From NCBI GenBank assembly GCA_022827275.1, contig JAJDTG010000020.1:1-64000 (forward strand): a stretch of 64,000 nt of DNA, given 5' to 3'. This DNA comes from Candidatus Dadabacteria bacterium. GTDB taxonomy: Bacteria > Desulfobacterota_D > UBA1144 > Nemesobacterales > Nemesobacteraceae. The position numbers and the translations under genes were made by a program. Below the pieces are notes generated by a model that saw only the letters and a list, made by a program, of their open reading frames with translations, was not told the DNA's origin and made no database searches. Within the stretch, counting starts at the first letter, position 1, and every line of letters starts with the position of its first letter. Below, piece after piece: positions 1-64,000 of the stretch.

Positions 1-31
1 AGTTGAGGTAGGGTAATGGACAAGGCCGGAG

Positions 32-67
32 TTCAGGATCAAAGACTCATGAGTCTTTGATCCTGAA
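32..67. repeat. 36-bp perfect palindrome
   Basis: Bases 32-67 read identically on both strands, with two 18-base arms meeting at an ATGA-containing centre (CTCATGAG) and no loop. As RNA it would form a long hairpin with only the tight centre unpaired. No T-run follows on either side, so a terminator is not obvious. It could be a bidirectional terminator of genes left of the window, a dimeric protein-binding site or a mobile-element end. Confidence 0.8.
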
Positions 68-430
68 ACTGAAGAAATGCCGAAAACTTAAATTTGCGAA
101 AAATTCCGAGCACTACCATCTGAATAAAGATCCCAATTTTAATTGTAAGCTGCTTCCCGATTGAGTAGCCGACAGGATAACCAAGCTTGACTGCTCCATG
201 GATTCCCTGTTGTTTGGTGTAGCGTTTTCTGTATTGATCCAGTAAAACAGTAATGAACCCCGAAGGGATAGTTGCGTCCGCCGGATGGTCGGGACTGGTG
301 AATCGGAGGCGGAATACGTTTGAATCGGCAGTATGGCCGTCTGAATGCCGGAATATGTCTCGTCGTTGCTCTGGTTCCGGAAACCTGGACCCTGAAAATC
401 ATATAAGCGCAAATCCCTCATACTTGGCAA

Positions 431-443
431 AAATTGACAATTT
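431..443. promoter_or_regulatory. Palindromic operator candidate before parD-like gene
   Basis: AAATTG-A-CAATTT is a perfect 6-1-6 palindrome that contains a TTGACA -35-like hexamer (434-439), about 40 bases before the antitoxin start. ParD-type ribbon-helix-helix antitoxins usually repress their own operon at such short palindromes. No well-spaced -10 box is clear, so the promoter assignment is weak. Confidence 0.4.
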
Positions 444-484
444 CACCTCTTTTAAGCACCCTAATTTATTGGGGAGATAAATTT

Positions 485-763
485 ATGCCTACTCGTAATA
501 TAAACCTGACCGATCGCTATGATTCTTTTTTGACTCGGCAGATAAGCTCCGGTCGGTTCAAAAATGCCAGCGAAGTCGTGAGAGCGGCTCTGCACCTTCT
601 GGAGCGAGAGGAATTGGAAGCAAAAGCTAAGCTTGAAGCATTGAGGCGGGAAGTCAAAGTGGGGGAAGATGCCTACAGCCGAGGGGAAGTCTTTGTTATT
701 GAAGATGACGCTGCGTTGAGCCGGTTCTTTAGCCAGATAGCCAAGGAAGTCGCCGAAACATGA
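485..763 (+). CDS. ParD-like ribbon-helix-helix antitoxin
   Basis: A protein of 92 residues that resembles type II ParD/CopG antitoxins. An N-terminal strand (about residues 3-8, RNINLTD) would contact DNA and form the dimer. It is followed by helices with the typical 'GRFKNASEVVRAAL' pattern and a charged, helical C-terminal tail that would wrap the toxin. The start at 485 is chosen because a GGGGAG ribosome site lies 7 bases upstream; a longer frame from 434 lacks one. The ParE-like toxin begins 16 bases downstream, so the two form an operon. Expected role: neutralise the toxin and repress the promoter. Function is inferred from family pattern and pairing only. Confidence 0.85.
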   Translation: MPTRNINLTDRYDSFLTRQISSGRFKNASEVVRAALHLLEREELEAKAKLEALRREVKVGEDAYSRGEVFVIEDDAALSRFFSQIAKEVAET

Positions 764-779
764 CGGAGAGCAGGTGATC

Positions 780-1136
780 ATGCGCAAACTCACGATCACC
801 AACCCGGCCCGCACCGACCTACTCAATATTCGTGTATATACGGTGAGCCGTTACGGTCGCGAGACAGCAAATTCTTACGACACTCTTCTCAAGCAGGCCA
901 TCCGCGATGTTAGAGAAGACCCATATCGCCTAGGCAGTAAAAACCGCCCTGAAATCAGTAAGAATATTCGCAGTTGCCACACGATGCTGAGTCGTGCTAG
1001 GGCTGGGGGAACCGTAAAGAAACCTCGTCATTTCATTTTTTATTTCCTGCCGAACGAAGATGAAATAGTTATAAGCAGAGTTCTTCATGATTCCAGAGAT
1101 ATTGTGCGTCATATCCCCGAAGAACATCTCGAGTAA
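780..1136 (+). CDS. ParE/RelE-superfamily toxin
   Basis: About 118 residues with the ParE layout: an N-terminal strand ('LTITNPARTDLL'), two helices and a C-terminal sheet containing 'HFIFYFLPNEDEIVISRVLH', the hallmark of the family. ParE toxins usually poison DNA gyrase, while RelE relatives cleave mRNA on the ribosome; the sequence alone does not decide which applies here. The ATG at 780 is preferred over the GTG at 774 because GGAGAG lies nine bases before it. It is cotranscribed with the ParD-like antitoxin. A somewhat long insert in the middle (around 'SCHTMLSRARAGGTVKK') separates the helices from the sheet. Confidence 0.82.
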   Translation: MRKLTITNPARTDLLNIRVYTVSRYGRETANSYDTLLKQAIRDVREDPYRLGSKNRPEISKNIRSCHTMLSRARAGGTVKKPRHFIFYFLPNEDEIVISRVLHDSRDIVRHIPEEHLE

Positions 1137-1247
1137 GCCCAGAAAGGCACTTACAAGGAAACAGACAGAAAACAGTTGAAGCACGCTTCAGCAAGTCATA
1201 TCTTCCCACCGCCTTAATCGACATATCAACTCCGAGTTAAAAAGACT

Positions 1248-1277
1248 TTGCATTTTCTGAATTTACCGACATATTTC
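1248..1277 (+). promoter_or_regulatory. Possible pyk promoter, leaderless-type spacing
   Basis: TTGCAT at 1248-1253 and TATTTC at 1272-1277 are separated by 18 bases, and the pyk ATG follows only 7 bases after the -10-like box. No Shine-Dalgarno sequence precedes the ATG. The -10 match is poor, so this is tentative. Confidence 0.3.
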
Positions 1278-1284
1278 CCCGTTT

Positions 1285-2691
1285 ATGAAACCCTTTAGAA
1301 AAACGAAGATTATCTGCACCGCCGGCCCCTCCACAAATTCGTACGAAATGCTGATGAAAATGTACGAGGCGGGCATGAACGCCGTGCGCCTCAACATGTC
1401 GCACGGTACTCACGAAAGCCACCTTGAAGTAATCAAGACGGTGAAATCCTTAAACAGGGAAGTTGAAGACTCGATCGCCCTGATACTTGACACTCAGGGA
1501 CCGGAGATCAGAACTGGGGTTCTCCAAAGCGACCTGCATATAAGCAAGGGAGATGTAATTACAGTGTCCGTAAGACCCGACGATGTTGAGGAGTCTTCAA
1601 TTCATATCAATTACGAGGATATTATCAACGAAGTTCAGATAGGAGAGAAGATAACCGTGGACAACGGTCTCATAAACCTGCAGGTGCTCGAGAAGGACCA
1701 CGGAACCATGAAATGCAGGGTAATTGACGGCGGAACCATGAAGAGCAAACGCCACGTCAATCTGCCCGGGGTAAAAGTCAATCTTCCTTCGATAACAGAC
1801 AAGGACAAGGCGGACATAGAGTTTGGAGTCAGAAACAAAGTCGATTACATAGCTCTTTCTTTCGTCAGGGAGGCACAGGACGTTTTGGAACTCAAAGAAC
1901 TGCTAGGACCTGACGGGGAAGGAATAAAAATCATCTCTAAAATCGAGGACCAGGAAGGGGTGAGCAACGTAGAGGAAATCGTCGAAGCATCGGACGCGGT
2001 TATGGTTGCGAGGGGAGATCTCGGTATCGAGATAAGCATTGAGGAATTGCCGGACGTACAGAGAGTGATAGTCGGCAAATGCCAGGAGAAAGGCAAGAGA
2101 GTCATAGTCGCCACCCACCTTCTTGAATCAATGATCGACAACCCGATTCCCACCCGGGCGGAAGTAACGGACGTCTCAAATGCGGTCTACGAGGAAATCG
2201 ACGCTCTCATGCTCTCGGGGGAGACAACAACCGGGAAATATCCCGTAAGGTCAATAGAGCATCTCGACAAGATAGCCTTAAAGGCGGAAAGTCTCACAAG
2301 TCTGCAGATGGGCAAGCTTCTTGTTAAGCAGGACCTCAAACAGCATATAGCGGCTTCAGCGGTTGAACTCGCCGAATCAATTGACGCCAAATGCCTGGTT
2401 GTAATAACGAGAAAAGGATTAATGGCTCAGTTGACAACAAATTGCAGGCCGGCCAAGACACCTATTCACGCGGTAACTTTCGACAACAGAATAAAACGGC
2501 AGCTCTGTTTGAACAGGGCCGTAACCGCGCATCTCATGGAAGAATCCGAAGACCCTGAAAAGAGAATACAGGATGCCTTCAGGTTGCTGAAAGAAAAACA
2601 GATATTAAAACAGGACGATCTTATAGTGCTTGTATCGGACGTTATCACGACAGCCGGCATAGACTCAATCCAGCTAAGAGAGATAGCGTAA
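1285..2691 (+). CDS. pyk: Pyruvate kinase
   Basis: Catalyses phosphoenolpyruvate plus ADP to pyruvate plus ATP, the last step of glycolysis in the cytoplasm. The 468 residues cover the full family length. Visible signatures are 'KTKIICTAGP' at the N terminus, 'RLNMSHG' (substrate and K+ region), 'ILDTQGPEIRTG', the catalytic lysine segment 'IISKIEDQEG', the metal-binding 'VMVARGDLGIEI', and 'PTRAEVTDVSNAV' leading to 'ALMLSGETTTGKYPV'. The C-terminal alpha/beta domain follows. The usual ATQMLESM motif reads ATHLLESM here, a mild deviation. It is a single transcription unit between two toxin-antitoxin pairs. No Shine-Dalgarno sequence is seen, and a short or absent leader is possible. Confidence 0.97.
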   Translation: MKPFRKTKIICTAGPSTNSYEMLMKMYEAGMNAVRLNMSHGTHESHLEVIKTVKSLNREVEDSIALILDTQGPEIRTGVLQSDLHISKGDVITVSVRPDDVEESSIHINYEDIINEVQIGEKITVDNGLINLQVLEKDHGTMKCRVIDGGTMKSKRHVNLPGVKVNLPSITDKDKADIEFGVRNKVDYIALSFVREAQDVLELKELLGPDGEGIKIISKIEDQEGVSNVEEIVEASDAVMVARGDLGIEISIEELPDVQRVIVGKCQEKGKRVIVATHLLESMIDNPIPTRAEVTDVSNAVYEEIDALMLSGETTTGKYPVRSIEHLDKIALKAESLTSLQMGKLLVKQDLKQHIAASAVELAESIDAKCLVVITRKGLMAQLTTNCRPAKTPIHAVTFDNRIKRQLCLNRAVTAHLMEESEDPEKRIQDAFRLLKEKQILKQDDLIVLVSDVITTAGIDSIQLREIA

Positions 2692-2809
2692 CCTGTTTTA
2701 GTATCCAAACCCCGAAACTGCTGCTTCTGCTTCACAGACATTATATTGCTTCAATGTTTTTTGCATGGTTTCACTGCACTGGTATCCTTAGAATTTGGGG
2801 GAAGCGTTT

Positions 2810-3034
2810 ATGGAAACTTCTAAAATCACGTCAAAAGGCCGTGTAACCATTCCTCACGCATTGCGCAGGGCTGCGGACCTGAAAACAGGCGACAAGCTCG
2901 TTTTCAGTTTAGATGGAGACCATATTATCGCAACCAAGCTAAAAACTGCCAAAGACTCTTACTTGGGCAGTGTTTCTTTAAACCTTGAAGAATGGCTTTC
3001 GGATGAGGATGAAGAAGCATGGAGTGACCTTTAA
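2810..3034 (+). CDS. AbrB/MazE-type antitoxin
   Basis: A 74-residue protein with an N-terminal swapped-hairpin AbrB DNA-binding domain ('SKITSKGRVTIPHALRRAADLKTGDKL', residues about 4-30). This is typical of MazE/VapB-like antitoxins. The acidic C terminus (EEWLSDEDEEAW) would bind the toxin. The ATG at 2810 follows GGGGGA with good spacing; an in-frame TTG at 2795 would only add five residues. The 3' end overlaps the start of the MazF-like toxin, implying coupled translation. Confidence 0.85.
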   Translation: METSKITSKGRVTIPHALRRAADLKTGDKLVFSLDGDHIIATKLKTAKDSYLGSVSLNLEEWLSDEDEEAWSDL

Positions 3035-3368
3035 ACCCCATGATATCGTAGTTGTTTCTTTTCCTTTTACTGACTCCTCCACCAAAAAGCGCAGGCCTGC
3101 TTTGGTTATATCATCCGAAGAGTTCAACGAGAATCACGATCAATTGATTTTAGCTATGATTACGACTGCTAAGCATAGTTCCTGGCGAAGCGATATAAAA
3201 TTGAAGGACTATGCTGAAGCCAATTTAATCGTACCGTCAATAGTACGCTTAAAACTCTTTACGTTAGAGAAATCGATGGTTGTTCGGCAACTGGGGTACT
3301 TATCGAAGAAGGACAAAAATGCCGTTAATGCTTCCTTAAAACAATATATGTTTGACCCACCACACTAA
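3009..3368 (+). CDS. MazF/PemK-family endoribonuclease toxin
   Basis: About 119 residues with the PemK/MazF fold. The N-terminal 'HDIVVVSFPFTDSSTKKRRPALVIS' contains the conserved arginine-proline before the second strand, and 'SIVRLKLFTLEKSMVVRQLG' corresponds to the C-terminal sheet. MazF toxins cleave mRNA at short motifs. ATG codons at 3003 and 3009 are both possible, and both lie within the antitoxin gene, so antitoxin and toxin are translationally coupled. The last four bases overlap the convergent transporter gene on the other strand, which could allow antisense effects between the two transcripts. Confidence 0.87.
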   Translation: MKKHGVTFKPHDIVVVSFPFTDSSTKKRRPALVISSEEFNENHDQLILAMITTAKHSSWRSDIKLKDYAEANLIVPSIVRLKLFTLEKSMVVRQLGYLSKKDKNAVNASLKQYMFDPPH

Positions 3369-4777
3369 ACTCTCCATCCATAAAGCATAATTGCGCACAC
3401 GGCCGTAATAATAAACGCGCCGATAAGGTTAAGGGCCAGTCCATTTCTTGCCATTACTTTTGTCGAAAAGGCTCCCGCGCTGAACACAATTACGTTCGGC
3501 GCAGTAGCAACCGGAAGCATGAAAGCGCAGCTTGCGCTCATTGCCGCGGGCACCATCAGCAGTGCCGGTTCGATATTCATCGCCATTGCGGTAGCCGCGA
3601 GAATCGGCATCATCAAAGTCGTGGTCGCGGTGTTGCTTGTGAGTTCCGTGAGAAAAGTAATCGCAAGGCAAATAACGGCCAGCATCAAAACAATGTGCAA
3701 AACGCCAATACCGGAGAGGGCCTCGCCGAGCGCAGCGCTTAACCCGGACGCGATAAAAGCCTTTGCAATCGCTATGCCTCCTCCGAACAAAATGAGCATC
3801 CCCCAGGGAATGTTGCTTGCTGTTTCCCAGTCAAGCAGCCTGCCCCCCTTGCCATTGGGCACGAGGAACATCACTATGACAGCCGCAAGCACTACACTGG
3901 CGTCATTTGCTCCCGGAACGCCGAACCAGGTTTTCCAGCCGCCAAACGGCTCGCTGCGCGTCATCCAAGCAACCGCTGTGAGCAGGAACACGATCAGTAC
4001 GCGCGCTTCGTGACAACTCCACTTTCCCACTTCAGGCATGGTAAAACCACCCGAACCAGTGAGATGACGAGTAAGATAGAGCCCGATTATCGGAACGAAA
4101 ATCACGACAACCGGAATCCCCAAACTCATCCAGGTCAAAAACGGAATTTCCACTCCGGTGTTCTGGAAATAAATCTCACTGAACACCAAGTTAGGAGGAG
4201 TTCCTATGGGTGTTCCTATGCCTCCGACGCTCGCCGCGTGCGCTATGCCAAGCAGAAGAGGCACCGCAAGGGCTCTGTCCCTAGCTTTTTCCAGTACCGC
4301 CATGGCCACGGGAAGCATCATAAGAGTTGTGGCGGTGTTTGAAATCCACATGCTCAGCACCGCCGAGGCCGCCATGAAACCAAACACCAGCCGGCGGGGA
4401 CTTGACCCTCCGAAAAAATTAACCATGGTAAGAGCCAGGCGTCTGTGCGCACCGCTTCCGGCCATCGCCGTCGACAGTATGAATCCGCCGAGAAGCAGCA
4501 ATATTAGAGGAGCTCCGTAGGACTCGCTGATTTCCCTCGGAGAAAGAACGCCCATAATCGGGAACAAGGCAAACGGCAGAAGAGAAGTAACCGGAATCGG
4601 TACAGGTTCAAAAATCCACCATACCGCGCACACTGCGGAGACTGCTGCGGTCCAGCACGCGTCGCTCTCCCAGCCAAGGGATTTTAACGTGAGGAAAAGG
4701 ACCGCACCCAGAAAGGGGCCAGCAACGAGAAAAAACAGGGAACTCCCGCTGGTTGGGAACTCTTTCTTTCCGCACAT
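3365..4777 (-). CDS. SLC13/DASS-family sodium:dicarboxylate (anion) symporter
   Basis: A 470-residue integral membrane protein that should import di- or tricarboxylates, or another divalent anion, with Na+. The two repeated 'SNTAT' motifs that form the Na+/substrate sites are visible ('ISNTATTLMMLPVA' in the first half, 'TSNTATTTLMMPILAA' in the second), in a frame of 11 or more hydrophobic segments. An N-terminal segment of about 20 polar residues precedes the first helix. It is the last gene of a minus-strand operon and starts one base after the gshA stop. The exact substrate cannot be read from sequence; succinate, malate and sulfate are all known in the family. The 3' end overlaps mazF by four bases. 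Confidence 0.9.
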   Translation of the reverse strand: MCGKKEFPTSGSSLFFLVAGPFLGAVLFLTLKSLGWESDACWTAAVSAVCAVWWIFEPVPIPVTSLLPFALFPIMGVLSPREISESYGAPLILLLLGGFILSTAMAGSGAHRRLALTMVNFFGGSSPRRLVFGFMAASAVLSMWISNTATTLMMLPVAMAVLEKARDRALAVPLLLGIAHAASVGGIGTPIGTPPNLVFSEIYFQNTGVEIPFLTWMSLGIPVVVIFVPIIGLYLTRHLTGSGGFTMPEVGKWSCHEARVLIVFLLTAVAWMTRSEPFGGWKTWFGVPGANDASVVLAAVIVMFLVPNGKGGRLLDWETASNIPWGMLILFGGGIAIAKAFIASGLSAALGEALSGIGVLHIVLMLAVICLAITFLTELTSNTATTTLMMPILAATAMAMNIEPALLMVPAAMSASCAFMLPVATAPNVIVFSAGAFSTKVMARNGLALNLIGAFIITAVCAIMLYGWRV

Positions 4778-4778
4778 A

Positions 4779-6002
4779 TCAGCAATCCACGTCCCTTAAC
4801 ACTTTCTCTATTTCGTAGCCTGCGGCGATAGTCGCAACCTTGGAGACAAGACCAAATGCCGGAGAAATCCCGTTCGCCAAGGAATCGTCGCACGGAAGAA
4901 ACTCCATCCCCTTTGAGTTAAGATTCTCAAGTTCATCCCGAAGGGGGTTAACCCTGTAGAACATTCCCGCCACTTGGGACTGAACAAGATAAACAACCGG
5001 CTCGCCCACAAGACCGTCCCCGACGCGAAGCGAGGTCGGTACGCCCTCCTGTATCACCACGTCCCGAACCGGAACTCCTCCCTTTGAAACCCGCATCCTT
5101 TTTCTGTCGCGCGAGTTCATCCCCATTATGCTCTGCGGATCGGTAACGCTCGTAACGGCCATGCCGTAGGTGCCTGAATTGCTTTTAACGAAAAGCGAGG
5201 GCTTGTGGTCTATGTCTCTTTTCACATACTCGCTTCTGACCCTCGAGAGAATTTCTTCGGCTCTTTCGAAAACCCGCTCCCTGTCTTCAGGGAAATCAAA
5301 ATCCACCCCGGTTTCCAAAACGGTTTCAACCGACATCACCCAGGGGTCCACCTCCAGTATTTCGGCAAGCTCGCTGCAGAGGCGGTTGTAAAACTCGAAA
5401 TGCACATCCTTTTTTCTCGCGTGCCATCCTATTTCAACGGGCGGCAGTACGGGCTGGCGTAAATTGTGCAGGGTTTTCGGACACTTCTCCGAAAAATCAT
5501 TGTTTATCATTATGATATCGGGCACGAACCCGTCTATCACCGCCGAGCCTTTCTCCTGAAAAACCCGCTTCGCCTCGATTGTCTCCCCGTTTGCAGAACC
5601 GAACGAGGCAGTCTCCCTTCGAAATTCCTCGTTCGCGATGCCGACGCGCACCTCGTAACCTTCATCCTCCAAGACGGACTTTATTACCCAGACATTTTCC
5701 CAGTAGTAGGCGTTTTTGGTGTTGAGCTCGGGTACCAAAAGGATCTTTTCGGCGCTCGGGTATCTGGAAAAAAGATATTTTCTGAAGAGCTTCCCCGCGT
5801 TTTTCCTGAAACCCGCGGAAAGATTGTTAAAGCCTGCAGGGAAAACATTGGTGTCTATAGGGGCAATCTTATGCTCGGAGAAACGCAGGTCAACGGAGCT
5901 GTAAAGTGGCACCATCACCTTTTCGCAATGGGACTCTATCCAGCGGGAAATCTCCCCGTGCTTGCTAGCGATATTTCTTTCAAGCTGATCTATAAGCATC
6001 AT
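4779..6002 (-). CDS. gshA: Glutamate-cysteine ligase, proteobacterial GshA type
   Basis: Joins glutamate and cysteine with ATP to make gamma-glutamylcysteine, the first step of glutathione synthesis. The 407 residues resemble the family first defined in Acidithiobacillus (TIGR02049 type), distinct from E. coli GshA. Recognisable stretches are 'APIDTNVFPAGFNNL' near residue 50, 'NDFSEKCPKTL' and 'KSNSGTYGMAV' (an ATP-grasp-like element). A partner gshB is not in the window. It sits between the RDD protein (8 bases) and the DASS transporter (1 base), in an operon that also carries a DsbA-like oxidoreductase, which suggests shared thiol metabolism. The first two codons are both ATG, so the start may be 5999. 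Confidence 0.85.
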   Translation of the reverse strand: MMLIDQLERNIASKHGEISRWIESHCEKVMVPLYSSVDLRFSEHKIAPIDTNVFPAGFNNLSAGFRKNAGKLFRKYLFSRYPSAEKILLVPELNTKNAYYWENVWVIKSVLEDEGYEVRVGIANEEFRRETASFGSANGETIEAKRVFQEKGSAVIDGFVPDIIMINNDFSEKCPKTLHNLRQPVLPPVEIGWHARKKDVHFEFYNRLCSELAEILEVDPWVMSVETVLETGVDFDFPEDRERVFERAEEILSRVRSEYVKRDIDHKPSLFVKSNSGTYGMAVTSVTDPQSIMGMNSRDRKRMRVSKGGVPVRDVVIQEGVPTSLRVGDGLVGEPVVYLVQSQVAGMFYRVNPLRDELENLNSKGMEFLPCDDSLANGISPAFGLVSKVATIAAGYEIEKVLRDVDC

Positions 6003-6010
6003 ACGCCAAG

Positions 6011-6805
6011 TCAGGCCCTCACGACGAAAGTTCCGCAGAGACGGTCGCTGAGAGTCTTGCGTTGCGGGTCAAGCGTCGAAAGCGCAAAACCCACAAAAAC
6101 TGTGGCCACAGAAAAAATCCAGCCGACCCACCTAAGCAAATTCGTCTGAAATCCGGCAGGGGAACCATCCCGCATCACCACACGGATACCCGCGGCTGAG
6201 TTTCCGAGAGTCGTTCCGCACCAGGAGGGAAGAAAAATAAAATAGGTGGTCGCCAGCACATAAGCGCAAAGACATATCCACCCCCATATGGAAACAAATT
6301 CTCCGAGGCCCGGGAAAAAAGTTTCTCCGATGAGGTTCGCCCCCGAGAGAAGCGCCACGGCCGCAATGCAAAGAGTGAACAGAAGATCTACGGAAAATGC
6401 GAAGAATCTCTCCCCGAAGGTAGCAGCAACCATTCCGTGGGGCAGGGGCGGGGGACTCTCTTTTTCTATCTGCTCTTCCTTTCCCTGCTGCTCTTCCTTT
6501 TCCGTGATCTCCTCGTCCAGATCCCTTTCAAAGGCAAGGAAGTCCTCAAGTTCTCCCTCGGGCAATTCTTCGTCGTGAGGTTCACCCGCGGGGTTGAGTT
6601 CAAACGTCGCCCCGACTGCTGTCTCGACCCCGCTGGCCAAGACCTCGACAGGAGTAGGCTCTCCACTCCTGTCAATAAGTACCTCCGTACTCAGCTCATC
6701 TTCATAGAGATACTTGAAAATAGGGACGGGAGAGAGGGCGGCCCCGCATTTTTTGCATTCCTCAAGATAATCAAAGCTCGTGTAGCCGCACTCAGGACAT
6801 TTCAT
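6011..6805 (-). CDS. RDD-family membrane protein with N-terminal zinc ribbon
   Basis: The 264 residues begin with a CPEC...CKKC zinc ribbon (cysteines 3, 6, 17, 20), followed by a long acidic, low-complexity linker rich in glutamate (about residues 75-120). The RDD domain then has four hydrophobic segments ('FGERFFAFSVDLLFTLC', 'WGWICLCAYVLATTYF', 'TTLGNSAAGIRVV', 'WIFSVATVFVGFAL'). RDD proteins are poorly understood; some are implicated in ion transport or stress adaptation. The soluble ribbon suggests a cytoplasmic protein-protein or nucleic-acid contact. It is co-operonic with gshA (8 bases) and the DsbA-like gene (18 bases). Confidence 0.85.
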   Translation of the reverse strand: MKCPECGYTSFDYLEECKKCGAALSPVPIFKYLYEDELSTEVLIDRSGEPTPVEVLASGVETAVGATFELNPAGEPHDEELPEGELEDFLAFERDLDEEITEKEEQQGKEEQIEKESPPPLPHGMVAATFGERFFAFSVDLLFTLCIAAVALLSGANLIGETFFPGLGEFVSIWGWICLCAYVLATTYFIFLPSWCGTTLGNSAAGIRVVMRDGSPAGFQTNLLRWVGWIFSVATVFVGFALSTLDPQRKTLSDRLCGTFVVRA

Positions 6806-6823
6806 AGCAGGACCCCACGGAAA

Positions 6824-7867
6824 TTACTTTCCGGAACTTTCGGACTTCAGGGAAATGCGGTAATCAACGGCGTTTCTAACCGCTTTCATGTTGGCCCCTC
6901 CCGAAATCACGAAGCCGTCAACCACGAATGTCGGAGTGCCGCTTACCCCGATCGATCTGCCCTCATCCATGTCCGAAGCGACTCTCCGCTTGGTTTCCTC
7001 GGATTCAACGCACTGATTGTATTTTTTCATATCGACCCCGAGCTTCTGCGCCATCCCCGCAAAGGTCTCTCTAGCGTCGGCAACTTTTATTTCTCTTTGC
7101 TTTTCAAAAATAGAGTCGTGCAGCTTCCAGAATTTCTCGTTTGACTGGTCATAAACGCAAAGAGAGGCAATCGAGGCTTCTTCTGCCCATTTGTGAAACG
7201 AAAGCGGGAACTGCTTGTAAAAGAACTTTACCTTGTCCTTGTAGTCCTCAAGGAAGTCAGCAACCTCGTTTGCGGCCTTAGCGCAGTAGCCGCATTGAAA
7301 ATCCGAGTACTCAACCACGGTTACCTGAGCCTCAGGATTTCCTTTTGAAGGAATATTCTCAAGAGAGATCTTCCCTGCGGTCTCGGCTGCGGGGTCTTTA
7401 TCGAGACTTTCAAGACTGCCAACCATTATTGTTTTGCGGTCGCCTGAAACCAGAATCGGAACCTGTTTGCCCTCTGAGGTAAGAAACCCTTGCCTGACCC
7501 CCGCAAAACCCGTTTCCTTCATCTCATTCACCTTTACGGCGGGCGCGTTGCCCATTATCAAAAATTTTCCGTCGCGACTTACAAGAAACGGGAAACTCCG
7601 GCTCTTGCCGTCAGCAAATCCGACTTCGTATCTGCCTTTCTTGAATCCCTTCATCTCAGCATCTCCCTCCTTAACTGCCTTCACCGTAAAGCCAGCTGGA
7701 AGATAAACCCCGTAACGGTTCTTGAAGTGGTACTCAAGTTTCCCGGGATCAATGTTATCAAGCGCAAAGAGACTTGTGGGGGAAAGAAGAACCGCCGCCA
7801 GAATCGCTAAAACAACTGTCGCAAAAACAGATTCTATCGCCCTTCGGGCGAATATTTTTTTTCTCAT
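6824..7867 (-). CDS. Periplasmic DsbA/DsbC-like thiol-disulfide oxidoreductase
   Basis: 347 residues. A signal peptide (about residues 1-36) is followed by an N-terminal region of about 130 residues resembling a DsbC-like dimerisation or propeptide domain. A thioredoxin-fold domain then carries CGYC at residues 192-195 ('YSDFQCGYCAKA') and the cis-proline loop 'GVSGTPTF'. This matches the Thioredoxin_4/DsbA-like 'SDFQCPYC' family, which forms or reshuffles disulfides in exported proteins. It lies 21 bases after purB and 18 before the RDD gene. Whether it oxidises or isomerises cannot be told from sequence; no DsbB or DsbD partner is visible here. Confidence 0.87.
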   Translation of the reverse strand: MRKKIFARRAIESVFATVVLAILAAVLLSPTSLFALDNIDPGKLEYHFKNRYGVYLPAGFTVKAVKEGDAEMKGFKKGRYEVGFADGKSRSFPFLVSRDGKFLIMGNAPAVKVNEMKETGFAGVRQGFLTSEGKQVPILVSGDRKTIMVGSLESLDKDPAAETAGKISLENIPSKGNPEAQVTVVEYSDFQCGYCAKAANEVADFLEDYKDKVKFFYKQFPLSFHKWAEEASIASLCVYDQSNEKFWKLHDSIFEKQREIKVADARETFAGMAQKLGVDMKKYNQCVESEETKRRVASDMDEGRSIGVSGTPTFVVDGFVISGGANMKAVRNAVDYRISLKSESSGK

Positions 7868-7888
7868 TTTGTGGAAACTCCTTGCTAG

Positions 7889-9187
7889 TTATGACTCGCC
7901 GAAAACGGCGGCAAAGATATGGTCTATGTTTTTTAGATCTTCTTCAAGTTCAAAACACGAATCGATCTCTTCATCCGAAAGGATAACCGCTATTTCCGAG
8001 TCGCCTTTCAGTATCTCCCGAAAATCTTTCTTTTCCTCCCAGCATTGCATGGCGTTACGCTGCACGAGCAAGTAGGCCTCTTCCCTTGAAATACCCTTTC
8101 TTACAAGCTTAAGCAGAACCTTCTGGGAAAAAACCAGTCCCCGGGTAATCCAGATGTTGCTCTCGAGCTTGTCGGGATAGACACGCAGACCTTCAATCAA
8201 GCCGCAGAGCCTCTCAAGCATGAAATCAACCAATATGGTCCCGTCAGGACCTATTACCCTCTCGACGGATGAGTGGCTTATGTCCCTTTCGTGCCAGAGC
8301 GCTATGTTTTCAAGAGCCGCAGCAGAGTGGGATCTTACTATCCTTGAGAGTCCGCAGAGGTTCTCCGAAAGCACGGGGTTTCTCTTGTGCGGCATGGCAG
8401 AAGACCCTTTCTGTCCCTCAGTAAAGGGCTCTTCCATCTCCGCTACCTCAGTTCTCTGGTAATGCCTTATCTCGGTAGCAATTTTCTCCACCGAGGCCGC
8501 TATGAGAGAAAGACAGAGAAAATACTGTGCATAAATATCTCTTTGTATCACCTGCGTCGATATTCCCGCAGGGCGGAGCCCAAGCAGTTCGCACGCGTAG
8601 CGCTCAACCTCCGGAGTTATATTGGCGTAAGTGCCGACGGCGCCTGACATCATACCCACGCTAACAGCGTCCCGTGCGGCTTTCATTCTCTCAAGGTTCC
8701 TTTTCATCTCGTCATACCAAAGGGCAAACACCAGCCCCAGAGTTCTGGGTTCGGCGTGTATGCCGTGGGAGCGCCCGATCATTGCAGTGTCCTTGTAGTC
8801 AAACGCCTTTTTGCGGAGAATCCCGAGCAGCTTCTGAAGACCCCCGACTATCAGTCCGCCCGCCTCGCGAAGCTGTATCGAAAAAGCGGTATCAAGAACA
8901 TCTGAAGAGGTCATTCCGAGATGAATGAATCTCGAATCGTCTCCGACATGCTCGGAAACGCAAGTGAGAAAAGCCAGAACGTCGTGCTTAAGGTCTCTTT
9001 CAAGCTCGGCAATTCTTTCTACATTGAAGGCGGCTTTTTCCTTTATGGTGGAGAGGGAGTCGGCGGGAATCTCTCCGTAATGCGCCCAAGCCTCGCATAC
9101 AGCGAGTTCCACCTCGAGCCAGATGCGGTAGCGGTTCTCATCCGACCATATTCGCGACATTTCCTCTCTGGAGTATCTTGAGATCAA
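7889..9187 (-). CDS. purB: Adenylosuccinate lyase
   Basis: Cleaves SAICAR and adenylosuccinate in purine synthesis, releasing fumarate. About 432 residues. The signature 'GQKGSSAMPHKRNPVLSENL' of the fumarase/aspartase superfamily is present, as are 'IHLGMTSSDVLDTA' and 'GRSHGIHAEPRTLG' with catalytic histidines. The open frame extends upstream to 9244, but the protein family begins at 'ISRYSREEMSRIW'. A TTG at 9187 fits exactly and overlaps the TGA of the preceding hydrolase gene as TTGA, a coupled start. Confidence 0.96.
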   Translation of the reverse strand: MISRYSREEMSRIWSDENRYRIWLEVELAVCEAWAHYGEIPADSLSTIKEKAAFNVERIAELERDLKHDVLAFLTCVSEHVGDDSRFIHLGMTSSDVLDTAFSIQLREAGGLIVGGLQKLLGILRKKAFDYKDTAMIGRSHGIHAEPRTLGLVFALWYDEMKRNLERMKAARDAVSVGMMSGAVGTYANITPEVERYACELLGLRPAGISTQVIQRDIYAQYFLCLSLIAASVEKIATEIRHYQRTEVAEMEEPFTEGQKGSSAMPHKRNPVLSENLCGLSRIVRSHSAAALENIALWHERDISHSSVERVIGPDGTILVDFMLERLCGLIEGLRVYPDKLESNIWITRGLVFSQKVLLKLVRKGISREEAYLLVQRNAMQCWEEKKDFREILKGDSEIAVILSDEEIDSCFELEEDLKNIDHIFAAVFGES

Positions 9188-9999
9188 ATCGTTATAACCT
9201 CCCCGGCCGCACTTCGCGGAGCTACCGCCAAGGCAACGCGGCATTCAGCTCCTCTTCGGCGCAGAACTTCAAGCGAGCATCCAAGCGCCATCTCGGGAGT
9301 ATTGTTCCTCGAACTCAGGTGCGCCAGCAGAACGTATTTTAACCCGTCGTGCAGAACATCGCCCAGAAGGGATGCTGACTGATCATTCGACAGGTGCCCA
9401 TGCCCTCCGCTTATTCTCTGCTTGAGGTATGCCGGATAGGAACCCGAGAAAAGCATTTCCCTGTCATGATTCGATTCGAGAACGAGCGCGTCGCAGTCTT
9501 TAAGGCTTTCCCTTACAAGCGCCGTGGGTTTCCCTATGTCGGTTACTACGCCTACCTTGACGCGACCATCGGTTACGGTGAAACCGACAGGGTCAATCGC
9601 GTCGTGCGCCACCGAGAAGGGAGTAAGAGTAAGATCGTTTATGCGAAACGGCTCTTCTGAGTCGAACTCCCTCAGTTTCTCTATGCCGCCGTTGGGCAAA
9701 CGGGAAGTCTTTGCGCCGTTTCCGTTATTGAGTCCGTTTCTTTTTCCTTCCCAGAAACCAACGGTTTCACCCGACACGTAAACAGGCACTCCGGACATCC
9801 TCCCGACAGCTCTCGAGTGGTCCTCATGCTCGTGCGAAAGCACCACAGCGTCAAGATCGGTCACGCCTATACCCATATCCCCGAGACTTCGCGAGATCCT
9901 TCTGAAGCTAATCCCCGCGTCAATCAGTATTTTCGAGTATTTCGACTCAAGATAAAGCGAGTTGCCAGAACTGCCGCTGGCGAGAGTGCAGAATTTCAT
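9184..9999 (-). CDS. YycJ/WalJ-like metallo-beta-lactamase-fold hydrolase
   Basis: About 271 residues. The N-terminal 'FCTLASGSSGNSLYLES' is typical of the YycJ/WalJ group, and the metal-binding 'LSHEHEDHSRAV' is the HxHxDH motif binding two zinc or manganese ions. Further ligands are likely in 'HDAIDPVGF', 'NHDREML' and 'HLSS'. Relatives are single-strand-specific or cell-wall-linked nucleases, but the substrate here is unknown. It is the first gene of a six-gene minus operon, with purB starting inside its stop codon. An in-frame start at 10041 is possible, but the family begins at the ATG pair near 10002/9999. Confidence 0.85.
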   Translation of the reverse strand: MKFCTLASGSSGNSLYLESKYSKILIDAGISFRRISRSLGDMGIGVTDLDAVVLSHEHEDHSRAVGRMSGVPVYVSGETVGFWEGKRNGLNNGNGAKTSRLPNGGIEKLREFDSEEPFRINDLTLTPFSVAHDAIDPVGFTVTDGRVKVGVVTDIGKPTALVRESLKDCDALVLESNHDREMLFSGSYPAYLKQRISGGHGHLSNDQSASLLGDVLHDGLKYVLLAHLSSRNNTPEMALGCSLEVLRRRGAECRVALAVAPRSAAGEVITI

Positions 10000-10072
10000 C
10001 ATGTTTCGTCCACGCAAAAACCCGGCTGTGTGGAAAACCAAAAAACCGGTTCATTTCGCCCGGAATACAGTA

Positions 10073-10101
10073 ATTATAACTGACCAGTAAAAATCGGTGA
10101 A
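10073..10101 (-). promoter_or_regulatory. Promoter of the MBL-purB-dsb-rdd-gshA-DASS operon
   Basis: Reading the minus strand, TTCACC (10101-10096) and a perfect TATAAT (10078-10073) are separated by 17 bases. Transcription would begin near 10066 and leave a leader of about 65 bases before the ATG at 9999. Confidence 0.6.
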
Positions 10102-10200
10102 AAACACTGGCCGCCACCCTGGGCTCGCAACGGGGAACTTGTTAAAACTCAAGCCTTCATATATCCTATAGTCTGCTCCTTCGGAAGGGCCGGATTATTA

Positions 10201-11187
10201 ATGAGACTCTCTATTACACTTTCCATAGTATTTGCACTTGCGGCGTTTGCCCTCAGCCCCGACTACCTTTCGCTTTCCCGCTCGGTTCTTACGGCCGTCG
10301 GCTGCGGAATATTCGCTTTTGTGGTTCTTGCGGGTTTCCGGATGCTTTTCAGGAAAATCTCGCTCCGCCAAGCGCTTGGAATCTCAGTCGGCATGCTCAC
10401 AGCCATTTTCATATATCTGGCGCTGCTCACTATTCTTAACAGCTTTCCTCTATCCGGACCCCTGCTTCCGCATGTAAAAGTGGGGATTTTCCTGCTTCTC
10501 GTTTGCATAGGCGCGGTAATAGGCTTTGACAAAACCTCCCTTGCCACGGCAGCATCCGACTCGTTTTTCAGGCAGCCGGAAGCGCTTGCCCCAAAAATAC
10601 TTGACACCAGCGTCATAATAGACGGACGCATTGCCGATATCGCCGAAACGGGGTTTCTCCAAGGAGAGCTCATAATACCCAAGTTCATCATACAGGAACT
10701 TCAGTACATAGCTGACTCCCCGGATCCCGCGAGGAAAACGCGCGGCAGAAGGGGGCTCGACATCATAAACAGGATGCAGAATGAGATCCCTTCGATAAGC
10801 GTCAGCATGACCGATCATGACTTCGAACACATAAAAGACGCCGACATAAAACTCATTGAACTCTCGAAGAGGCTGAACGGAATACTGATCACCAACGACT
10901 ACAACCTAAAGAAAATCGCCGATCTCGAAAAAATCACCGTGCTTAACATAAACAACCTAAACCACGCCCTGAGACCCGTTGTGGAACAGGGGCAGACAAT
11001 AAGAATAAGCCTCGTAAAACCCGGGAAGGAACAGCACCAAGCGGTCGGTTATCTCGACGACGGAACCATGGTGGTAACGGACAACGCTTCAAGACAGATA
11101 GGAAAAGAGGTGGACGTCTCGGTGAGAAGCATGGTTCAAACACCGACTGGAAGGATAGTTTTCGCTAAACTTAAAAAAGAGGGTTGA
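10201..11187 (+). CDS. Membrane-anchored PIN-TRAM domain protein (YacL-like)
   Basis: 328 residues. Four hydrophobic segments fill the first 115 or so residues. A PIN nuclease domain then starts at 'ILDTSVIIDGRIADIAETG' with acidic metal ligands (the Asp pair above, 'DADIKLIELS' and 'LITNDYNLKK'). A C-terminal TRAM domain ('VEQGQTIRISLVKPG...') is an RNA-binding beta-barrel. This is the YacL architecture. The neighbours ispD and ispF follow in the same order in Bacillus, which supports the identity. Likely a membrane-tethered ribonuclease; the substrate is unknown. Confidence 0.9.
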   Translation: MRLSITLSIVFALAAFALSPDYLSLSRSVLTAVGCGIFAFVVLAGFRMLFRKISLRQALGISVGMLTAIFIYLALLTILNSFPLSGPLLPHVKVGIFLLLVCIGAVIGFDKTSLATAASDSFFRQPEALAPKILDTSVIIDGRIADIAETGFLQGELIIPKFIIQELQYIADSPDPARKTRGRRGLDIINRMQNEIPSISVSMTDHDFEHIKDADIKLIELSKRLNGILITNDYNLKKIADLEKITVLNINNLNHALRPVVEQGQTIRISLVKPGKEQHQAVGYLDDGTMVVTDNASRQIGKEVDVSVRSMVQTPTGRIVFAKLKKEG

Positions 11188-11192
11188 CCCCC

Positions 11193-11921
11193 ATGAGCAC
11201 CCCAAAAGTCTCAGCCGTAGTAGCGGCTGCAGGTTTTTCTAAAAGATTCTCCACTCATGGAAAAAAACAGTTCGCCGCACTCGGCGGAAAACCTCTTCTT
11301 ACCTACTGCCTTTCGACTTTCGAGTCGAGCGAACTCATAACAGGCGTAGTGGTCGTAGTGCCCGAGGACGAAATTTTACGCTCAAAGGAACTGCTCGAGA
11401 GCTTCGGGTTTGAAAAAATCACCTCTGTCGTCGCCGGGGGCGAAAAAAGGCATGTGTCCGTAAGAAACGGTTTTCGTGCCACACCCCCGGACAGTGACAT
11501 GGTGCTCATTCACGACGCTGCGAGACCTTTTGTCGATAACGACACAATCAAAAGAGTCATAGAGGGGTGCACGCGCACAGGCGCCTGCATATGCGCCGTT
11601 CCCGTTACAGACACCTTGAAGCGGACACAGGAGCCCGGACCGCTTGTTTCGGAAACGGTTCCGAGGGAGAAACTCTGGAGGGCCCAGACTCCGCAGGCTT
11701 TTCGCCGGGAGATACTCGCGGAAATCTACTGCTCAGACAGCATCGCGGACCTTGACGCGACCGACGAATCGGCACTCGCAGAAGCGAAGGGAATAAAGGT
11801 AAGCGTAGTGGCGGGAACCGACCTTAACATGAAAATCACAACCGCAGCCGATTTCAAAATAGCTCAGCTTATCGTAAGCAAAGGAGAAGTGGTCAATGCA
11901 CAGAATAGGAACGGGGTTTGA
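11193..11921 (+). CDS. ispD: 2-C-methyl-D-erythritol 4-phosphate cytidylyltransferase
   Basis: Transfers CMP from CTP to methylerythritol phosphate in the non-mevalonate isoprenoid pathway. Family signatures visible: 'VVAAAGFSKRF' with 'KKQFAALGGKPLL' (nucleotide-binding loop and lysine), 'VLIHDAARPFVD', 'VTDTLKR' and 'RAQTPQAFR'. About 242 residues, normal length. ATG 11193 is preferred because GAGGG sits 9 bases upstream; a TTG at 11184 overlaps the previous stop (TTGA) but leaves no room for a ribosome site. The 3' end overlaps ispF by 26 bases, so the two are coupled. Confidence 0.96.
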   Translation: MSTPKVSAVVAAAGFSKRFSTHGKKQFAALGGKPLLTYCLSTFESSELITGVVVVVPEDEILRSKELLESFGFEKITSVVAGGEKRHVSVRNGFRATPPDSDMVLIHDAARPFVDNDTIKRVIEGCTRTGACICAVPVTDTLKRTQEPGPLVSETVPREKLWRAQTPQAFRREILAEIYCSDSIADLDATDESALAEAKGIKVSVVAGTDLNMKITTAADFKIAQLIVSKGEVVNAQNRNGV

Positions 11922-12384
11922 CGCACACGCGTTTTGCGAGGAAAGAGCGCTCATACTGGGCGGCGTTGAGATTCAGGGCTGCCAGGGGCTTGCGGGTCAT
12001 TCCGACGCTGACGTGCTTTCCCACGCGGTTGCCGACGCTATTTTGGGAGCTATCGGCGAGGGAGACCTGGGAAAACACTTCCCGTCGAACGACCCGAAAT
12101 ACAAAGACGTATCAAGCCTCTCAATTCTCTCCCAAGTCGCCCGGATAATGGCAGACAAGGGCTACCGCATAGAAAATATTGATTGCACGGTGGTGTGCGA
12201 GGAGCCAAGAATTTCTCCTCACTCATCCGCCATGGAGCAGAAAATCGCCGACGCCCTGGGAATTCCGAGCGACGCCGTAAACGTAAAGGGGACTTCAACC
12301 GAAGGCCTGGGTTTCACGGGAAGAAAAGAGGGTATAGCAGCCATGGCTTCAGCGTGCCTAAGCCCGTATTCACCGAAACCATAA
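11896..12384 (+). CDS. ispF: 2-C-methyl-D-erythritol 2,4-cyclodiphosphate synthase
   Basis: Cyclises CDP-methylerythritol 2-phosphate in isoprenoid synthesis; works as a trimer. The 162 residues start with 'RIGTGFDAHAF', whose Asp8 and His10 bind zinc. They continue with 'GHSDADVLSHAVADAILGA' (third zinc ligand) and 'GDLGKHFPSNDP'. 'KGTSTEGLGFTGRKEG' near the end is also diagnostic. Start overlaps ispD by 26 bases. These three genes (PIN-TRAM, ispD, ispF) form one plus-strand operon. Confidence 0.97.
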   Translation: MHRIGTGFDAHAFCEERALILGGVEIQGCQGLAGHSDADVLSHAVADAILGAIGEGDLGKHFPSNDPKYKDVSSLSILSQVARIMADKGYRIENIDCTVVCEEPRISPHSSAMEQKIADALGIPSDAVNVKGTSTEGLGFTGRKEGIAAMASACLSPYSPKP

Positions 12385-12984
12385 CTCTTCAGAAAAGTTT
12401 CTTCCCAATAAAAATTCTCCATCTTTTTCCAGATTCATCATGGGCGGGTCTATGATCTGCTCATTGAATTCTTTCTAGTATTCACGGTTAACCGGAACCT
12501 CCTTTAAAAAACTGGTGACTTAAACAATTTTTTGCGGAAAATTCCCATCTCTTCCACTCTTAGAACTCAAGAGTTGGCGCAGATTTTCCTGTTAATGACA
12601 AATGGAACTGTCCGGTTTTATGATCCATTGTTTGTCCGCTTTTGCTTTGCTCACATCAGCCTCGAAGGGCGTAGCCCGAAGAGGGTGATGTGAAACTGCG
12701 GGAACCAGAGCAATATCAAGGTCGCAGGGCTTAACCTGTTTTTATTCACCGCGGTTCTGTTCTTTGCGATTTGGGGGGAAAAGCGCTCGGGTGGAAAGTC
12801 TTGGACCTCAAAGCCCTGAGTGCTACGGAGGGATTGGAACCAAAAGAGCTTAAGATTCTGGTTTAAGTCGTTGCGTTGCGCGTGGGACAGCGGGTAGGTT
12901 CGTCGTTCGCGGGCTTGCGGTGAATTTGAAAGCCGGATAGAGAATCAATCGCAGTTACTTCGATCGAATCCAGCGGCAAGACCT
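12385..12984. other. 600-base intergenic region with hairpin and possible gene remnant
   Basis: No intact gene is seen. The main structure is the hairpin at 12652-12692. To its right, plus-strand frames at 12703-12780 encode a strongly hydrophobic run ('LNLFLFTAVLFFAIW'). After a G-run near 12773-12779, another frame is open to a TAA at 12864 ('LKALSATEGLEPKELKILV'). Joined through a one-base shift, these read like a degraded one-helix membrane protein, but no family is recognised. The rest is featureless. Confidence 0.4.
12652..12692. repeat. Nested imperfect hairpin
   Basis: Outer arms CACATCAGCCTC (12652-12663) and GAGGGTGATGTG (12681-12692) pair with one mismatch. Inside them GGGC and GCCC pair around a GTA loop, flanked by symmetric GAA bulges. 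No T-run follows, so it is not a standard terminator. REP-like repeat or structured RNA element are alternatives. Confidence 0.7.
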
Positions 12985-13722
12985 CTACATCTTGCTATCG
13001 AGAAAATTCCTGAACGTGGAAATATTGCTCTCGCGGGCCTCGGGCACGGTTCCCGTGAAGACAATTTCTCCCTCGTAAAGAAACGCTATCCTGTCAGAAA
13101 CCTCGTAGGCGGTGCCTATATCGTGGGTAATGACGACCCCGGTTATGCTGAGCCGGTCTCTCATGCTCTTTATTAACTTGGCGATCCTTTTTATATTGGG
13201 AGGATCAAGACCGGTTGTGGGCTCGTCGTAGAGAAGAATCTTCGGGCGGGTGGCGATCGCTCTTGCCAGAGCCACCCTTTTTTTCATCCCTCCGCTCAGT
13301 TCCCCAGGGTACTTGTCTTCGATTCCCGGAAGATCGACCAGTTCAAGGTTGCGGGCGACCGCTTTTTTTATCTCCTCAGGGGGAAGATCCGAGTTTTCAA
13401 TCAGAGGATAGGCTATATTCTCCTCTACGGTAAGCGAGTCAAAAAGGGCAGAGCCCTGAAACAGCATGCCCGTTTCCTTTCTTATTTTCACAAGCTGCCT
13501 CTCATCCATCTCTGCCGTATCCTCTCCCAGAACCACTACCTTCCCGCTGTCGGGCTTAACGAGACCGTTTATCTCCTTTAGCAAAACGCTCTTCCCTACT
13601 CCGCTCTCCCCCAAGACGGTAATGATCTCCCCCCTTCTTACGAAAAGATTTATTCCCCTGTGAACAATCTTTCCATCAAAGGACTTACACACGTCCGTCA
13701 TTTCGATTATGTTTTCCGACAT
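12985..13722 (-). CDS. MlaF-like ABC transporter ATP-binding protein
   Basis: 245 residues with Walker A 'GESGVGKSV' (about residue 37), the Q-loop 'GMLFQGSALFDSL', the ABC signature 'LSGGMKKRVALARAIA' and Walker B 'ILLYDEPTTGLDP'. The 'FQGSALFDSLTV' and 'ARAIATRPKIL' regions are typical of the MlaF/Ttg2A family, which powers phospholipid movement between outer and inner membranes. Its expected permease partner (MlaE-like) is 4.4 kb away at 18081, separated by sodA, sigma factor and ribosomal genes, and no MlaD-like gene is in view. The split layout is unusual but seen in some phyla. Confidence 0.85.
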   Translation of the reverse strand: MSENIIEMTDVCKSFDGKIVHRGINLFVRRGEIITVLGESGVGKSVLLKEINGLVKPDSGKVVVLGEDTAEMDERQLVKIRKETGMLFQGSALFDSLTVEENIAYPLIENSDLPPEEIKKAVARNLELVDLPGIEDKYPGELSGGMKKRVALARAIATRPKILLYDEPTTGLDPPNIKRIAKLIKSMRDRLSITGVVITHDIGTAYEVSDRIAFLYEGEIVFTGTVPEARESNISTFRNFLDSKM

Positions 13723-13783
13723 GGATTCCTCAGAACTTTAAATTTACTTTATCGTCGCTATATGTAAAAAGAGAGAGAATTTC

Positions 13784-13792
13784 TGGTATAAT
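13784..13792 (+). promoter_or_regulatory. Extended -10 promoter of sodA
   Basis: TGg-TATAAT, with TG at 13784-13785 and TATAAT at 13787-13792, is an extended -10 element. No good -35 box sits at the right distance, as is common for extended promoters. The leader would be about 70 bases to the ATG at 13870, which has GAGAGG as ribosome site. Confidence 0.6.
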
Positions 13793-13869
13793 CTATTTGC
13801 AACTGTCCGCGGTTGCATATATAATCTCAAGTTTAGCTTTTTAATTAGAGAGATTAACAGGAGAGGAAA

Positions 13870-14481
13870 ATGGCGCACGAACTACCCGATCTTCCTTATG
13901 ATCATGACGCTTTGGAACCACATATAGATGCGGAAACAATGAGAATACATCATTCAAAGCATCATCAAGGTTACGTAAACAACCTAAACGCAGCGCTGGA
14001 GAAACATCCGGAGTTGGCGGACAAATCGCTTGAGGAACTGCTCGGCGATCTTGACTCCGTCCCCGAAGACATAAGAACTGCGGTAAGAAACAACGGCGGA
14101 GGACACGCGAATCACAGCCTTTTCTGGCCGTGTATGGCTCCCAGTTCCGGGGGAACGCCTTCGGGCGAGCTTGCCGATGCCATAGATTCCGCGTTCGGAA
14201 GCTTTGACGCTTTCGCCGAGGCATTCTCCAAGGCGGCTGCCACTAGGTTCGGAAGCGGCTGGGCGTGGCTTTGCGTGGACGAGGGCGGGGGACTGGTGGT
14301 AACATCCACCGCAAACCAAGATAACCCGGTTTCCGAGGGACTGAAACCCATTCTGGGTCTCGATGTCTGGGAGCATGCATATTATCTGAACTACCAGAAC
14401 AGAAGGCCCGACTACGTGAAGGCGTGGTGGAATGTGGTGAACTGGGAACAGGTTTCGGAAAACTTCGCCGGGGCAAAGTAA
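13870..14481 (+). CDS. sodA: Superoxide dismutase, manganese type
   Basis: Converts superoxide to oxygen and hydrogen peroxide. The 203 residues carry all four metal ligands: His27 ('IHHSKHH'), His82 ('[10 protein letters not shown]'), Asp165 and His169 ('DVWEHAYY'). Gly77-Gly78 before His79 and the outer-sphere Gln150 ('TANQDNP') are manganese-type features, whereas iron enzymes place the glutamine in the first half. Cambialistic use cannot be excluded. No signal peptide, so cytoplasmic. It is monocistronic, with its own extended -10 promoter. Confidence 0.96.
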
Positions 14482-14513
14482 TTTCCGCAAAACCACACTT
14501 CGGAAAAAAACGC

Positions 14514-14542
14514 TTACATTTTAGCACGAAAAATCTTATAAT
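14514..14542 (+). promoter_or_regulatory. Sigma-70-type promoter of the sigma factor gene
   Basis: TTACAT (14514-14519) and a perfect TATAAT (14537-14542) are separated by 17 bases. Transcription would start near 14549, giving a leader of about 100 bases before the ATG at 14647. Confidence 0.65.
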
Positions 14543-14646
14543 CCACTAATAGGGACGGAAGGTGCTAATTTTCATTGCCCACTCGGGCTTTGAAAACCTT
14601 TTTTGTTACCTCCGTTTTTCAATTAGGGAACTGGTAAAGAAACAAG

Positions 14647-15792
14647 ATGGACATCAAATACAAAGATTTTCAGGGCAATGCGGAACACGACTCCGGGTTC
14701 GAATCCTATGACGTTGATGACGACATCGAGGAAAACGAGGTCGAAGAAAGTTTTGACAGCCCGGACGAAGAGGAACTGAAACCTAGGGGGAAGGATAAAG
14801 AAAAGGACAAGTGGATCCCCGATGAACAGCTCCGTCTTCTCTACGTCTATTTTAAGGACATGGCCGTTGAGCCTCTCTTCGCAGCGAAGCAGGAAGTCGA
14901 GATATCTGCGAGAATCAAGATGTGCGAACTCAGGATGGCCAAGGTGCCCAAGAGCATTGAAAAATATGAGAAAATCCGCACAAGGAAAAACTCGGCCAGA
15001 GCGCGTGCGATAGCACATAGAATAGCGGTCCTGCGCGCAATGGAGAGAATTTACGTCGACTGGGCACTCAAACTCAAGCAGAAATTTGTAAAGGCCAACC
15101 TTAGGCTCGTAATAACGATTTCGAGAAGATATATGAGCAGGGGCCTGCCGCTTCCGGATCTCATCCAGGAAGGAAATCTCGGTCTAATGCGTGCGGTTGA
15201 AAGATTTGATTACACAAAAGGTTATAAGTTCTCCACCTACGCCTCATGGTGGATACACCAGGCCATACTCAGAGCCCTTCAGGGACAGACTAGAACCATA
15301 AAGGTCCCTGTTTACTTGCTGGAGCAGGCAAACAGGGTTTACAAGACGAGCGCGAAGCTTAGCAAGGAAATGGGAAGGAAACCGACGCCCAAGGAGATAG
15401 CCGAGGCCTCGGGAATCTCAGCAGAGGTTATAAACAGGATTCTCAATTCCACAAACGACGCCATAAGCCTCGACACTCCGGTTCTTGACGGCGAGAAGAC
15501 CACGCTTCTTGATTCGGTTGCGGACAAGGAAGCTAAAATCCCCGACACGATAATAGCGAAGATGTCTCTCGCGGAAAAACTGAAGGAAGCCCTTACACTT
15601 CTGAACCAACGGGAAGAAGAAATTATCAGACTTCGCTTCGGCATAGGACGCCAGAGCACCTACACGCTCGACGAGATCGGCAAGAGATTCAATCTGACCA
15701 GGGAAAGGATAAGGCAGATAGAAAAAGCCGCCCTCGGGAAGCTCGCAAGTTCTGGAGTTAGAAAAGATCTGGAAAGTTTCCTCAAGCAGTAG
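14647..15792 (+). CDS. RpoD/SigA-family RNA polymerase sigma factor
   Basis: 381 residues. An acidic N-terminal tail of about 60 residues precedes region 1.2 ('[24 protein letters not shown]'). Region 2 is '[26 protein letters not shown]' through '[21 protein letters not shown]' (-10 recognition). Region 3 follows ('[16 protein letters not shown]'), then region 4 '[19 protein letters not shown]' (-35 recognition helix). It lacks the large region 1.1 and non-conserved insertion of long RpoD proteins. It could be a compact primary sigma factor or an RpoS-like group 2 factor; which is not decidable without the rest of the genome. Promoters in the window match the consensus such factors read. Confidence 0.92.
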
Positions 15793-15810
15793 AGCGGAAC
15801 CGCGGCTCGT

Positions 15811-17154
15811 TTAGCCGAAACCGTAGTAATCAATCCCCAGATGGCTTATCAGTTCCTCACCCCGCAGGTAGCGAAGCGTGTTCTGTAGCTTGGTGAACTG
15901 AACGAAAAGATCGTGCTCGGGGTAGAGCCTCTTATCGACCATGGGGCTTTTGAAATAAAAGGAAAGCCACTCCTGGACCCCGTAAATACCGGCGCGATGC
16001 GCAAGGTCTAGGAACAGCACAAGATCAAGAACCACCGGGGCGGCGAGTATGCTGTCGCGGCAGAGGAAGTTGACCTTTATCTGCATGGGATAATCCAGCC
16101 ATCCGAAAACGTCTATATTGTCCCACGCCTCTTTTTCGTCTCCGCGCGGCGGGTAGTAGTTTATTCTCACCTTGTGGTAGTAATCCGAGTAAAGTTCAGG
16201 GTTTATCTCGGGCTGAAATATGTACTCAAGCGCGCCCAGCTTGCTTTCTTCCTTGGTTTTGAAAGAACCGGGATCATCAAGGACTTCTCCGTCCCGGTTA
16301 CCCAGTATATTGGTTGAGAACCATCCGTTGAGCCCGAGCATCCTGCTTTTAAGACCCGGAGCCAGTATGGTTTTCATGAGTGTCTGGCCGGTTTTAAAAT
16401 CTTTACCGGCTATGGGAACTTCGTTTTCAATCGCGAGCTGCTGAAGCGCGGGGATGTCCACGGACAGATTCGGAGCCCCGTTTCCGTAGGAGGCGCCGCA
16501 TTTTATTGCCGCGTAGGCGTAAATCATGCTCGGGGCAATATCCTCGTGATTTTCCCTCAGCCCTTTCTCGAAACTCTCCACGGTCTCATGAACTTCTGAG
16601 GGCTCAAGATATACCTCGGTACTCCCGCACCAGAGCATTACCAGCCTTTCGATATCGTTTTCCCTCTGGAATCTCTTTATGTCCCTGATCAGCGCCTCGG
16701 CAAGATGCATCTTCGTCTTGCCCTTCTTTACATAGGAACCCTTGAGATTGCGAACGTACCTGTTATCGAAAACGGCCCGCATCGGAGACTCTTTTTTAAG
16801 ATCCCGTCTTATCTTCCCGAGAAGTTCGGAACTTAGCACTCCGGCCCGAAGCGCTGAGGCGTGGCAGTCTTCATCGTGTATGTCCCATCCGGCAAACACC
16901 ATATCCTGCATTTCGGCCAGCGGAACCAAGTCTTTTATTAAAGGAAAATTTTTCTCGGTTCTTTTCCCGAGCCTGATTTTCCCCATCTGCGTCAGGGAAC
17001 CGATGGGTCTCCCCACTCCCTTTACTACCGCCTTTACTCCCGCTATGAAGGTTGTGCTTACCGCCCCGCTCATCCCGGGGATCAGGACCCCCAGTTTTCC
17101 CTTGGCTGGGCGGATATCGAATTTTCTCTGGAACTTCTGGTTTGGATCGGTCAA
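15811..17154 (-). CDS. ino1: Myo-inositol-1(3)-phosphate synthase
   Basis: Converts glucose 6-phosphate to inositol phosphate using NAD+, the committed step toward inositol phospholipids or solutes such as di-myo-inositol phosphate. About 447 residues. Recognised by 'LGVLIPGMSGAVSTTFIAGV' (NAD-binding), 'CGASYGNGAPNLSVDIPAL', 'AGKDFKTGQTLMKTILAPGLKSR' (catalytic lysines) and 'LGNRDGEVLDDP'. The frame runs upstream into rpsI, but the best start is TTG at 17154, just after the rpsI stop, with AAAGG ten bases before it. It lies in the rplM-rpsI operon, so expression may follow growth rate. No phosphatase or inositol phospholipid synthase is nearby. Confidence 0.93.
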   Translation of the reverse strand: MTDPNQKFQRKFDIRPAKGKLGVLIPGMSGAVSTTFIAGVKAVVKGVGRPIGSLTQMGKIRLGKRTEKNFPLIKDLVPLAEMQDMVFAGWDIHDEDCHASALRAGVLSSELLGKIRRDLKKESPMRAVFDNRYVRNLKGSYVKKGKTKMHLAEALIRDIKRFQRENDIERLVMLWCGSTEVYLEPSEVHETVESFEKGLRENHEDIAPSMIYAYAAIKCGASYGNGAPNLSVDIPALQQLAIENEVPIAGKDFKTGQTLMKTILAPGLKSRMLGLNGWFSTNILGNRDGEVLDDPGSFKTKEESKLGALEYIFQPEINPELYSDYYHKVRINYYPPRGDEKEAWDNIDVFGWLDYPMQIKVNFLCRDSILAAPVVLDLVLFLDLAHRAGIYGVQEWLSFYFKSPMVDKRLYPEHDLFVQFTKLQNTLRYLRGEELISHLGIDYYGFG

Positions 17155-17161
17155 GTATGAA

Positions 17162-17557
17162 TTACCTTTTGGAGAACTGCTGTCCCCTTCTAGCCTTGCG
17201 CTTACCATACTTTTTGCTCTCAACCATTCTGGGATCGCGTTTCAGCAATCCGGAAACCTTGAGTTTCTTGCGAAGCGACTCGTTGGCCTTGAGAAGAGCT
17301 CTGGCAAGTCCGTGGCTCATGGCTCCCGCCTGGCCGGTAAGGCCTCCTCCTTTCACCCTGACCATCACGTCATACTCCATGGAAGTATCGGTAACGCTAA
17401 GTGGTTCGCGGGCCCTTATCTGCCATACTTCTCTGGGAAAGTACTCTTCCACGGATTTTTTGTTCACGGTAATGGAACCGCTGCCTCTTCTAAGCCAGAC
17501 TCTTGCGATTGACGTTTTCCTTCTCCCCGTGCCGTTGTAAATAACAGTTTCAGGCAT
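17162..17557 (-). CDS. rpsI: 30S ribosomal protein S9
   Basis: 131 residues with 'YNGTGRRKTSIARVWL' at the start, 'GGGLTGQAGAMSHGLARAL' in the middle and the conserved basic tail 'KARRGQQFSKR', which reaches the tRNA in the ribosomal P site. It follows rplM by six bases, the universal L13-S9 pair. Confidence 0.98.
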   Translation of the reverse strand: MPETVIYNGTGRRKTSIARVWLRRGSGSITVNKKSVEEYFPREVWQIRAREPLSVTDTSMEYDVMVRVKGGGLTGQAGAMSHGLARALLKANESLRKKLKVSGLLKRDPRMVESKKYGKRKARRGQQFSKR

Positions 17558-17563
17558 AATGAA

Positions 17564-17992
17564 TCAGACCTCCAGAACCTCGGGATTTTGGGCTGTGTGC
17601 GGATGTTTGTCTCCGACATAGATCTTCACCCGCTGTATAAGTTTCTTCTGCCACCTGTTTTTGGGAAGCATCCCCCAGACGGCCTTGCGGATTATTTCGC
17701 CCGGCTCTTTTTCGGCCAGTTCTTCCGCGGTCATGGATTTAAGTCCCCCAGGATAATGAGAATGCCTGTAATAGGTTTTCTGTTCCCACTTCCTGCCGGA
17801 GAACGTAGCTTTGTCGGCATTGACCACAACGACAAAGTCCCCGATATCCGAGTGGGGAGCGAACTGCGGCTTACCTTTGCCCCTGAGAATCGAGACAACG
17901 CTGCTGGCGAGTCTTCCGACGGGTTTCCCCTGAGCGTCGATCAGGTACCACTTCTTTTCAAAATCATCGTTTCTGGCCATGTATGACTTCAT
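17564..17992 (-). CDS. rplM: 50S ribosomal protein L13
   Basis: 142 residues. 'KKWYLIDAQGKPVGRLAS' near the N terminus, 'ADKATFSGRKWEQKTYYRHSHYPGG' and 'AVWGMLPKNRWQKK' are L13 signatures. First gene of the rplM-rpsI-ino1 operon, with a sigma-70-type promoter about 35-60 bases upstream. GAGAG lies before the ATG. Confidence 0.98.
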   Translation of the reverse strand: MKSYMARNDDFEKKWYLIDAQGKPVGRLASSVVSILRGKGKPQFAPHSDIGDFVVVVNADKATFSGRKWEQKTYYRHSHYPGGLKSMTAEELAEKEPGEIIRKAVWGMLPKNRWQKKLIQRVKIYVGDKHPHTAQNPEVLEV

Positions 17993-18025
17993 AGTATTCT
18001 CTCTTCGGATAAATTAAGGGTATCG

Positions 18026-18053
18026 ATTCTACCGAATGTAACCTCAAAGTCAA
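18026..18053 (-). promoter_or_regulatory. Promoter of rplM-rpsI-ino1
   Basis: Minus-strand TTGACT (18053-18048) and TAGAAT (18031-18026), separated by 16 bases. Transcription would start near 18019, leaving about 27 bases before the rplM ATG at 17992. Confidence 0.6.
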
Positions 18054-18080
18054 AGAAATTTAAGCGGGCCAGACAAAAGA

Positions 18081-18869
18081 TTAGAAGTCATAAAAAGCGA
18101 TAACGAATATTTTCGAAAGGATAAAATCGAAAAGTATTATCAGAAAAAGCGAGATCACAACCGTTTTAGTGGTGGCGTTTCCGACCCCGCGTGTTCCTCC
18201 CTCGGCTTTCATTCCCACATAGCAACCCGTAATTGCCACTATGATTCCGAAAAACAGCGTCTTGGAAATTCCGGTCATCAGGTCTTCAAGAGAAACCCAG
18301 CCCCTTATGCTCTCGATGAAAAGAGTGGGTTTCACGTTAAGTTCCATCTGCGAGATGATCATCGCCCCTCCTATGCCCGCTAGGTTCGATATTACTGCAA
18401 GCAGCGGAAAAGATATGATGCACGCCATGAGCCTCGGAGAGACAAGTTTTCTGATCGGATCGGCTCCAAGGGTCTTTATGGCGTCTATCTGCTCCGTTAC
18501 CTTCATCGAGCTTATCTCGGCCGTGATGCCGGAACCGACCCTGCCGCCCACAAGAAGAGAGGTTATTATGGGACCAAGCTCCCTCACGAACGAGAGAGTA
18601 ACCACGGGACCTACAAGCCCTTTCGCCCCGAACCACGCGAATCCCCACGCCATCTGCACCACCATCACCATTCCGATCGCCATGGCGGAAACCACGACTA
18701 TCGATACGGACCGATAACCTATATCGTATATCTGAGCTGTCAGAAGACCATAATCATAGGGAGGAGTAACGGTGGCAACGATTGAATTCCATAAGAAAAA
18801 GCAAACCTCTCCTACGCCGAGAACAAAGTTAATGAGGCTGTTGACAACTTCGGATACAAACCTGCTCAT
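18081..18869 (-). CDS. MlaE-family ABC transporter permease
   Basis: 262 residues with several hydrophobic segments. 'RELGPIITSLLVGGRVGSGITAEISSMKVTEQIDAI' is the MlaE/YrbE signature, the EQIDAL-like loop that docks on the ATPase. The family moves phospholipids across the cell envelope, usually with MlaF (ATPase) and MlaD (MCE protein). Here the upstream gene is a small lipoprotein (four-base ATGA overlap), and the MlaF-like gene is 4.4 kb away. The pair probably works with that ATPase and an MCE protein outside the window. Confidence 0.9.
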   Translation of the reverse strand: MSRFVSEVVNSLINFVLGVGEVCFFLWNSIVATVTPPYDYGLLTAQIYDIGYRSVSIVVVSAMAIGMVMVVQMAWGFAWFGAKGLVGPVVTLSFVRELGPIITSLLVGGRVGSGITAEISSMKVTEQIDAIKTLGADPIRKLVSPRLMACIISFPLLAVISNLAGIGGAMIISQMELNVKPTLFIESIRGWVSLEDLMTGISKTLFFGIIVAITGCYVGMKAEGGTRGVGNATTKTVVISLFLIILFDFILSKIFVIAFYDF

Positions 18870-19417
18870 TTGGCCCAGAGTTCCTCGAAACCTGAAACGA
18901 AATCAATAAATTCCCCGAGATTCGCCTCGAAGTCGGCCGGATCCGCCGAATAGCTGAAATCGTAATCGCATTTTGGAGACTTGTGCACAACCGTCGCAAG
19001 GGCGAACTTCTCATCACTAAGAAACGCCTCGTACTCAGTGTAAAGTCCCGCGGCACCGTCGACTTCGATATCTTTTCGCAGTTTAACTCGCTTTTTACCC
19101 AGGCCAACAACCAAGGAGTCCGAAAGCGTTTGAAGGTCGTAATCCCGGTCCGTGCAGAGCGAACTTACCGTTAAGATGAGATCACTCGCCGGGTTGTAAA
19201 AAGCTATGTCTCCCCCTTCTATCGGCACCCTCTCCCAAGCCTGCGAAAGGGGTGCGACACGGTAACTGTTCAGCTCCGCAGTGTATACCCAGTCTTTCAT
19301 TTTTCCGGGCTTCCTGTCATCCCCCGAGGCATAGCTCATCAGAAATTTCGTTGCAGAACACGAACTCACAAGGAAAATCAGCGAAAACGCGATGGAAAGA
19401 AAGGCCTCTTTGCGCAT
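18866..19417 (-). CDS. Lipoprotein of unknown function, coupled to MlaE
   Basis: 183 residues. The N terminus is a lipoprotein signal with lipobox 'LVSSC' (cysteine about residue 20). The mature part is mostly beta-like and shows no family I recognise. It lies directly upstream of the MlaE-like permease with an ATGA overlap, which suggests a role in the same envelope lipid system, perhaps as a periplasmic or outer-membrane partner. That role is inferred from position only. Confidence 0.75.
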   Translation of the reverse strand: MRKEAFLSIAFSLIFLVSSCSATKFLMSYASGDDRKPGKMKDWVYTAELNSYRVAPLSQAWERVPIEGGDIAFYNPASDLILTVSSLCTDRDYDLQTLSDSLVVGLGKKRVKLRKDIEVDGAAGLYTEYEAFLSDEKFALATVVHKSPKCDYDFSYSADPADFEANLGEFIDFVSGFEELWAK

Positions 19418-19524
19418 GATATAATAGCTCCTTAGTTCTCTTGGGAAGCGTAACCGCTTAAAATACTTGAATACATACTAAAAACCAAGGATCATAGGAC
19501 CTAAAAACAAACCGAGGTGAGATA

Positions 19525-19797
19525 TTGAGTTCAGTAACTATATACACAAGCTTTTACTGTACTTACTGCAGAAGGGCAAAAAGGCTCCTTGACAAAAAAC
19601 AAGTGGCTTACGAAGAGATAAGACTTGATGAGGATCTCGAAAAGAGAGAAGAGCTTGTCAAGGACCTTAACTGGAGAACCGTGCCCATGATCTTCGTAAA
19701 TGAGCAGTTCATAGGCGGTTACGACCAGCTTGCGGCCTTTGACCGCTCAGGGGAACTTGACCGCATGCTCGGTTCCACGGCCCAGAACGATTCCTGA
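19525..19797 (+). CDS. Glutaredoxin (GrxC type)
   Basis: 90 residues. 'YTSFYCTYCRRAK' holds the CTYC redox pair (residues 12-15), 'RTVPMIFVN' the cis-proline loop and 'IGGYDQL' the glutathione-binding glycine pair. Reduces protein disulfides or glutathione mixed disulfides using glutathione, which fits the gshA gene in this window. The start is TTG at 19525, with GAGGTGA eight bases or so upstream. A weak terminator-like hairpin follows at 19802. Confidence 0.93.
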   Translation: MSSVTIYTSFYCTYCRRAKRLLDKKQVAYEEIRLDEDLEKREELVKDLNWRTVPMIFVNEQFIGGYDQLAAFDRSGELDRMLGSTAQNDS

Positions 19798-19801
19798 TGA
19801 C

Positions 19802-19825
19802 GCTTCCCGCCGACTGGAAGCTTTT
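19802..19825 (+). terminator. Weak intrinsic terminator after the glutaredoxin gene
   Basis: GCTTCC (19802-19807) pairs with GGAAGC (19816-19821) across an 8-base loop and is followed by TTTT. The short stem and T-run make it modest. It separates the glutaredoxin gene from the riboswitch leader. Confidence 0.4.
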
Positions 19826-19844
19826 GACACCCCCATCGTTAACC

Positions 19845-20060
19845 TGTATTGTTACATTCAGATTCGGGTTAAGGGAATCGGGTGAGAGTCCCGAACTGTT
19901 CCCGCAGCCGTAATAAGGGGTTTTTTCGGAACCCATGCGAAGCGTGCTTGCGTTTCGGGTCACTGGCTTGAAATACAGCCGGGAAGGCCGTATCCGGAAA
20001 AGCTGTTCTGTTTCAGCAACAGGCAACCCTTTAAGTCGGAAGACCTGCCTGCGTCAATCT
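19845..20060 (+). ncRNA. Cobalamin (B12) riboswitch
   Basis: The leader before the TonB receptor has the conserved cobalamin aptamer elements in order. 'GGGAATCGGGTGAGAGTCCC' (19873-19892) and 'GTTCCCGCAGCCGTAA' form the core. TCACTGG lies near 19960-19966, and the B12 box 'AGTCGGAAGACCTGCCT' is at 20034-20050. Adenosylcobalamin or a relative would shut off the downstream btuB-like gene. The expression platform between about 20060 and the start at 20215 is not resolved; either translation control or early termination is possible. Confidence 0.93.
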
Positions 20061-20214
20061 AGTAGCTTTGCCTCGGGAGTTAGGCGTATGGCCATTGAAA
20101 ACACATTTCTTATTTCCGGCGCGCGCGCGCAGTTTCTGTTTTCCACCCCATGTGTTAATTCATTTAACCACTCTTCCAAGGAAAGCCATCTATCAGCACC
20201 TGGAGGAGTAAAGA

Positions 20215-22149
20215 ATGAACAGACTTAAAATATTTTCCGCTTTTATTTTGATCCTGTTTCTGTTTCCGTCCGCGGGGTTTTCCGAGGAGAAAGAAATGGA
20301 AAGAATTGTTGTGACAGGTACAAAGACCTGGATTGACGCCGAGCTTCTCGGTTCTTCCGTTACGGTCATCGACAGAGAGGAAATTGAAAAGAGCGGGGAA
20401 AAGGACATCGCGGCCATACTTTCGAGAGTCCCCGGATTCAACGTAGTCAGTTCGGGAAGCCGGGGAGGGTTTACTTCCATTTTCGCAAGAGGCGGCCAGT
20501 CGGATTACAACCTCGTTATGATTAACGGCGTTCAGATAAACCAAGCCGGAGGGGGGTTTGACATCTCTTCTCTTACCACTGAAAACGTAGAGAGAATAGA
20601 GATAATAAAAGGGGCCCACTCATCTCTTTACGGTTCCGACGCAGCGTCCTCCGTCATAAACATAATAACGAAGCGCGGGAGCGGAAAAATGAAAAAAGCA
20701 ACTTCCGTAGGTTTGGGGTTCCGCGCCGAAGACGCAATGATCCTCGAGCATTCCTCAAGCATATCGGGCAGTCTTGAAAAACTGGGCTACTTTATTTCTC
20801 ACCAGCGAATCATCGATGAGGGTATCCTAGAGATAAACAACGATTACAAGAACAGGAACTTCACGGCGAACCTGAACCTGGAAGCAAACGACGATTTAAA
20901 CCTCTCCTTTTTCTCCATATACAGGGCTTCGAAGTTTGAATTCCCAACCGGAGGCGCAGGGGACAGATTTGACGCGTTCGCTGATCCGGATCAGGGGACC
21001 AGAGAAAAATCGCTCGTCACGGGTTCTGACATCGTTTTTTCCCCGACGCAGTGGTGGGAAAACTCATTTAAGCTCGGCTACACGAGACTTGATCGGGAAA
21101 ACTACGACGGACCCGATCCCCTCGAATTAGATTCTCCCTTCCCTTCCGAGACTCTCGACAAAAGAATATCGCTTGAGTACGGGGCAAGTTTTTTTGTCGA
21201 CTTCAATCAGGCATCAAGCATAATCTCGACGGGTTTTGAATACGAGAAAGAAAGTTTCAAGACAGACTCACTGAATAAATCAAGAAAAAACTACGCCTTC
21301 TACGCTCAGAACAATTTCGCCCTGCTAAAGACATTCTTCGTAACAACCGGCATAAGATATGATGACAACGAGTCGTTCGGTAGCGAGTGGAGTCCAAGTG
21401 TCTTCGCTAGGTGGAAGATTAGGGAATCCGGAACCGAGATAAGAGGAGGAATCAGCAGAGGAATCAAGGAAGCCAATTTTTATGAAAACTTCAGTGCGGC
21501 TTTCGGAACAATACCCAACCCGGATCTAAAACCCGAAGAAACACTGACAACGGAAATAGGCCTCAGGCAGCCGTTGCTTGATAACGCGGTCGAGCTTGAT
21601 TTGAGTCTCTTCCAAAACAAGTTCAAAAACATTATCGCTTACAGTTTCACCCCGTTTGAGAATGGAACCAACTACGAAAACATAAGCCGCGCAAGGTCAG
21701 AGGGGGTCGAGGCCGCAATACGTTTTTACCCGAGCAACAGCTTAACTCTAGGCACAGCCTACACATACCTTAAAACCGACGTAACCGACGACGGCGGCCT
21801 CGGGTCCCCGTCCTTCTCCGAGGGAGAAAAGCTCATACGGATACCCGAACATTCGTTTTCTTTTAACGCGGGATACTCAAAAAATGCCTTTAATCTTGAT
21901 CTCTCGGGAAACTATGTCGGCAGCAGGGATGATGTGAACTGGAGCGAGTTTCCTTCCACAAGAGTCAAGAACGATTCTTTTTTCATCGTTGACGCTGCGG
22001 CTTCCTACGAAATCAGCGTGAAAAGGTTTGTTGACAAAATCAGGTTGTTTTCAAGAATCAACAACCTGTTTAACAAGGATTATGAAGATATTTTCGGTTT
22101 TTCATCCCCGGGGTTCAGCATGATTTCCGGAATTTCAGCAGTACGGTAG
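20215..22149 (+). CDS. btuB: BtuB-like TonB-dependent receptor for cobalamin
   Basis: 644 residues. A signal peptide (about 1-23) is followed by a TonB-box-like 'ERIVVTGTKT' near residue 30. The plug domain ('VTVIDREEIEKSG', 'VNGVQINQ'-like region, 'VERIEIIKGAHSSLYGSDAASSVINIIT') and a C-terminal beta-barrel follow ('INNLFNKDYEDIFGF...'). Imports corrinoids through the outer membrane with TonB energy. The cobalamin riboswitch directly upstream identifies the substrate. The end 'SMISGISAVR' lacks the usual terminal aromatic residue, so a small 3' change is possible. GGAGGAG precedes the ATG. Confidence 0.92.
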   Translation: MNRLKIFSAFILILFLFPSAGFSEEKEMERIVVTGTKTWIDAELLGSSVTVIDREEIEKSGEKDIAAILSRVPGFNVVSSGSRGGFTSIFARGGQSDYNLVMINGVQINQAGGGFDISSLTTENVERIEIIKGAHSSLYGSDAASSVINIITKRGSGKMKKATSVGLGFRAEDAMILEHSSSISGSLEKLGYFISHQRIIDEGILEINNDYKNRNFTANLNLEANDDLNLSFFSIYRASKFEFPTGGAGDRFDAFADPDQGTREKSLVTGSDIVFSPTQWWENSFKLGYTRLDRENYDGPDPLELDSPFPSETLDKRISLEYGASFFVDFNQASSIISTGFEYEKESFKTDSLNKSRKNYAFYAQNNFALLKTFFVTTGIRYDDNESFGSEWSPSVFARWKIRESGTEIRGGISRGIKEANFYENFSAAFGTIPNPDLKPEETLTTEIGLRQPLLDNAVELDLSLFQNKFKNIIAYSFTPFENGTNYENISRARSEGVEAAIRFYPSNSLTLGTAYTYLKTDVTDDGGLGSPSFSEGEKLIRIPEHSFSFNAGYSKNAFNLDLSGNYVGSRDDVNWSEFPSTRVKNDSFFIVDAAASYEISVKRFVDKIRLFSRINNLFNKDYEDIFGFSSPGFSMISGISAVR

Positions 22150-22160
22150 CGAAGCGTGCT

Positions 22161-22293
22161 CGGGAAGTGGTTTTGGCGCGGAAGAATCGAGGCTGATCTC
22201 AACCAGCCGGGGTGGTGACTTGAGTTGATGCTGCCAAGAAACCGCGCAGGACGCAAAATCCACAAGACAGCTTCCCGGATGCGTTTCGCATCC
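22161..22293. other. Highly structured intergenic segment downstream of btuB
   Basis: Nested complementary arms enclose bases 22161-22277. CGGGAAG pairs with CTTCCCG, GTGG with CCAC, TTTTG with CAAAA, and GCGCGG with CCGCGC; together about 22 pairs. A further inner hairpin lies around 22200-22223 (CTCAACCA/TGGTgacTTGAG). Next comes a perfect hairpin GGATGCG-TTT-CGCATCC (22277-22293) that shares one base with the outer stem. This could be a small RNA, a 3' UTR structure or a short inverted-repeat element (MITE-like). A minus-strand reading from about 22295 begins 'DAKRIREAVLWILR', which resembles the N terminus of IS5-type transposases, so an element remnant is a real alternative. Confidence 0.55.
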
Positions 22294-22367
22294 ACCGTCT
22301 TTACAAGCCCTTACTGAATAACAACTCTTCAGGTTTTAACCGTATCCAGTTATCGCAAAAAAGCGGG

Positions 22368-23393
22368 TTAAGGTTTAAATTCGGGAATAACCTCTTTTCC
22401 GAAAAGCTCAATCGAGTGCGCTATGACCTCGGCGGGAGCCTGGGGAAACACCATCCTGCACATTATGTTGCGGATTCCTGTTTTCTCCGCGTATTTCTTT
22501 ACCTCCTGAGCGCAGTGCTCAGGGGTGCCGATCATAAAGCGGTCTTCTGCCATGTATTCGAAAAAAGGATCGTCAGGGTCGGTTATGTTCTTTCCCCTTA
22601 TCACTATCTTGACCCCGAGGCTCAGGTAAAACTTGTACATGTTTATTACGTATTCGGTTCCGCCTGCAATAGCCTCTTCCATACTTTCGCGCACGTAAGT
22701 TTCCCGAAGCAGTATGTGCTCCACTTCAGATGGATTGCGACCGGCTTTCTCAGCCTCATCGTTATACCACCCTAGAGTATCCATTATCATGGGAACCGTC
22801 CTGCCTGGGCCTATAAGAAGCGGGTACCCGAGGCGGCCGGCCCGCCGCACGGCGGGTTCCTCGAAAGCCCCTATGTATATGGGTATAGGTCTCTGCACGG
22901 GCTTGGGAGTAACGTCTATGTTTGAGAAACTGAACCTCTTGCCTTCATAGGAAAAAGGGCCATCCTCCCAGCATTTCTCGATTATCTCTATGCCTTCCTC
23001 AATCCTCGAGGGTCTTTGCGTTACCGGAACTCCGAACCCCTCGAATTCCTCTTTTCTGTACCCTATCGCGACCCCCAGATCGAATCTTCCGCCGGAAATG
23101 AGATCGACCGTAGCGGCGTCTTCGGCCACCCTAACGGGGTTATGAAGCGTGAGTATCAAGGCCCCGGTACCTATTCTCACTCTCTCAGTCACAGCGGCCA
23201 TCGCAGCGGCCATACCAAGAGGCGAAGAACAGTAACCGTCCTCAAGAAAATGGTGCTCGGAAAGCCAGACCGAATCGAAGTTCACCGCTTCGGCAAGCCT
23301 CACGTGCTCCAGAGAGTTTCTGTAAAGATCCACATGACGGCAATCAAGGTCCTTGTGGGTTTGCATGCTGAAGAGTCCGACTCCGAATTTCAT
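22368..23393 (-). CDS. LLM-class (luciferase-like) flavin-dependent oxidoreductase
   Basis: 341 residues forming a bacterial luciferase-like TIM barrel. Seen: 'MKFGVGLFSM' (first strand), 'FDSVWLSEHHF', 'VRIGTGALILTLHNPVRVAEDAATVDLISGGRFDLGVAIGYRKEEFEGFGV', and the C-terminal 'IIRGKNIT...MIGTPEHCAQEV'. The 'SGGRFDLGVAIGY' loop contacts flavin. The family covers FMN monooxygenases and F420 enzymes, so the exact reaction is unknown. It is divergent from the next gene, another LLM protein; the two promoters share the 109 bases between them. Confidence 0.88.
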   Translation of the reverse strand: MKFGVGLFSMQTHKDLDCRHVDLYRNSLEHVRLAEAVNFDSVWLSEHHFLEDGYCSSPLGMAAAMAAVTERVRIGTGALILTLHNPVRVAEDAATVDLISGGRFDLGVAIGYRKEEFEGFGVPVTQRPSRIEEGIEIIEKCWEDGPFSYEGKRFSFSNIDVTPKPVQRPIPIYIGAFEEPAVRRAGRLGYPLLIGPGRTVPMIMDTLGWYNDEAEKAGRNPSEVEHILLRETYVRESMEEAIAGGTEYVINMYKFYLSLGVKIVIRGKNITDPDDPFFEYMAEDRFMIGTPEHCAQEVKKYAEKTGIRNIMCRMVFPQAPAEVIAHSIELFGKEVIPEFKP

Positions 23394-23502
23394 TTCATAC
23401 CTCCGGGATATTCTCTGGATTATTTGCGTTTAGAGGGCAAATTAACCATAATTCTACCGTGATCGCTATCTACTTCCAAAACCACAATCGAGGTGCCATG
23501 CA

Positions 23503-24558
23503 ATGGGAAAAGAAATAAAATTCGGACTTTCTGCTCCGATGCCGGGAGCTGACGTTGACGGACTCGTAAATTTCTCGATAAAAGCCGACCAACTGGGATT
23601 CGATACCATATGGTATCCCGACCATCTGCTTTTCGTGGCGCCGGGAGCAATTGCTCCCGAGGCGTGGACCGTGGCTGCGGCTGCGGCGATGAAAACAGAA
23701 AACATAGCTTTGGGGACGGTTTCTGATCCTCACAGGATGCATCCCGCTGTTTTCGCCCAGAGACTCGCAACCGTTGATCAGCTTTCAAAAGGCAGGGTAG
23801 TGCTCTCTCTCGGAGTTGGAGAATCGATGAACCTTGACGCGTTCGGAATTGAGTGGGGCAAACCTCTTTCGAAACTCAGGGAATCTATAGAAGTCATGGA
23901 ACTTCTTTGGGAAACCGACGAACCCGTAGATTTTGACGGAAAGTTCTACAACCTTGAGAACGCGTTTTTGCAGATAAAACCCTACGAAAGAAACAAGATA
24001 CCGTTTTACATGGCCACCCACACGCCCAAGGGGCTTCAGCTGACAGGAGAAAAAGGCGACGGATGGCTGCCAATAGACCTCAATCCCGGTCTCTATTCCA
24101 GCTATCTCGGGGATATAACGGCCGCAGCGGATAATGTGGGAAGGTCACTTGACGACGGTTTTGACCCCGCCCTGTGGGTATTCACCTCTCTTGGAGAAAA
24201 CGTTGACGCCGCCTACAAAACTCTCGAACCCTTCAAGTACGTACTGGTTATGCAGGACCAGCTACTGAAGGCCGGCTACGATGTCGAGATACCCGAAGAA
24301 TATCATGGTCTTAACTACTTCAACATAGTGCCGACGGATGAAGAGGGGAGACAGAGGTTCAGGCAGCTTGGGCAAATTTTCCCGAGAGAGGCCATACTTG
24401 ATTTCACAATTACGGGATCAAAAAAAGACTGCATAGAGAAAATCGAGAAATTCATAGACGCTGGAGTGAGGAATTTCGTGTTGTTCTACAGGTTCAGCCC
24501 CGATCCGGACTTGGCACTTGAGACTTACTCAAAAGAGATAATTCCTTACTTCAAATAA
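23503..24558 (+). CDS. LLM-class oxidoreductase, F420-reductase-like
   Basis: 351 residues of the same superfamily, but closer to F420-dependent enzymes of the Mer type. Features are 'FGLSAPMPGADVDGLVNFSIKADQLGFDTIWYPDH', 'IALGTVSDPHRMHPAVFAQRLATVDQLSKGRVVLSLGVGESMN' and a C-terminal 'FTITGSKKDCIEKI...'. Identity to the upstream, divergent paralogue appears low, so this is not a recent duplication. Reaction unknown; it may work on a related substrate. GAGGTG precedes the ATG. Whether this organism makes coenzyme F420 cannot be told here. Confidence 0.85.
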   Translation: MGKEIKFGLSAPMPGADVDGLVNFSIKADQLGFDTIWYPDHLLFVAPGAIAPEAWTVAAAAAMKTENIALGTVSDPHRMHPAVFAQRLATVDQLSKGRVVLSLGVGESMNLDAFGIEWGKPLSKLRESIEVMELLWETDEPVDFDGKFYNLENAFLQIKPYERNKIPFYMATHTPKGLQLTGEKGDGWLPIDLNPGLYSSYLGDITAAADNVGRSLDDGFDPALWVFTSLGENVDAAYKTLEPFKYVLVMQDQLLKAGYDVEIPEEYHGLNYFNIVPTDEEGRQRFRQLGQIFPREAILDFTITGSKKDCIEKIEKFIDAGVRNFVLFYRFSPDPDLALETYSKEIIPYFK

Positions 24559-24738
24559 GCTTTCAAGAGATGCTTCAAAGAGTTTCTGCAAGCGGCATTG
24601 CTGTGTTTATTGGGGCTTATCGCTTCGTATCATCTCAAAACTACATTAGAAACGGGATCTACATACTTAACTAGCCAAGGAGTTGGGATGTTTCTCCGTT
24701 CTGGATTAAATTAGGTAGTCTTACCAAGAGGGGAACAT

Positions 24739-25098
24739 ATGGTCATTCAAAACAATCGAGTTAGGTTGCAGGCCGATCATATCAAAGGGGTCTTGATAAT
24801 AAGCGCAGCTGGTCAAGTCCATGGTACAAACGCACGGGAATTCCACGATAACCTGCACAAGGAAATCATAGCCCCTGGCAATCTCGTAGTTCTGGACCTT
24901 GAAAAACTGTCCTACATCAACAGTGCGGGACTGCGTTCAATTCTGATAGTTGCGAAAACACTTCAAGGTAGAAATGCGAGATTCGTGCTGTGCTCCTTGT
25001 CTGATTCCGTAAAAGAAATCTTCAAGATCGGGGGTTTTGACAAAATCATTGAGGTGTTCGAATCCCGTTCTGATGCTATAGCCGCAATAACGGGTTAA
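24739..25098 (+). CDS. STAS-domain anti-sigma factor antagonist
   Basis: 119 residues of a single STAS domain, as in SpoIIAA/RsbV. The phosphorylation-site segment is 'LSYINSAGLRSILIVAK', with the conserved serine after 'YIN'. Such proteins bind anti-sigma kinases and release a sigma factor, or act in partner-switching pathways. No kinase or phosphatase partner is encoded in the window. GAGGGG lies before the ATG; monocistronic. Confidence 0.9.
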   Translation: MVIQNNRVRLQADHIKGVLIISAAGQVHGTNAREFHDNLHKEIIAPGNLVVLDLEKLSYINSAGLRSILIVAKTLQGRNARFVLCSLSDSVKEIFKIGGFDKIIEVFESRSDAIAAITG

Positions 25099-25149
25099 AA
25101 CGCATTAGGAGGAAGCAGTTCTAACTCCCCTATTTTCCTTGAAAACTCA

Positions 25150-25178
25150 TTGACAATCGTCAAAATTCCTTGTTAATA
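25150..25178 (+). promoter_or_regulatory. Consensus promoter with overlapping inverted repeat
   Basis: A perfect -35 TTGACA (25150-25155) and TTAATA (25173-25178), or TAATAT one base later, at 17-18 bases, with TG before the -10 box. The -35 lies inside the inverted repeat TTGAC-AATC-GTCAA (25150-25163), which could be an operator. Confidence 0.6.
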
Positions 25179-25235
25179 TAGAAAATATGCGGTTGGTGGG
25201 ATAACCGGGTTAAAAAACTCGGGGGGAAATCGCTT

Positions 25236-25790
25236 TTGAAGAAAACAGTCGCTGTTATAGTTTCCGCGATAATTCTTTTCGCATGGGGAGCAGTGTCATG
25301 GATGGTTCTTCCATGGCACCAGATGGTAGCTAATCAATTTACCAACGAATCCGAAGTTGCCGAAACCATAGAGGCAAATGCCCTGGAACCGGGCATTTAC
25401 TACCTGCCGTTCTCGCATAAGGATCACAAGGCAGGGGAAACTGCCGCTTTCGTAAGCGCCCTCCCCCAAGTCTATCCCCCCAGCATGGTAAATCAGCTTC
25501 TGATCCAGTTCGTCGGCGACCTCGTAAGCGTTCTGATCGTTATCTCTCTGCTCTCCCAGACAGCCGGCCTGAGTTACTGGGGACGGGTAGGGTTTGTCGC
25601 CTTAGTAGGAGCAGCTATAGGTTTTATAAGTCATTTTCCTTACTGGAACTGGTTTGGTTTTCCGACTTCCTATGTAACGGTCATTGTCATTGACAGTCTC
25701 GTCGCTTGGTTCCTGGCAGGACTAATGATAGCAAGACTGGTCGCAAAAAACACGAAAAAAGTGACCTCCAGGATAAATGTTATCGGTTAA
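25236..25790 (+). CDS. Small membrane protein of unknown function
   Basis: 184 residues. An N-terminal hydrophobic segment (about 5-27, with 'FAWGAVSWMVLPWH') is followed by a periplasmic-looking stretch of about 65 residues containing 'EPGIYYLPFSHKDHKAG'. Three further helices fill residues 90-170. I recognise a resemblance to small uncharacterised inner-membrane proteins but cannot name a family. The start is TTG at 25236 with GGGGGAA seven bases upstream. A near-consensus promoter lies about 60 bases upstream, so expression is probably strong. Confidence 0.7.
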   Translation: MKKTVAVIVSAIILFAWGAVSWMVLPWHQMVANQFTNESEVAETIEANALEPGIYYLPFSHKDHKAGETAAFVSALPQVYPPSMVNQLLIQFVGDLVSVLIVISLLSQTAGLSYWGRVGFVALVGAAIGFISHFPYWNWFGFPTSYVTVIVIDSLVAWFLAGLMIARLVAKNTKKVTSRINVIG

Positions 25791-25822
25791 CACTAAAGGC
25801 ACAGACCCCAAACACTGAATCC

Positions 25823-27439
25823 TCAGCGCTCGCCGGATGTGGAATGGTCCACAAATTCGACTCTGCTGAAGTAAAGGAAATTCAGGCGGTCAGGTTCAAG
25901 CCCTTTTACGTACGGCTTGATCATATTCTGCTGAACGGAGTTAAGATAAGGAACTATCGGAACACCGGTTTCCACAAGAATTCTCTGGGCACTGTTGTAA
26001 AGGTCCCTTCTTTGCCCGCGATCCAGAATCCCGGCTGCCTTCTCCACTAATCGATCATACTCCGGATCGCACCACCTGGTACGGTTATTTCCGCTTCCGC
26101 ACTCAAAGAGATTCATGAAATTGTGAGGGTCAGGGAAATCCGCCTGCCATCCGGCTCTGAATACGGGCGGAGGATTCGTTCTGAGAGTGCTTAGATAGAC
26201 TGTCCATTCCTGGTTCACGAGCTTGACTTCAATGCCAAGATGCTCCTTCCACATGCCCTGGAACGCCTCGGCCACAATTCTGTTGTTTCCGGTATCCGGA
26301 TAAAGAAAAGCGGTCTTCGGAAAATTCTTTCCGCCCGGATAGCCGGCCATTTCAAGAAATTCCCTCGCCTTCTGTGCATTAAACGAAATACCGATCCGGG
26401 GATTGTGGGCAAGCATGTCGATCGGTATCCATGAAGTTACGGGCACCCCGGCCCCCTGGAGAAGTCCCGCGAGGCTTTCCCTGTCTATCGAACTTGCGAA
26501 AGCTTTTCTCACCAGAAGGTTGTCAAACGGAGGTTTTTTAGTGTTAAACCCTATGTAGTTGTTCCTGAAAACCACGCTCTGTTTAAAATCCGGGAGCTTA
26601 ATAACCCTTGGAATCTCAAGCAGGGGAATTCCCTTGCTGTCGAGAAAATCCAGTTCCCCGCTTTCATAAAGGGCGAGGGTGGATACAGGATTCTCGTTCA
26701 TTATCATCTTTACCTTCTTAGCACTTTTGGGTTTCTCCCCCCAGTAGCCTTCATACTCCTCGATAAGAACTTCCTTATGATGCTTCCATTGTTTTAATCT
26801 GTAAGGTCCCAGAGTTACTATGTTCTCAGCTTCAGTCCACCTGGTTCCGTACTTCTCAACAATATCCTTTCTCATCGGAAAAGTTGACATGAAAGTGACT
26901 AGGCTCAGAAAATAGGCCCTCGGCTTTTCAAGGGTAACAATAAGAGTATGTTCATCCGGGGCTTTTACCCCGACTTTGCCGAAATCCTTTATTTCCCCCG
27001 AGTTGAATTTCCTGGCGTTTTTTATGTCAAAAAGAAAATAGGCGTAGCTTCCGGCAGTTTCGGGCTTAAGAATTCTTTTCCATGAATAAAGGAAATCCCG
27101 GGCTCGAAGCGGCACTCCGTCCGTCCAGAGGACTTTTTCCCTTATTTTAAAGGTATAGGTCCTTCCATCCTCGCTTACCCGCCAGCTTCTCGCAAGAGCG
27201 GGTACCGGCTCGTATTTTTCATCAAACGCCGCGAGACCGTCCATTATGTTCTCTATGATTGTAAAAGATGTGACATCGGTAGCGAGAGACCAGTCAAGCG
27301 TGGGAGGCTCGGTGCCGATATTTATGTTAAGCGTGTCCTTGCGGGAAATATCCACGGCGTCCGGGGCTCTGTTCCCAGAACCGCAGGAAATGAAAAGAAG
27401 AATGCAGAAAATCGGAAGAAATTCTTTCGATCTTTTCAT
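25823..27439 (-). CDS. OppA-family peptide/oligopeptide-binding lipoprotein
   Basis: 538 residues. Lipoprotein signal with lipobox 'LLFISC' (cysteine about residue 19). Family 5 solute-binding domain: 'LNINIGTEPPTLDWSLATD', 'VPALARSWRVSEDGRTYTFKIRE', 'WTDGVPLRARDFLYSWKR', and 'VRKAFASSIDRESLAG'. The C-terminal part has 'VFRAGWQADFPDPHNFMNLFECGSGNNRTRWCDPEYDRLV', typical of OppA/MppA. It should capture peptides in the periplasm. No permease or ATPase genes adjoin it. It is followed on the same strand by three LivK-like proteins. Confidence 0.9.
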   Translation of the reverse strand: MKRSKEFLPIFCILLFISCGSGNRAPDAVDISRKDTLNINIGTEPPTLDWSLATDVTSFTIIENIMDGLAAFDEKYEPVPALARSWRVSEDGRTYTFKIREKVLWTDGVPLRARDFLYSWKRILKPETAGSYAYFLFDIKNARKFNSGEIKDFGKVGVKAPDEHTLIVTLEKPRAYFLSLVTFMSTFPMRKDIVEKYGTRWTEAENIVTLGPYRLKQWKHHKEVLIEEYEGYWGEKPKSAKKVKMIMNENPVSTLALYESGELDFLDSKGIPLLEIPRVIKLPDFKQSVVFRNNYIGFNTKKPPFDNLLVRKAFASSIDRESLAGLLQGAGVPVTSWIPIDMLAHNPRIGISFNAQKAREFLEMAGYPGGKNFPKTAFLYPDTGNNRIVAEAFQGMWKEHLGIEVKLVNQEWTVYLSTLRTNPPPVFRAGWQADFPDPHNFMNLFECGSGNNRTRWCDPEYDRLVEKAAGILDRGQRRDLYNSAQRILVETGVPIVPYLNSVQQNMIKPYVKGLEPDRLNFLYFSRVEFVDHSTSGER

Positions 27440-27529
27440 AGCAACAGTTTGAGAATCTCACCTCTTAACGATTGTCTTACAAAAACACTCCACAAAGCTT
27501 AAAGAGTCGAGCGTAATGTGCTGGCTTAA

Positions 27530-28672
27530 CTATTGCCCTATAACTTCGAATTTGCCGTCCTTTACTCTCGCAACAATCGGCTCGTAAACCGCATCCCCGT
27601 TACGGTCAAAATAGAATTCGCCTAAAAGTGTATTCAACCTGAGGTCGGCCATCGCATTGCGAATCGCCCGTGGATCGGTTGAAACAGCATTAGAAACAGC
27701 TTCGGCCAGTATATAGACCGAAACGTACGACAGCGCGGAAAAAGAACCGGGCTCACCGTCGTATTTTTCCCGATAATTCCTGAGAAATTTTCGATTTTCG
27801 GGAATGTCCACAGCGGCAATCCAGCTCGTAGAGGTAATTGAACCTTCGGCGGAACCGGGTTCAGCGTTATTCGCCGCCCTCACGACACCTATTGCAAGAT
27901 GAGTGATAATAAAAGGAACATCCGCTATCCCGAGCCGCCGCGCCTGGACCATAACCCCAGGCTGCTCAGGAGCCAAAGCAGAAACGAAGATAGCATCGGG
28001 GTCCGTATCCTTTATCCTGATCAACTGGTCGGTCAGGTCGGGGAATTGGCCGTCGCCGGACAGGTCAAAAAACTGCTCACTCACAATCGAGATGTCCTCA
28101 TACTTATCAATCTCCCGTTTCAGCAGTTCTAGATTGCTCTGCGAAAAAGCATCCACGCGGTTTGTTATCGCAGCCACTTTTCTGTAGCCAAATTCCTCCC
28201 TGATAACCCTGACCCCTTTCGGCACCAAACGCTCGACTGTAAGAGAACAGCGGAAGAGAAAATCGCTTTGGGTGCTGAGACCGCTCGCGGCAGAGGTGGG
28301 ACTGAGAACCAAAACTCCGTTCTGACCCAGGGCCGGAATAATTCTTTTCACCCCGCTTGAAGTATAGGGACCCAGTATGGCCACTACTTCACCCCGTTCA
28401 ATAAGTTTTCTGTACGCTCTTTCCACTCCATCCGGAGTACTTTCAGAATCCTCAAAGATGAACCTGATTTTCCTGCCGTCAGGCAGCAGCGATGCGTTAA
28501 CTTCTTCAAGAGCCAGATCCAGAGCATTTTTTAGATCAAAGCCCGCCGCACGCGGACCTGTGAGAGAAATGATGACGCCGACGGGAATCTCCTCGGTTTC
28601 ATCTTGAGCGCAGGAAAGAAAGCTGAGAACCATGGTTACTACAATCAACATGAGAGTAGCTATTTTTTTCAT
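27530..28672 (-). CDS. LivK-like branched-chain-type substrate-binding lipoprotein (copy 1)
   Basis: 380 residues. ATG 28672 is chosen over an upstream frame start at 28708 because it directly begins the lipoprotein signal ('KKIATLMLIVV...LSFLSC'). Periplasmic-binding family 6: 'IPVGVIISLTGPRAAGFDLKNALDLALEEVN', 'VVAILGPYTSSGVKRIIPALGQNGVLVLSPTSAASGLS', 'YRKVAAITNRVDAFSQS', 'ADVPFIITHLAIGVVRAA'. Such proteins bind branched-chain amino acids, amides, urea or aromatic acids, or feed sensors. It is one of three tandem paralogues that share the layout of the two upstream copies; the substrates are unknown. Confidence 0.87.
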   Translation of the reverse strand: MKKIATLMLIVVTMVLSFLSCAQDETEEIPVGVIISLTGPRAAGFDLKNALDLALEEVNASLLPDGRKIRFIFEDSESTPDGVERAYRKLIERGEVVAILGPYTSSGVKRIIPALGQNGVLVLSPTSAASGLSTQSDFLFRCSLTVERLVPKGVRVIREEFGYRKVAAITNRVDAFSQSNLELLKREIDKYEDISIVSEQFFDLSGDGQFPDLTDQLIRIKDTDPDAIFVSALAPEQPGVMVQARRLGIADVPFIITHLAIGVVRAANNAEPGSAEGSITSTSWIAAVDIPENRKFLRNYREKYDGEPGSFSALSYVSVYILAEAVSNAVSTDPRAIRNAMADLRLNTLLGEFYFDRNGDAVYEPIVARVKDGKFEVIGQ

Positions 28673-28800
28673 ATCAAGTGCCCCTTTGTTTCTGGTGACA
28701 TTTGCCATACGGACGGGTCAACTAAGAAGAAGGTGTGTTCCGGTCCTCTCTCCCCCCACTAAACACCTGAAGGCAAACTTATTGAACCGACTCAAACCGG

Positions 28801-29946
28801 TCATGGTTGGTCGAAAACCTCAAACATGCCGTTTTCTACTATTCCCACAATCGGTTCGTAAACCGCATCCCCGTAACGATCAAAATAGAACTCGCCTAAA
28901 ACCGTGTCCGCCCTGATATCGGCCATCGAATCGCGTATGGCTTCCGGGTTAGTTGAAGAAGCGTCGGCAATAGCTTCGGCCAATATGTGGGTAGCCGCAT
29001 AGGACAGTGCGGCGAAAGCATCGGGTTCGCCGTATTCTGCCCGGAAATTTCTAAGAAACCTGAGGTTCTCAGGCGTGTCGATGTCCGCAATCCAGGTCGT
29101 AAAGGTAATAGCGCCCTCGGCCGCATCTGCAGCTTCTCTTACATCATCTTGAGTAGCCAAGGTAATCAGAAAAGGAATATTCATATCCATTCCGAGTCGT
29201 CGCGCCTGAGCCATAATTCCTCTGCGGCCCGGACCCAGAGCCGATATGAAAAGAGCCTCGGGAGCAGGAACGGCATTTATTATGTCGGTTAACTGGCTGG
29301 TCAGGTCGGGAAGCGCACCGGTTGGTCGGGAATAAGCCTGCTCGCTCACGACCCTGACACCATGGTTTTCAAGCTCCTCTTTTACCTTTTCGTGGTTACT
29401 TGAGGAAAAAGCATCAGCTTCATTCACTATCGTGGCTACGTTATTGTAGCGAAGCCGCTCCCTAGTAATTCTTACGCCAGCCCGCACGAGCGGGTCGACG
29501 GTGAGGGACGCACGGAAGGCAAATTCGCTTCTGGCGCTGAGGCCGCGCGCCGCGGATGTGGGACTAAAAGCCACAACCTTGTTTTGCTGCGCGACCGGAA
29601 TGATTCTTTCGGTGGCGCTCGACGTAAAAGGACCGAGGACGGCGACCACTTCATCTCGCTCAATAAGCTTTCTGTAGGCTCTCTCGGCGCCGTCTGGGGT
29701 GCCCTCGGAATCCTCAACTATGAACCTGATTTCTTTTCCGCCAAGCAGTGGGGATTCGTTAATTTCCTCAAGGGCAAGCTCCATGCCGTTTTTCATCTGC
29801 AGGCCGTTTGAGGAAAGCGAACCGGTAAGGGGAACAACGACACCGACGCGAATCTCTTCGGTTTCGTTCTGGCCACAGGAAAAAGAACCGAAAAGCAGCA
29901 GCACAACGGCTCCGGCAGCAAACATAAATGCAGTTACTTTTTTCAT
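28801..29946 (-). CDS. LivK-like substrate-binding lipoprotein (copy 2)
   Basis: About 381 residues, clearly the closest relative of copy 1, with shared 'RVGVVVPLTGSLSSNGLQMKNGMELALEEIN', 'VVAVLGPFTSSATERIIPVAQQNKVVAFSPTSAARGLSARS' and the C-terminal 'DTVLGEFYFDRYGDAVYEPIVG'. Lipobox near 'LFGSFSC'. ATG 29946 follows GGAGGA. The paralogues differ mainly in the substrate cleft, so they may have different ligands. No cognate permease is nearby. Confidence 0.87.
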   Translation of the reverse strand: MKKVTAFMFAAGAVVLLLFGSFSCGQNETEEIRVGVVVPLTGSLSSNGLQMKNGMELALEEINESPLLGGKEIRFIVEDSEGTPDGAERAYRKLIERDEVVAVLGPFTSSATERIIPVAQQNKVVAFSPTSAARGLSARSEFAFRASLTVDPLVRAGVRITRERLRYNNVATIVNEADAFSSSNHEKVKEELENHGVRVVSEQAYSRPTGALPDLTSQLTDIINAVPAPEALFISALGPGRRGIMAQARRLGMDMNIPFLITLATQDDVREAADAAEGAITFTTWIADIDTPENLRFLRNFRAEYGEPDAFAALSYAATHILAEAIADASSTNPEAIRDSMADIRADTVLGEFYFDRYGDAVYEPIVGIVENGMFEVFDQP

Positions 29947-30039
29947 GTTAAAGTCCTCCAACAGACATCCGTTCTCCGGAAAAAGTACCCGTTCAAATGC
30001 TCAGGATCAAAACCGTGCTGACAGGCCTGAATAACGGGA

Positions 30040-31212
30040 TTACTCAAGGGTTTCAAACTTGCCGCCGCGGACTATCCTTACCACGGTGCTGTAGACCCCA
30101 TCGCCGTTCTCGTCGAAATAGAATTTCCCGAAAATGGTGTCCAGACCGGCTTGCGGACCATTCATCATCTGCAGGGCCGCCCTTATATCCTCAGAACTGT
30201 GGGTAGAAGCACGTGCGATGGCGGTGGCCAGTATGCGGGCGGAAGCGTAGGAACGCGCCGAGTACGCGTCAGGGTCTTCTTCGTATTTCGCTTTGTAGTT
30301 CGCGACGAATTCTTCGCTCTGTTTCGTGCTGTCGGCCGCCCAGTTCGTAACGGTAACGACCTTCTCGGTCGACCCCTCCATTTCCTCCTCAGCCTTCGCC
30401 ACGTCCGTTGCCGTGAGCACGATTACGATCAGGTAGGCTTCTATGCCCATCTCGCGGGCCTTGACTATTACCCCCTGGCGCCCCGGAGAAAGCGCCGAGA
30501 CAAACACCACGTCCGCATCTGAGTCCTTTATGGCGCGCAACTGCTCCGTGAGATCGGGAAGCTCGGCATTCTTTTCGCGGCTGAAGGTCTGCTTTGTCAC
30601 GATCTCAACGTCCGAGTGCTCATTTTTCATGAGTTCCTCAAGCACCTTGTCGTTGCTGCTCACAGAAAAAGTATCGTCTTCGTTGACTATGGTTGCCGCT
30701 TTGGAGTACCCCAGAACGTTTTTGGTCTTTTTTATCGCTTCGGGCACCAGTTTGTCCACGGTAAGGGAAGTGCGGAATATGAAATCGCCGGGTGCGGTGA
30801 TCCCGCTTGGACTCGCAACGGAGGTCGGACTTATGGCCACCACTGCGTTTTCGTTCGCGAGCGGGGCGATTCTTTTCGTCGAGCTGGAACTCCACGGACC
30901 GATTATCGCACTCACAGAGTCCTCGCCGATAAGCTTCCTGAAAGCCCTCTCCGCACCGTCCGGGATCCCTTCGGTATCCTCAAAGACCGGGCGGAGATCC
31001 GTCCCGCCGAGAAGCGCCGACGCATTGATCTCCTCTATGGCGAGTTCGACGCCTTTTTTCATGTTCCCCCCGAGCCCCTCTGACACTCCCGTAAGGGGAA
31101 AGGCGACGCCGACTGCAATCTCCTCGTCGCTATCCTCGTCGCAGGAAACAAGACCGAGGACCGCAACCGCGGCCACCACGGCAAAAAACAGAAGCACAGC
31201 TACTTTTTTCAC
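30040..31212 (-). CDS. LivK-like substrate-binding lipoprotein (copy 3)
   Basis: 390 residues. Lipobox 'LGLVSC', acidic mature N terminus, then 'IAVGVAFPLTGVSEGLGGNMKKGVELAIEEIN', 'VSAIIGPWSSSSTKRIAPLANENAVVAISPTSVASPSG' and the C-terminal 'LDTIFGKFYFDENGDGVYSTVVRIV', matching copies 1 and 2. More diverged than they are from each other by eye. GTG start with GAGG upstream. It lies just after the carboxylase operon on the same strand, which may contribute to its transcription. Confidence 0.87.
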   Translation of the reverse strand: MKKVAVLLFFAVVAAVAVLGLVSCDEDSDEEIAVGVAFPLTGVSEGLGGNMKKGVELAIEEINASALLGGTDLRPVFEDTEGIPDGAERAFRKLIGEDSVSAIIGPWSSSSTKRIAPLANENAVVAISPTSVASPSGITAPGDFIFRTSLTVDKLVPEAIKKTKNVLGYSKAATIVNEDDTFSVSSNDKVLEELMKNEHSDVEIVTKQTFSREKNAELPDLTEQLRAIKDSDADVVFVSALSPGRQGVIVKAREMGIEAYLIVIVLTATDVAKAEEEMEGSTEKVVTVTNWAADSTKQSEEFVANYKAKYEEDPDAYSARSYASARILATAIARASTHSSEDIRAALQMMNGPQAGLDTIFGKFYFDENGDGVYSTVVRIVRGGKFETLE

Positions 31213-31238
31213 TTTAAAGCAACCTCACTTTCTGATGA

Positions 31239-31730
31239 TTATTCACTATCGGAGAGGGCAACCAGAACAGAGTCCTTCTCAACCGTTTCCCCTTCCTTGA
31301 CCCTTATTTCCTTTACGGTGCCCGAAGCGGAGGCCTTAAGTTCGCTTTCCATCTTCATCGCTTCAACCACTATGACGCTGTCCCCAACCTCGACGCTGTC
31401 TCCCTGTTTCTTAAGGATTTTCACCACTCTGCTGTGCATCGGCGCCGTTATGTTAAGACTCCCGGTGCCTTCTGCCTGGGAGGCGTCTCTTCCGGAAACG
31501 GCTTCCAGTTCGTAGAGATCGCCTTCGTGGAAAACCTGTATTTTCTTTCCTTCCCTGAATATCCCTACGGTGATACTCTGGTTATCGACCAGAATCGAAT
31601 AGGTGCTTTCGTCTATACGCAGAAACTCTATTTCCTTCTGCTCATCGTCTATACTGAAAAGGCTCAGTCCTTCCTTCTCTTCGAAGCCTACCTTGTAGGT
31701 TTTGTTTCCCAGTTTGAAAGTGTACGTCAT
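31239..31730 (-). CDS. Biotin carboxyl carrier subunit of acyl-CoA carboxylase
   Basis: 163 residues. The C-terminal half is a biotinyl domain with the biotinylated lysine in 'VVEAMKMESE', framed by 'APMHSRVVKILKKQGDSVEVGDSV' and 'VKEGETVEKDSVLVALS'. The N-terminal half (about 90 residues) is a linker or interaction region. Its start overlaps the biotin carboxylase stop by four bases (ATGA). With the two upstream genes it makes a three-part carboxylase, most likely for propionyl-CoA or acetyl-CoA. Confidence 0.9.
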   Translation of the reverse strand: MTYTFKLGNKTYKVGFEEKEGLSLFSIDDEQKEIEFLRIDESTYSILVDNQSITVGIFREGKKIQVFHEGDLYELEAVSGRDASQAEGTGSLNITAPMHSRVVKILKKQGDSVEVGDSVIVVEAMKMESELKASASGTVKEIRVKEGETVEKDSVLVALSDSE

Positions 31731-33223
31731 AAGAGCGGATTCCCGGATACGCCGACCCTTCTGGCAAAAAGCTTCCAGCCCGAAGAAGAAGCGGTTTTCC
31801 CCTGCGCAATTTGGTTCGAGCCACCGTTCATGGCGACGGCGGCAGCCATGAGTATAACTTCAGGATCGGATTCCTCGGGCACCAGAAGTTCTGGGTGTCT
31901 TTCTATAAAACCCGTGTCAATCTGCGCCTTGCGGAACTCCGGGTCCCGCATCATTCTGATCAGAAATCCGAGATTGGTTCTCACTCCCAGAACCACGTAT
32001 TCCCTCAGGGCGGAAAGCATCCTGTCTACCGCATCCTCCCGGGAATTTCCCCAGACGACAAGCTTTGAGAGCATCGGATCGTAAAAAGACGTTATCTCGC
32101 AGCCGCTGTAAACGGACGAATCGTCCCTCACGCCCGGACCGCTGGGAGCACGCACGTAGTGAAGGGGGCCCGGCGAGGGAAGAAAGTTGGTGGCGGGATC
32201 CTCCGCGTAAACCCTGCATTCAAGAGCATGGCCCTGCATTTTTATGGAAGACTGCTTGAAAGGCAGTTTTTCTCCCGAAGCTATCCTTATCATCCATTTC
32301 ACTATATCAATTCCTGTGATCATTTCCGTGACCGGGTGCTCGACCTGAACTCTGGTGTTCATCTCCAGAAAATAGAAATTTTCCTCCTGATCCATTATGA
32401 ACTCGACCGTGCCGGCCCCGAAATAGTCAACCGCCTTCGCAATGCGAAGGGCGACTTCGCACATGTTTTTTCTCGTCTTCTGGCTTATGAATCCCGAGGG
32501 GGCTTCCTCTATCACCTTCTGGTGGCGTCTCTGTATCGAGCATTCCCGCTCGAACAGGTGCAGCAGGTTTCCGTGCCTGTCTCCGAGGACCTGGACTTCA
32601 ACGTGCCTCGGTTGCTGGATGAATTTTTCTATGAATACGGAGTCGTCTCCGAAAGAGGAAAACGCCTCGCTTCTGGCCATACGAAGGGATGATTCGAAAT
32701 TCTCCTTGGAATTAACGAGCCTCATTCCCTTTCCGCCTCCGCCCGCAGAAGCCTTTATCATCACCGGGTAGCCAATTTTCTTCGCCACCCTGGAGGCTTC
32801 AACATCTGATACGGCTCCCTCGGATCCGGGAACAAGGGGTATTTTCGCTTCTCTGGCTATTTTTCTCGCAGTTACTTTATCCCCCATAAGCCTTATCGCT
32901 TCCGCGGAAGGCCCTATGAAAACCACGCCCTCTTTCTCGCACAACTCGGCGAAGGCCTCGTTTTCTGAAAGAAATCCGAACCCCGGGTGTATGGCTTCGG
33001 CCCCGGACTTCTTGGCGGCCGCAACTACTTTCTCCCCGACCAAGTAGCTCTCAGAGGGCTTCGACGGTCCTATATGGTAAGCCTCATCCGCGAGCATAAC
33101 GTGAAGAGCGTCTCTGTCAGCGTCCGAGTAAACTGCCACCGTGGCAATTCCGAGCTCCCGGCAAGCTCTGATGATTCTTACCGCTATCTCTCCCCTGTTT
33201 GCTATCAGTATTTTTTTGAACAT
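31727..33223 (-). CDS. Biotin carboxylase subunit of acyl-CoA carboxylase
   Basis: 498 residues of the AccC/PccA biotin-carboxylase type, ending before a biotinyl domain. Seen: 'FKKILIANRGEIAVRIIRACRELGI', the ATP-grasp glycine loop 'KASAGGGGKGMRLV', 'EVQVLGDRHGNLLHLFERECSIQRRHQKVIEEAP', 'FYFLEMNTRVQVEHPVTEM' and 'CRVYAEDP'. It adds CO2 to biotin with ATP. Order carboxyltransferase, biotin carboxylase, carrier protein with a 16-base gap upstream and a four-base overlap downstream. Confidence 0.93.
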   Translation of the reverse strand: MFKKILIANRGEIAVRIIRACRELGIATVAVYSDADRDALHVMLADEAYHIGPSKPSESYLVGEKVVAAAKKSGAEAIHPGFGFLSENEAFAELCEKEGVVFIGPSAEAIRLMGDKVTARKIAREAKIPLVPGSEGAVSDVEASRVAKKIGYPVMIKASAGGGGKGMRLVNSKENFESSLRMARSEAFSSFGDDSVFIEKFIQQPRHVEVQVLGDRHGNLLHLFERECSIQRRHQKVIEEAPSGFISQKTRKNMCEVALRIAKAVDYFGAGTVEFIMDQEENFYFLEMNTRVQVEHPVTEMITGIDIVKWMIRIASGEKLPFKQSSIKMQGHALECRVYAEDPATNFLPSPGPLHYVRAPSGPGVRDDSSVYSGCEITSFYDPMLSKLVVWGNSREDAVDRMLSALREYVVLGVRTNLGFLIRMMRDPEFRKAQIDTGFIERHPELLVPEESDPEVILMAAAVAMNGGSNQIAQGKTASSSGWKLFARRVGVSGNPLL

Positions 33224-33239
33224 TTTCTCACCTGGCCGC

Positions 33240-34784
33240 TCAGAGCGGAATGTTCCCGTGCTTTTTCGGCGGAAGCGTCTGTCTTTTTCCGTTCAGCATC
33301 TCAAGCGCCGCTATCACTCTCGGTCTTGTGTCCTCGGGTTTTACGACCTCGTCTATGTAACCCAGGCTCGCGGCACGGTAAGGATTCGCAAAATTCTTTT
33401 TGTATTCCTCAATAAGCCTGATTCTCTCCGTGTCCGGATCGTCCGCGGCGGCTATTTCTCCCCGGGAAATTATGTTCACGGCCCCATCAGGTCCCATAAC
33501 CGCAATCTCCGCCGTGGGGTAGGCAAGGTTCACGTCTCCTCTTATATGTTTCGAGGACATTACGTCGTAAGCACCTCCGTAGGCTTTTCTGGTTATCACG
33601 GTAATTCTCGGAACTGTTGCCTCGCAGTATGCGTAAAGCAGCTTTGCGCCGTGCCTTATGATTCCTCCCCATTCCTGTGAGGTTCCCGGGAGAAAACCCG
33701 GTACGTCGACAAAAGTAAGAAGAGGGATATTGAAGGCGTCGCAGAACCTTACGAATCTGGCAGCCTTAACCGAAGCGTCTATGTCAAGACATCCCGCAAG
33801 CACCTTGGGCTGATTTCCAACCACGCCGACCGGCTGTCCGTTCATCCTTGCAAACCCTATCACTATGTTCTTTGCGTAGTGCTCCTGTACCTCGAAGAAA
33901 TACGAATGATCGACTATGGGGCGAATCACATCCAGTATGTCATAAGGCTTGTTGGGGTTATCGGGTATAAGCCCGCGAAGGCTCGTCTCCTTTCTGTCCG
34001 CGGAATCATCGCAGGGAATCACCGGCGGATCCTCCATGTTGTTTGAGGGGAGAAAACCGAGGAGTTCTTTTATTATTCCTATTGAGTCGTCGTCATCCTC
34101 CGAGGCGAAATGCGCAACGCCGCTTACGGAATTGTGAACCATGGCGCCGCCGAGTTCTTCTGAGGATACCTCTTCATGGGTAACGGTCTTGATCACATCA
34201 GGACCCGTGACGAACATGTAGCTTGTGTTTTTCGACATGATCGTGAAATCGTTCATTACCGGGGAGTAAACCGCTCCCCCGGCGCACGGACCCATGATCG
34301 CGGATATCTGAGGTATGACCCCCGAGGAGATCACATTTCGAAGAAATATCTCTCCGTACGCGCCGAGACTCTTTACCCCTTCCTGAATTCTCGCTCCGCC
34401 GGAATCGTTAAGCCCAATGATCGGTGCCCCGGTTGAAAGCGCCAGATCCATTATCTTGCATATCTTCTTTCCCTGTTCAAGCCCCAAGGAACCACCGAAA
34501 ACCGTGAAGTCCTGAGCGTAGACAAACACCTGGCGCCCATCAATCTTTCCGTAGCCCGTAACCACGCCGTCGCCGAGGATTCTCTTTTTCTCCATGCCGA
34601 AATCCGTGCAGCCGTGCAGGACAAACTTGTCGAGTTCAACGAAAGTATCCCTGTCAAGAAGTTCGGCTATTCGCTCCCGGGCCGTGTGCTTGCCCGAGTC
34701 ATGCTGTCTTTTGATTCTGGCTTCGCCGCCACCCAGGTTTGCCTCTTTTTCCTTATCTTCAAGAATTCTGACTTTTTCTTTCAT
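33240..34784 (-). CDS. pccB: Acyl-CoA (propionyl-CoA) carboxylase, carboxyltransferase subunit
   Basis: About 514 residues. Carboxyltransferase folds are shown by '[20 protein letters not shown]', '[13 protein letters not shown]', '[26 protein letters not shown]', '[22 protein letters not shown]', '[30 protein letters not shown]' and '[14 protein letters not shown]'. This single-chain form is typical of propionyl- or methylcrotonyl-CoA carboxylases; propionyl is favoured because of the B12 genes nearby but is not proven. ATG 34784 follows GGAG. First gene of the carboxylase operon. Confidence 0.9.
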
Positions 34785-34852
34785 TGGATATACTCCAGAC
34801 CCACTCACAGTTAAAAACGGATTAGTGAATCATAACACGCAGAGGCGCCGTT

Positions 34853-35455
34853 TCAAGGTTCCGCGGCGCAAAGAGCCTCGAACAAAGCGTGGACCCGGAC
34901 GCGCAAACTTTCCATGTCAGAGGAGTTTTTTATCAGAAAATCGGCCTGAGATGCCTTTTCCGCTTCGGACATCTGGGAATCCATGCGGCGGCGGATTTCC
35001 TCAGGCGACATGCCGTCACGGGCCGCCACCCTGCGTTCCCTCAGTTCATCAGGAGACGTAACTACCACTAGGCCGTCGATCAAGTCATCAAGTCCACCGC
35101 TTCCACGATCTATGAGCGACGCCTCAACAAACACAATCGGTTCACCGCTTCGATCGGATATCTTTTCCCTTATCCGCTCAAGAATCCTCGGATGGGTTAT
35201 CCCGTTAAGCCGCTTGCGGTCCCGCTCGCTTGCAAACACTATTTCGGCAAGGGCGCCGCGGTCAAGCGTCCCGTCCGCGCGGAGAACCTCCCGGCCGAAG
35301 CAGTTGACGATTTCCGAAAGCGCGGGTTCCCCGGGCCGTACGACTTCCCTCGCCACCTCGTCGGCATCCACGGTGAACGCCCCGAACTCACGCAGCATCC
35401 CCGCCACAGTCGATTTTCCCGAACCTATATTTCCTGTAAGCCCGTATATCTTCAT
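34853..35455 (-). CDS. coaE: Dephospho-CoA kinase
   Basis: Phosphorylates dephospho-CoA to coenzyme A in the last step of CoA synthesis. 200 residues with P-loop 'GLTGNIGSGKSTVA' near the N terminus, 'DADEVAREVVRPG' and 'ITHPRI' in their family positions. It starts two bases after the gltX stop, so the pair is cotranscribed. Confidence 0.95.
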   Translation of the reverse strand: MKIYGLTGNIGSGKSTVAGMLREFGAFTVDADEVAREVVRPGEPALSEIVNCFGREVLRADGTLDRGALAEIVFASERDRKRLNGITHPRILERIREKISDRSGEPIVFVEASLIDRGSGGLDDLIDGLVVVTSPDELRERRVAARDGMSPEEIRRRMDSQMSEAEKASQADFLIKNSSDMESLRVRVHALFEALCAAEP

Positions 35456-35457
35456 CT

Positions 35458-36861
35458 TCAGGCAATGCGGGAGCTTATAAAGTCAATTGCCCTTGCAAGA
35501 CGCAGCGCTACGGTGTCTTTGCCCAGTATCTCGACAACATCAAAGATCCCGGGACTCTTCGTCGAACCGGTAAGCGCAACCCTGACGGGCTGAGCTATCT
35601 TCCCAAGTCCAAGGCCAGTTTGCTGCATCACACGTTCGAAACCCCCGTGAATATTGTCATGGGAAAAGTCCTCCACGCTGGAGAGCTCTTTTGCCAGAAG
35701 CCCAAAAATCTCGCCGTTTCGTTCAACCAGAAACTTCTCCGCCGCCTTCTCGTCGTACTCGAAATCGTCGGTGAAAAAGTAAAGGGACTGATCCACTATT
35801 GCGTTAAGAGTCTCTGAGCGCTCGCGCATCTGCGCAACTATTTTACAAAGCCGCTCGGAAGACGGCTGAGGGAACCCCTTTTGCATGATAAGAGGAACTA
35901 TTTTCTCCGATATACTCTCTTCGGACAGATCCCTTAAATATTTTCCGTTAAGCCAGAGAAATTTCTGAGGGTCAAACACCGAGGGAGATTTTCCGATACC
36001 TTTCAGGCTGAATTTTTCAATAAGTTCCTGCGTTGTAAAGATTTCCTGATCCCCAAAAGACCAGCCCAACCTCACGAGATAATTAAGCACCGCTTCTGGA
36101 AGATACCCGCGCACTCGGTACTCCGTAACGGATTCCGCACCATGGCGCTTTGAGAGCTTCTTCCCGTCCGCGCCGAGTATCATCGGAACATGTGCGAGCT
36201 TCGGCTTCGAGAAGCCGAGCGCCTCAGCTATCAGTATCTGCCTCGGGGCGTTTATTATATGGTCATCACCCCTTATGACGTGAGATATATCCATCTGCGC
36301 GTCATCAACCGCCGCGGCAAAGTTGTAGGTTGGAAATCCGTCAGCTTTCAGTATGACGAAGTCTTCTATTTCAGAAGAGTCGAAAACTATCCCGCCGCGG
36401 ACAAGGTCCTCAACAGAAATTTTCTCTCCAGGGGAAACAGAAAGCCTTACGGCGTAAGGCTTTCCAGGAGCCGCACCGAGCTGCGACCACTCCCTTCTGT
36501 ATCTGAAGACCTCTCCTTTCTCTCTGGCCTCTTCCCTCCTCCGCCCGAGCTCCTCGGCAGTAACGTAGCACCTGTACGCCTTGTCCTCGTCAATGAGCCG
36601 CTCGGCAAGCTGACCGTAATCGGCAAGCCGCTCTGACTGCCGGACGATTTCCCCCTGCCACTTGAGCCCAAGCCACTTAAGCGATTCGACGATCTGCCGC
36701 TCGAATCTCTCCTCGGAGCGCGCACGATCGGTATCCTCGATTCTGAGCAGGAAATCTCCGCCGAGACTCGCGGAAAAAAGCCAGTTGAAAATTGCGGTGC
36801 GGGCTGCTCCTACATGAAGAGCACCCGTGGGGCTGGGAGCGAATCTTGTTACGATCTTCAC
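35458..36861 (-). CDS. gltX: Glutamyl-tRNA synthetase
   Basis: Charges tRNA-Glu with glutamate. About 467 residues with the HIGH-type motif 'APSPTGALHVGAART', 'IEDTDRARSEER' and the KMSKS-type loop 'KKLSKRHG'. The open frame runs upstream to 37059 into the divergent gene, but the family begins at 'KIVTRFAPSPTG', so GTG at 36861 is the start. There is no Shine-Dalgarno sequence; TAAAAT ends seven bases before the GTG, suggesting a leaderless message. The anticodon-binding C terminus is present. Genome-wide duplication of this gene is common, so tRNA-Gln charging cannot be excluded. Confidence 0.95.
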   Translation of the reverse strand: MKIVTRFAPSPTGALHVGAARTAIFNWLFSASLGGDFLLRIEDTDRARSEERFERQIVESLKWLGLKWQGEIVRQSERLADYGQLAERLIDEDKAYRCYVTAEELGRRREEAREKGEVFRYRREWSQLGAAPGKPYAVRLSVSPGEKISVEDLVRGGIVFDSSEIEDFVILKADGFPTYNFAAAVDDAQMDISHVIRGDDHIINAPRQILIAEALGFSKPKLAHVPMILGADGKKLSKRHGAESVTEYRVRGYLPEAVLNYLVRLGWSFGDQEIFTTQELIEKFSLKGIGKSPSVFDPQKFLWLNGKYLRDLSEESISEKIVPLIMQKGFPQPSSERLCKIVAQMRERSETLNAIVDQSLYFFTDDFEYDEKAAEKFLVERNGEIFGLLAKELSSVEDFSHDNIHGGFERVMQQTGLGLGKIAQPVRVALTGSTKSPGIFDVVEILGKDTVALRLARAIDFISSRIA

Positions 36862-36868
36862 GGATATT

Positions 36869-36874
36869 ATTTTA
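36869..36874 (-). promoter_or_regulatory. Leaderless-type -10 box before gltX
   Basis: On the minus strand, TAAAAT at 36874-36869 ends seven bases before the GTG. No clear -35 box is found, so the match rests on the -10 and spacing only. Confidence 0.4.
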
Positions 36875-36913
36875 CACGCCGAAGCGGCAAAAAAAGAAAT
36901 GCCGCCGAAGGGC

Positions 36914-36943
36914 TTGGGGATTCTTCCCAGCAGATTGTATAAT
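36914..36943 (+). promoter_or_regulatory. Promoter of the BtuF-like gene, leaderless spacing
   Basis: TTGGGG (36914-36919), 18 bases, then a perfect TATAAT (36938-36943). The ATG at 36951 comes seven bases after the -10, where transcription itself should start. There is no ribosome site. Confidence 0.55.
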
Positions 36944-36950
36944 AACCCCA

Positions 36951-37901
36951 ATGAGAATATGTTCGCTTCTTCCCAGCTCAACTGAGATAGTATTCGCTCT
37001 CGGACTTGAGGAGAATCTGGTCGCGGTAACCCACGAATGCGACTATCCGCCCCAAGCACGCGGCAAACCCGTGGTCGTAAACAGCATCCTTAAAGAAAAG
37101 GGAAAGCTCTCAAGCGCGCACATAGACGAGTTTGTGAGCCAAAGCCGTCTGGAGGGAAAAAGCGTCTACCTGATCGACTCGGAGCGCCTTAAAGAGATAA
37201 AACCGGATCTTATCATAACCCAGGGACTCTGCGATGTCTGCGCCGTATCCGAAAACGAGGTAACGGAAGTCTGCGAGATTCTTGAGAGCAGCCCCGAAAT
37301 ACTGTCTCTTGAGCCTTCCTCCATCGGGGAGATAATGGATTCCATACTGCTTCTGGGAGAAGTCACCGGAACCAAGGAAAAGGCCTCGCAGATCGTAGAT
37401 GATCTTCGCAGAAGAATCGAGAGCGTCGAGAAAAAACTCTCGGGGGAAAGGTACCGGCCAGGGGTTTTCTGCCTTGAGTGGCTCAACCCTCCTTACGCCG
37501 CCGGGCACTGGGTGCCGGAAATGGTAAAGACGGCGGGCGGAGAACCGTTAATCTCAAGGGCGGGAGAACCTTCGTTTAAAACAACCTGGGATGAGATACT
37601 CGAGTCGTCGCCTGACTACCTAATCCTGATGCCCTGCGGGTTTGACGTAGAGAAAACGCTTGACGGGATAGAGGATGTAACAAGCGAGGTAAGTCAATGG
37701 CATGCACTGCGCGCGGTAAAAAAAGGTCACTGCTACATAGTGGATGCCAACTCATATTTCAGCAGACCGTCGCCCCGGACTGTCGATGGAATTGAACTGC
37801 TGGCAGGAATAATTCACTCTGATATATTCACGCAGCAACCGAGGGCAAACTCGGTTCTAAACGTGAAAAACCATTTCTATCTGCAGACTTTTCTCGGTTA
37901 A
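36951..37901 (+). CDS. BtuF-like cobalamin-binding protein without signal peptide
   Basis: 316 residues of the helical-backbone (BtuF/FhuD) family: 'RICSLLPSSTEIVFALGLEENLVAVTHECDYP', 'LKEIKPDLIITQGLCDVCAV', 'EWLNPPYAAGHWVPEMVKTAGGEPL' and 'FSRPSPRTVDGIELLAGI'. It begins directly with the binding domain and lacks an export signal, like the cytoplasmic cobalamin-binding subgroup. That form may handle corrinoids inside the cell rather than feed an ABC importer. It diverges from gltX. Its 3' end is copied at 38124-38231. Confidence 0.88.
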   Translation: MRICSLLPSSTEIVFALGLEENLVAVTHECDYPPQARGKPVVVNSILKEKGKLSSAHIDEFVSQSRLEGKSVYLIDSERLKEIKPDLIITQGLCDVCAVSENEVTEVCEILESSPEILSLEPSSIGEIMDSILLLGEVTGTKEKASQIVDDLRRRIESVEKKLSGERYRPGVFCLEWLNPPYAAGHWVPEMVKTAGGEPLISRAGEPSFKTTWDEILESSPDYLILMPCGFDVEKTLDGIEDVTSEVSQWHALRAVKKGHCYIVDANSYFSRPSPRTVDGIELLAGIIHSDIFTQQPRANSVLNVKNHFYLQTFLG

Positions 37902-38164
37902 GACTTCGGAGCCTGAAAAGGATCCGCTTCAGCCGGAGCAGCATCGGAATCTGAAGAAATCTCACCACTTGCAGATGCTACCGCAGACCGAAAAGGATCT
38001 ACTTCACCTGAGGAAGCATCGGAATCTGAAGGAGCTTCAGCACTTGCAGGCGCTACCGCGGACCGAAAAGGATCTGCATCTCCTTTTCCATTTGACATAA
38101 GAAACACCCCTATGACTAAAAATATTGAACTGCTGGGGAGTGTAACCCACCCACATATATTCAC
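37898..38164 (-). pseudogene. Small repeat-bearing membrane protein, 5' end replaced
   Basis: Encodes 'IFLVIGVFLMSNGKG' followed by three copies of a unit containing DPFRSAV/DPFQ and runs of Ser, Asp, Glu and Ala (about 20 residues each, 'DSDASSGEVDPFRSAV'). The C-terminal part resembles the neighbour at 38231, but the upstream part of the transmembrane helix has been replaced by duplicated btuF sequence. The only start codons left are a GTG (38164) and a TTG (38182) in that foreign sequence. Probably nonfunctional, though still open. Its stop codon overlaps the btuF stop. Confidence 0.6.
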
Positions 38165-38231
38165 GCAACAACCGAAGGCCAACTCGGTTCTAAACGTGAA
38201 AAATCATTTCCACCTGCAGGCTTTTCTCGGT
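38124..38231 (+). pseudogene. Duplicated C-terminal fragment of the BtuF-like gene
   Basis: 36 codons matching the C terminus of the BtuF-like protein ('IFTQQP', 'ANSVLNVKNHF' are identical). The original TAA is changed to TAT, so the frame runs on into the small gene region. No promoter or start belongs to it. Confidence 0.85.
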
Positions 38232-38476
38232 TATTGCGGGGCCTGGAAGGGATCCACTTCTCCTGAGGGAGCCGCGGGAGCTGCAGCACTCGCCTCCTGA
38301 GGCGCCGCCTGCGCGGACTGAAAAGGATCCACATCGCCTTGGGGCTCCTGGGGTTCAGGCGGAGCGGGTGGTTCGGCAGCCTGCTGCCCCCCTCCTCCTT
38401 CGTTTAACATAAGGACTATCCCTATGATAAGAATTACGATAGCTAACAGCACTAACTCATTACCTTGTATTGTCAT
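38231..38476 (-). CDS. Small single-helix membrane protein with DPFQ repeats
   Basis: 81 residues: a hydrophobic segment (about 8-23, 'VLLAIVILIIGIVLM'), a glycine stretch, then a proline-, alanine- and glutamine-rich tail with two 'GDVDPFQS/GEVDPFQA' units. ATG 38476 has AGGAGG 13 bases upstream. No family is recognised. The low-complexity tail might bind proteins or be exposed on one side of the membrane. The intact version of the gene duplicated at 37898. Confidence 0.6.
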   Translation of the reverse strand: MTIQGNELVLLAIVILIIGIVLMLNEGGGGQQAAEPPAPPEPQEPQGDVDPFQSAQAAPQEASAAAPAAPSGEVDPFQAPQ

Positions 38477-38586
38477 TGAGACTATCTATCCTCCTGATAC
38501 TCTTTATACTACTATGCCAGGACCACGAACCTAAAGTCCGCAAAAACCTTAATCCTATTTTTAATGATACTGATTCATGAAACAGT

Positions 38587-39045
38587 ATGTCAAGCATATT
38601 TTCGACGCCTGAAACAACATATGACACACTTGAGCAGGATGCAGAACTGCAGATAGCGCTCTCCCAAATCCTCTACGGTTGCGTACCGCACGCAACGGAA
38701 GAGGAATGTTTGATGATTTTCAAGGAAAGCCCGGAAAAAATCGCCACTCTTGCCGATATCCGGAAAATATCAACTCGGTTTTTCACAGTCGAAAAAGAGG
38801 AATTTCCTTCGGTCGCCATGGAAATAAGGATAACGACGGGCAAAAACCTCAGGCTGAAGTACGAATACTTCTTCCTCACCGAGTCTTCGGAAGAAACCTT
38901 TTTCCTCTCCACCTTGGCGAGACTTGGGGTGTTTTCCATTCTTTTTCTCTGCGATGATACGCATTGTGCCATTTCGGCGGAGATGACCGAGGCGGAGATA
39001 GGACCGCTTAAAGAGATCGTCATCTCGCACATAGAGGCCGGTTGA
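38587..39045 (+). CDS. Uncharacterised 152-residue protein
   Basis: No family recognised. Soluble, acidic, with cysteines at 'YGCVPHATEEEC' and 'LCDDTHC'. One moderately hydrophobic strand ('FSILFLC') suggests a globular mixed fold. Start ATG 38587 has no clear ribosome site. It stands 56 bases before fabH on the same strand and could be cotranscribed with it. Confidence 0.65.
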   Translation: MSSIFSTPETTYDTLEQDAELQIALSQILYGCVPHATEEECLMIFKESPEKIATLADIRKISTRFFTVEKEEFPSVAMEIRITTGKNLRLKYEYFFLTESSEETFFLSTLARLGVFSILFLCDDTHCAISAEMTEAEIGPLKEIVISHIEAG

Positions 39046-39101
39046 CAAAATTAGGGCTTTAAACTATTATTGCGCTAACCACTTCGGAGAGAAATTCCAA
39101 G

Positions 39102-40079
39102 TTGAAATACGCAAAAATTATAGGAACCGGTTCTTCGGTTCCCGAAACCATACTTTCCAATTCAGACCTGGAAAAGATGGTCGATACCTCCGATGAGTGG
39201 ATTACATCCAGAACCGGCATAAAAGAACGCAGGATCGCGGATGAAAACACCGCCGCTTCCGATGTCGCCTACGGAGCCGCCGAGAAAGCGCTGAGGGCCG
39301 CTGGCGTAAGCCCGCAGCAGCTCGACGTGATCATAGTTGGAACCATAACCCCGGATTTTATCTTCCCCTCAACTGGCTGCGTTCTCCAGAGCCGCCTCGG
39401 AGCGAAGAAGGCCTATGCCTTCGATCTTATGGCCGGCTGCTCGGGATTTCTCTATACTCTCCATGTTGCCGAGGGAATAATAAAATCGGGCGGCGCAGAG
39501 AAAATTCTCGCCATAGGCGTGGACGTCCTCTCGAAAGTCACCGACTTCGAGGATCGCTCAACCTGCATACTTTTCGGCGACGGGGCAGGCGCAGCAGTTC
39601 TCACCGCCTCTGACGAACCTGGAATTCTCTCATCCATTCTCAGCTCGGACGGAGATGACTGGGACCTTCTCTACGTCCCGGCGGGAGGCTCGAGAACGCC
39701 GATTGACGAGGAAGTGCTTAAGAGCAGAGAGCAGTACATAAAGATGAAGGGGAACGACGTTTTCAAAGTTGCCGTCAAGAGCATGGAGTCGGCAACCGTG
39801 GCCGCCATCACCAAGGCAAACGTCTCTCCCGAGGACATCGACCTTTTCGTTCCACACCAAGCAAATTACAGGATTTTGGAAGCCGTGAGAAAAAGGCTTG
39901 GTTTCCCGGAGGAAAAAGTGTTTGCGAACCTCGACAAATACGGGAACACCTCAGGGGCATCCATTCCCCTCGCCCTCGACGAGGCGGTTCGCCAGGGAAA
40001 CGTAGGAGAAGGAAGCCTCGTGCTGTTTGCGGCTTTCGGAGCCGGTTTTACCTGGGGCGCTTCGGTGGTAAGGTTCTGA
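39102..40079 (+). CDS. fabH: 3-oxoacyl-ACP synthase III (FabH)
   Basis: Starts fatty acid chains by condensing acetyl-CoA or another acyl-CoA with malonyl-ACP. 325 residues. The catalytic cysteine lies in 'DLMAGCSGFLYTLHVA', the histidine in 'LFVPHQANYRI' and the asparagine in 'LDKYGNTSGASIPLAL'. N-terminal 'IGTGSSVPETILSN' and 'SRTGIKERRIA' are typical. Start TTG 39102 with GGAGAG upstream. As the only fab gene here, its other partners are outside the window. Confidence 0.95.
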   Translation: MKYAKIIGTGSSVPETILSNSDLEKMVDTSDEWITSRTGIKERRIADENTAASDVAYGAAEKALRAAGVSPQQLDVIIVGTITPDFIFPSTGCVLQSRLGAKKAYAFDLMAGCSGFLYTLHVAEGIIKSGGAEKILAIGVDVLSKVTDFEDRSTCILFGDGAGAAVLTASDEPGILSSILSSDGDDWDLLYVPAGGSRTPIDEEVLKSREQYIKMKGNDVFKVAVKSMESATVAAITKANVSPEDIDLFVPHQANYRILEAVRKRLGFPEEKVFANLDKYGNTSGASIPLALDEAVRQGNVGEGSLVLFAAFGAGFTWGASVVRF

Positions 40080-40149
40080 GCACCTTCCATAGCACCGCAT
40101 CGGGCTTGTCAAAAATGCGGATTGTTTTCTTCTCGGAAAAACGCAGAAC

Positions 40150-41043
40150 ATGACTCTTTCCTCAATCCCAGAGCTTGCAAACATCGTCCTGCCGGCGTTC
40201 CTTGTGATTGCCGCGGGTTTCCTCTTTAGCAGGACGAAAAAAATAGACATCTCTTCGATTAACGATCTTGTGGTCTACGTGACCACGCCTTGTCTGATAA
40301 TCTCGTCTCTCTCGGATTTCACGATGAATCCGTCCGTAACGGCAAAGATTTTCCTTTCGATGTCAGCGGTCATTTTCGCTACGATCATAGTCGGCGGGGC
40401 ACTCACGAAAACATTCCGGCTCGATTCGAGAGTATATCTCCCCCCCGTGGTTTTCGCGAACACGGGAAACCTTGGGCTTCCCCTTTGTCTTTTCGCATTC
40501 GGGCAGTACGGGTTTAACATCGCGATCCTCTGCGTCGTCTCGGCCATGCTGCTTCACTACACTGTGGGAATTCTGATCCTCGATTCCGGAAAGAATCATC
40601 TGCGCGAGATATTCAGGCTTCCCCTTATATACGCCACCGTGGCCGGAATAATCATAAATTCGGTCGGCTTCGATATTCCGGTCGTTGTCGAAAGGCCCGT
40701 AGCCCTTCTCGGGGATATCACCATACCCGCAATGCTCTTCTCGCTAGGATACAAGCTATCCGAAATGAAGATCTCCAGGCTTTGGCTTTCCTTTTTCTTC
40801 GGCTCCGCCAGGATATTCCTCGGCGTCATCCTGGGAGCGGTGTTCGTAAATATGTTCGGCCTCAAGGGAGTAGAGGCGAAAGTGGTTATCTTGGAATGCG
40901 CAATGCCTCCCGCGGTTTTTAACTTCGTGCTCGCGGAGAAATACGGCAGGGACTCCGAGACGGTCGCATCAATAATAGTGGCCGGAACGGCGGTCTCCCT
41001 GCTAGTGCTTCCGTTTGTTATTTCGTATCTGGTAAATCAGTGA
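40150..41043 (+). CDS. AEC-family (auxin efflux carrier-like) transporter
   Basis: 297 residues with about ten hydrophobic segments. Characteristic 'VLPAFLVIAAGFLFSRTKKIDISSINDLVVYVTTPCLIISSL' and 'FANTGNLGLPLCLFAFG' motifs of PF03547 transporters. Bacterial relatives export malate, malonate or unknown anions. Follows fabH by 70 bases. Substrate not predictable. Confidence 0.9.
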   Translation: MTLSSIPELANIVLPAFLVIAAGFLFSRTKKIDISSINDLVVYVTTPCLIISSLSDFTMNPSVTAKIFLSMSAVIFATIIVGGALTKTFRLDSRVYLPPVVFANTGNLGLPLCLFAFGQYGFNIAILCVVSAMLLHYTVGILILDSGKNHLREIFRLPLIYATVAGIIINSVGFDIPVVVERPVALLGDITIPAMLFSLGYKLSEMKISRLWLSFFFGSARIFLGVILGAVFVNMFGLKGVEAKVVILECAMPPAVFNFVLAEKYGRDSETVASIIVAGTAVSLLVLPFVISYLVNQ

Positions 41044-41055
41044 GGGATCAGCGGG

Positions 41056-41295
41056 TTATGTTATGTCCCTCAGAGTAAGACCCTCATCCCTGAGGTAAGG
41101 CATAAGACCTTTTTTGGTGATTGTTCTCAGCGCGCGGGCGGAGATTCTTATCCTCACATGCCTGTCTAGCTCGGGAACGTAGATTCTCTTCCAGTGCAGG
41201 TTCGGATTCTGGCGTCTTTTAACGTGGTTGTTCGCGTGGGAGACATTGTTTCCGAAAAGGGGTTTTTTTCCTGTTATAGCGCAACGGCGGGCCAT
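41056..41295 (-). CDS. rpmB: 50S ribosomal protein L28
   Basis: 79 residues starting 'ARRCAITGKKPLFGNNVSHANN'. The basic fold ending 'LMPYLRDEGLTL' matches L28. It follows rpmG by 15 bases on the minus strand. In many bacteria the same L28-L33 pair occurs. Confidence 0.97.
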   Translation of the reverse strand: MARRCAITGKKPLFGNNVSHANNHVKRRQNPNLHWKRIYVPELDRHVRIRISARALRTITKKGLMPYLRDEGLTLRDIT

Positions 41296-41310
41296 CGTGA
41301 TTTCCTCTGA

Positions 41311-41472
41311 CTACTTGGTCTCCTTAAAGACGACGTGCTTTCTTATAACCGGGTCGTACTTTTTCAGTTCAAGGCGGTCCGGAGTATTCATCTTGTTTTT
41401 CTTCGTGTAGTAGATGTAAGGACTCTCGGTGCTCTTCATCTTGACAAGTACTCTGTTTAACGACTTTCCCAT
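41311..41472 (-). CDS. rpmG: 50S ribosomal protein L33
   Basis: 53 residues read on the minus strand, from the ATG at 41472 to the TAG at 41311. It contains '[19 protein letters not shown]' and '[20 protein letters not shown]', the family pattern, with no zinc-binding cysteine pairs (the C- form). GGGGG precedes the start. Upstream promoter at 41499-41526. Confidence 0.96.
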
Positions 41473-41498
41473 TGCAACCCCCGAAAAAGTGAATGGTT

Positions 41499-41526
41499 AT
41501 TATCCACGAAAAAAAACTGTTTTCAA
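41499..41526 (-). promoter_or_regulatory. Promoter of rpmG-rpmB
   Basis: Minus-strand TTGAAA (41526-41521) and GATAAT (41504-41499), 16 bases apart. Both are one mismatch from consensus. The leader would be about 19 bases. Confidence 0.7.
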
Positions 41527-41660
41527 GGAAAAATTTTGGGGATTATCCGGTTAACTAGCCAAAAGTTTCTGCACTTTTTAGACTAACTTCCTGTAATTGT
41601 TAGTAAATTAAATTTATCCACGGGTTGTGAAAATTTTTTTAGATAACACCGTGGCTTTAT

Positions 41661-42059
41661 TCATGGATTAGGATTAGCAATAAAGCGAGCACCCCTTGCT
41701 ATTTCCAAAGCCAAAAGCTTTCTTGCATCTTTACTAGATGGCCAGCCTTTAATATTGGCATGATTGGGATTGTCTGCTGTTGGATCGGCTACAACATCTA
41801 ACGATTGTGAAATCACGTGAGAAACTTCCACATCAGCCCTACCATGAAGCTTTCTATTTTGCTGCCCAGAAACAATTTCATTTCCGATACCCCAAATTTC
41901 ATTTTCGGAAAGATTTAAATGGCGGGTAGTTGATAATTCCAGAGGGTCTTCCGGCGGAATGAAAGCATCTTGTTTGACGGTTTGGTCTTTTTTACGATAC
42001 CACCTCGAAGAAGTAATATATCTGGCTAAAAGCTCTTCATGTAATATAGAATCCGTCAT
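41661..42059 (-). CDS. Uncharacterised third protein of the TIGR04255 cassette
   Basis: 132 residues. 'ARYITSSRWYRKKDQTVKQDAFIPPEDPLELSTTRHLNLSENEIWGIGNEI' is the core and resembles an uncharacterised family I have seen in bacterial genomes next to TIGR04255 proteins. That link is recollection and needs checking. The rest is soluble, with 'RADVEVSHVISQSLDVVADPTADNPNHANIKGWPS' and a C-terminal helix. Its ATG overlaps the previous stop (ATGA). No function known. It is the last gene of a three-gene minus operon in an AT-rich island. Confidence 0.75.
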   Translation of the reverse strand: MTDSILHEELLARYITSSRWYRKKDQTVKQDAFIPPEDPLELSTTRHLNLSENEIWGIGNEIVSGQQNRKLHGRADVEVSHVISQSLDVVADPTADNPNHANIKGWPSSKDARKLLALEIARGARFIANPNP

Positions 42060-42565
42060 ACATTTTCGCTTGTAACATTTTCGATCAGCTTTACTAGATC
42101 TTCTGAAACTTCAAACAAAGCAAAACCATCTCCATGTCTTCGTTCTCCACCAATTATAGCAGCAAAATAAAGCCGCCCTCCAGGGTTAATGCTAATTGAT
42201 ATCACTCTGGAAGGAGACCTATACCATTCCAGAGTGATTGCTCCGTCCGGCTCAGCACCTATTTCCGGTGATTCGATGCCCAAGGGAAAAGACCAGAGGA
42301 AGACCCTAGCGTTCCACCAAACCTCTCTTGTTACTGGTTTCGCTCTCTCTCCATCCCAGCCCCCTAAGGAACATTCTTCAAGGGTTTTTTGCAACTCCTG
42401 AAGAGTGCCTCTACCAATAAAACTTAAGGCCTTAGATTTATGTAAATGACTAGATACTTTTTTTCTTTCTTGGTCTATGTAACGTGCCGCGGAAACATAC
42501 TGATCAGAAGAACCCTGATCTGCATAACCCGAAATACCAGTAAAATTCATTGCGACAGTAGGCAT
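42056..42565 (-). CDS. Uncharacterised second protein of the TIGR04255 cassette
   Basis: About 169 residues. The central 'LGGWDGERAKPVTREVWWNARVFL' and 'PEIGAEPDGAITLEWY' followed by 'VISISINPGGRLYFAAIIGG' form a distinct, conserved-looking core, probably a beta-rich fold. ATG 42565 is preferred over a GTG at 42574 because GAGGAG lies ten bases before it; it then begins two bases after the TIGR04255 stop. No enzyme motif recognised. Translation is coupled at both ends. Confidence 0.75.
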   Translation of the reverse strand: MPTVAMNFTGISGYADQGSSDQYVSAARYIDQERKKVSSHLHKSKALSFIGRGTLQELQKTLEECSLGGWDGERAKPVTREVWWNARVFLWSFPLGIESPEIGAEPDGAITLEWYRSPSRVISISINPGGRLYFAAIIGGERRHGDGFALFEVSEDLVKLIENVTSENV

Positions 42566-42566
42566 G

Positions 42567-43322
42567 TTATTCACACTCCTCTAAAGCCTTCTCAGTTAAA
42601 CTACTAAAGAAAACTTTATTTTTGACCCAACGCATTTTGTTCATATGTTCAGAAATTTGTAATTCATCAAAGCTGAGATGTTTATTCATAGAAACATCTA
42701 TATCCAACAACAGTCCAATATCCATCTGAGTATTTTGAGTAGTTTTTATAATATTAACAAAATAGGGAGTATCCGGAACTTGAATTCTGTCTTGATGTAA
42801 ATATCCAGCTAAAGGCCAGTTCAAACCCTTTATAGATTCTGGTGGACTTTCATAATAATCCGCAAGTTCGATTGCCTGTTGCTTCCTGATCGCTAAGCGA
42901 TTTATGAAACGTAAACCAACTCTTCCAATCTCGATTGGTTTCAACAGTTCGCAGAAAATTTCCCAAAGCCGTAGCGCTTCTTGGCTAAATTTTTCCCAAT
43001 TTTCGTAAGGTTTTAGTCGACTAAAAACAAATGAATCTTTATTAAACTGTACGACATAAAAACTATCTTCTGACTGGCACTTCAAACCAACGTGGACAAG
43101 ATCTTTAATTATATTGGTTCCAGTCTTGGGTGAAAGCTGAACTTCAGTTTCCTGCACCGTGTCATGCTTCGGATAGTCAGGCAATCGTTCTTCCAACTGA
43201 CTCCGTAGACTCAACTCATCCCATTCAACAGAAGAAACAACTCGAAGATCAAGAACGGCCTCAACAATTGGTGCTCGTGGTAAATGAGGAAATTCTTCTT
43301 TTATATTAATAGGGGATTGCAT
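42567..43322 (-). CDS. TIGR04255-family protein
   Basis: 251 residues. The opening 'LPRAPIVEAVLDLRVVSS' and the later 'EIGRVGLRFINRLAI' are hallmarks of TIGR04255, a sporadically distributed protein family without known function. The fold appears beta-rich with amphipathic helices. It is first in a compact three-gene operon, with no ribosome site but a TATAAG-like box about 11 bases before the ATG. Sporadic distribution and the low-GC setting suggest gain by transfer; a defence or stress role is speculation. Confidence 0.8.
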   Translation of the reverse strand: MQSPINIKEEFPHLPRAPIVEAVLDLRVVSSVEWDELSLRSQLEERLPDYPKHDTVQETEVQLSPKTGTNIIKDLVHVGLKCQSEDSFYVVQFNKDSFVFSRLKPYENWEKFSQEALRLWEIFCELLKPIEIGRVGLRFINRLAIRKQQAIELADYYESPPESIKGLNWPLAGYLHQDRIQVPDTPYFVNIIKTTQNTQMDIGLLLDIDVSMNKHLSFDELQISEHMNKMRWVKNKVFFSSLTEKALEECE

Positions 43323-43724
43323 AATTTTTGTTGCTTATATCCCTTATCACTGTCTTAAGTTTCTCCCGCCTCCCCATTTTCCGACAAGGCTTTTTCTAAA
43401 TTGATTCCACCGTCTAAAACCAAATTGGAGCAAAAAACTAAAGAACACTGAGTGGCTCTGCCCGGCTCTGAGCAGATTCAATGGTAAGCGTAAGATTATT
43501 GCCGGTCATAATCTTCCACTTCCTCAACCTTATGTGAAGGAATTTTTTAAGAACCCCGCTTGCGTAGTATCAACTTAACAAAACTCCGTCTTACCCGTTT
43601 CCTAGGAATTCTTAGGAAAATTTAACCTTTATTACTCTAATATAATATTACCGGAGTTCAATATTGACAAGGGGGATTACCTAACTAACTAGATAATCTC
43701 TAAATTTTTAAATTTCTTTGGGAA
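43323..43724. other. AT-rich intergenic region with two inverted repeats
   Basis: No gene found. It holds a hairpin with AAGATTAT (43492-43499) and ATAATCTT (43508-43515) around an 8-base loop. It also holds an imperfect 22-base palindrome centred on GAATTC (43598-43619; one mismatch per arm). A TATAATATT run lies near 43641. The base composition matches the cassette to its left rather than the genes to its right, so this may be one border of a transferred island. Confidence 0.5.
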
Positions 43725-44111
43725 TCAGTGATCGCAGCAGTATTTCCTGCAAAGCCTGAAATTGCGCAGGTGTCCGGAAATCATGATAAAAGCACCAATA
43801 AAAGTAAAGACGTATTCCTGGTAGCCCGTAGCCGCAAATGCTCCTACCAGAAGGAAGCACAGCCCCAGAATTCCCAGCATTATCACGTTGAAATCCCTGT
43901 GGCGTTTGCAACCGAGAAATATGGCTATCACGCTTGCGGGAATGACCAGAAAGAGCAGCAACTCATGGAAAAACTCTTCAAATATAAATGTCGAACCCAG
44001 GATCGGAAACAGTATGAGCGCCACCGGCGTCAGAAGACAATGGACGACGCAGATACCCGCAAGGGATATCGAGGTGTAATCGGTAAGCTTCTGAATTCTT
44101 GCCTGGTTCAT
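43725..44111 (-). CDS. MerC-domain membrane protein
   Basis: 128 residues with four hydrophobic segments. The 'GICVVHCLLTPVALILFPILG' segment carries the CxxxC cysteine pair of MerC proteins. An extra cysteine-rich end ('LCRKYCCDH') could bind metal. MerC proteins take up mercury or, in some bacteria, other metals. Because it lies in an operon with a Fur-family regulator (7-base gap) and not with mer genes, zinc or iron is a possible substrate. That is inference from context. Confidence 0.83.
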   Translation of the reverse strand: MNQARIQKLTDYTSISLAGICVVHCLLTPVALILFPILGSTFIFEEFFHELLLFLVIPASVIAIFLGCKRHRDFNVIMLGILGLCFLLVGAFAATGYQEYVFTFIGAFIMISGHLRNFRLCRKYCCDH

Positions 44112-44118
44112 TGTACCG

Positions 44119-44565
44119 TCAAGCTGCCTCCGCGCACTTCCCGCACTGGCCGAAAAGCTGTACGAAATGATCCTTCACTCTGAACCCCTGCTTTTCAACC
44201 GAAGCGTAATCAAAACTCTCCACCGGACACTCGGGGAAATCAAAAACCCCCCTGCAGTCAACGCACACCATGTGATGAACGTGTTCGCCTTGGGAGAACG
44301 CGTAACCGCGACCGCCGTCGGGAAAATGAAGGCGCTTTACGATGCCCAAGTCCTCGAACATTTCAAGGGTTCTGTAGATGGTGGCAAGCCCCGTGGCGCC
44401 GAGCATCTCCTTCACCCCGTCGTGTATTTCGCCGACCGAAAGCGATTTTCGGCTCGTGTGAAGAACATGAACGACGGCGAGGCGTTGCGTGGTGGACTTA
44501 AGCCCCTTTTCCCGCAGAACCTCTCTGGCATACGATTCCTGAGTGCATTCAAAATCTTTCATCAT
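44119..44565 (-). CDS. Fur-family metal-responsive regulator
   Basis: 148 residues. The winged helix is in 'STTQRLAVVHVLHTSRKSLSVGEIHDGVKEML', 'LATIYRTLEMFEDLGIVKRL' is the recognition region, and 'GEHVHHMVCVDCRGVFDF' holds the metal site with its CxxC. A second CxxC ('GQCGKC') lies at the C terminus, binding structural zinc. The family includes Fur (iron), Zur (zinc) and Mur; a Zur role is suggested by the MerC partner but not proven. A Fur-type box lies 14 bases upstream, pointing to self-regulation. Two ATGs overlap at the start (44565 and 44562). Confidence 0.9.
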   Translation of the reverse strand: MMKDFECTQESYAREVLREKGLKSTTQRLAVVHVLHTSRKSLSVGEIHDGVKEMLGATGLATIYRTLEMFEDLGIVKRLHFPDGGRGYAFSQGEHVHHMVCVDCRGVFDFPECPVESFDYASVEKQGFRVKDHFVQLFGQCGKCAEAA

Positions 44566-44578
44566 GAGAATTATTAAA

Positions 44579-44593
44579 TGAGAATGATTTTCA
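44579..44593. promoter_or_regulatory. Fur/Zur-type operator
   Basis: TGAGAAT-G-ATTTTCA is a 7-1-7 inverted repeat with one mismatch, close to the Fur box. It lies just downstream of the promoter at 44604-44631, so a bound regulator would block transcription of the fur-like and merC-like genes. Confidence 0.7.
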
Positions 44594-44603
44594 ATTAGCT
44601 CTT

Positions 44604-44631
44604 ATTGTAATCAGTTGTTGCGAGCCGTCAA
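44604..44631 (-). promoter_or_regulatory. Promoter of the fur-like/merC-like operon
   Basis: Minus-strand TTGACG (44631-44626) and TACAAT (44609-44604), separated by 16 bases. Transcription would begin near 44597. Confidence 0.6.
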
Positions 44632-44702
44632 GGGCAAAAATCGAAATTGAAAAGATACAAACCCGAAGCAAAAAAGCGTTTTCCGAGACCGGTCTCCACC
44701 AA

Positions 44703-45461
44703 TCACTTGGCTATAATGCCACCGTCGATTGAAAGCATTGAGCCCGTGTTGAACATGACCTTCTCGTCGCAGAGGAACAGAACCGCTTCAGCTATTTCGT
44801 ACGGGTCGGCCAGCCGTCCCATGGGGTGAAGCGATTCCATGAAAGCCTGGGCCGCTTCGGCATCTTCGGCTCTCTCAAGATAGGAGTCGAACATCGGCGT
44901 CCAGACCCCGCCGGGACAGACAGCGTTTATTCTGAGTCCCTTGTCCGCGTACTCAAGGGCCATGCTTCTTGTTAACTGAACGAGGGCCCCCTTGGATGCC
45001 GAGTACGCTGAAAGTCCTGCAAACCCCTTTAACCCTATAACGGAAGAGTTATTGACGATAAAGCCTCTGCCCGCAGAAATCATATGAGGAATCGCGTATT
45101 TGCACATCATGAACGGTCCCTTCACGTTTATGTCGAAAATCTCTTGAAACCTTGAGGTCTCGACTTCGTGAAAGGGGCCGGAAAAAATGATACCAGCGTT
45201 GTTAAAAAGAATATCGATCTTTCCGTGCTTGCGAAAAGCGGTCTCCACGGTGTCTGCGCAGCCGCTCTCGACGGAAACGTCACAGACTTTGTACTCTATA
45301 GAAAGTCCTTCTTCTGCCCTGCTGCATAGCTCTTTTAGCTTCTCTTCCCTTCTTCCGGTAATCAGAACCCTGGCTCCGTTTCGCGCCAGCAAAAGTGCCG
45401 TCGCCTCACCGATTCCCGTTCCTCCCCCGGTAATAATTGCAGAGCGTCCCTTAAATCTCAT
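44703..45461 (-). CDS. Short-chain dehydrogenase/reductase
   Basis: 252 residues of the classical SDR type: 'IITGGGTGIGEATALLL' (NAD(P) loop), 'NNAGI', the serine in 'VNNSSVIGLKG' and 'YSASKGALVQLTRSMA' with the catalytic Tyr and Lys. 'AVCPGGVWTPM' follows. Arginine at 'TGRREEK' after the second strand suggests NADP. The substrate is unknown; the family includes steroid, alcohol and 3-oxoacyl reductases. Monocistronic. Confidence 0.9.
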   Translation of the reverse strand: MRFKGRSAIITGGGTGIGEATALLLARNGARVLITGRREEKLKELCSRAEEGLSIEYKVCDVSVESGCADTVETAFRKHGKIDILFNNAGIIFSGPFHEVETSRFQEIFDINVKGPFMMCKYAIPHMISAGRGFIVNNSSVIGLKGFAGLSAYSASKGALVQLTRSMALEYADKGLRINAVCPGGVWTPMFDSYLERAEDAEAAQAFMESLHPMGRLADPYEIAEAVLFLCDEKVMFNTGSMLSIDGGIIAK

Positions 45462-45502
45462 CGCAGGCTTCGCAGAAATACCCCCTATAACAAATCAGAA
45501 AC

Positions 45503-46801
45503 TTATTGGAAAACCGCGAGCAGCACTCCTGCCGCTACGGCCGAACCCACGACCCCTGCCACGTTCGGACCCATGGCGTGCATCAGAAGCACGTTCTGGG
45601 GGTCTTCCCTGGCCCCCATGTCCTGCGAGACGCGGGCAGCCATCGGAACCGCCGAAACCCCTGCCGAACCGATCAGGGGATTGATCTTGGTTTCGGAGAA
45701 AACATTCATAAGCTTGGCCATCAGCACCCCGCAGGCCGTGCCTATACAGAAAGCCACGATCCCCAGAAGAAGTATGCCAAGAGTCTCAAGGGAAAGAAAT
45801 TCGGAGGCAAGAAGCTGTGACCCGACTCCGAGGCCGAGAAAGATCGTAACTATGTTGATAAGCGCGTTTCTCGTCGTATCCGAGAGCCGGTCGACCACTC
45901 CGCACTCCCTCATCAGGTTGCCGAAAGCGAAAAACCCTATTAGAGGCGCCGCAGATGGAAGAAAAAGAAGGCAGAGAGTAAGAGCAATCAACGGAAACAT
46001 TATTCTTTCTCTTTTCGCCACCGGACGAAGCTGGCTCATCCTTATTCTTCTCTCTTCAGGAGAAGTAAGAGCTTTCATTATCGGGGGCTGGATTATCGGA
46101 ACGAGAGCCATGTAGGAATACGCGGCGACCGAGACCGCACCAAGAAGCCTCGGGGAAAGCTGCGAAGAAATGTAAATAGAGGTCGGTCCGTCCGCTGACC
46201 CTATTATTCCTATCGACGCCGCATCGCTTAGGGAAAAATCGATTCCGGGCACGAACTGTGTAAGCACGAGCGCGCCGATCAATGTCGAGAAAATGCCGAA
46301 CTGCGCTGCGCCTCCCAGAAGAACCGTCTTGGGGTTGGCCAGAAGCGGGCCGAAATCGGTAAGCGCTCCCACTCCCATGAATATCAGAAGGGGAAAAACG
46401 CCGGTTTTTATGCCAACATCGTACACATAGTAAAGTACCCCCCCAGGGTCGTTTATCCCCGCAAGCGGAATGTTGGCCAATATGCACCCGAAAGCTATCG
46501 TAACCAGAAGAAGAGGTTCGAATTTCTTCGCAATCCCCAGATAGAGAAGAAGGAATCCTACCAGGATCATCAAGAACATCCCGAACCCGTTAACCCAGGA
46601 AGACGCATTGCCCGCAATGAATCCGTAGATGCCGGTACTGGTAGCCACGTTTTTCAAAAGCTGGGAAAAGGATGCAAGTTCCTTGGTTTGCTCCGTGGCG
46701 GCTGCCACGTCGCTTACCGTCTCCCCGAGACAGTCGGGGATCCCGGCGAACATTCCTAGGGAAAACGCAAGAACCGCGAAAATAAGCATGAATTTTTTCA
46801 T
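45503..46801 (-). CDS. oadB: Na+-translocating decarboxylase beta subunit (OadB type)
   Basis: 432 residues of the membrane subunit that couples decarboxylation to Na+ export. A signal-like hydrophobic N terminus comes first. The family features follow: '[18 protein letters not shown]'-like '[18 protein letters not shown]', '[28 protein letters not shown]' (the conserved 'GSADGPT' motif), '[20 protein letters not shown]', and the C-terminal '[21 protein letters not shown]...[14 protein letters not shown]'. It comes four bases after oadA. With oadG and oadA it makes a complete sodium pump. Confidence 0.94.
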
Positions 46802-46805
46802 GAGC

Positions 46806-48623
46806 TCAAGAGGGAAGAATGGTGAGGATAAGCTGACCCGTTTCTACTACCTGTCCCTGTTCAACCTCGATGGACACTACTTCCCCATCGCATGGAGAGG
46901 CGACCGGAGTTTCCATCTTCATGGCTTCAAGCATGATCAGCGTCTGATTTTCCTTTATCTTGTCCCCCGCCCCGACCAGTACCCTGTATATGTTGCCGGG
47001 CACGCTCGCCGTAACGGCCACGACGTCAGGGGAGTCTTCATCCATCGCGGATGATGCTTGAGGCGCTGGAGCTTCTTTTACCGAGGCAACCTCCGAAGTT
47101 CCTTCCTTTACGCTCACGTTGTAGTTTCTCCCGTCAACCGTAATAACGAAGTTCTCCCCGGTACCGGATACCTTCGACGCTACGCTCGTACCGAGACCTC
47201 GTTTCTGCTGAGGCTCTTGTTCGGGCTTGTCTTTTCTTATGTTGACGCTGAAATTCCCCTTGAGAAAGTCAAGACCCTTGTTTCCGCCCTGGGTCTGAAG
47301 CGCCCCGACTATAAATATGTTCTCCTCGGTGACAGGAAGTCCTTCTTTTTCGAGAATCTCGGTTGCCTTCGGAACGCCCGGCTCGAGTATATCGAGCGGG
47401 TCGCCTTCAAAGCGAGGCTTGCCCATCTGCTCTTCCGCTATTGCCACGACTTCGGGGTCGGGCGCAACGGGCGTGCGTCCGAAATAGCCTAGCACCATGT
47501 TCCCGTAACCGTCGGTGATCTTCTTCCAAGTCCCCTGGGTGACATTAGCGTAAGCCTGCTGGAAATAGAACTGGGAAACCGGGGTAACCGATGTTCCGAA
47601 TCCTCCCTTCGCGACACATTCGCTCATAGCGTCGATAACCTGTGGGTAAAGATCGAGTGTGCCCGTATCTCTCATCATCATGGTGTTTGCGGTAAGCGCT
47701 CCGCCGGGCATCGGAGAAAGAAGAACCTCCGAGGAGACCCGAAGAGCTTCGGGCGGGAAATAATAGCCAGACATGCATTCCTTGAACACGGAATTCGCCT
47801 CAAGAACCTTGTTTATATCCACATCCAACGTGTATTCCGTCCCCTTAAGGGCGTTCCACATGGATATAAGGTCGGGCTGGGAAGTTCCACCGGAAACGGG
47901 GGCTCTGGCGACGCAGATTCCGTCGCACCCGCCATTTATGGCAGCCATGTACTGATTGACTCCCTGTGCGGCCGTCTCATGAGTATGCACCCAGAGAATT
48001 ACGTTCTCTCCGACGAGCTTTCTTGCGGCCTTAAGCGTCTCGTAAATCTTTTTGGGATTCGAGGTTCCGGAAGCATCCTTGAAGCATATGGAATCATAGG
48101 GAAGCCCAGAATCAAGTATTTTCCTCAGCCTGTCTATATAGAAATCCACGTCGTGGGCCCCTTCGCAGCCTGGAGGAAGCTCCATGAGCGTTACCACCGC
48201 CTGGTGGTGCAGACCCGCATTTTTTATGCACTGGCCCGAGTACTCGAGGTTTCTTACGTCGTTTAAGGCATCGAAGTTCCTTATGTGAGTTATGCCGTGT
48301 TTCTTGAACATCCTGGCGTGGAGATCTATCATGTCCTTGGGCTGCTGGGACAAGGCGACAACATTGATCCCCCTTGCAAGCGTCTGCAGGTTGGCATCCG
48401 GCCCCGCTGCCTCGCGGAAGCGGTCCATCATGTCAAAAGCGGACTCCCCGCAGTAAAGAAACAGACTCTGGAATCTGGCTCCCCCGCCAGCCTCAAAGTG
48501 GGTTATTCCGGCTTCCCTGGCGGCTTCTACTGCCGGGATGAAATCTTCTGTAAGCACTCTCGCGCCGAAAACGGACTGAAACCCGTCTCGAAAAGATGTA
48601 TCCTGAAATAAGATTTTCTTCAT
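46806..48623 (-). CDS. oadA: Oxaloacetate/pyruvate carboxylase-type alpha subunit with biotinyl domain
   Basis: About 605 residues: a carboxyltransferase barrel ('[19 protein letters not shown]', '[18 protein letters not shown]', '[13 protein letters not shown]', '[12 protein letters not shown]') and a C-terminal biotinyl domain with '[13 protein letters not shown]', the biotin lysine. ATG 48623 is chosen because a longer frame would overlap oadG; AGGA precedes it. Substrate in related pumps is oxaloacetate or methylmalonyl-CoA; oxaloacetate fits the long conserved barrel but is not proven. It pairs with OadG and OadB. Confidence 0.92.
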
Positions 48624-48648
48624 GACAAGATCCTGAGGTTTCCAAGAT

Positions 48649-48873
48649 CTAGCCGTCGCCGGCATGCTTCGCCCTGTAGGCCGCAACTGCCGCGGCTATG
48701 ACCGGAATGACGTCCCTCCTGGATTTTTTGGACGTCCCGGGACCCGAGGGCGCGCGCACGTCGCTGTCTTTAAAAAGCTTTGCAGACAGCATCACGCTCA
48801 GCATCAAGACAAGCAGGAAAATATATACTATGGACATACCAATGACCATAAGTTTTACGCCTTCAAGGATCAT
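48649..48873 (-). CDS. oadG: Na+-translocating decarboxylase gamma subunit (OadG)
   Basis: 74 residues: a single helix ('LMVIGMSIVYIFLLVLMLSVM', residues about 8-28) and a short cytoplasmic tail with 'DVIPVIAAAVAAYRA', the OadG end. It opens the oadGAB operon, 25 bases before oadA. It normally assembles the complex and may hold a zinc site. Confidence 0.87.
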   Translation of the reverse strand: MILEGVKLMVIGMSIVYIFLLVLMLSVMLSAKLFKDSDVRAPSGPGTSKKSRRDVIPVIAAAVAAYRAKHAGDG

Positions 48874-49009
48874 AGTGGACGAAAAATCTCAAAAACCGTT
48901 TGAATTTGATGGGTATCAATTATTTACAAGAACTTGTTTGTTGTCAATCTGCGCCAAGGCCTCGAGTGTAGCGCACATGCCGTGATTTCTGAGTTCCCCC
49001 TGTTTTTTC

Positions 49010-49038
49010 TTGACCTTCAAATCCTTACGTGTTATTCT
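49010..49038 (+). promoter_or_regulatory. Promoter of rpmH
   Basis: TTGACC (49010-49015), 17 bases, TATTCT (49033-49038). The rpmH ATG comes 11 bases later and no ribosome site is present, so the leader would be about five bases or absent. Confidence 0.65.
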
Positions 49039-49049
49039 GACCCCCCACT

Positions 49050-49199
49050 ATGAAAAGGACTTATCAACCGCACGTAAAAAAGAGGCTCAGAACACACGGC
49101 TTCCGCGCCAGACTGAGCACAAGGGGAGGCAGGAGCGTACTCAAGAGAAGAACTGCCAAGGGAAGATACGTTCTCACGGTTGGGAGATGGAAAAAGTAG
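49050..49199 (+). CDS. rpmH: 50S ribosomal protein L34
   Basis: 49 residues: '[18 protein letters not shown]' and '[19 protein letters not shown]' match L34. TAG at 49197-49199. The start has no Shine-Dalgarno sequence. Overlaps rnpA by 13 bases, the usual arrangement. Confidence 0.97.
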
Positions 49200-49546
49200 C
49201 GTTTGAGTCCAACAACTCGTTTCCCACAAAATTCAAGATAAAGACACCCCGCGACTTTCGCAACACACTCTCAGAAGGCACTAAAACCCACTCGGAAAAC
49301 TTCATACTCTATGCAAAGCCCAATTCTCTCGGGTTTCCCCGACTAGGTGTGTCCGTGGGCAAAAAAGCGTCGGCGAGTTCCGTCAGGAGAAACAGGATGA
49401 AAAGGGTGCTGAGGGAGGTTTTCAGGAGGAACAAGCCCGCGTTTTCCTCAAACGACGTGGTGTTCGTAGTAAAGAACGATGTATCGGGCAAGAAGTTCTC
49501 TGAGCTTTACCTGGAGATAAAAAAGCTCGCGGGCCGCATTAAATGA
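49187..49546 (+). CDS. rnpA: Ribonuclease P protein component
   Basis: 119 residues. '[37 protein letters not shown]' is the RNase P protein signature with the basic RNR motif. It binds the RNase P RNA and helps mature tRNA 5' ends. ATG 49187 is preferred over the longer frame from 49010, because GGGAG sits before it and the family starts there. Overlaps rpmH and ends four bases into yidD. Confidence 0.96.
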
Positions 49547-49794
49547 AAGAAAATCCCGCAGTCAGATTCTTGGTTTTTCTTGTAAAGGCCTACCAGAAAA
49601 CCATTTCTCCCCTGCTTCCCCAGACCTGCAGGTTCTACCCCAGTTGCTCTGCATATTCAATTGAAGCCCTAAGGGAACACGGAGCTTTAAGAGGAACATG
49701 GATGACTCTCAGAAGAATACTGCGATGTCATCCGCTAAGCGCGGGGGGATATGACCCCGTAAGGAAAAAAAGCGATAAGCGGGCTGAGGGATGA
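49543..49794 (+). CDS. yidD: YidD membrane protein insertion factor
   Basis: 83 residues with '[33 protein letters not shown]' and '[12 protein letters not shown]', including the conserved cysteines. Small membrane-associated partner of YidC. ATGA overlap with rnpA. Confidence 0.96.
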
Positions 49795-49972
49795 ATAAAA
49801 ACTCTCTATTCGTATTAAAACTTATCGTGTATGATTGCTCCCATGAATTTTTACTCTTTAGTTTCCTGCTACATGCTAGAACTACGCACAGAAGACGGGA
49901 GCAGTCTCACAGGTGTCTCGCAGAAATCACGATAGCGCCCCACATCCTCGGTAAAGCTCTAAGAAACAACAC

Positions 49973-51640
49973 ATGAACAGCGACCTCAAGAAAAACTACA
50001 TTTTATTTCTGGTATTGTCGGTACTGGTAATCGTCGGTTACTCGGCGTTTTTCACAGAAGCTCCCAAGGAAAAGCAGGCAAAAATAGATCGGTCCGCATC
50101 GGCACCCGCTGTCGCAGGGGATATTTCCAAAGAACCAGGTTCCTCTCAGGAACTCCCCACGGAATTTGAGCCGATAAAATCTTCCTACGCTTCCAAGATC
50201 ATAAAAGTCAGGTCTGACCTTTATGTTGCCGAGATAGACACTCTCGGAGGAAAGGTTGTCAAATGGGAGCTTCTTGAATACAAAAAAACAGTCGATACGG
50301 ACTCGGTACCCGTGGCGGTAATAGGTGAAGAGAAAAAATCATTTGAAACCGTACTGAGAGTCAAGAACCAGAAAATGCCGGAACTCATCCCGTTTTCCTA
50401 CAAGGGGGGCACGAATCTGGTCGTGGGTCCCGAGGGGCTTGACGTCAGCCTGGCCTGGAGAAAGCCCGGCGGACTCACGGTGCGTAAAACCATCTCCTTT
50501 TACCCCGGGAAATACTTTATCAGGGAAAACCTGGAGGTTCTTAACGGAACGCAGGGACAGATAAGCCAGAAAGTTTACGTCGGCTGGGAAAACACGGTAT
50601 ATGAGAGCGGCTCAAGCAGTCTCTATGAGTTTATCTCAATGGTCGGCGGCGAGGTCAAGCGAACCAAGAAACGCATTAAGGAAACCAAGGCGTACAATGG
50701 AGAGACGAACTGGTTCGGTTTCGGCGACAAGTACTTTCTCAGCGCATTTCTGCCGGAAATAGGAGGGGACCGGGGACTCTACCTGCAGCCCCTTGATGAA
50801 AAAGGTCTTGCCGGGGCGAGTTTTTCCTATCCGGAGCAGAGAATAGCCGCGGGGAAAAGCTACAAGGTCGGGTGGAAATCGTATTTCGGTCCGAAAAACG
50901 AACCGGACCTTATGAAAGCCGGGTATAAGCTTGAGAAATCGATTGACTACGGCTATGCAGGAATACTTACCAAGATCGCCGTCGCAGCACTTAAATTTGT
51001 CAACGACTTTCTCAGCAACTACGGGATCTCCATAATAGTGCTTACGGTCCTTCTCAGGGTGATATTCTTCCCCCTTACCGTGAAGAGCATGAAATCAATG
51101 AAAGCCATGCAGAACAAGATGAAGAGCCTGAAACCCGAAATCGACGCTCTGAAAGAAAAATACAAGGACGACAAATCGACCCAGCAGGCAGAGATGATGA
51201 AGCTTTACTCAAGCAACAACATAAACCCGCTCAGCAGTCTCGGTGGATGTCTTCCCTTGCTCATACAGCTTCCCGTTTTCATAGCTCTTTATTTCGCGCT
51301 TCTGTATTCGATAGATCTAAGACACAGCTCGTTTCTCTGGGTAAACGATCTCTCCCAGCCTGAACACCTGTTTGACGTTCTGGGAATACCGTTTCGGGTT
51401 CTGCCCCTTTTGATGGGTGTATCGTGGTTTCTCTCGCAGAGACTTACCCCCATGACTGCTCCGGGAAGCGAAACGATGGAACTGCAGATGAAGCTCATGC
51501 AGTTTATGCCTATAATTTTTACTGTGATGTTCTGGGGCCTGCCTTCCGGTCTTATACTTTACTGGACCGTAAGTAACATTCTCTCTGTCGGTCAGCAGCT
51601 ATACATCAATCGACAGGTCCCGGATCCAGAAGGAGGATAA
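49973..51640 (+). CDS. yidC: YidC/Oxa1 membrane protein insertase
   Basis: 555 residues of the Gram-negative type. An N-terminal membrane anchor and a large periplasmic domain (to about residue 330) precede the conserved core: 'YGISIIVLTVLLRVIFFPLT', 'MKAMQNKMKSLKPEIDALKEKYKDDK', 'SSLGGCLPLLIQLPVFIALYFALLYSIDLRH' and 'PSGLILYWTVSNILSVGQQL'. Inserts and folds membrane proteins with or after Sec. The long periplasmic domain supports a Gram-negative host. A 178-base gap after yidD contains no gene. Confidence 0.97.
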   Translation: MNSDLKKNYILFLVLSVLVIVGYSAFFTEAPKEKQAKIDRSASAPAVAGDISKEPGSSQELPTEFEPIKSSYASKIIKVRSDLYVAEIDTLGGKVVKWELLEYKKTVDTDSVPVAVIGEEKKSFETVLRVKNQKMPELIPFSYKGGTNLVVGPEGLDVSLAWRKPGGLTVRKTISFYPGKYFIRENLEVLNGTQGQISQKVYVGWENTVYESGSSSLYEFISMVGGEVKRTKKRIKETKAYNGETNWFGFGDKYFLSAFLPEIGGDRGLYLQPLDEKGLAGASFSYPEQRIAAGKSYKVGWKSYFGPKNEPDLMKAGYKLEKSIDYGYAGILTKIAVAALKFVNDFLSNYGISIIVLTVLLRVIFFPLTVKSMKSMKAMQNKMKSLKPEIDALKEKYKDDKSTQQAEMMKLYSSNNINPLSSLGGCLPLLIQLPVFIALYFALLYSIDLRHSSFLWVNDLSQPEHLFDVLGIPFRVLPLLMGVSWFLSQRLTPMTAPGSETMELQMKLMQFMPIIFTVMFWGLPSGLILYWTVSNILSVGQQLYINRQVPDPEGG

Positions 51641-51643
51641 ACA

Positions 51644-52294
51644 ATGGCCATTGCAATAGAAAAGGAAGGAAAAACCATTTCCGAAGCCGTAGTGAACGCC
51701 TGCGAGGAACTCGGAGTCTCAAAAGACGAAGTGGAAATCGAAGTTATAAGGGAAGACTCCAAGGGAGTTCTGGGCATAGGAAGCAGAAACGCCATAGTAA
51801 GGGTGGAGGTAAAAACTGGCGGGTTAAGCGAGAAGGCATTTCGGGCGAAAAAAACTCTTGAAAACCTCCTAGGTTTTCTGTTTTCAGCCCCGCAGAGCGT
51901 AAAGGCCGAAGAAACCGAAACCAGGATAGTACTTGAAGTTTGGCCCGTTAAAGACAAGAAATTCCTCATAGGGAAAAACGGGGAAGTGATAAAGTCCCTT
52001 GAGTACATAGTAGGAAAGATAGCTTCGAAAAACAGCAACGAGGGAAGAAGCAAGCGGGTTGCCATAAATATCGGCGGGCACGACGGAAAGAAAAAGGACA
52101 CCGACGTACCGAGAAAAGTCGCGGAAACCGTACAGAAAGTAAAAGAGAGCGGAAGTGCTCACTCAATCGAACGGCTTTCGTCTTACGAAAGGAAAATGGC
52201 CTACATAGAACTCAAGAAGCAAGAGGACATAAAATACGAGACGGTTCCAAGCAAGGGCAACTCGAAAAAAATCGTCGTTAGTCCTCAGGCCTGA
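51644..52294 (+). CDS. jag: Jag/KhpB-type RNA-binding protein
   Basis: 216 residues with the Jag_N domain ('KEGKTISEAVVNACEELGVSKDEVEIEVIREDSKGVLGIGSRNAIVRV'), a KH domain ('LIGKNGEVIKSLEYIVGKIASKN') and an R3H-like segment ('RKVAETVQKVKESGSAHSIERLSSYERK...'). It binds RNA and regulates envelope or sporulation genes in other bacteria. It starts three bases after yidC with GGAGG overlapping the yidC end, the standard yidC-jag coupling. Confidence 0.93.
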   Translation: MAIAIEKEGKTISEAVVNACEELGVSKDEVEIEVIREDSKGVLGIGSRNAIVRVEVKTGGLSEKAFRAKKTLENLLGFLFSAPQSVKAEETETRIVLEVWPVKDKKFLIGKNGEVIKSLEYIVGKIASKNSNEGRSKRVAINIGGHDGKKKDTDVPRKVAETVQKVKESGSAHSIERLSSYERKMAYIELKKQEDIKYETVPSKGNSKKIVVSPQA

Positions 52295-52296
52295 AT

Positions 52297-52761
52297 TCAG
52301 GAACCCCGAAGCGTCCTGAAAAAATCCTCAAGAATGCGCGCGCACCGCTCGCCACAGATCCCCCCTGAGAATTCCACCTGGTGATTGAGCTCCTCCCCCG
52401 TGCCGATTCCAAAGTTGCTTACGAGCGCTCCGCCCTTGGGATCGGGAGCGCCAAATATCACCCTGTCTATTCTCGCGTTAACAATGGCTCCCATGCACAT
52501 GGCGCAGGGCTCGAGAGTGACGTAGATAGAAGTGCCGGAAAGTCTCCAGTTTCCGACAACTTCGCATGCGCGGCGTATAGCCAGAATTTCGGCGTGGGCG
52601 GTAGCGTCCGAAGCTGATTCCCTCAGGTTGTGGGCGGCCGAAATTACGGTTCCGCCCCCATCGACTATAACTGCCCCGACCGGAACTTCACCTTCCGAAG
52701 CGGCCCGCTCGGCCTCCTTGATAGCCAAGGCCATAGTGCTTTCATCGGACTGCCCCGTCAC
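52297..52761 (-). CDS. tadA: tRNA-specific adenosine deaminase
   Basis: 154 residues. Converts A34 to inosine in tRNA-Arg. Zinc-site motifs 'THAEI' (His, Glu) and 'TLEPCAMCMGA' (two Cys) plus 'EVPVGAVIV' identify it. GTG at 52761 or ATG at 52734 could be the start. It lies 15 bases after the acyl-CoA ligase gene on the same strand and is convergent with jag. Confidence 0.93.
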   Translation of the reverse strand: MTGQSDESTMALAIKEAERAASEGEVPVGAVIVDGGGTVISAAHNLRESASDATAHAEILAIRRACEVVGNWRLSGTSIYVTLEPCAMCMGAIVNARIDRVIFGAPDPKGGALVSNFGIGTGEELNHQVEFSGGICGERCARILEDFFRTLRGS

Positions 52762-52776
52762 GGATAAAAGGGAAGC

Positions 52777-54498
52777 TTACTTCCTGGCACTGAACTTGAG
52801 GCCCGTTTCATTCCTGTCCCAAGTATTATCAGTGATTTCCTTGATTTCGGCGACCTTGACCTTCTGGGTTGCGGTTACCGGGAATCCATCCTCGTAAACC
52901 TCTATGAACCTGGGAACCATGGCTACTATGACCCTTTCGGCCATCCATTTGGAGAACTCAATCGGATCAAATTCCTCTCCAGCCTTGAGCGTAACGCAGA
53001 GCTTAATCTCGTCATCCGAAACGTTCGGGAGCCTTATACCGACCGCAATGGCTTCCTGAATCGCCGGGTACTGCATAGCCTCGTCCCCGACAGCTACCGG
53101 ATCCACGTTTTCGCCTGAAACCCTGATGCGGCTGAACCTTCCGACGAAATAGTATCTCCCGTCGATACCTCTGGCGAAGAGATCATCCGAATTGAAGAAG
53201 CCTTCATCGTCAAAGGCCTCCCTGGTTCTTCTCTCATCCTTGAAATATTCATTCAGGGTCGTATGCGGAACAAGAGGCTTTACGAAAAGAAGCCCCTTGG
53301 CGTCGTCGGGAGGAGTAATGTCGTCGGTTGAGTCCCAGAAGGGTCTTACCACTGCATCGATGTCTTCAGGATTTCTGAGCTCAACGTAATATCCCTCCAT
53401 GGGGAAACCGGATGAACCCGGGCGGTGATCCTCGGGGTCTTTCCAGAGAACCATCCCCATCTCGGTCGAACCGTATCCGTCTATTACCCTGACTCCGAAC
53501 CTCTCTTGGAATTCCTTCAGGTTCCTCGGAGCCGGGGAGCCCAGCAGTATCCTTATGTTGTGCTTCTGATCCCACTCGCTCTCAGGCGCGGCCCAGAGAT
53601 ACTCGGCTACCGCTCCCAGCATGTTAACGCATGTCGCGCCGCATCCGGCCGCCCATTTCCAGAAATTGGAAGCTGAGAATCTCGGGAAAAACACGGCAGT
53701 CGCACCGGCCGCCATGGCACTGAAAAGGCACATTACCTGAGCATTCGCGTGACCAAGGGAAAGTATGCTCATGAGCACGTCATCGCTCCTTATTCCCTGC
53801 TGCTGCAGATAAGAACGGACCGTCATGATCACTCCTCCGTGATCCCTGGCGACTCCTTTCGGCATCCCTGTGGTGCCGGACGTAAACATGCACCTCTCCA
53901 TGTCGGCAGTGGTAACGTCCACCCCGGGATTGGTATCGTCATAATTGTTAAATTCTGAAAAAGGAAGCGCCTTTATGCCTCCGATTGTTTCGGGAGGGCT
54001 GTCAATCGTTACGAAAACCACTTCAAGATTTTCAAGACTCTCGCCGATTTCTTCTATAAAGGGAATGCTCCCCTCGTCAATGATAAGGGCTCTCATGTCC
54101 GAGTAGTTGATTACGTAAGCGAGCCTTTCCCCCTTCTCGTCCTTGTTTACCGGAACCTGAACCCCGCCGCACTTGTGTATGGAGATAATAGATATCACGT
54201 GCTCAGAACAGTTGAGCATGTACATGCCGACCTTGTCCCCTTTATTTATTCCGAACCCCTGGGCAAGACCATTTGCCACCCTGTTTGCCCACGCGTTGGT
54301 TTCCGCGTAAGTGTAGCTCTCGACTATGTTTCCGTCCCTGTCTCCGACCTTGAACATTGCCTTGTCGGGAAACATCTCGGCACCCTTCTCAAGGTTTGTG
54401 GTTATCGGCTCCCACTGCAAAGTGTCTTCAAATTTGCCGAAGGGAAGATCTCCGCTCCCCAGATAGGCGGCATCGCGCGGTTTGAATAATAATTGCAT
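52777..54498 (-). CDS. AMP-forming acyl-CoA synthetase (CaiC-like), copy 1
   Basis: 573 residues of the ANL family. 'FTSGTTGMPKGV' is the phosphate loop, 'GYGSTEMGM' the A5 motif, 'GRYYFVGRFSRIRVSGENVDP' the hinge (A8) region, and 'TATQKVKVAEIK' the C-terminal lysine motif. It activates a carboxylic acid to its CoA ester with ATP. The overall pattern resembles crotonobetaine/carnitine- or medium-chain acyl-CoA ligases, but the substrate is unknown. AGGAGG precedes the ATG. Closely similar to the gene at 55620. Confidence 0.9.
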   Translation of the reverse strand: MQLLFKPRDAAYLGSGDLPFGKFEDTLQWEPITTNLEKGAEMFPDKAMFKVGDRDGNIVESYTYAETNAWANRVANGLAQGFGINKGDKVGMYMLNCSEHVISIISIHKCGGVQVPVNKDEKGERLAYVINYSDMRALIIDEGSIPFIEEIGESLENLEVVFVTIDSPPETIGGIKALPFSEFNNYDDTNPGVDVTTADMERCMFTSGTTGMPKGVARDHGGVIMTVRSYLQQQGIRSDDVLMSILSLGHANAQVMCLFSAMAAGATAVFFPRFSASNFWKWAAGCGATCVNMLGAVAEYLWAAPESEWDQKHNIRILLGSPAPRNLKEFQERFGVRVIDGYGSTEMGMVLWKDPEDHRPGSSGFPMEGYYVELRNPEDIDAVVRPFWDSTDDITPPDDAKGLLFVKPLVPHTTLNEYFKDERRTREAFDDEGFFNSDDLFARGIDGRYYFVGRFSRIRVSGENVDPVAVGDEAMQYPAIQEAIAVGIRLPNVSDDEIKLCVTLKAGEEFDPIEFSKWMAERVIVAMVPRFIEVYEDGFPVTATQKVKVAEIKEITDNTWDRNETGLKFSARK

Positions 54499-54665
54499 TT
54501 ATTGTAACCTCCTGAACTGTCTTATAGCGCTTGAAAATGAAAAGGCGCTGTAAAAATCCACACTATTATAGTTAATCGGTGCTTCATTGCAAACCCTAGT
54601 ATCTTCACGGTTCCTGAAAACCGCCTCAACCTGCCATATGCGGCCTGAATCCCGCTTTTGACCTT

Positions 54666-55631
54666 ATGGAAATTTGGAATCTGCTGATTTTTGCCGCGAG
54701 TTTGGCGGTTCTTTGGAAAGGGGCCGACTTTCTCGTTAAAGGTGCATCGGGACTTGCGAAATTCACCGGTATGGGTGCTTTTTTCGCAGGATTCATCGTA
54801 GTTGCGCTCGGAACCTCCTTGCCCGAATTCGTGGTCTGCCTAGTGGCAGTCATAGAGGGTTCAAGCGACATAGCGGTTGGAAACATAGTCGGGAGCAATA
54901 TCGCCAACATCGGGCTTATTTTCGGCCTGGCAGCCCTTATAAGTCCCATAGTCATAGCCAAAGAGGCGTGGAAGGATCAGAGGCTTCCCCTCATTTTCTT
55001 AGTGATTATGACCCTTGCCGCTTATGGTCTTAGCCGCATAGGATTCTCCATCGGAAGAGTCGAAGGTGCGGTACTGTTTTTGCTGCTCATCATCTTTTTG
55101 TCCGTCCCGTACAAAGAATCAATGGAAGAAAAAAGCGAGAGTTCTTCTCCGCCGCGAGGCGAGGGCGGGTGGAAACTTCTTTTCTACGTGGTTTTGGGTT
55201 CCATGCTTCTGGCGGGAAGCGCACATTTTCTCGTTAACAGTGCAATAAAGATCGCCACGCAGATTGGAGTAAGTGAGCTGTTCATAGGGGTAACGGCTGT
55301 TGCCATCGGGACTTCACTCCCGGAACTTGGCGCTTCTCTCGTGGCGGCATTGAGAAGGGAGCAGAACATAGTCGTCGGCAACATCATAGGAAGCAACTTC
55401 TTTAATCTCGGGTTTCTGGGCCTCGTGGCGGTTATCCGGCCCGTAGACGTAAGCCGAAGCATGTTCGGCAACACGTCCGAATTTACATTCCTTATCCTGC
55501 TTACCGTTGTTTTTGCGTTATTGGTCGGAAAAACCTGGATTAGCCAAAACAGGATCGGAAAAAAGAAAGGCGCTCTTCTGCTTATAATTTACGTAGCATT
55601 TCTCTACTTTATCTCGGGCTCACTTTCTTGA
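54666..55631 (+). CDS. CaxA/YrbG-type calcium/sodium:proton antiporter
   Basis: 321 residues with the two inverted alpha-repeats of the CaCA superfamily. 'IVVALGTSLPEFVVCLVAVIEGSSDIAVGNIVGSNIANI' in the first half matches 'TAVAIGTSLPELGASLVAALRREQNIVVGNIIGSNFFNL' in the second; the repeated 'GTSLPE' Glu residues bind the cation. It probably exports Ca2+ in exchange for Na+ or H+. It lies between two acyl-CoA ligases on the other strand and its end overlaps the second by 12 bases. Confidence 0.92.
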   Translation: MEIWNLLIFAASLAVLWKGADFLVKGASGLAKFTGMGAFFAGFIVVALGTSLPEFVVCLVAVIEGSSDIAVGNIVGSNIANIGLIFGLAALISPIVIAKEAWKDQRLPLIFLVIMTLAAYGLSRIGFSIGRVEGAVLFLLLIIFLSVPYKESMEEKSESSSPPRGEGGWKLLFYVVLGSMLLAGSAHFLVNSAIKIATQIGVSELFIGVTAVAIGTSLPELGASLVAALRREQNIVVGNIIGSNFFNLGFLGLVAVIRPVDVSRSMFGNTSEFTFLILLTVVFALLVGKTWISQNRIGKKKGALLLIIYVAFLYFISGSLS

Positions 55632-57338
55632 TCTTAGCTTGAGCCCGCTTTCGTGCCTGTCCCAAGTGGAATCGGATATGTTCTTTAGTTCTGAAACCGC
55701 GATTTTCTGGGTCGAGGTAAGAGGGAACTCCTCGTAGACTTCGATGAATCTGGGAACCATTGCCACCATCACCTTCTCAGCCATCCATTCGCAGAATTCC
55801 ACAGGGTCGAAATCCGCATCTTCCTTGAGTATCAGGTTAAGCTTGATCTCGTCATCCGATATGTCGGGCAGTCTAATGCCTACGGCAACTGCCTCCTGAA
55901 CTGAAGGATGTTCCTCCGAGACGTCGCCCACTGCTACAGGATCAACGTTCTCTCCCGACACGCGTATTCTGCTGTAGCGGCCCATGAAGTAGTATCTCCC
56001 GTCGGTTCCGACAGCAAACAGGTCATCCGAATTGAAAAAGCCTTGGTCGTCAAAGGCGTTTTTTGTTCTTCTCTCGTCCTTGAAATATTCATCGAGGGTA
56101 GTGTGCGGAACCAAGGGCTTTATGAAAAGAAGCCCCTTTTCTTCCTCAGCCGGAGCAGGATTCTTATCCACGTCCCAGAGTTTGTCTATGATCTCGTCCG
56201 TGTTCAGGGGGTCTCTTATCTCAAGGTGGTAACCCTCGACGGGAAGTCCGCATGAACCCGGATTTTCATCCTCGGGGTCTTTCCAGAGCGGCATTCCCAT
56301 CTCAGTGGATCCGTAGCCTTCAACTATTTTCGTATTGAACCTTTCTTCGAACTCGCGAAGTTTTTTAGGCGCAGGCCCCGAGAGCATCATTCTTATCCCA
56401 TGCTTTGAATCCCACTCTGACAGCGGAGAAGTCCATATGTACTCGGGCACCGCTCCCAGCATGTTAGCTCCGGTCGCACCGCAGCCGGCTGCCCACTTCC
56501 AGAAATTAGAAGCGGAGAACCTCGAGAAGAAAACGGCCGAACCTCCAACAGCTATTGAGACGAAAAGGCACATTACCTGAGCGTTTGCGTGTCCCAGGGA
56601 AAGAACCGTCATCAAGACGTCCTCGCTTCTGAGCCCCTGCTGCTGTATAAAGGAGCGGACCGTCATTATCACCCCTCCGTGGTCACGGATAACACCCTTG
56701 GGCATCCCCGTGGTGCCGGAAGTGAACATGCATCTCTCCTTGTCGGCAATCGTCACGTCGACCTCAGGGTTTTCAGATGAATACTGGTCAAAAGCGGAAA
56801 AAGGAAGCGCCTTTATACCTCCTATGTCCGCCGGAACCTCCTCTGAAACAAGAAAAATCGCCTCGAGATTCTCAAGCTTGTCCGCTATTTCAGTTATGTA
56901 GGGAAGACTCTGGGTATCGACCACAAGCACCCGCATCTCGGAGTAGTTTATTACGTAAGCAAGTCTCTCGCCTTTTTCATCTTTGTTTATAGGAACCTGG
57001 ACGGCGCCCGATTTGTGGGCGGCGATAATCGATATGACGTATTCGGAACAGTTGAGCATGTACATGCCGACCTTGTCCCCCTTTTTTATCCCGAACTCCC
57101 CGACAAGACCGTTTGCCACCCTGTTCGCCCAGGCGTTGGTTTCCCCGTAACTGTAGCTTTCAGCTACATTGCCGTCTGAATCCCCGAGGCTGAACATTGT
57201 TTTTTCTGGGTATGCCTCAGCCCCAGCTTCAAGGTACCTGGTTATCGGAAGCCACTTATCAGTGTCGTCTAAGGGGCCGTTTGGAAGAGTCCCCTCTCCT
57301 ATGTATTTTTCGTCTCTCGGACGTAAAGGCAGTTTCAT
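55620..57338 (-). CDS. AMP-forming acyl-CoA synthetase (CaiC-like), copy 2
   Basis: 572 residues, a clear paralogue of copy 1: shared 'FTSGTTGMPKGV', 'GYGSTEMGM', 'YYFMGRYSRIRVSGENVDPVAVGD' and 'TSTQKIAVSELK'. Differences cluster around the acyl pocket, so the two may prefer different acids. GAGGG lies before the ATG. The paralogues lie in the same direction with the antiporter inserted between them. Confidence 0.9.
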   Translation of the reverse strand: MKLPLRPRDEKYIGEGTLPNGPLDDTDKWLPITRYLEAGAEAYPEKTMFSLGDSDGNVAESYSYGETNAWANRVANGLVGEFGIKKGDKVGMYMLNCSEYVISIIAAHKSGAVQVPINKDEKGERLAYVINYSEMRVLVVDTQSLPYITEIADKLENLEAIFLVSEEVPADIGGIKALPFSAFDQYSSENPEVDVTIADKERCMFTSGTTGMPKGVIRDHGGVIMTVRSFIQQQGLRSEDVLMTVLSLGHANAQVMCLFVSIAVGGSAVFFSRFSASNFWKWAAGCGATGANMLGAVPEYIWTSPLSEWDSKHGIRMMLSGPAPKKLREFEERFNTKIVEGYGSTEMGMPLWKDPEDENPGSCGLPVEGYHLEIRDPLNTDEIIDKLWDVDKNPAPAEEEKGLLFIKPLVPHTTLDEYFKDERRTKNAFDDQGFFNSDDLFAVGTDGRYYFMGRYSRIRVSGENVDPVAVGDVSEEHPSVQEAVAVGIRLPDISDDEIKLNLILKEDADFDPVEFCEWMAEKVMVAMVPRFIEVYEEFPLTSTQKIAVSELKNISDSTWDRHESGLKLRSRK

Positions 57339-57543
57339 TTTTCCCTCTTACGTATTTCGATTTTAGAATATAAATTGGCTTTTCAGTCTCTAGCCGTTTC
57401 CCATTCCGAGGTTTCTAGTTTACCTGAAAAAATCTGGTTGATGGGGGCAATGTTCCCATGCTCGAACACCTAGGGAAGAGAGGAATTGAAAGGAACCATT
57501 GCTCAAAAAGCTTAAGCAAATAGGAAGAAATCTCTTGAATCAA

Positions 57544-57584
57544 TTTTGCACAATTTGAAAATACTACTTTCAAATTGTGCAAAA
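57544..57584. repeat. 17-bp perfect inverted repeat
   Basis: Arms 57544-57560 (TTTTGCACAATTTGAAA) and 57568-57584 are perfectly complementary around a 7-base loop. AT-rich, with no clear T-run after it. It could be an operator for the AbiEi-like regulator, a terminator of the acyl-CoA synthetase side or a recombination mark. Confidence 0.75.
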
Positions 57585-57799
57585 GATCCCATTCATTATG
57601 GACATGTTGAACTAACGAGAATCCAAGTTAAGGAAAATAAACCGTTAAGCTTAATAGAACCCTGTATCGTACACCAACCAATCAATCAAGATGCCCCGAA
57701 TCGACTATTCTCTAGTGCTTATTGATGTGGAAACCCTAAACCTTTCAGCATATAATTCTTTTCAACGATTGGTGAAAACATATATTTTAATAAAAATTC

Positions 57800-57827
57800 T
57801 TGATCTTTTCACTAAAACAGATATTAT
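57800..57827 (+). promoter_or_regulatory. Promoter of the AbiEi-like gene, near-leaderless spacing
   Basis: TTGATC (57800-57805), 16 bases, TATTAT (57822-57827). The ATG at 57837 follows nine bases later, with no Shine-Dalgarno sequence. Confidence 0.55.
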
Positions 57828-57836
57828 CACCGTACG

Positions 57837-58916
57837 ATGAAATCATATCAATCAGAAAAAGAACTGGAAATACACGCTGGAGAAGCCCTGCGGGGACTGT
57901 TTGACAGCAGACCTCAACTCAAAGTCGAGAAGATTGAGTTTGAGTCACATGTAGCAGATGGCCGCAGGGCTGATATTCTTGCATCAATCGACGCATTCGG
58001 ACATCGCCATACGCTGGTCTGTGAAGTTAAGCACGACGGACAACCTCGTCACGTTCGCAACGCAGTACTGCAACTTCTCGATTCTATAGGCCGCATGAAC
58101 TTGAGTGCGGTACCGGTGCTCATTGCTCCTTTTCTGTCGGAAAAATCTCGAGCAATCTGCATCGACTACAATGTTAACTACCTTGATCTCTACGGTAATG
58201 CTTTTTTTCAAGCGCCCGGCATTTTGATCGATGTGAGCGTAGCGGACCGACCCGTCGCAGAAAAAAGAGACCTGAAATCGCTGTTTCGCCCGAAAGCGGC
58301 TCATATCCTGCGTGTCATGCTACGTAATCCGAAGCGAGCCTGGCGCGTCACGGAACTAGCTGAGGCGGCCGATTCAAGCCTGGGTCATGTCAGCAATGTT
58401 CGCAAAGCCTTGCTGAATCGGGAATGGGCAAAACATACGAGTGGCGGTGTCTCTATCACCGACCCAGATGCGCTGCTCGATGCCTGGCGCAGCGCATATC
58501 GCCGCCCGGACGGTAATGTGATCAGATTCTATACCAGTTTTCATGGGGAAGCCTTCGAAAAAGCTGTTAAAGATGTTTTGTCCGCACGCTCTCCCCAAGA
58601 TCTGGCAACCTTTGCATCATTTTCGGCTGCACGTTGGATCGCACCTTATGGTAGAACAGGTATCGACTATTTCTACGCTAACAGAGAGGGTGCGGAGAAA
58701 ATCGCCAACGCACTGAAAGCATCAAATGTCAGCAAGGGCAACAATGTCGAAATCCTCATTCTTAAAGACCGAAACATACTTCAAGACACCTTTGAACCGG
58801 TACCCGGCGTAATCTGCACGAGTCCGATTCAGACTTACCTAGATCTTTCGACCGCAGGGGAACGAGGAGCGGAATCAGCTGACTATTTAAGGAGAAAAAT
58901 GCTAGTATGGCACTAA
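57837..58916 (+). CDS. AbiEi-family antitoxin/regulator with nuclease-like N-terminal domain
   Basis: 359 residues in two parts. Residues about 1-140 look like a PD-(D/E)XK-type fold: 'DGRRADILASID' supplies an acidic residue and 'TLVCEVKHDGQ' the E-x-K pair. Residues about 145-210 hold a winged helix ('AHILRVMLRNPKRAWRVTELAEAADSSLGHVSNVRKALL') typical of AbiEi antitoxins, followed by the AbiEi-like C-terminal part ('AARWIAPYGRTGIDYFY...'). In type IV systems AbiEi represses transcription and counters the nucleotidyltransferase toxin. The stop overlaps the next gene by ten bases. Whether the N-terminal domain cuts DNA is untested. Confidence 0.78.
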   Translation: MKSYQSEKELEIHAGEALRGLFDSRPQLKVEKIEFESHVADGRRADILASIDAFGHRHTLVCEVKHDGQPRHVRNAVLQLLDSIGRMNLSAVPVLIAPFLSEKSRAICIDYNVNYLDLYGNAFFQAPGILIDVSVADRPVAEKRDLKSLFRPKAAHILRVMLRNPKRAWRVTELAEAADSSLGHVSNVRKALLNREWAKHTSGGVSITDPDALLDAWRSAYRRPDGNVIRFYTSFHGEAFEKAVKDVLSARSPQDLATFASFSAARWIAPYGRTGIDYFYANREGAEKIANALKASNVSKGNNVEILILKDRNILQDTFEPVPGVICTSPIQTYLDLSTAGERGAESADYLRRKMLVWH

Positions 58917-59788
58917 CGGATAGCAGAAACAATAGAAGTGAACCGCAATCAGCAGCGGATTATGATAATCGTTTAACGGAAGCAGTAAGGTCTGTTCTCA
59001 TTGAAATCGGCCAAATTCTCGGCAGTTTCAGAGGCAAATTCGCCGTCGTAGGTGGTGCTGTTCCTTGGCTGTTACTCAATAATGATGACATGCGCCATGT
59101 GGGTACCGTTGATATTGATCTCGGCCTTGACCCAGAAGCACTCGCCGATGGCGAATACGCAAAACTCGTTACTGCCTTGATGCAGCACGGTTATTCACAA
59201 GATGAGAACCGGGAAATTTTTCAGCTTCTGCGCTCAGTACCAGCGACAGACGACGGTCCACCAATTGATGTAGTGGTTGATTTCCTTATGCCACGGCAAG
59301 CCAAAATCGCAAAAAACCGTCCGCCGATCATCGAGAAATTCGCCGTCATTCGGGCCGATGGAGCCGAACTCGCCCTGCGGTTCTATGAAATAGTTCCGAT
59401 CGATGGTCCGATGCCCGAAGGGGGTACCAATAAAGTCAAACTTGCTGTTGCGTCAATTCCCGCGTTGCTGGCAATGAAGGGATTTGCTATTGATGGACGA
59501 CTCAAGCAAAAAGACGCCTACGACATTTATTACTGCGTACGCAATTTTGCGGGAGGCCCTGAAGCGTTGGCTGAAGCCTGCCGCCCTCTGCTTGAACATG
59601 AAGACAGTATCGCGAGTTACAAACATATAGACGAGAAGTTTGAGGCTGTAGACAGTTTTGGGCCAACTTCGGTACGTCGCTTCGTTGAGGGAACCTCTAT
59701 TCTGCAAGAGCGATCACCCGACCAATGGCAGCAGGACGCTTTCGGACAAGTCGATGCTTGGCTGCGTGCCCTCGGTTTAAGAAAATAA
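58907..59788 (+). CDS. AbiEii-like nucleotidyltransferase (putative toxin)
   Basis: 293 residues. 'KFAVVGGAVPWLLLNN' and 'GTVDIDLGLDPEAL' form the nucleotidyltransferase site (glycine pair and the DxD acid pair). 'IDVVVDFLMP' gives a third acidic strand and 'KDAYDIYYCVRNF' the usual helix near the end. The family includes AbiEii toxins and unlinked nucleotidyltransferases. It overlaps the regulator gene by ten bases, so the pair is coupled. The likely effect is to block growth when unchecked, for example during phage infection, by modifying tRNA or a protein. Confidence 0.8.
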   Translation: MALTDSRNNRSEPQSAADYDNRLTEAVRSVLIEIGQILGSFRGKFAVVGGAVPWLLLNNDDMRHVGTVDIDLGLDPEALADGEYAKLVTALMQHGYSQDENREIFQLLRSVPATDDGPPIDVVVDFLMPRQAKIAKNRPPIIEKFAVIRADGAELALRFYEIVPIDGPMPEGGTNKVKLAVASIPALLAMKGFAIDGRLKQKDAYDIYYCVRNFAGGPEALAEACRPLLEHEDSIASYKHIDEKFEAVDSFGPTSVRRFVEGTSILQERSPDQWQQDAFGQVDAWLRALGLRK

Positions 59789-59864
59789 AGAACTTCAAAG
59801 GATATTGCCGCTATTGTTAAAAAAGGAGAGACAGTTTCTCTGAGCAGGGTCAGGAAAAGACTAA

Positions 59865-61640
59865 TCACGTTTTCTTTTCGGTGCTGAGACTGGTTTTCTT
59901 GTCTTCCTTGAACAATTCCTTTAGCTCCTGCGTAGGATCAAACACGTCTTCGGGAAACCCGGTTTTATCGTGGTAAACCGCCATCTGGCTATCCAGAGTT
60001 TGGGCATCATGTTCCCGAAACGCCTGAATTATCCCCGCCGCATCGGCCGGTGGTAACCCCATGTGCTCAAGCAGCTGGGTTGAAAGAGCAAGGCTTGAAA
60101 GCAAGGTCTCGCGAATCACGGAGGTCACTCCAAGCTCGCGGAGCTTTATTTCGTGAAAACGATTCCTAGCACGCGCCATGATTTTAAGGTTCGGAAAGGC
60201 ATTAGATACCTGGCTGACTATTTTCAGAGACGATTCAACATCGTCAATCGCCACGACGATCGCAGGAGCCCGGTCAATATGAGCGGACAGCAGAACCCGC
60301 AGACTCGATGCGTTGCCATAGTATGTTTCACTTGCAAACTGACGAACGAAGTCAACCCTCTTGGGATCAAGTTCAATCACCGTGAACGGAATTTTAAGTA
60401 TGGTCAGTATTCGTGCTACGGTCTGGCCGAACGGGCCAAAACCTACGATGATAATGGAATTTTGCGATCCATGGGTTTCTTCTATCGGCGCAGGTTCGCT
60501 GTCCTTTTCGGCACCGAACCGTGAACCGAGCGCAACGAGAAAAGGTGTTGACGCCATCGACAGCGTTACTACCAAAACGGCAACATCGACGACGAACTGA
60601 TCTACAAGCTGGGCCGAAACGCCTACGGTAAACAGAATGAATGCAAACTCCCCGCCCTGGGAAAGCACAAGTCCCGTCCGCACCGCTTCATCGTGCTTAA
60701 GACCCTGCAATCTGGCAAGCGGGTATATAACGAGCGATTTTACGACCATGAGAACCACAGTCAGTCCGATGATCAAAAGCGGCTTGCTGATCAGCAAACC
60801 CAGGTTGGCCGACATGCCGACCGCAATGAAGAAAAGACCCACAAGCAGCCCCTTAAAGGGCATTACGTCCGCTTCAAGCTGGTGGCGATACTCAGAATCA
60901 GCAACCATAACGCCCGCTACGAAAGCCCCAAGCCCCATTGAAAAACCGATGCTGTGCATCGCCAAGGCGGCGCCCGTCACGAGCGTAAGCGCGGCGGCCG
61001 TGAAAAGTTCGTGGATTCCCGTGGAGGCAACAAAACGCAGGGCGGGGCGAAGCGTAAACCGGGCAACCACGAATCCGACCACAACAGCGACAAGAAGCAG
61101 CAAGTTCAACGACACCGAATCCCCCGGCTCAGAAGACAAGATGCCTATTAAGGCTATTGCAGGGATAACGGCGACATCCTGCATAAGCAGCGTGCCGAAA
61201 GCCGCACGTCCATGGGGCTTGTTGAACTCCCTGTGCTCCCCGAGCCACTGCACGACAAATGCCGTGCTTGAAAGAGCAAGGGAGAACCCGATCAGCATTG
61301 ACGCAGGCGTGCCCATCCCCAGCAACATGAAGCAGAACACCGCAATGACAACTGAAGTGATAAGGACCTGGGTTATACCAAGCCCGAAGAGAAATCTGCG
61401 CATGGTCCAGAGACGATGCGGACGAAGTTCGAGACCGATGAGAAACATCAGCAAAACGATTCCGAATTCAGCGAAGTGCAGAACTTCCGTTGCATTGCCC
61501 ACAAGCCCGAACACGCTTGGACCGATCAGCAATCCAACAAGCAGGTAGCCAAGCACGCTGCTCAATCCGAACTTGCGGCAGACAGGAACAACGACAATCG
61601 TCGCCAGCAGGAAAATGAAAGCTTCAACCAGAAGACCCAT
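59865..61640 (-). CDS. Kef-type CPA2 cation:proton antiporter
   Basis: 591 residues. About 12 membrane helices come first ('GLSSVLGYLLVGLLIGPSVFGL', 'LSSTAFVVQWL', 'LLMQDVAVIPAIALIG', with the conserved aspartate in 'MQDVAVIP'). A RCK/TrkA_N domain then has the nucleotide-binding 'SIIIVGFGPFGQTVARIL' and 'ETYYGNASSLRVL'. KefB/KefC homologues release K+ and are gated by glutathione adducts, which fits gshA in this window, but ligand preference is not visible. GGAGG precedes the ATG. Convergent with the AbiEii-like gene. Confidence 0.92.
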   Translation of the reverse strand: MGLLVEAFIFLLATIVVVPVCRKFGLSSVLGYLLVGLLIGPSVFGLVGNATEVLHFAEFGIVLLMFLIGLELRPHRLWTMRRFLFGLGITQVLITSVVIAVFCFMLLGMGTPASMLIGFSLALSSTAFVVQWLGEHREFNKPHGRAAFGTLLMQDVAVIPAIALIGILSSEPGDSVSLNLLLLVAVVVGFVVARFTLRPALRFVASTGIHELFTAAALTLVTGAALAMHSIGFSMGLGAFVAGVMVADSEYRHQLEADVMPFKGLLVGLFFIAVGMSANLGLLISKPLLIIGLTVVLMVVKSLVIYPLARLQGLKHDEAVRTGLVLSQGGEFAFILFTVGVSAQLVDQFVVDVAVLVVTLSMASTPFLVALGSRFGAEKDSEPAPIEETHGSQNSIIIVGFGPFGQTVARILTILKIPFTVIELDPKRVDFVRQFASETYYGNASSLRVLLSAHIDRAPAIVVAIDDVESSLKIVSQVSNAFPNLKIMARARNRFHEIKLRELGVTSVIRETLLSSLALSTQLLEHMGLPPADAAGIIQAFREHDAQTLDSQMAVYHDKTGFPEDVFDPTQELKELFKEDKKTSLSTEKKT

Positions 61641-61991
61641 CCGGCCTCCTTCGAAACGGATTCGAATCCTGCTCTCTTAAAACTTCTCTTTGTTTGACCA
61701 ACTCAGACATGGCTTAACAGGCTTAACTCCTTCGGGACCTTTGGCTCACACTAATAATGTGGGCAAGTAAAAACAGAGCGCAAACCGCTTTTCGGATTCA
61801 GAACGACATTTGGGAAAAACTGGTTAAAACGCAATCCTATTCTCTAAATATGTTAATAGGTCGAAAGGGTTTCTCAAACAGGAAAGAAAGAAAGGGTTCC
61901 TCTGCGGTTTACAAAATGGGATGAGAAACCCAGAGCTTGGTAGTTTTCGGGGATACGGGATTACTAGGGGGAAACGGGAAAGCTGTATCCC
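61641..61991. other. Intergenic region between the Kef-type gene and trpG
   Basis: About 350 bases with no gene, promoter match or strong repeat that I can see. A GGGATAC/GTATCCC pair (61950-61956 and 61985-61991) flanks the end of trpG with a long loop and is not convincing as a terminator. Confidence 0.6.
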
Positions 61992-62582
61992 TTACCCATA
62001 GTAGTCGATAAAGTTTCTGAGAAGATCCTTCCCGCACTCCGTAAGGATGGACTCGGGGTGGAACTGAACGCCCTCAACGGGAAATTCTTTGTGCCTTATC
62101 CCCATTATTTCACCCTCCCTGGTCCAGGCGGAAATCTCGAAGTCGGACGGAAGGGACGCTTCTTCCACCAAAAGTGAATGGTATCTCGTAGCCTCGAAGG
62201 GATTCGGAAGATCCTTATAGATGGTTTTTCCGTCGTGGGTGACCGGGGAGGTTTTTCCGTGCAGAAGCCTCTCAGCCCGGACTATGTTCGCCCCGTACGC
62301 ATAGCCCACCGCCTGGTGACCCAGGCAGACACCGAGAATGGGCTTTTCCCCAACGTACCTTTTTATTATGTCGACCGAAAGCCCCGCCTCCTTGGGCGTG
62401 CAGGGCCCGGGAGAAATTACAATTATGTCGGGATTAAGATCATCTACGAAACTGAAATCAAGGCAGTCGTTTCTCTTCACCTCGATCTGCTGGCCAAGTT
62501 CCCCCAGGTAGTGGACCAGGTTGTAGGTGAAGGAATCGTAATTATCGATCATCAGAATCATTTTCCTTTTGCTCCCGGTCAT
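61992..62582 (-). CDS. trpG: Anthranilate synthase component II (glutamine amidotransferase)
   Basis: 196 residues. Releases ammonia from glutamine for TrpE. Cys in '[15 protein letters not shown]', His and Glu in 'QFHPESIL'. Also '[19 protein letters not shown]' at the N terminus and '[12 protein letters not shown]'. It starts with TAATG, sharing one base with the trpE stop, so translation is coupled. A PabA role (folate) is possible, since many bacteria use one protein for both. Confidence 0.94.
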
Positions 62583-64000
62583 TAGAATCCGTCCTCCGCA
62601 AGCTCAACCGATTTCACCAGAGCCTTTACCTTGTTAACTGTTTCCTGATACTCGGTTTCAGGATTCGAGTCTGCCACTATGCCAGCTCCCGCCTGGATGT
62701 AGACTTTGCCGTCTTTTATCACGAACGTTCTTATGGTTATGCAGCTGTCCATGTTGCCCGAGAAACTGAAGTAGCAAACGCATCCCCCATATGCCCCCCT
62801 CGTCGTCGGCTCAGTTTCCTCGATTATCTCCATAGCCCTTACCTTCGGCGCCCCGGAAAGAGTGCCCGCGGGGAAAGTCGCCTTTATGACGTCAAAAGCA
62901 TCTGACCCTTCGGCGAGCAGGGCCGTCACGTTTGAAACTATATGCATCACGTGGGAATATCTCTCCACGATCATGAAATCGTTCACTCTCACCGAGCCCG
63001 TGTTGGAAACTCTTCCCAGGTCGTTTCTCGCGAGATCGACGAGCATTATGTGCTCGGCCCTCTCCTTGGGATCCGCAATGAGTTCAGCCGCAAGGGCTTC
63101 GTCCTCGGGAACGGTTTTTCCTCTCGGGCGCGTTCCGGCTATCGGCCGGCTCGCGATTCTTTCCCCTTCGACCCTCACCATTACCTCGGGAGAAGATCCG
63201 GTGAGGATATCTTCACCCATCCGCAGAAAAAACATGTACGGGGAAGGGTTCAGTATCCTGAGCGCCCTGTAGAGATCGAAAGGATCAACCCTCAGATCCG
63301 TCTTCCATCTCTGGGATATCACGGCCTGTATTATGTCCCCTGATTTTATGTATTCCTTGGTCCTTAGGACCGCATCTTTGAAGTGTTCAGGTTCGAAATT
63401 GGACTCGAGTGTGAATTTTTCCTCTCCAACATCTCGAGGAATACCATTGGTAAACCTCTCGTCAAGCGAATTTTTAAGCTTGCTTTTAAGCTTGGCTATT
63501 CTCGCAAGAGACTTTTCATATTCCTCCCTCGCATTTTTAAGGTCGGGAACATAGGCATTTGAAATGATCTTTATCTTGCTCGTAACGTTATCGAATGCCA
63601 AAATGGTATCCATTACCATGTAAACGGAGTCCCAGAGCTTGAGCTCATCAGGAGAGCTGTCGGGAATATCCTCTATAAACCTGACCATGTCATAACCGAA
63701 GTAACCGACCGCTCCGCCGTGAAATCTCGGAAGCTCTTCCGAGGAAACCGGCCTGTATTGTGAAAGCAGGTCCCGCAACGCCAGAATCGGGTCGCCCGTG
63801 AATGTTTCGGTTTCCCTGCCCGAGTGCATTATCTCGATGCTTTGGCCCTTCGAGCGGAACACCACCGAGGGTTCCGCGCCAAGAAAGCTGTAACGCGCCC
63901 ATTTGTCTCCGCCCTCCACGCTTTCGAACAGAAAGGAGTAACCGGGCGAGTCTATCTTCCTGAAAACCGAGACCGGAGTGTCGTAATCGGCCAGAACTTC
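62582..64000 (-). CDS. trpE: Anthranilate synthase component I, 5' end cut by window edge
   Basis: 473 codons are visible and the frame is open at the window's right end, so the N terminus is missing. Signatures: '[12 protein letters not shown]' (with 'PVSVFRKI' and 'FLFESVEGG' read beyond the listed start), '[12 protein letters not shown]'-like '[22 protein letters not shown]', '[12 protein letters not shown]', '[16 protein letters not shown]', '[17 protein letters not shown]' and '[11 protein letters not shown]'. It makes anthranilate from chorismate and ammonia for tryptophan. With TrpG coupled behind it, TrpE is favoured over PabB. The regulatory leader, if any, is off the window. Confidence 0.95.

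What the first reader, a model, noticed from the sequence alone, without database searches (positions are those of the whole stretch)
41661..43322. Compact three-gene cassette led by a TIGR04255-family protein
Three minus-strand genes (251, about 169 and 132 residues) are joined by a one-base gap and a four-base ATGA overlap. They lie in a stretch visibly richer in A and T than the neighbours, with AT-rich gaps on both sides. None has a known function. TIGR04255 proteins are described as sporadically distributed. The other two proteins have conserved-looking cores ('WDGERAKPVTREVWWNARVFL' and 'FIPPEDPLELSTTRHL') that I recall seeing beside such proteins, though I could not check. Coupled translation implies one complex or pathway. 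Sporadic presence, foreign composition and lack of metabolic domains fit a defence-like or stress module, but that is a guess.
Basis: partly seen in the sequence, partly recalled or inferred. Interest (0 to 1): 0.78.

Follow-up and report, generated by a model that had tools for sequence, protein, structure and literature searches.

The report
Jumping three-gene toxin-like defence cassette
Three small genes of unknown function turn out to be a self-contained cassette that jumps between bacterial genomes, often sits inside anti-virus gene clusters, and has relatives in which the last gene is a known cell-poisoning toxin, so it is probably an inducible self-poisoning (anti-phage or addiction) module.

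Summary
In a Candidatus Dadabacteria genome, three minus-strand genes (TIGR04255 protein, 169 aa, 132 aa) form a 40% GC unit in ~51% GC DNA. It is an insertion: six congeners have an ~86-bp empty site where this genome has 2,164 extra bases, flanked by a 7-bp direct repeat and imperfect terminal inverted repeats. Scanning genomes with gene 3 alone gave 39 loci in many phyla; gene 2 precedes it in all 39 and TIGR04255 in 33, once fused to gene 2. The window cassette's closest foreign relatives lie in other phyla. About a quarter of distant copies sit in or beside restriction-modification or other defence operons, versus none in control stretches. Conversely, TIGR04255 recurs as first gene of three-gene cassettes whose third gene varies and includes confirmed PIN and YhaV toxins. 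AlphaFold/Foldseek suggest a duplicated TBP-like fold for TIGR04255 and, weakly, an ADP-ribosyltransferase-like fold for gene 3. Best reading: a mobile tripartite conflict cassette working like CmdTAC: gene 3 effector, genes 1-2 restrain it and sense infection. It is distantly related to PADLOC candidate PDC-M32 but fails its profiles; its first gene is not SecB. Mechanism is inferred; no function was tested.

The parts
42567..43322 (-). Gene 1: TIGR04255 family protein, 251 aa; predicted duplicated TBP-like fold (by model of a homologue)
   Evidence: fold from AF2 of the natural P1-P2 fusion L040
42056..42565 (-). Gene 2 ('P2'): 169 aa, WDG...PDGxI...EW core; candidate antitoxin/adaptor
   Evidence: weak match to the C-terminal part of PADLOC PDC-M32A; naturally fused to gene 1 in L040
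41661..42059 (-). Gene 3 ('P3'): 132 aa; candidate effector, ART-like predicted fold; invariant R13, P35, L87, H100, near-invariant S43
   Evidence: weak match to PADLOC PDC-M32B
43642..43670 (-). Promoter-like TTGTCA-17-TATTAT, at the edge of the block conserved with congeners' cassettes
43323..43641 (-). Roughly 320-nt leader that travels with the genes (about 78-81% identical in congeners over the whole block)
43598..43619 (.). 22-bp palindrome TTTCCTAAGAATTCCTAGGAAA just downstream of the -10; possible operator, conserved in L012/L013 only
41538..43701 (.). Inserted segment (2,164 bp) absent from the same site in six congeners
41538..41558 (+). Left imperfect terminal inverted repeat (15/21 with the right end)
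43681..43701 (-). Right imperfect terminal inverted repeat
41531..41537 (.). Left copy of direct repeat AAATTTT (candidate target-site duplication)
43702..43708 (.). Right copy of direct repeat AAATTTT

Best explanation
The three genes are one mobile conflict cassette of tripartite toxin-antitoxin type. Gene 3 is the effector: a small protein with an ADP-ribosyltransferase-like (Tpt1/HopF/NarE-like) predicted fold that would modify a nucleic acid or protein and stop growth. Genes 1 and 2 bind each other and hold gene 3 inactive; gene 2 is the fast-evolving adaptor or antitoxin, and TIGR04255 (duplicated TBP-like fold) is the constant partner that stabilises it and senses infection, directly or through a co-encoded restriction or helicase system. 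When the sensor is occupied or perturbed, the effector is freed and the infected cell shuts down. Shown here: conserved order, a P1-P2 fusion, mobility, defence-operon nesting, a variable third slot containing known toxins in relatives, and fold predictions. Inferred: that gene 3 is toxic, that gene 2 neutralises it, what TIGR04255 senses, and that the net function is anti-phage.
For: Order P1-P2-P3 kept in 33 of 39 loci found with P3 alone, with P2 in all 39. Natural P1-P2 fusion in L040. Clean insertion with empty sites in congeners; cassette at other sites in G004, G010, G011, G012, G013. Horizontal transfer as a unit: window P1/P2/P3 are 59/56/71% identical to an Atribacteria MAG and 58/55/61% to a Syntrophaceae MAG, but about 32/24-27/35-37% to other Dadabacteria families. 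Nested in defence operons: between a type III MTase and a UvrD-like helicase gene in L060 and L063 (4-nt overlaps with the next gene; L056 same layout), between HsdM and HsdS in L065, beside HsdS/HsdM in L031, L043, L046, L048, beside AbiLi-like AAA plus HEC-05 in L055; second own-genome copy 2-3 kb from GajA/GajB; control 0 RM of 123 proteins. Third-slot exchange in TIGR04255 cassettes: PIN (L132, L140), YhaV E 6.8e-46 (L138), HEPN-like by eye (L143). Folds. Analogy: CmdTAC, a tripartite ART-toxin anti-phage system (PMC11618068).
Against: The ART-like match is weak (best PDB E 0.2, prob 0.63, TM 0.43) and no conserved catalytic Glu was found. Pfam finds no toxin domain in the window's gene 3. 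The hydrophobic N-terminal segment seen in many alternative gene-2 proteins is not evident in P2. In the second own-genome copy an IS splits P2 while P3 stays open, though this also separates P3 from its promoter. In the window itself no other defence gene is adjacent; the neighbours are ribosomal-protein and housekeeping genes. No expression or phenotype data.
Confidence: 0.5

Rival explanations
1. Accessory or guard module of restriction-modification systems: TIGR04255 (TBP-like, like Rep_trans) binds DNA or RNA, and P2-P3 monitor or modulate the RM enzyme, acting when restriction is inhibited (PrrC-like logic).
For: Nesting between MTase and helicase genes (L056, L060, L063) and between HsdM and HsdS (L065), with translational overlap to the helicase gene; TBP fold is nucleic-acid binding in TBP and Rep_trans (PMC13107129).
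Against: Most copies, including the window's, have no RM gene within the fetched flank; the cassette is mobile on its own.
Confidence: 0.2
2. Purely selfish addiction element: a toxin-antitoxin cassette that stabilises itself or its carrier, with no net defence role.
For: Sporadic distribution, transposon-like ends, TIGR04255 cassettes on conjugative plasmids, third-slot toxins.
Against: Enrichment in and beside defence operons relative to control stretches.
Confidence: 0.2
3. Component of TOTE-like (TPR, OB, TBP, Effector) conflict systems, with TIGR04255 as a divergent TBP member.
For: TBP-like fold; the L060 operon also encodes an AEP-TOTE primase-helicase (PF22548, E 1.6e-99).
Against: No TPR or OB gene belongs to the cassette in the window or in most loci; AEP-TOTE was identified in one locus only; no TBP-family sequence match.
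Confidence: 0.07

Closest known systems
PADLOC PDC-M32 (PDC-M32A and PDC-M32B), computational phage-defence candidate
   Same: Gene 2 resembles the C-terminal part of PDC-M32A (aa 68-128 vs 271-330/375, E 4e-4) and gene 3 resembles PDC-M32B (E 0.006); the candidate has been annotated in a Sinorhizobium prophage (PMC12429752).
   Different: Window proteins are far below clear membership; gene 1 is a separate TIGR04255 protein with no PDC-M32A match; PDC-M32B rings in none of 41 related genomes.
CmdTAC / TAC toxin-antitoxin-chaperone systems
   Same: Three tightly linked genes; a constant partner combined with exchangeable toxins; CmdT is an ADP-ribosyltransferase and gene 3 has a weak ART-like fold; CmdTAC is anti-phage (PMC11618068, PMC5105189).
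   Different: TIGR04255 is not SecB: TBP-like fold hits, no SecB family hit. Here the constant partner comes first. No ChAD tail was shown.
TOTE conflict systems
   Same: A TBP-fold protein in a conflict operon; one relative operon has an AEP-TOTE enzyme.
   Different: No TPR or OB proteins; different partner genes.
ART-fold proteins (Tpt1/KptA, HopF/AvrPphF-ORF2, NarE)
   Same: Top Foldseek neighbours of gene 3.
   Different: About 10% identity, TM about 0.4, canonical catalytic Glu not seen.
TATA-binding protein / Rep_trans initiators
   Same: Duplicated beta-alpha-beta4-alpha arrangement; Foldseek prob 0.99-1.00.
   Different: No sequence match; domains are arranged differently (rmsd 10-12 A, TM below 0.4).

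Membership tests
NCBIfam TIGR04255 | Whole-protein score above the curated cut-off (30 bits) | tested here: met
   115.1 bits, aa 14-249 over profile 2-250/252
PADLOC PDC-M32 | Convincing, near full-length match of one protein to PDC-M32A (about 375 aa) | tested here: not met
   Only 61 residues of gene 2 match, E 4e-4; gene 1 has no match
PADLOC PDC-M32 | PDC-M32B match beside it | tested here: inconclusive
   Gene 3: E 0.0057, 15 bits, about 80% of profile; genome search below threshold
TAC (toxin-antitoxin-chaperone) | SecB-family chaperone in the operon | tested here: not met
   No SecB match for gene 1 in Pfam or NCBIfam; Foldseek gives TBP-like folds
TAC (toxin-antitoxin-chaperone) | Toxin gene in the operon | tested here: inconclusive
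   Known toxins occupy slot 3 in relatives L132, L138, L140; the window's gene 3 has no toxin-family match
TAC (toxin-antitoxin-chaperone) | Antitoxin with a chaperone-addiction (ChAD) segment | tested here: inconclusive
   Hydrophobic N-terminal segment in several alternative gene-2 proteins, not evident in P2
TAC (toxin-antitoxin-chaperone) | Toxicity neutralised by antitoxin plus chaperone | not testable with these tools
   needs expression assays
ADP-ribosyltransferase fold (gene 3) | ART fold | tested here: inconclusive
   AF2 pLDDT 95.7; PDB ranks 1, 2 and 37 are ART-fold but E 0.2 or worse, TM about 0.4; RNA 2'-phosphotransferase again at rank 11 in the viral library
ADP-ribosyltransferase fold (gene 3) | Canonical catalytic triad including Glu/Gln | tested here: not met
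   Invariant R13, P35, L87, H100 and near-invariant S43, R46; no conserved Glu in the family alignment
TBP-like fold (gene 1) | Duplicated beta-alpha-beta4-alpha domain | tested here: met
   AF2 secondary structure; TBP hits E 2.6e-4 to 9e-4, prob 0.98-1.00; tested on homologue L040, not on the window protein itself
TOTE conflict system | TPR and OB-fold partners in the operon | tested here: not met
   The cassette has only three genes; the window neighbours are housekeeping
Transposon-like unit | Terminal inverted repeats plus target-site duplication at the exact insertion ends | tested here: met
   Empty-site boundaries 41537/43702 coincide with the longest inverted repeat and AAATTTT direct repeats
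Transposon-like unit | Encodes its own transposase | tested here: not met
   No further ORF of 60 aa or more that looks like a gene in 41538-43701 beyond the three genes

The most novel reading that the evidence does not exclude
TIGR04255 defines a new class of tripartite conflict systems: a TBP-fold sensor or chaperone that controls exchangeable antitoxin-toxin pairs (ART-like, PIN, YhaV and others), mobilised as transposase-less units and plugged into restriction-modification operons.
Probability: 0.3. Interest if true: 0.85.

Novelty: new variant of a known kind. Interest (0 to 1): 0.66.

Why it matters
TIGR04255 was found in about 10% of a sample of Gammaproteobacteria genomes and in many phyla, yet no paper in the searched library names it. 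If it is the constant part of a tripartite toxin system, many three-gene 'hypothetical' cassettes on chromosomes, plasmids and in defence islands become interpretable, a TBP-like fold gains a role in bacterial immunity, and a short list of laboratory tests (toxicity by slot, phage challenge, swapping gene 3 between cassettes) can decide it.

Tried and rejected
Pfam and NCBIfam for genes 2 and 3: nothing above cut-off; gene 3 to DUF7886 is below gathering score, and divergent P3 homologues do not hit it. PDB sequence search with gene 1: only chance matches. tblastn with genes 2 or 3 in plasmids and phages, and viral-contig scans: none; so 'phage-borne' was dropped for this subfamily, though TIGR04255 itself occurs on plasmids and in two phage-labelled Acinetobacter records. 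Full-length PDC-M32A could not be fetched, so its N-terminal 250 aa are unidentified. First alignments for the P1-P2 fusion misplaced P2 and were replaced by A9. A general operator palindrome upstream of the cassette: found in the window and two close relatives, not in the family. A small ORF in the leader is broken by a stop in L012, so it is not a fourth gene. Rfam: nothing. TIR as a multi-copy MITE: rejected, its only close matches in the own genome are the two ends.

Full report
WHAT IS THERE. The window lies in a 1.77-Mb Candidatus Dadabacteria MAG (G000; relatives named). Three minus-strand genes are present as described: TIGR04255 (251 aa, 42567-43322), P2 (169 aa, 42056-42565) and P3 (132 aa, 41661-42059), joined by TAA-C-ATG and an ATGA overlap. 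GC is 0.39-0.43 against about 0.5 around. Only gene 1 has a curated family (TIGR04255, 115 bits). PADLOC gives weak, suggestive hits: P2 to the C-terminal part of PDC-M32A (E 4e-4) and P3 to PDC-M32B (E 0.006).

IT IS ONE UNIT. In the genus, P3 is in 6 of 14 genomes and TIGR04255 in 7 of 14. A genome-contig scan with P3 alone returned 39 loci from Nitrospirota, Planctomycetes, Proteobacteria, Chlorobi, Akkermansia, Acidobacteria, Poribacteria, Spirochaetes and others. P2 precedes P3 in all 39; TIGR04255 precedes P2 in 33. Of the six without it, two start at a contig edge (L038, L044), two lack it (L033, L037) and two have another upstream gene (L057, L064). In L040 genes 1 and 2 are one 414-aa protein, which argues for physical association.

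IT MOVES. In six congeners (G002, G003, G009, G011, G012, G013) the neighbouring rpmG and membrane-protein genes are about 86 bp apart; in the window they are 2.2 kb apart. Alignment of empty sites puts the insertion at 41538-43701. The ends coincide with the longest inverted repeat of the region (41530-41558 / 43681-43709) and a direct repeat AAATTTT. Excluding the self-complementary AAATTTT, the inverted repeats match at 15 of 21 positions. The element has no transposase. G004, G010, G011, G012 and G013 carry the cassette at other places. The block shared with them runs from the promoter-like TTGTCA-17-TATTAT (43670-43642) through a roughly 320-nt leader and the three genes. Identities of the window's P1/P2/P3 are 59/56/71% to an Atribacteria MAG and 58/55/61% to a Syntrophaceae MAG, but only about 32/24-27/35-37% to Dadabacteria of another family, i.e. 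transfer of the cassette as a whole.

WHERE IT LANDS. Flanking genes of the distant loci were scanned with PADLOC. In L060 and L063 (and by layout and member count L056) the cassette sits between a type III methyltransferase (E 0) and a UvrD-like helicase gene, which overlaps the end of P3 by 4 nt in L060 and L063. In L065 it sits between HsdM and HsdS. L031, L043, L046 and L048 have HsdS or HsdM genes beside it, L055 an AbiLi-like ATPase and a HEC-05-like gene. That is about 9 of 34 non-redundant loci. In 123 proteins from 20 stretches (147 kb) of eight of the same genomes, no RM or Gabija gene matched, only scattered candidate or weak hits. The control is modest in size and its stretches were not matched for contig position. 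The own genome's second cassette (L010: DUF6941 in place of TIGR04255, then P2 and P3) lies 2-3 kb from GajA/GajB.

THE REVERSE TEST. Starting from TIGR04255 in 274 Gammaproteobacteria genomes (28 positive), 30 loci were read. About ten carry P2-P3-type partners, some identified only by motif (for example L134, L137, L145, L148). Eight carry a helix-turn-helix second gene and a 250-270 aa third gene with a [ST]xxCD[LI]-like motif. Four carry a different second gene with a third gene bearing a similar motif. Two carry a pair with a peptidase-like third gene (by eye). In L132 and L140 the third gene is a PIN domain and in L138 a YhaV toxin (E 6.8e-46); in L143 it looks like HEPN (by eye only; Pfam negative). 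The genes are tightly packed. So slot 1 is constant in this sample and slots 2-3 are exchangeable; in three loci slot 3 is a bona fide toxin family. Plasmid and phage-labelled records show the same three-gene layout.

STRUCTURE. AF2 of P3 is confident (pLDDT 95.7). Its best PDB neighbours are Tpt1 and AvrPphF-ORF2, with NarE lower, all ART-fold, but scores are weak; Tpt1-like again appears in the viral library. Invariant residues include R13 on the first strand, P35, L87 and H100, with S43 nearly invariant. The L040 fusion model (pLDDT 80) shows in the TIGR04255 part a duplicated beta-alpha-beta4-alpha pattern; Foldseek returns TBP and the Rep_trans initiator RepDE (E about 2e-4, prob 0.99-1.00). 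The linker between P1 and P2 is not confidently modelled, so the interface is unknown.

MECHANISM. Putting these together, gene 3 is most likely the effector, and genes 1 and 2 the sensor/chaperone and the adaptor/antitoxin. P2 is the least conserved of the three among congeners (59-61% against 78-80% and 85-89% for P1 and P3 in L012 and L015), as antitoxins and adaptors often are. The working model is CmdTAC, in which phage capsid titrates a chaperone away from an antitoxin and frees an mRNA ADP-ribosyltransferase (PMC11618068), and TAC generally, where a chaperone/ChAD pair is transferable between toxins (PMC5105189). This is a 'works like' statement. Membership in TAC fails because the constant partner is not SecB, and membership in PDC-M32 is not established.

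LIMITS. No phenotype exists. Toxicity, neutralisation, trigger and target are inferred. Most loci are MAG contigs. Gene starts were called mechanically. Some classifications are by motif and are marked so.

Noticed in passing
L010:1951-6032 (G000 contig 12): Second cassette of the same genome with DUF6941 instead of TIGR04255; its P2 is split by an IS21-like istAB insertion; a GajA/GajB pair and a HipA-like gene follow.
   Followed up: partly
L005:1501-1893 / L014 (G011): The congener's P3 has an in-frame TGA while P1 and P2 are intact, i.e. the third gene alone is inactivated.
   Followed up: no
L173, L174 (G013, G010): Further TIGR04255 cassettes in the genus with a different 244-265 aa second gene and a P3-like 148-149 aa third gene (SVNWLEYY...DPSHSEIVGLP).
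   Followed up: partly
L167 (G002): TIGR04255 followed by a 231-aa and a 172-aa gene unlike P2 and P3: another architecture in the same genus.
   Followed up: no
L138:2636-3088, L132:2596-3012, L140:2258-3022: YhaV and PIN toxin genes directly behind TIGR04255 and a small second gene with a hydrophobic stretch.
   Followed up: yes
L060:132-9999: Operon-like run: unknown 282-aa gene, type III MTase, TIGR04255-P2-P3, UvrD-like helicase, AEP-TOTE primase-helicase; possibly an undescribed composite defence system.
   Followed up: partly
L057:1037-2893: In a Poribacteria locus a DUF7380/DUF4209 protein with an R....H (HEPN-like) motif precedes P2-like and P3 genes in place of TIGR04255.
   Followed up: no
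L088 (G008), between Mem and L33 genes: The same intergenic site holds about 1 kb of other DNA in G008 and about 190-370 bp in G005, G006 and G010, so it may be an insertion hotspot.
   Followed up: no
window:43598-43619: Near-perfect 22-bp palindrome just downstream of the predicted promoter; possible autoregulatory operator.
   Followed up: partly
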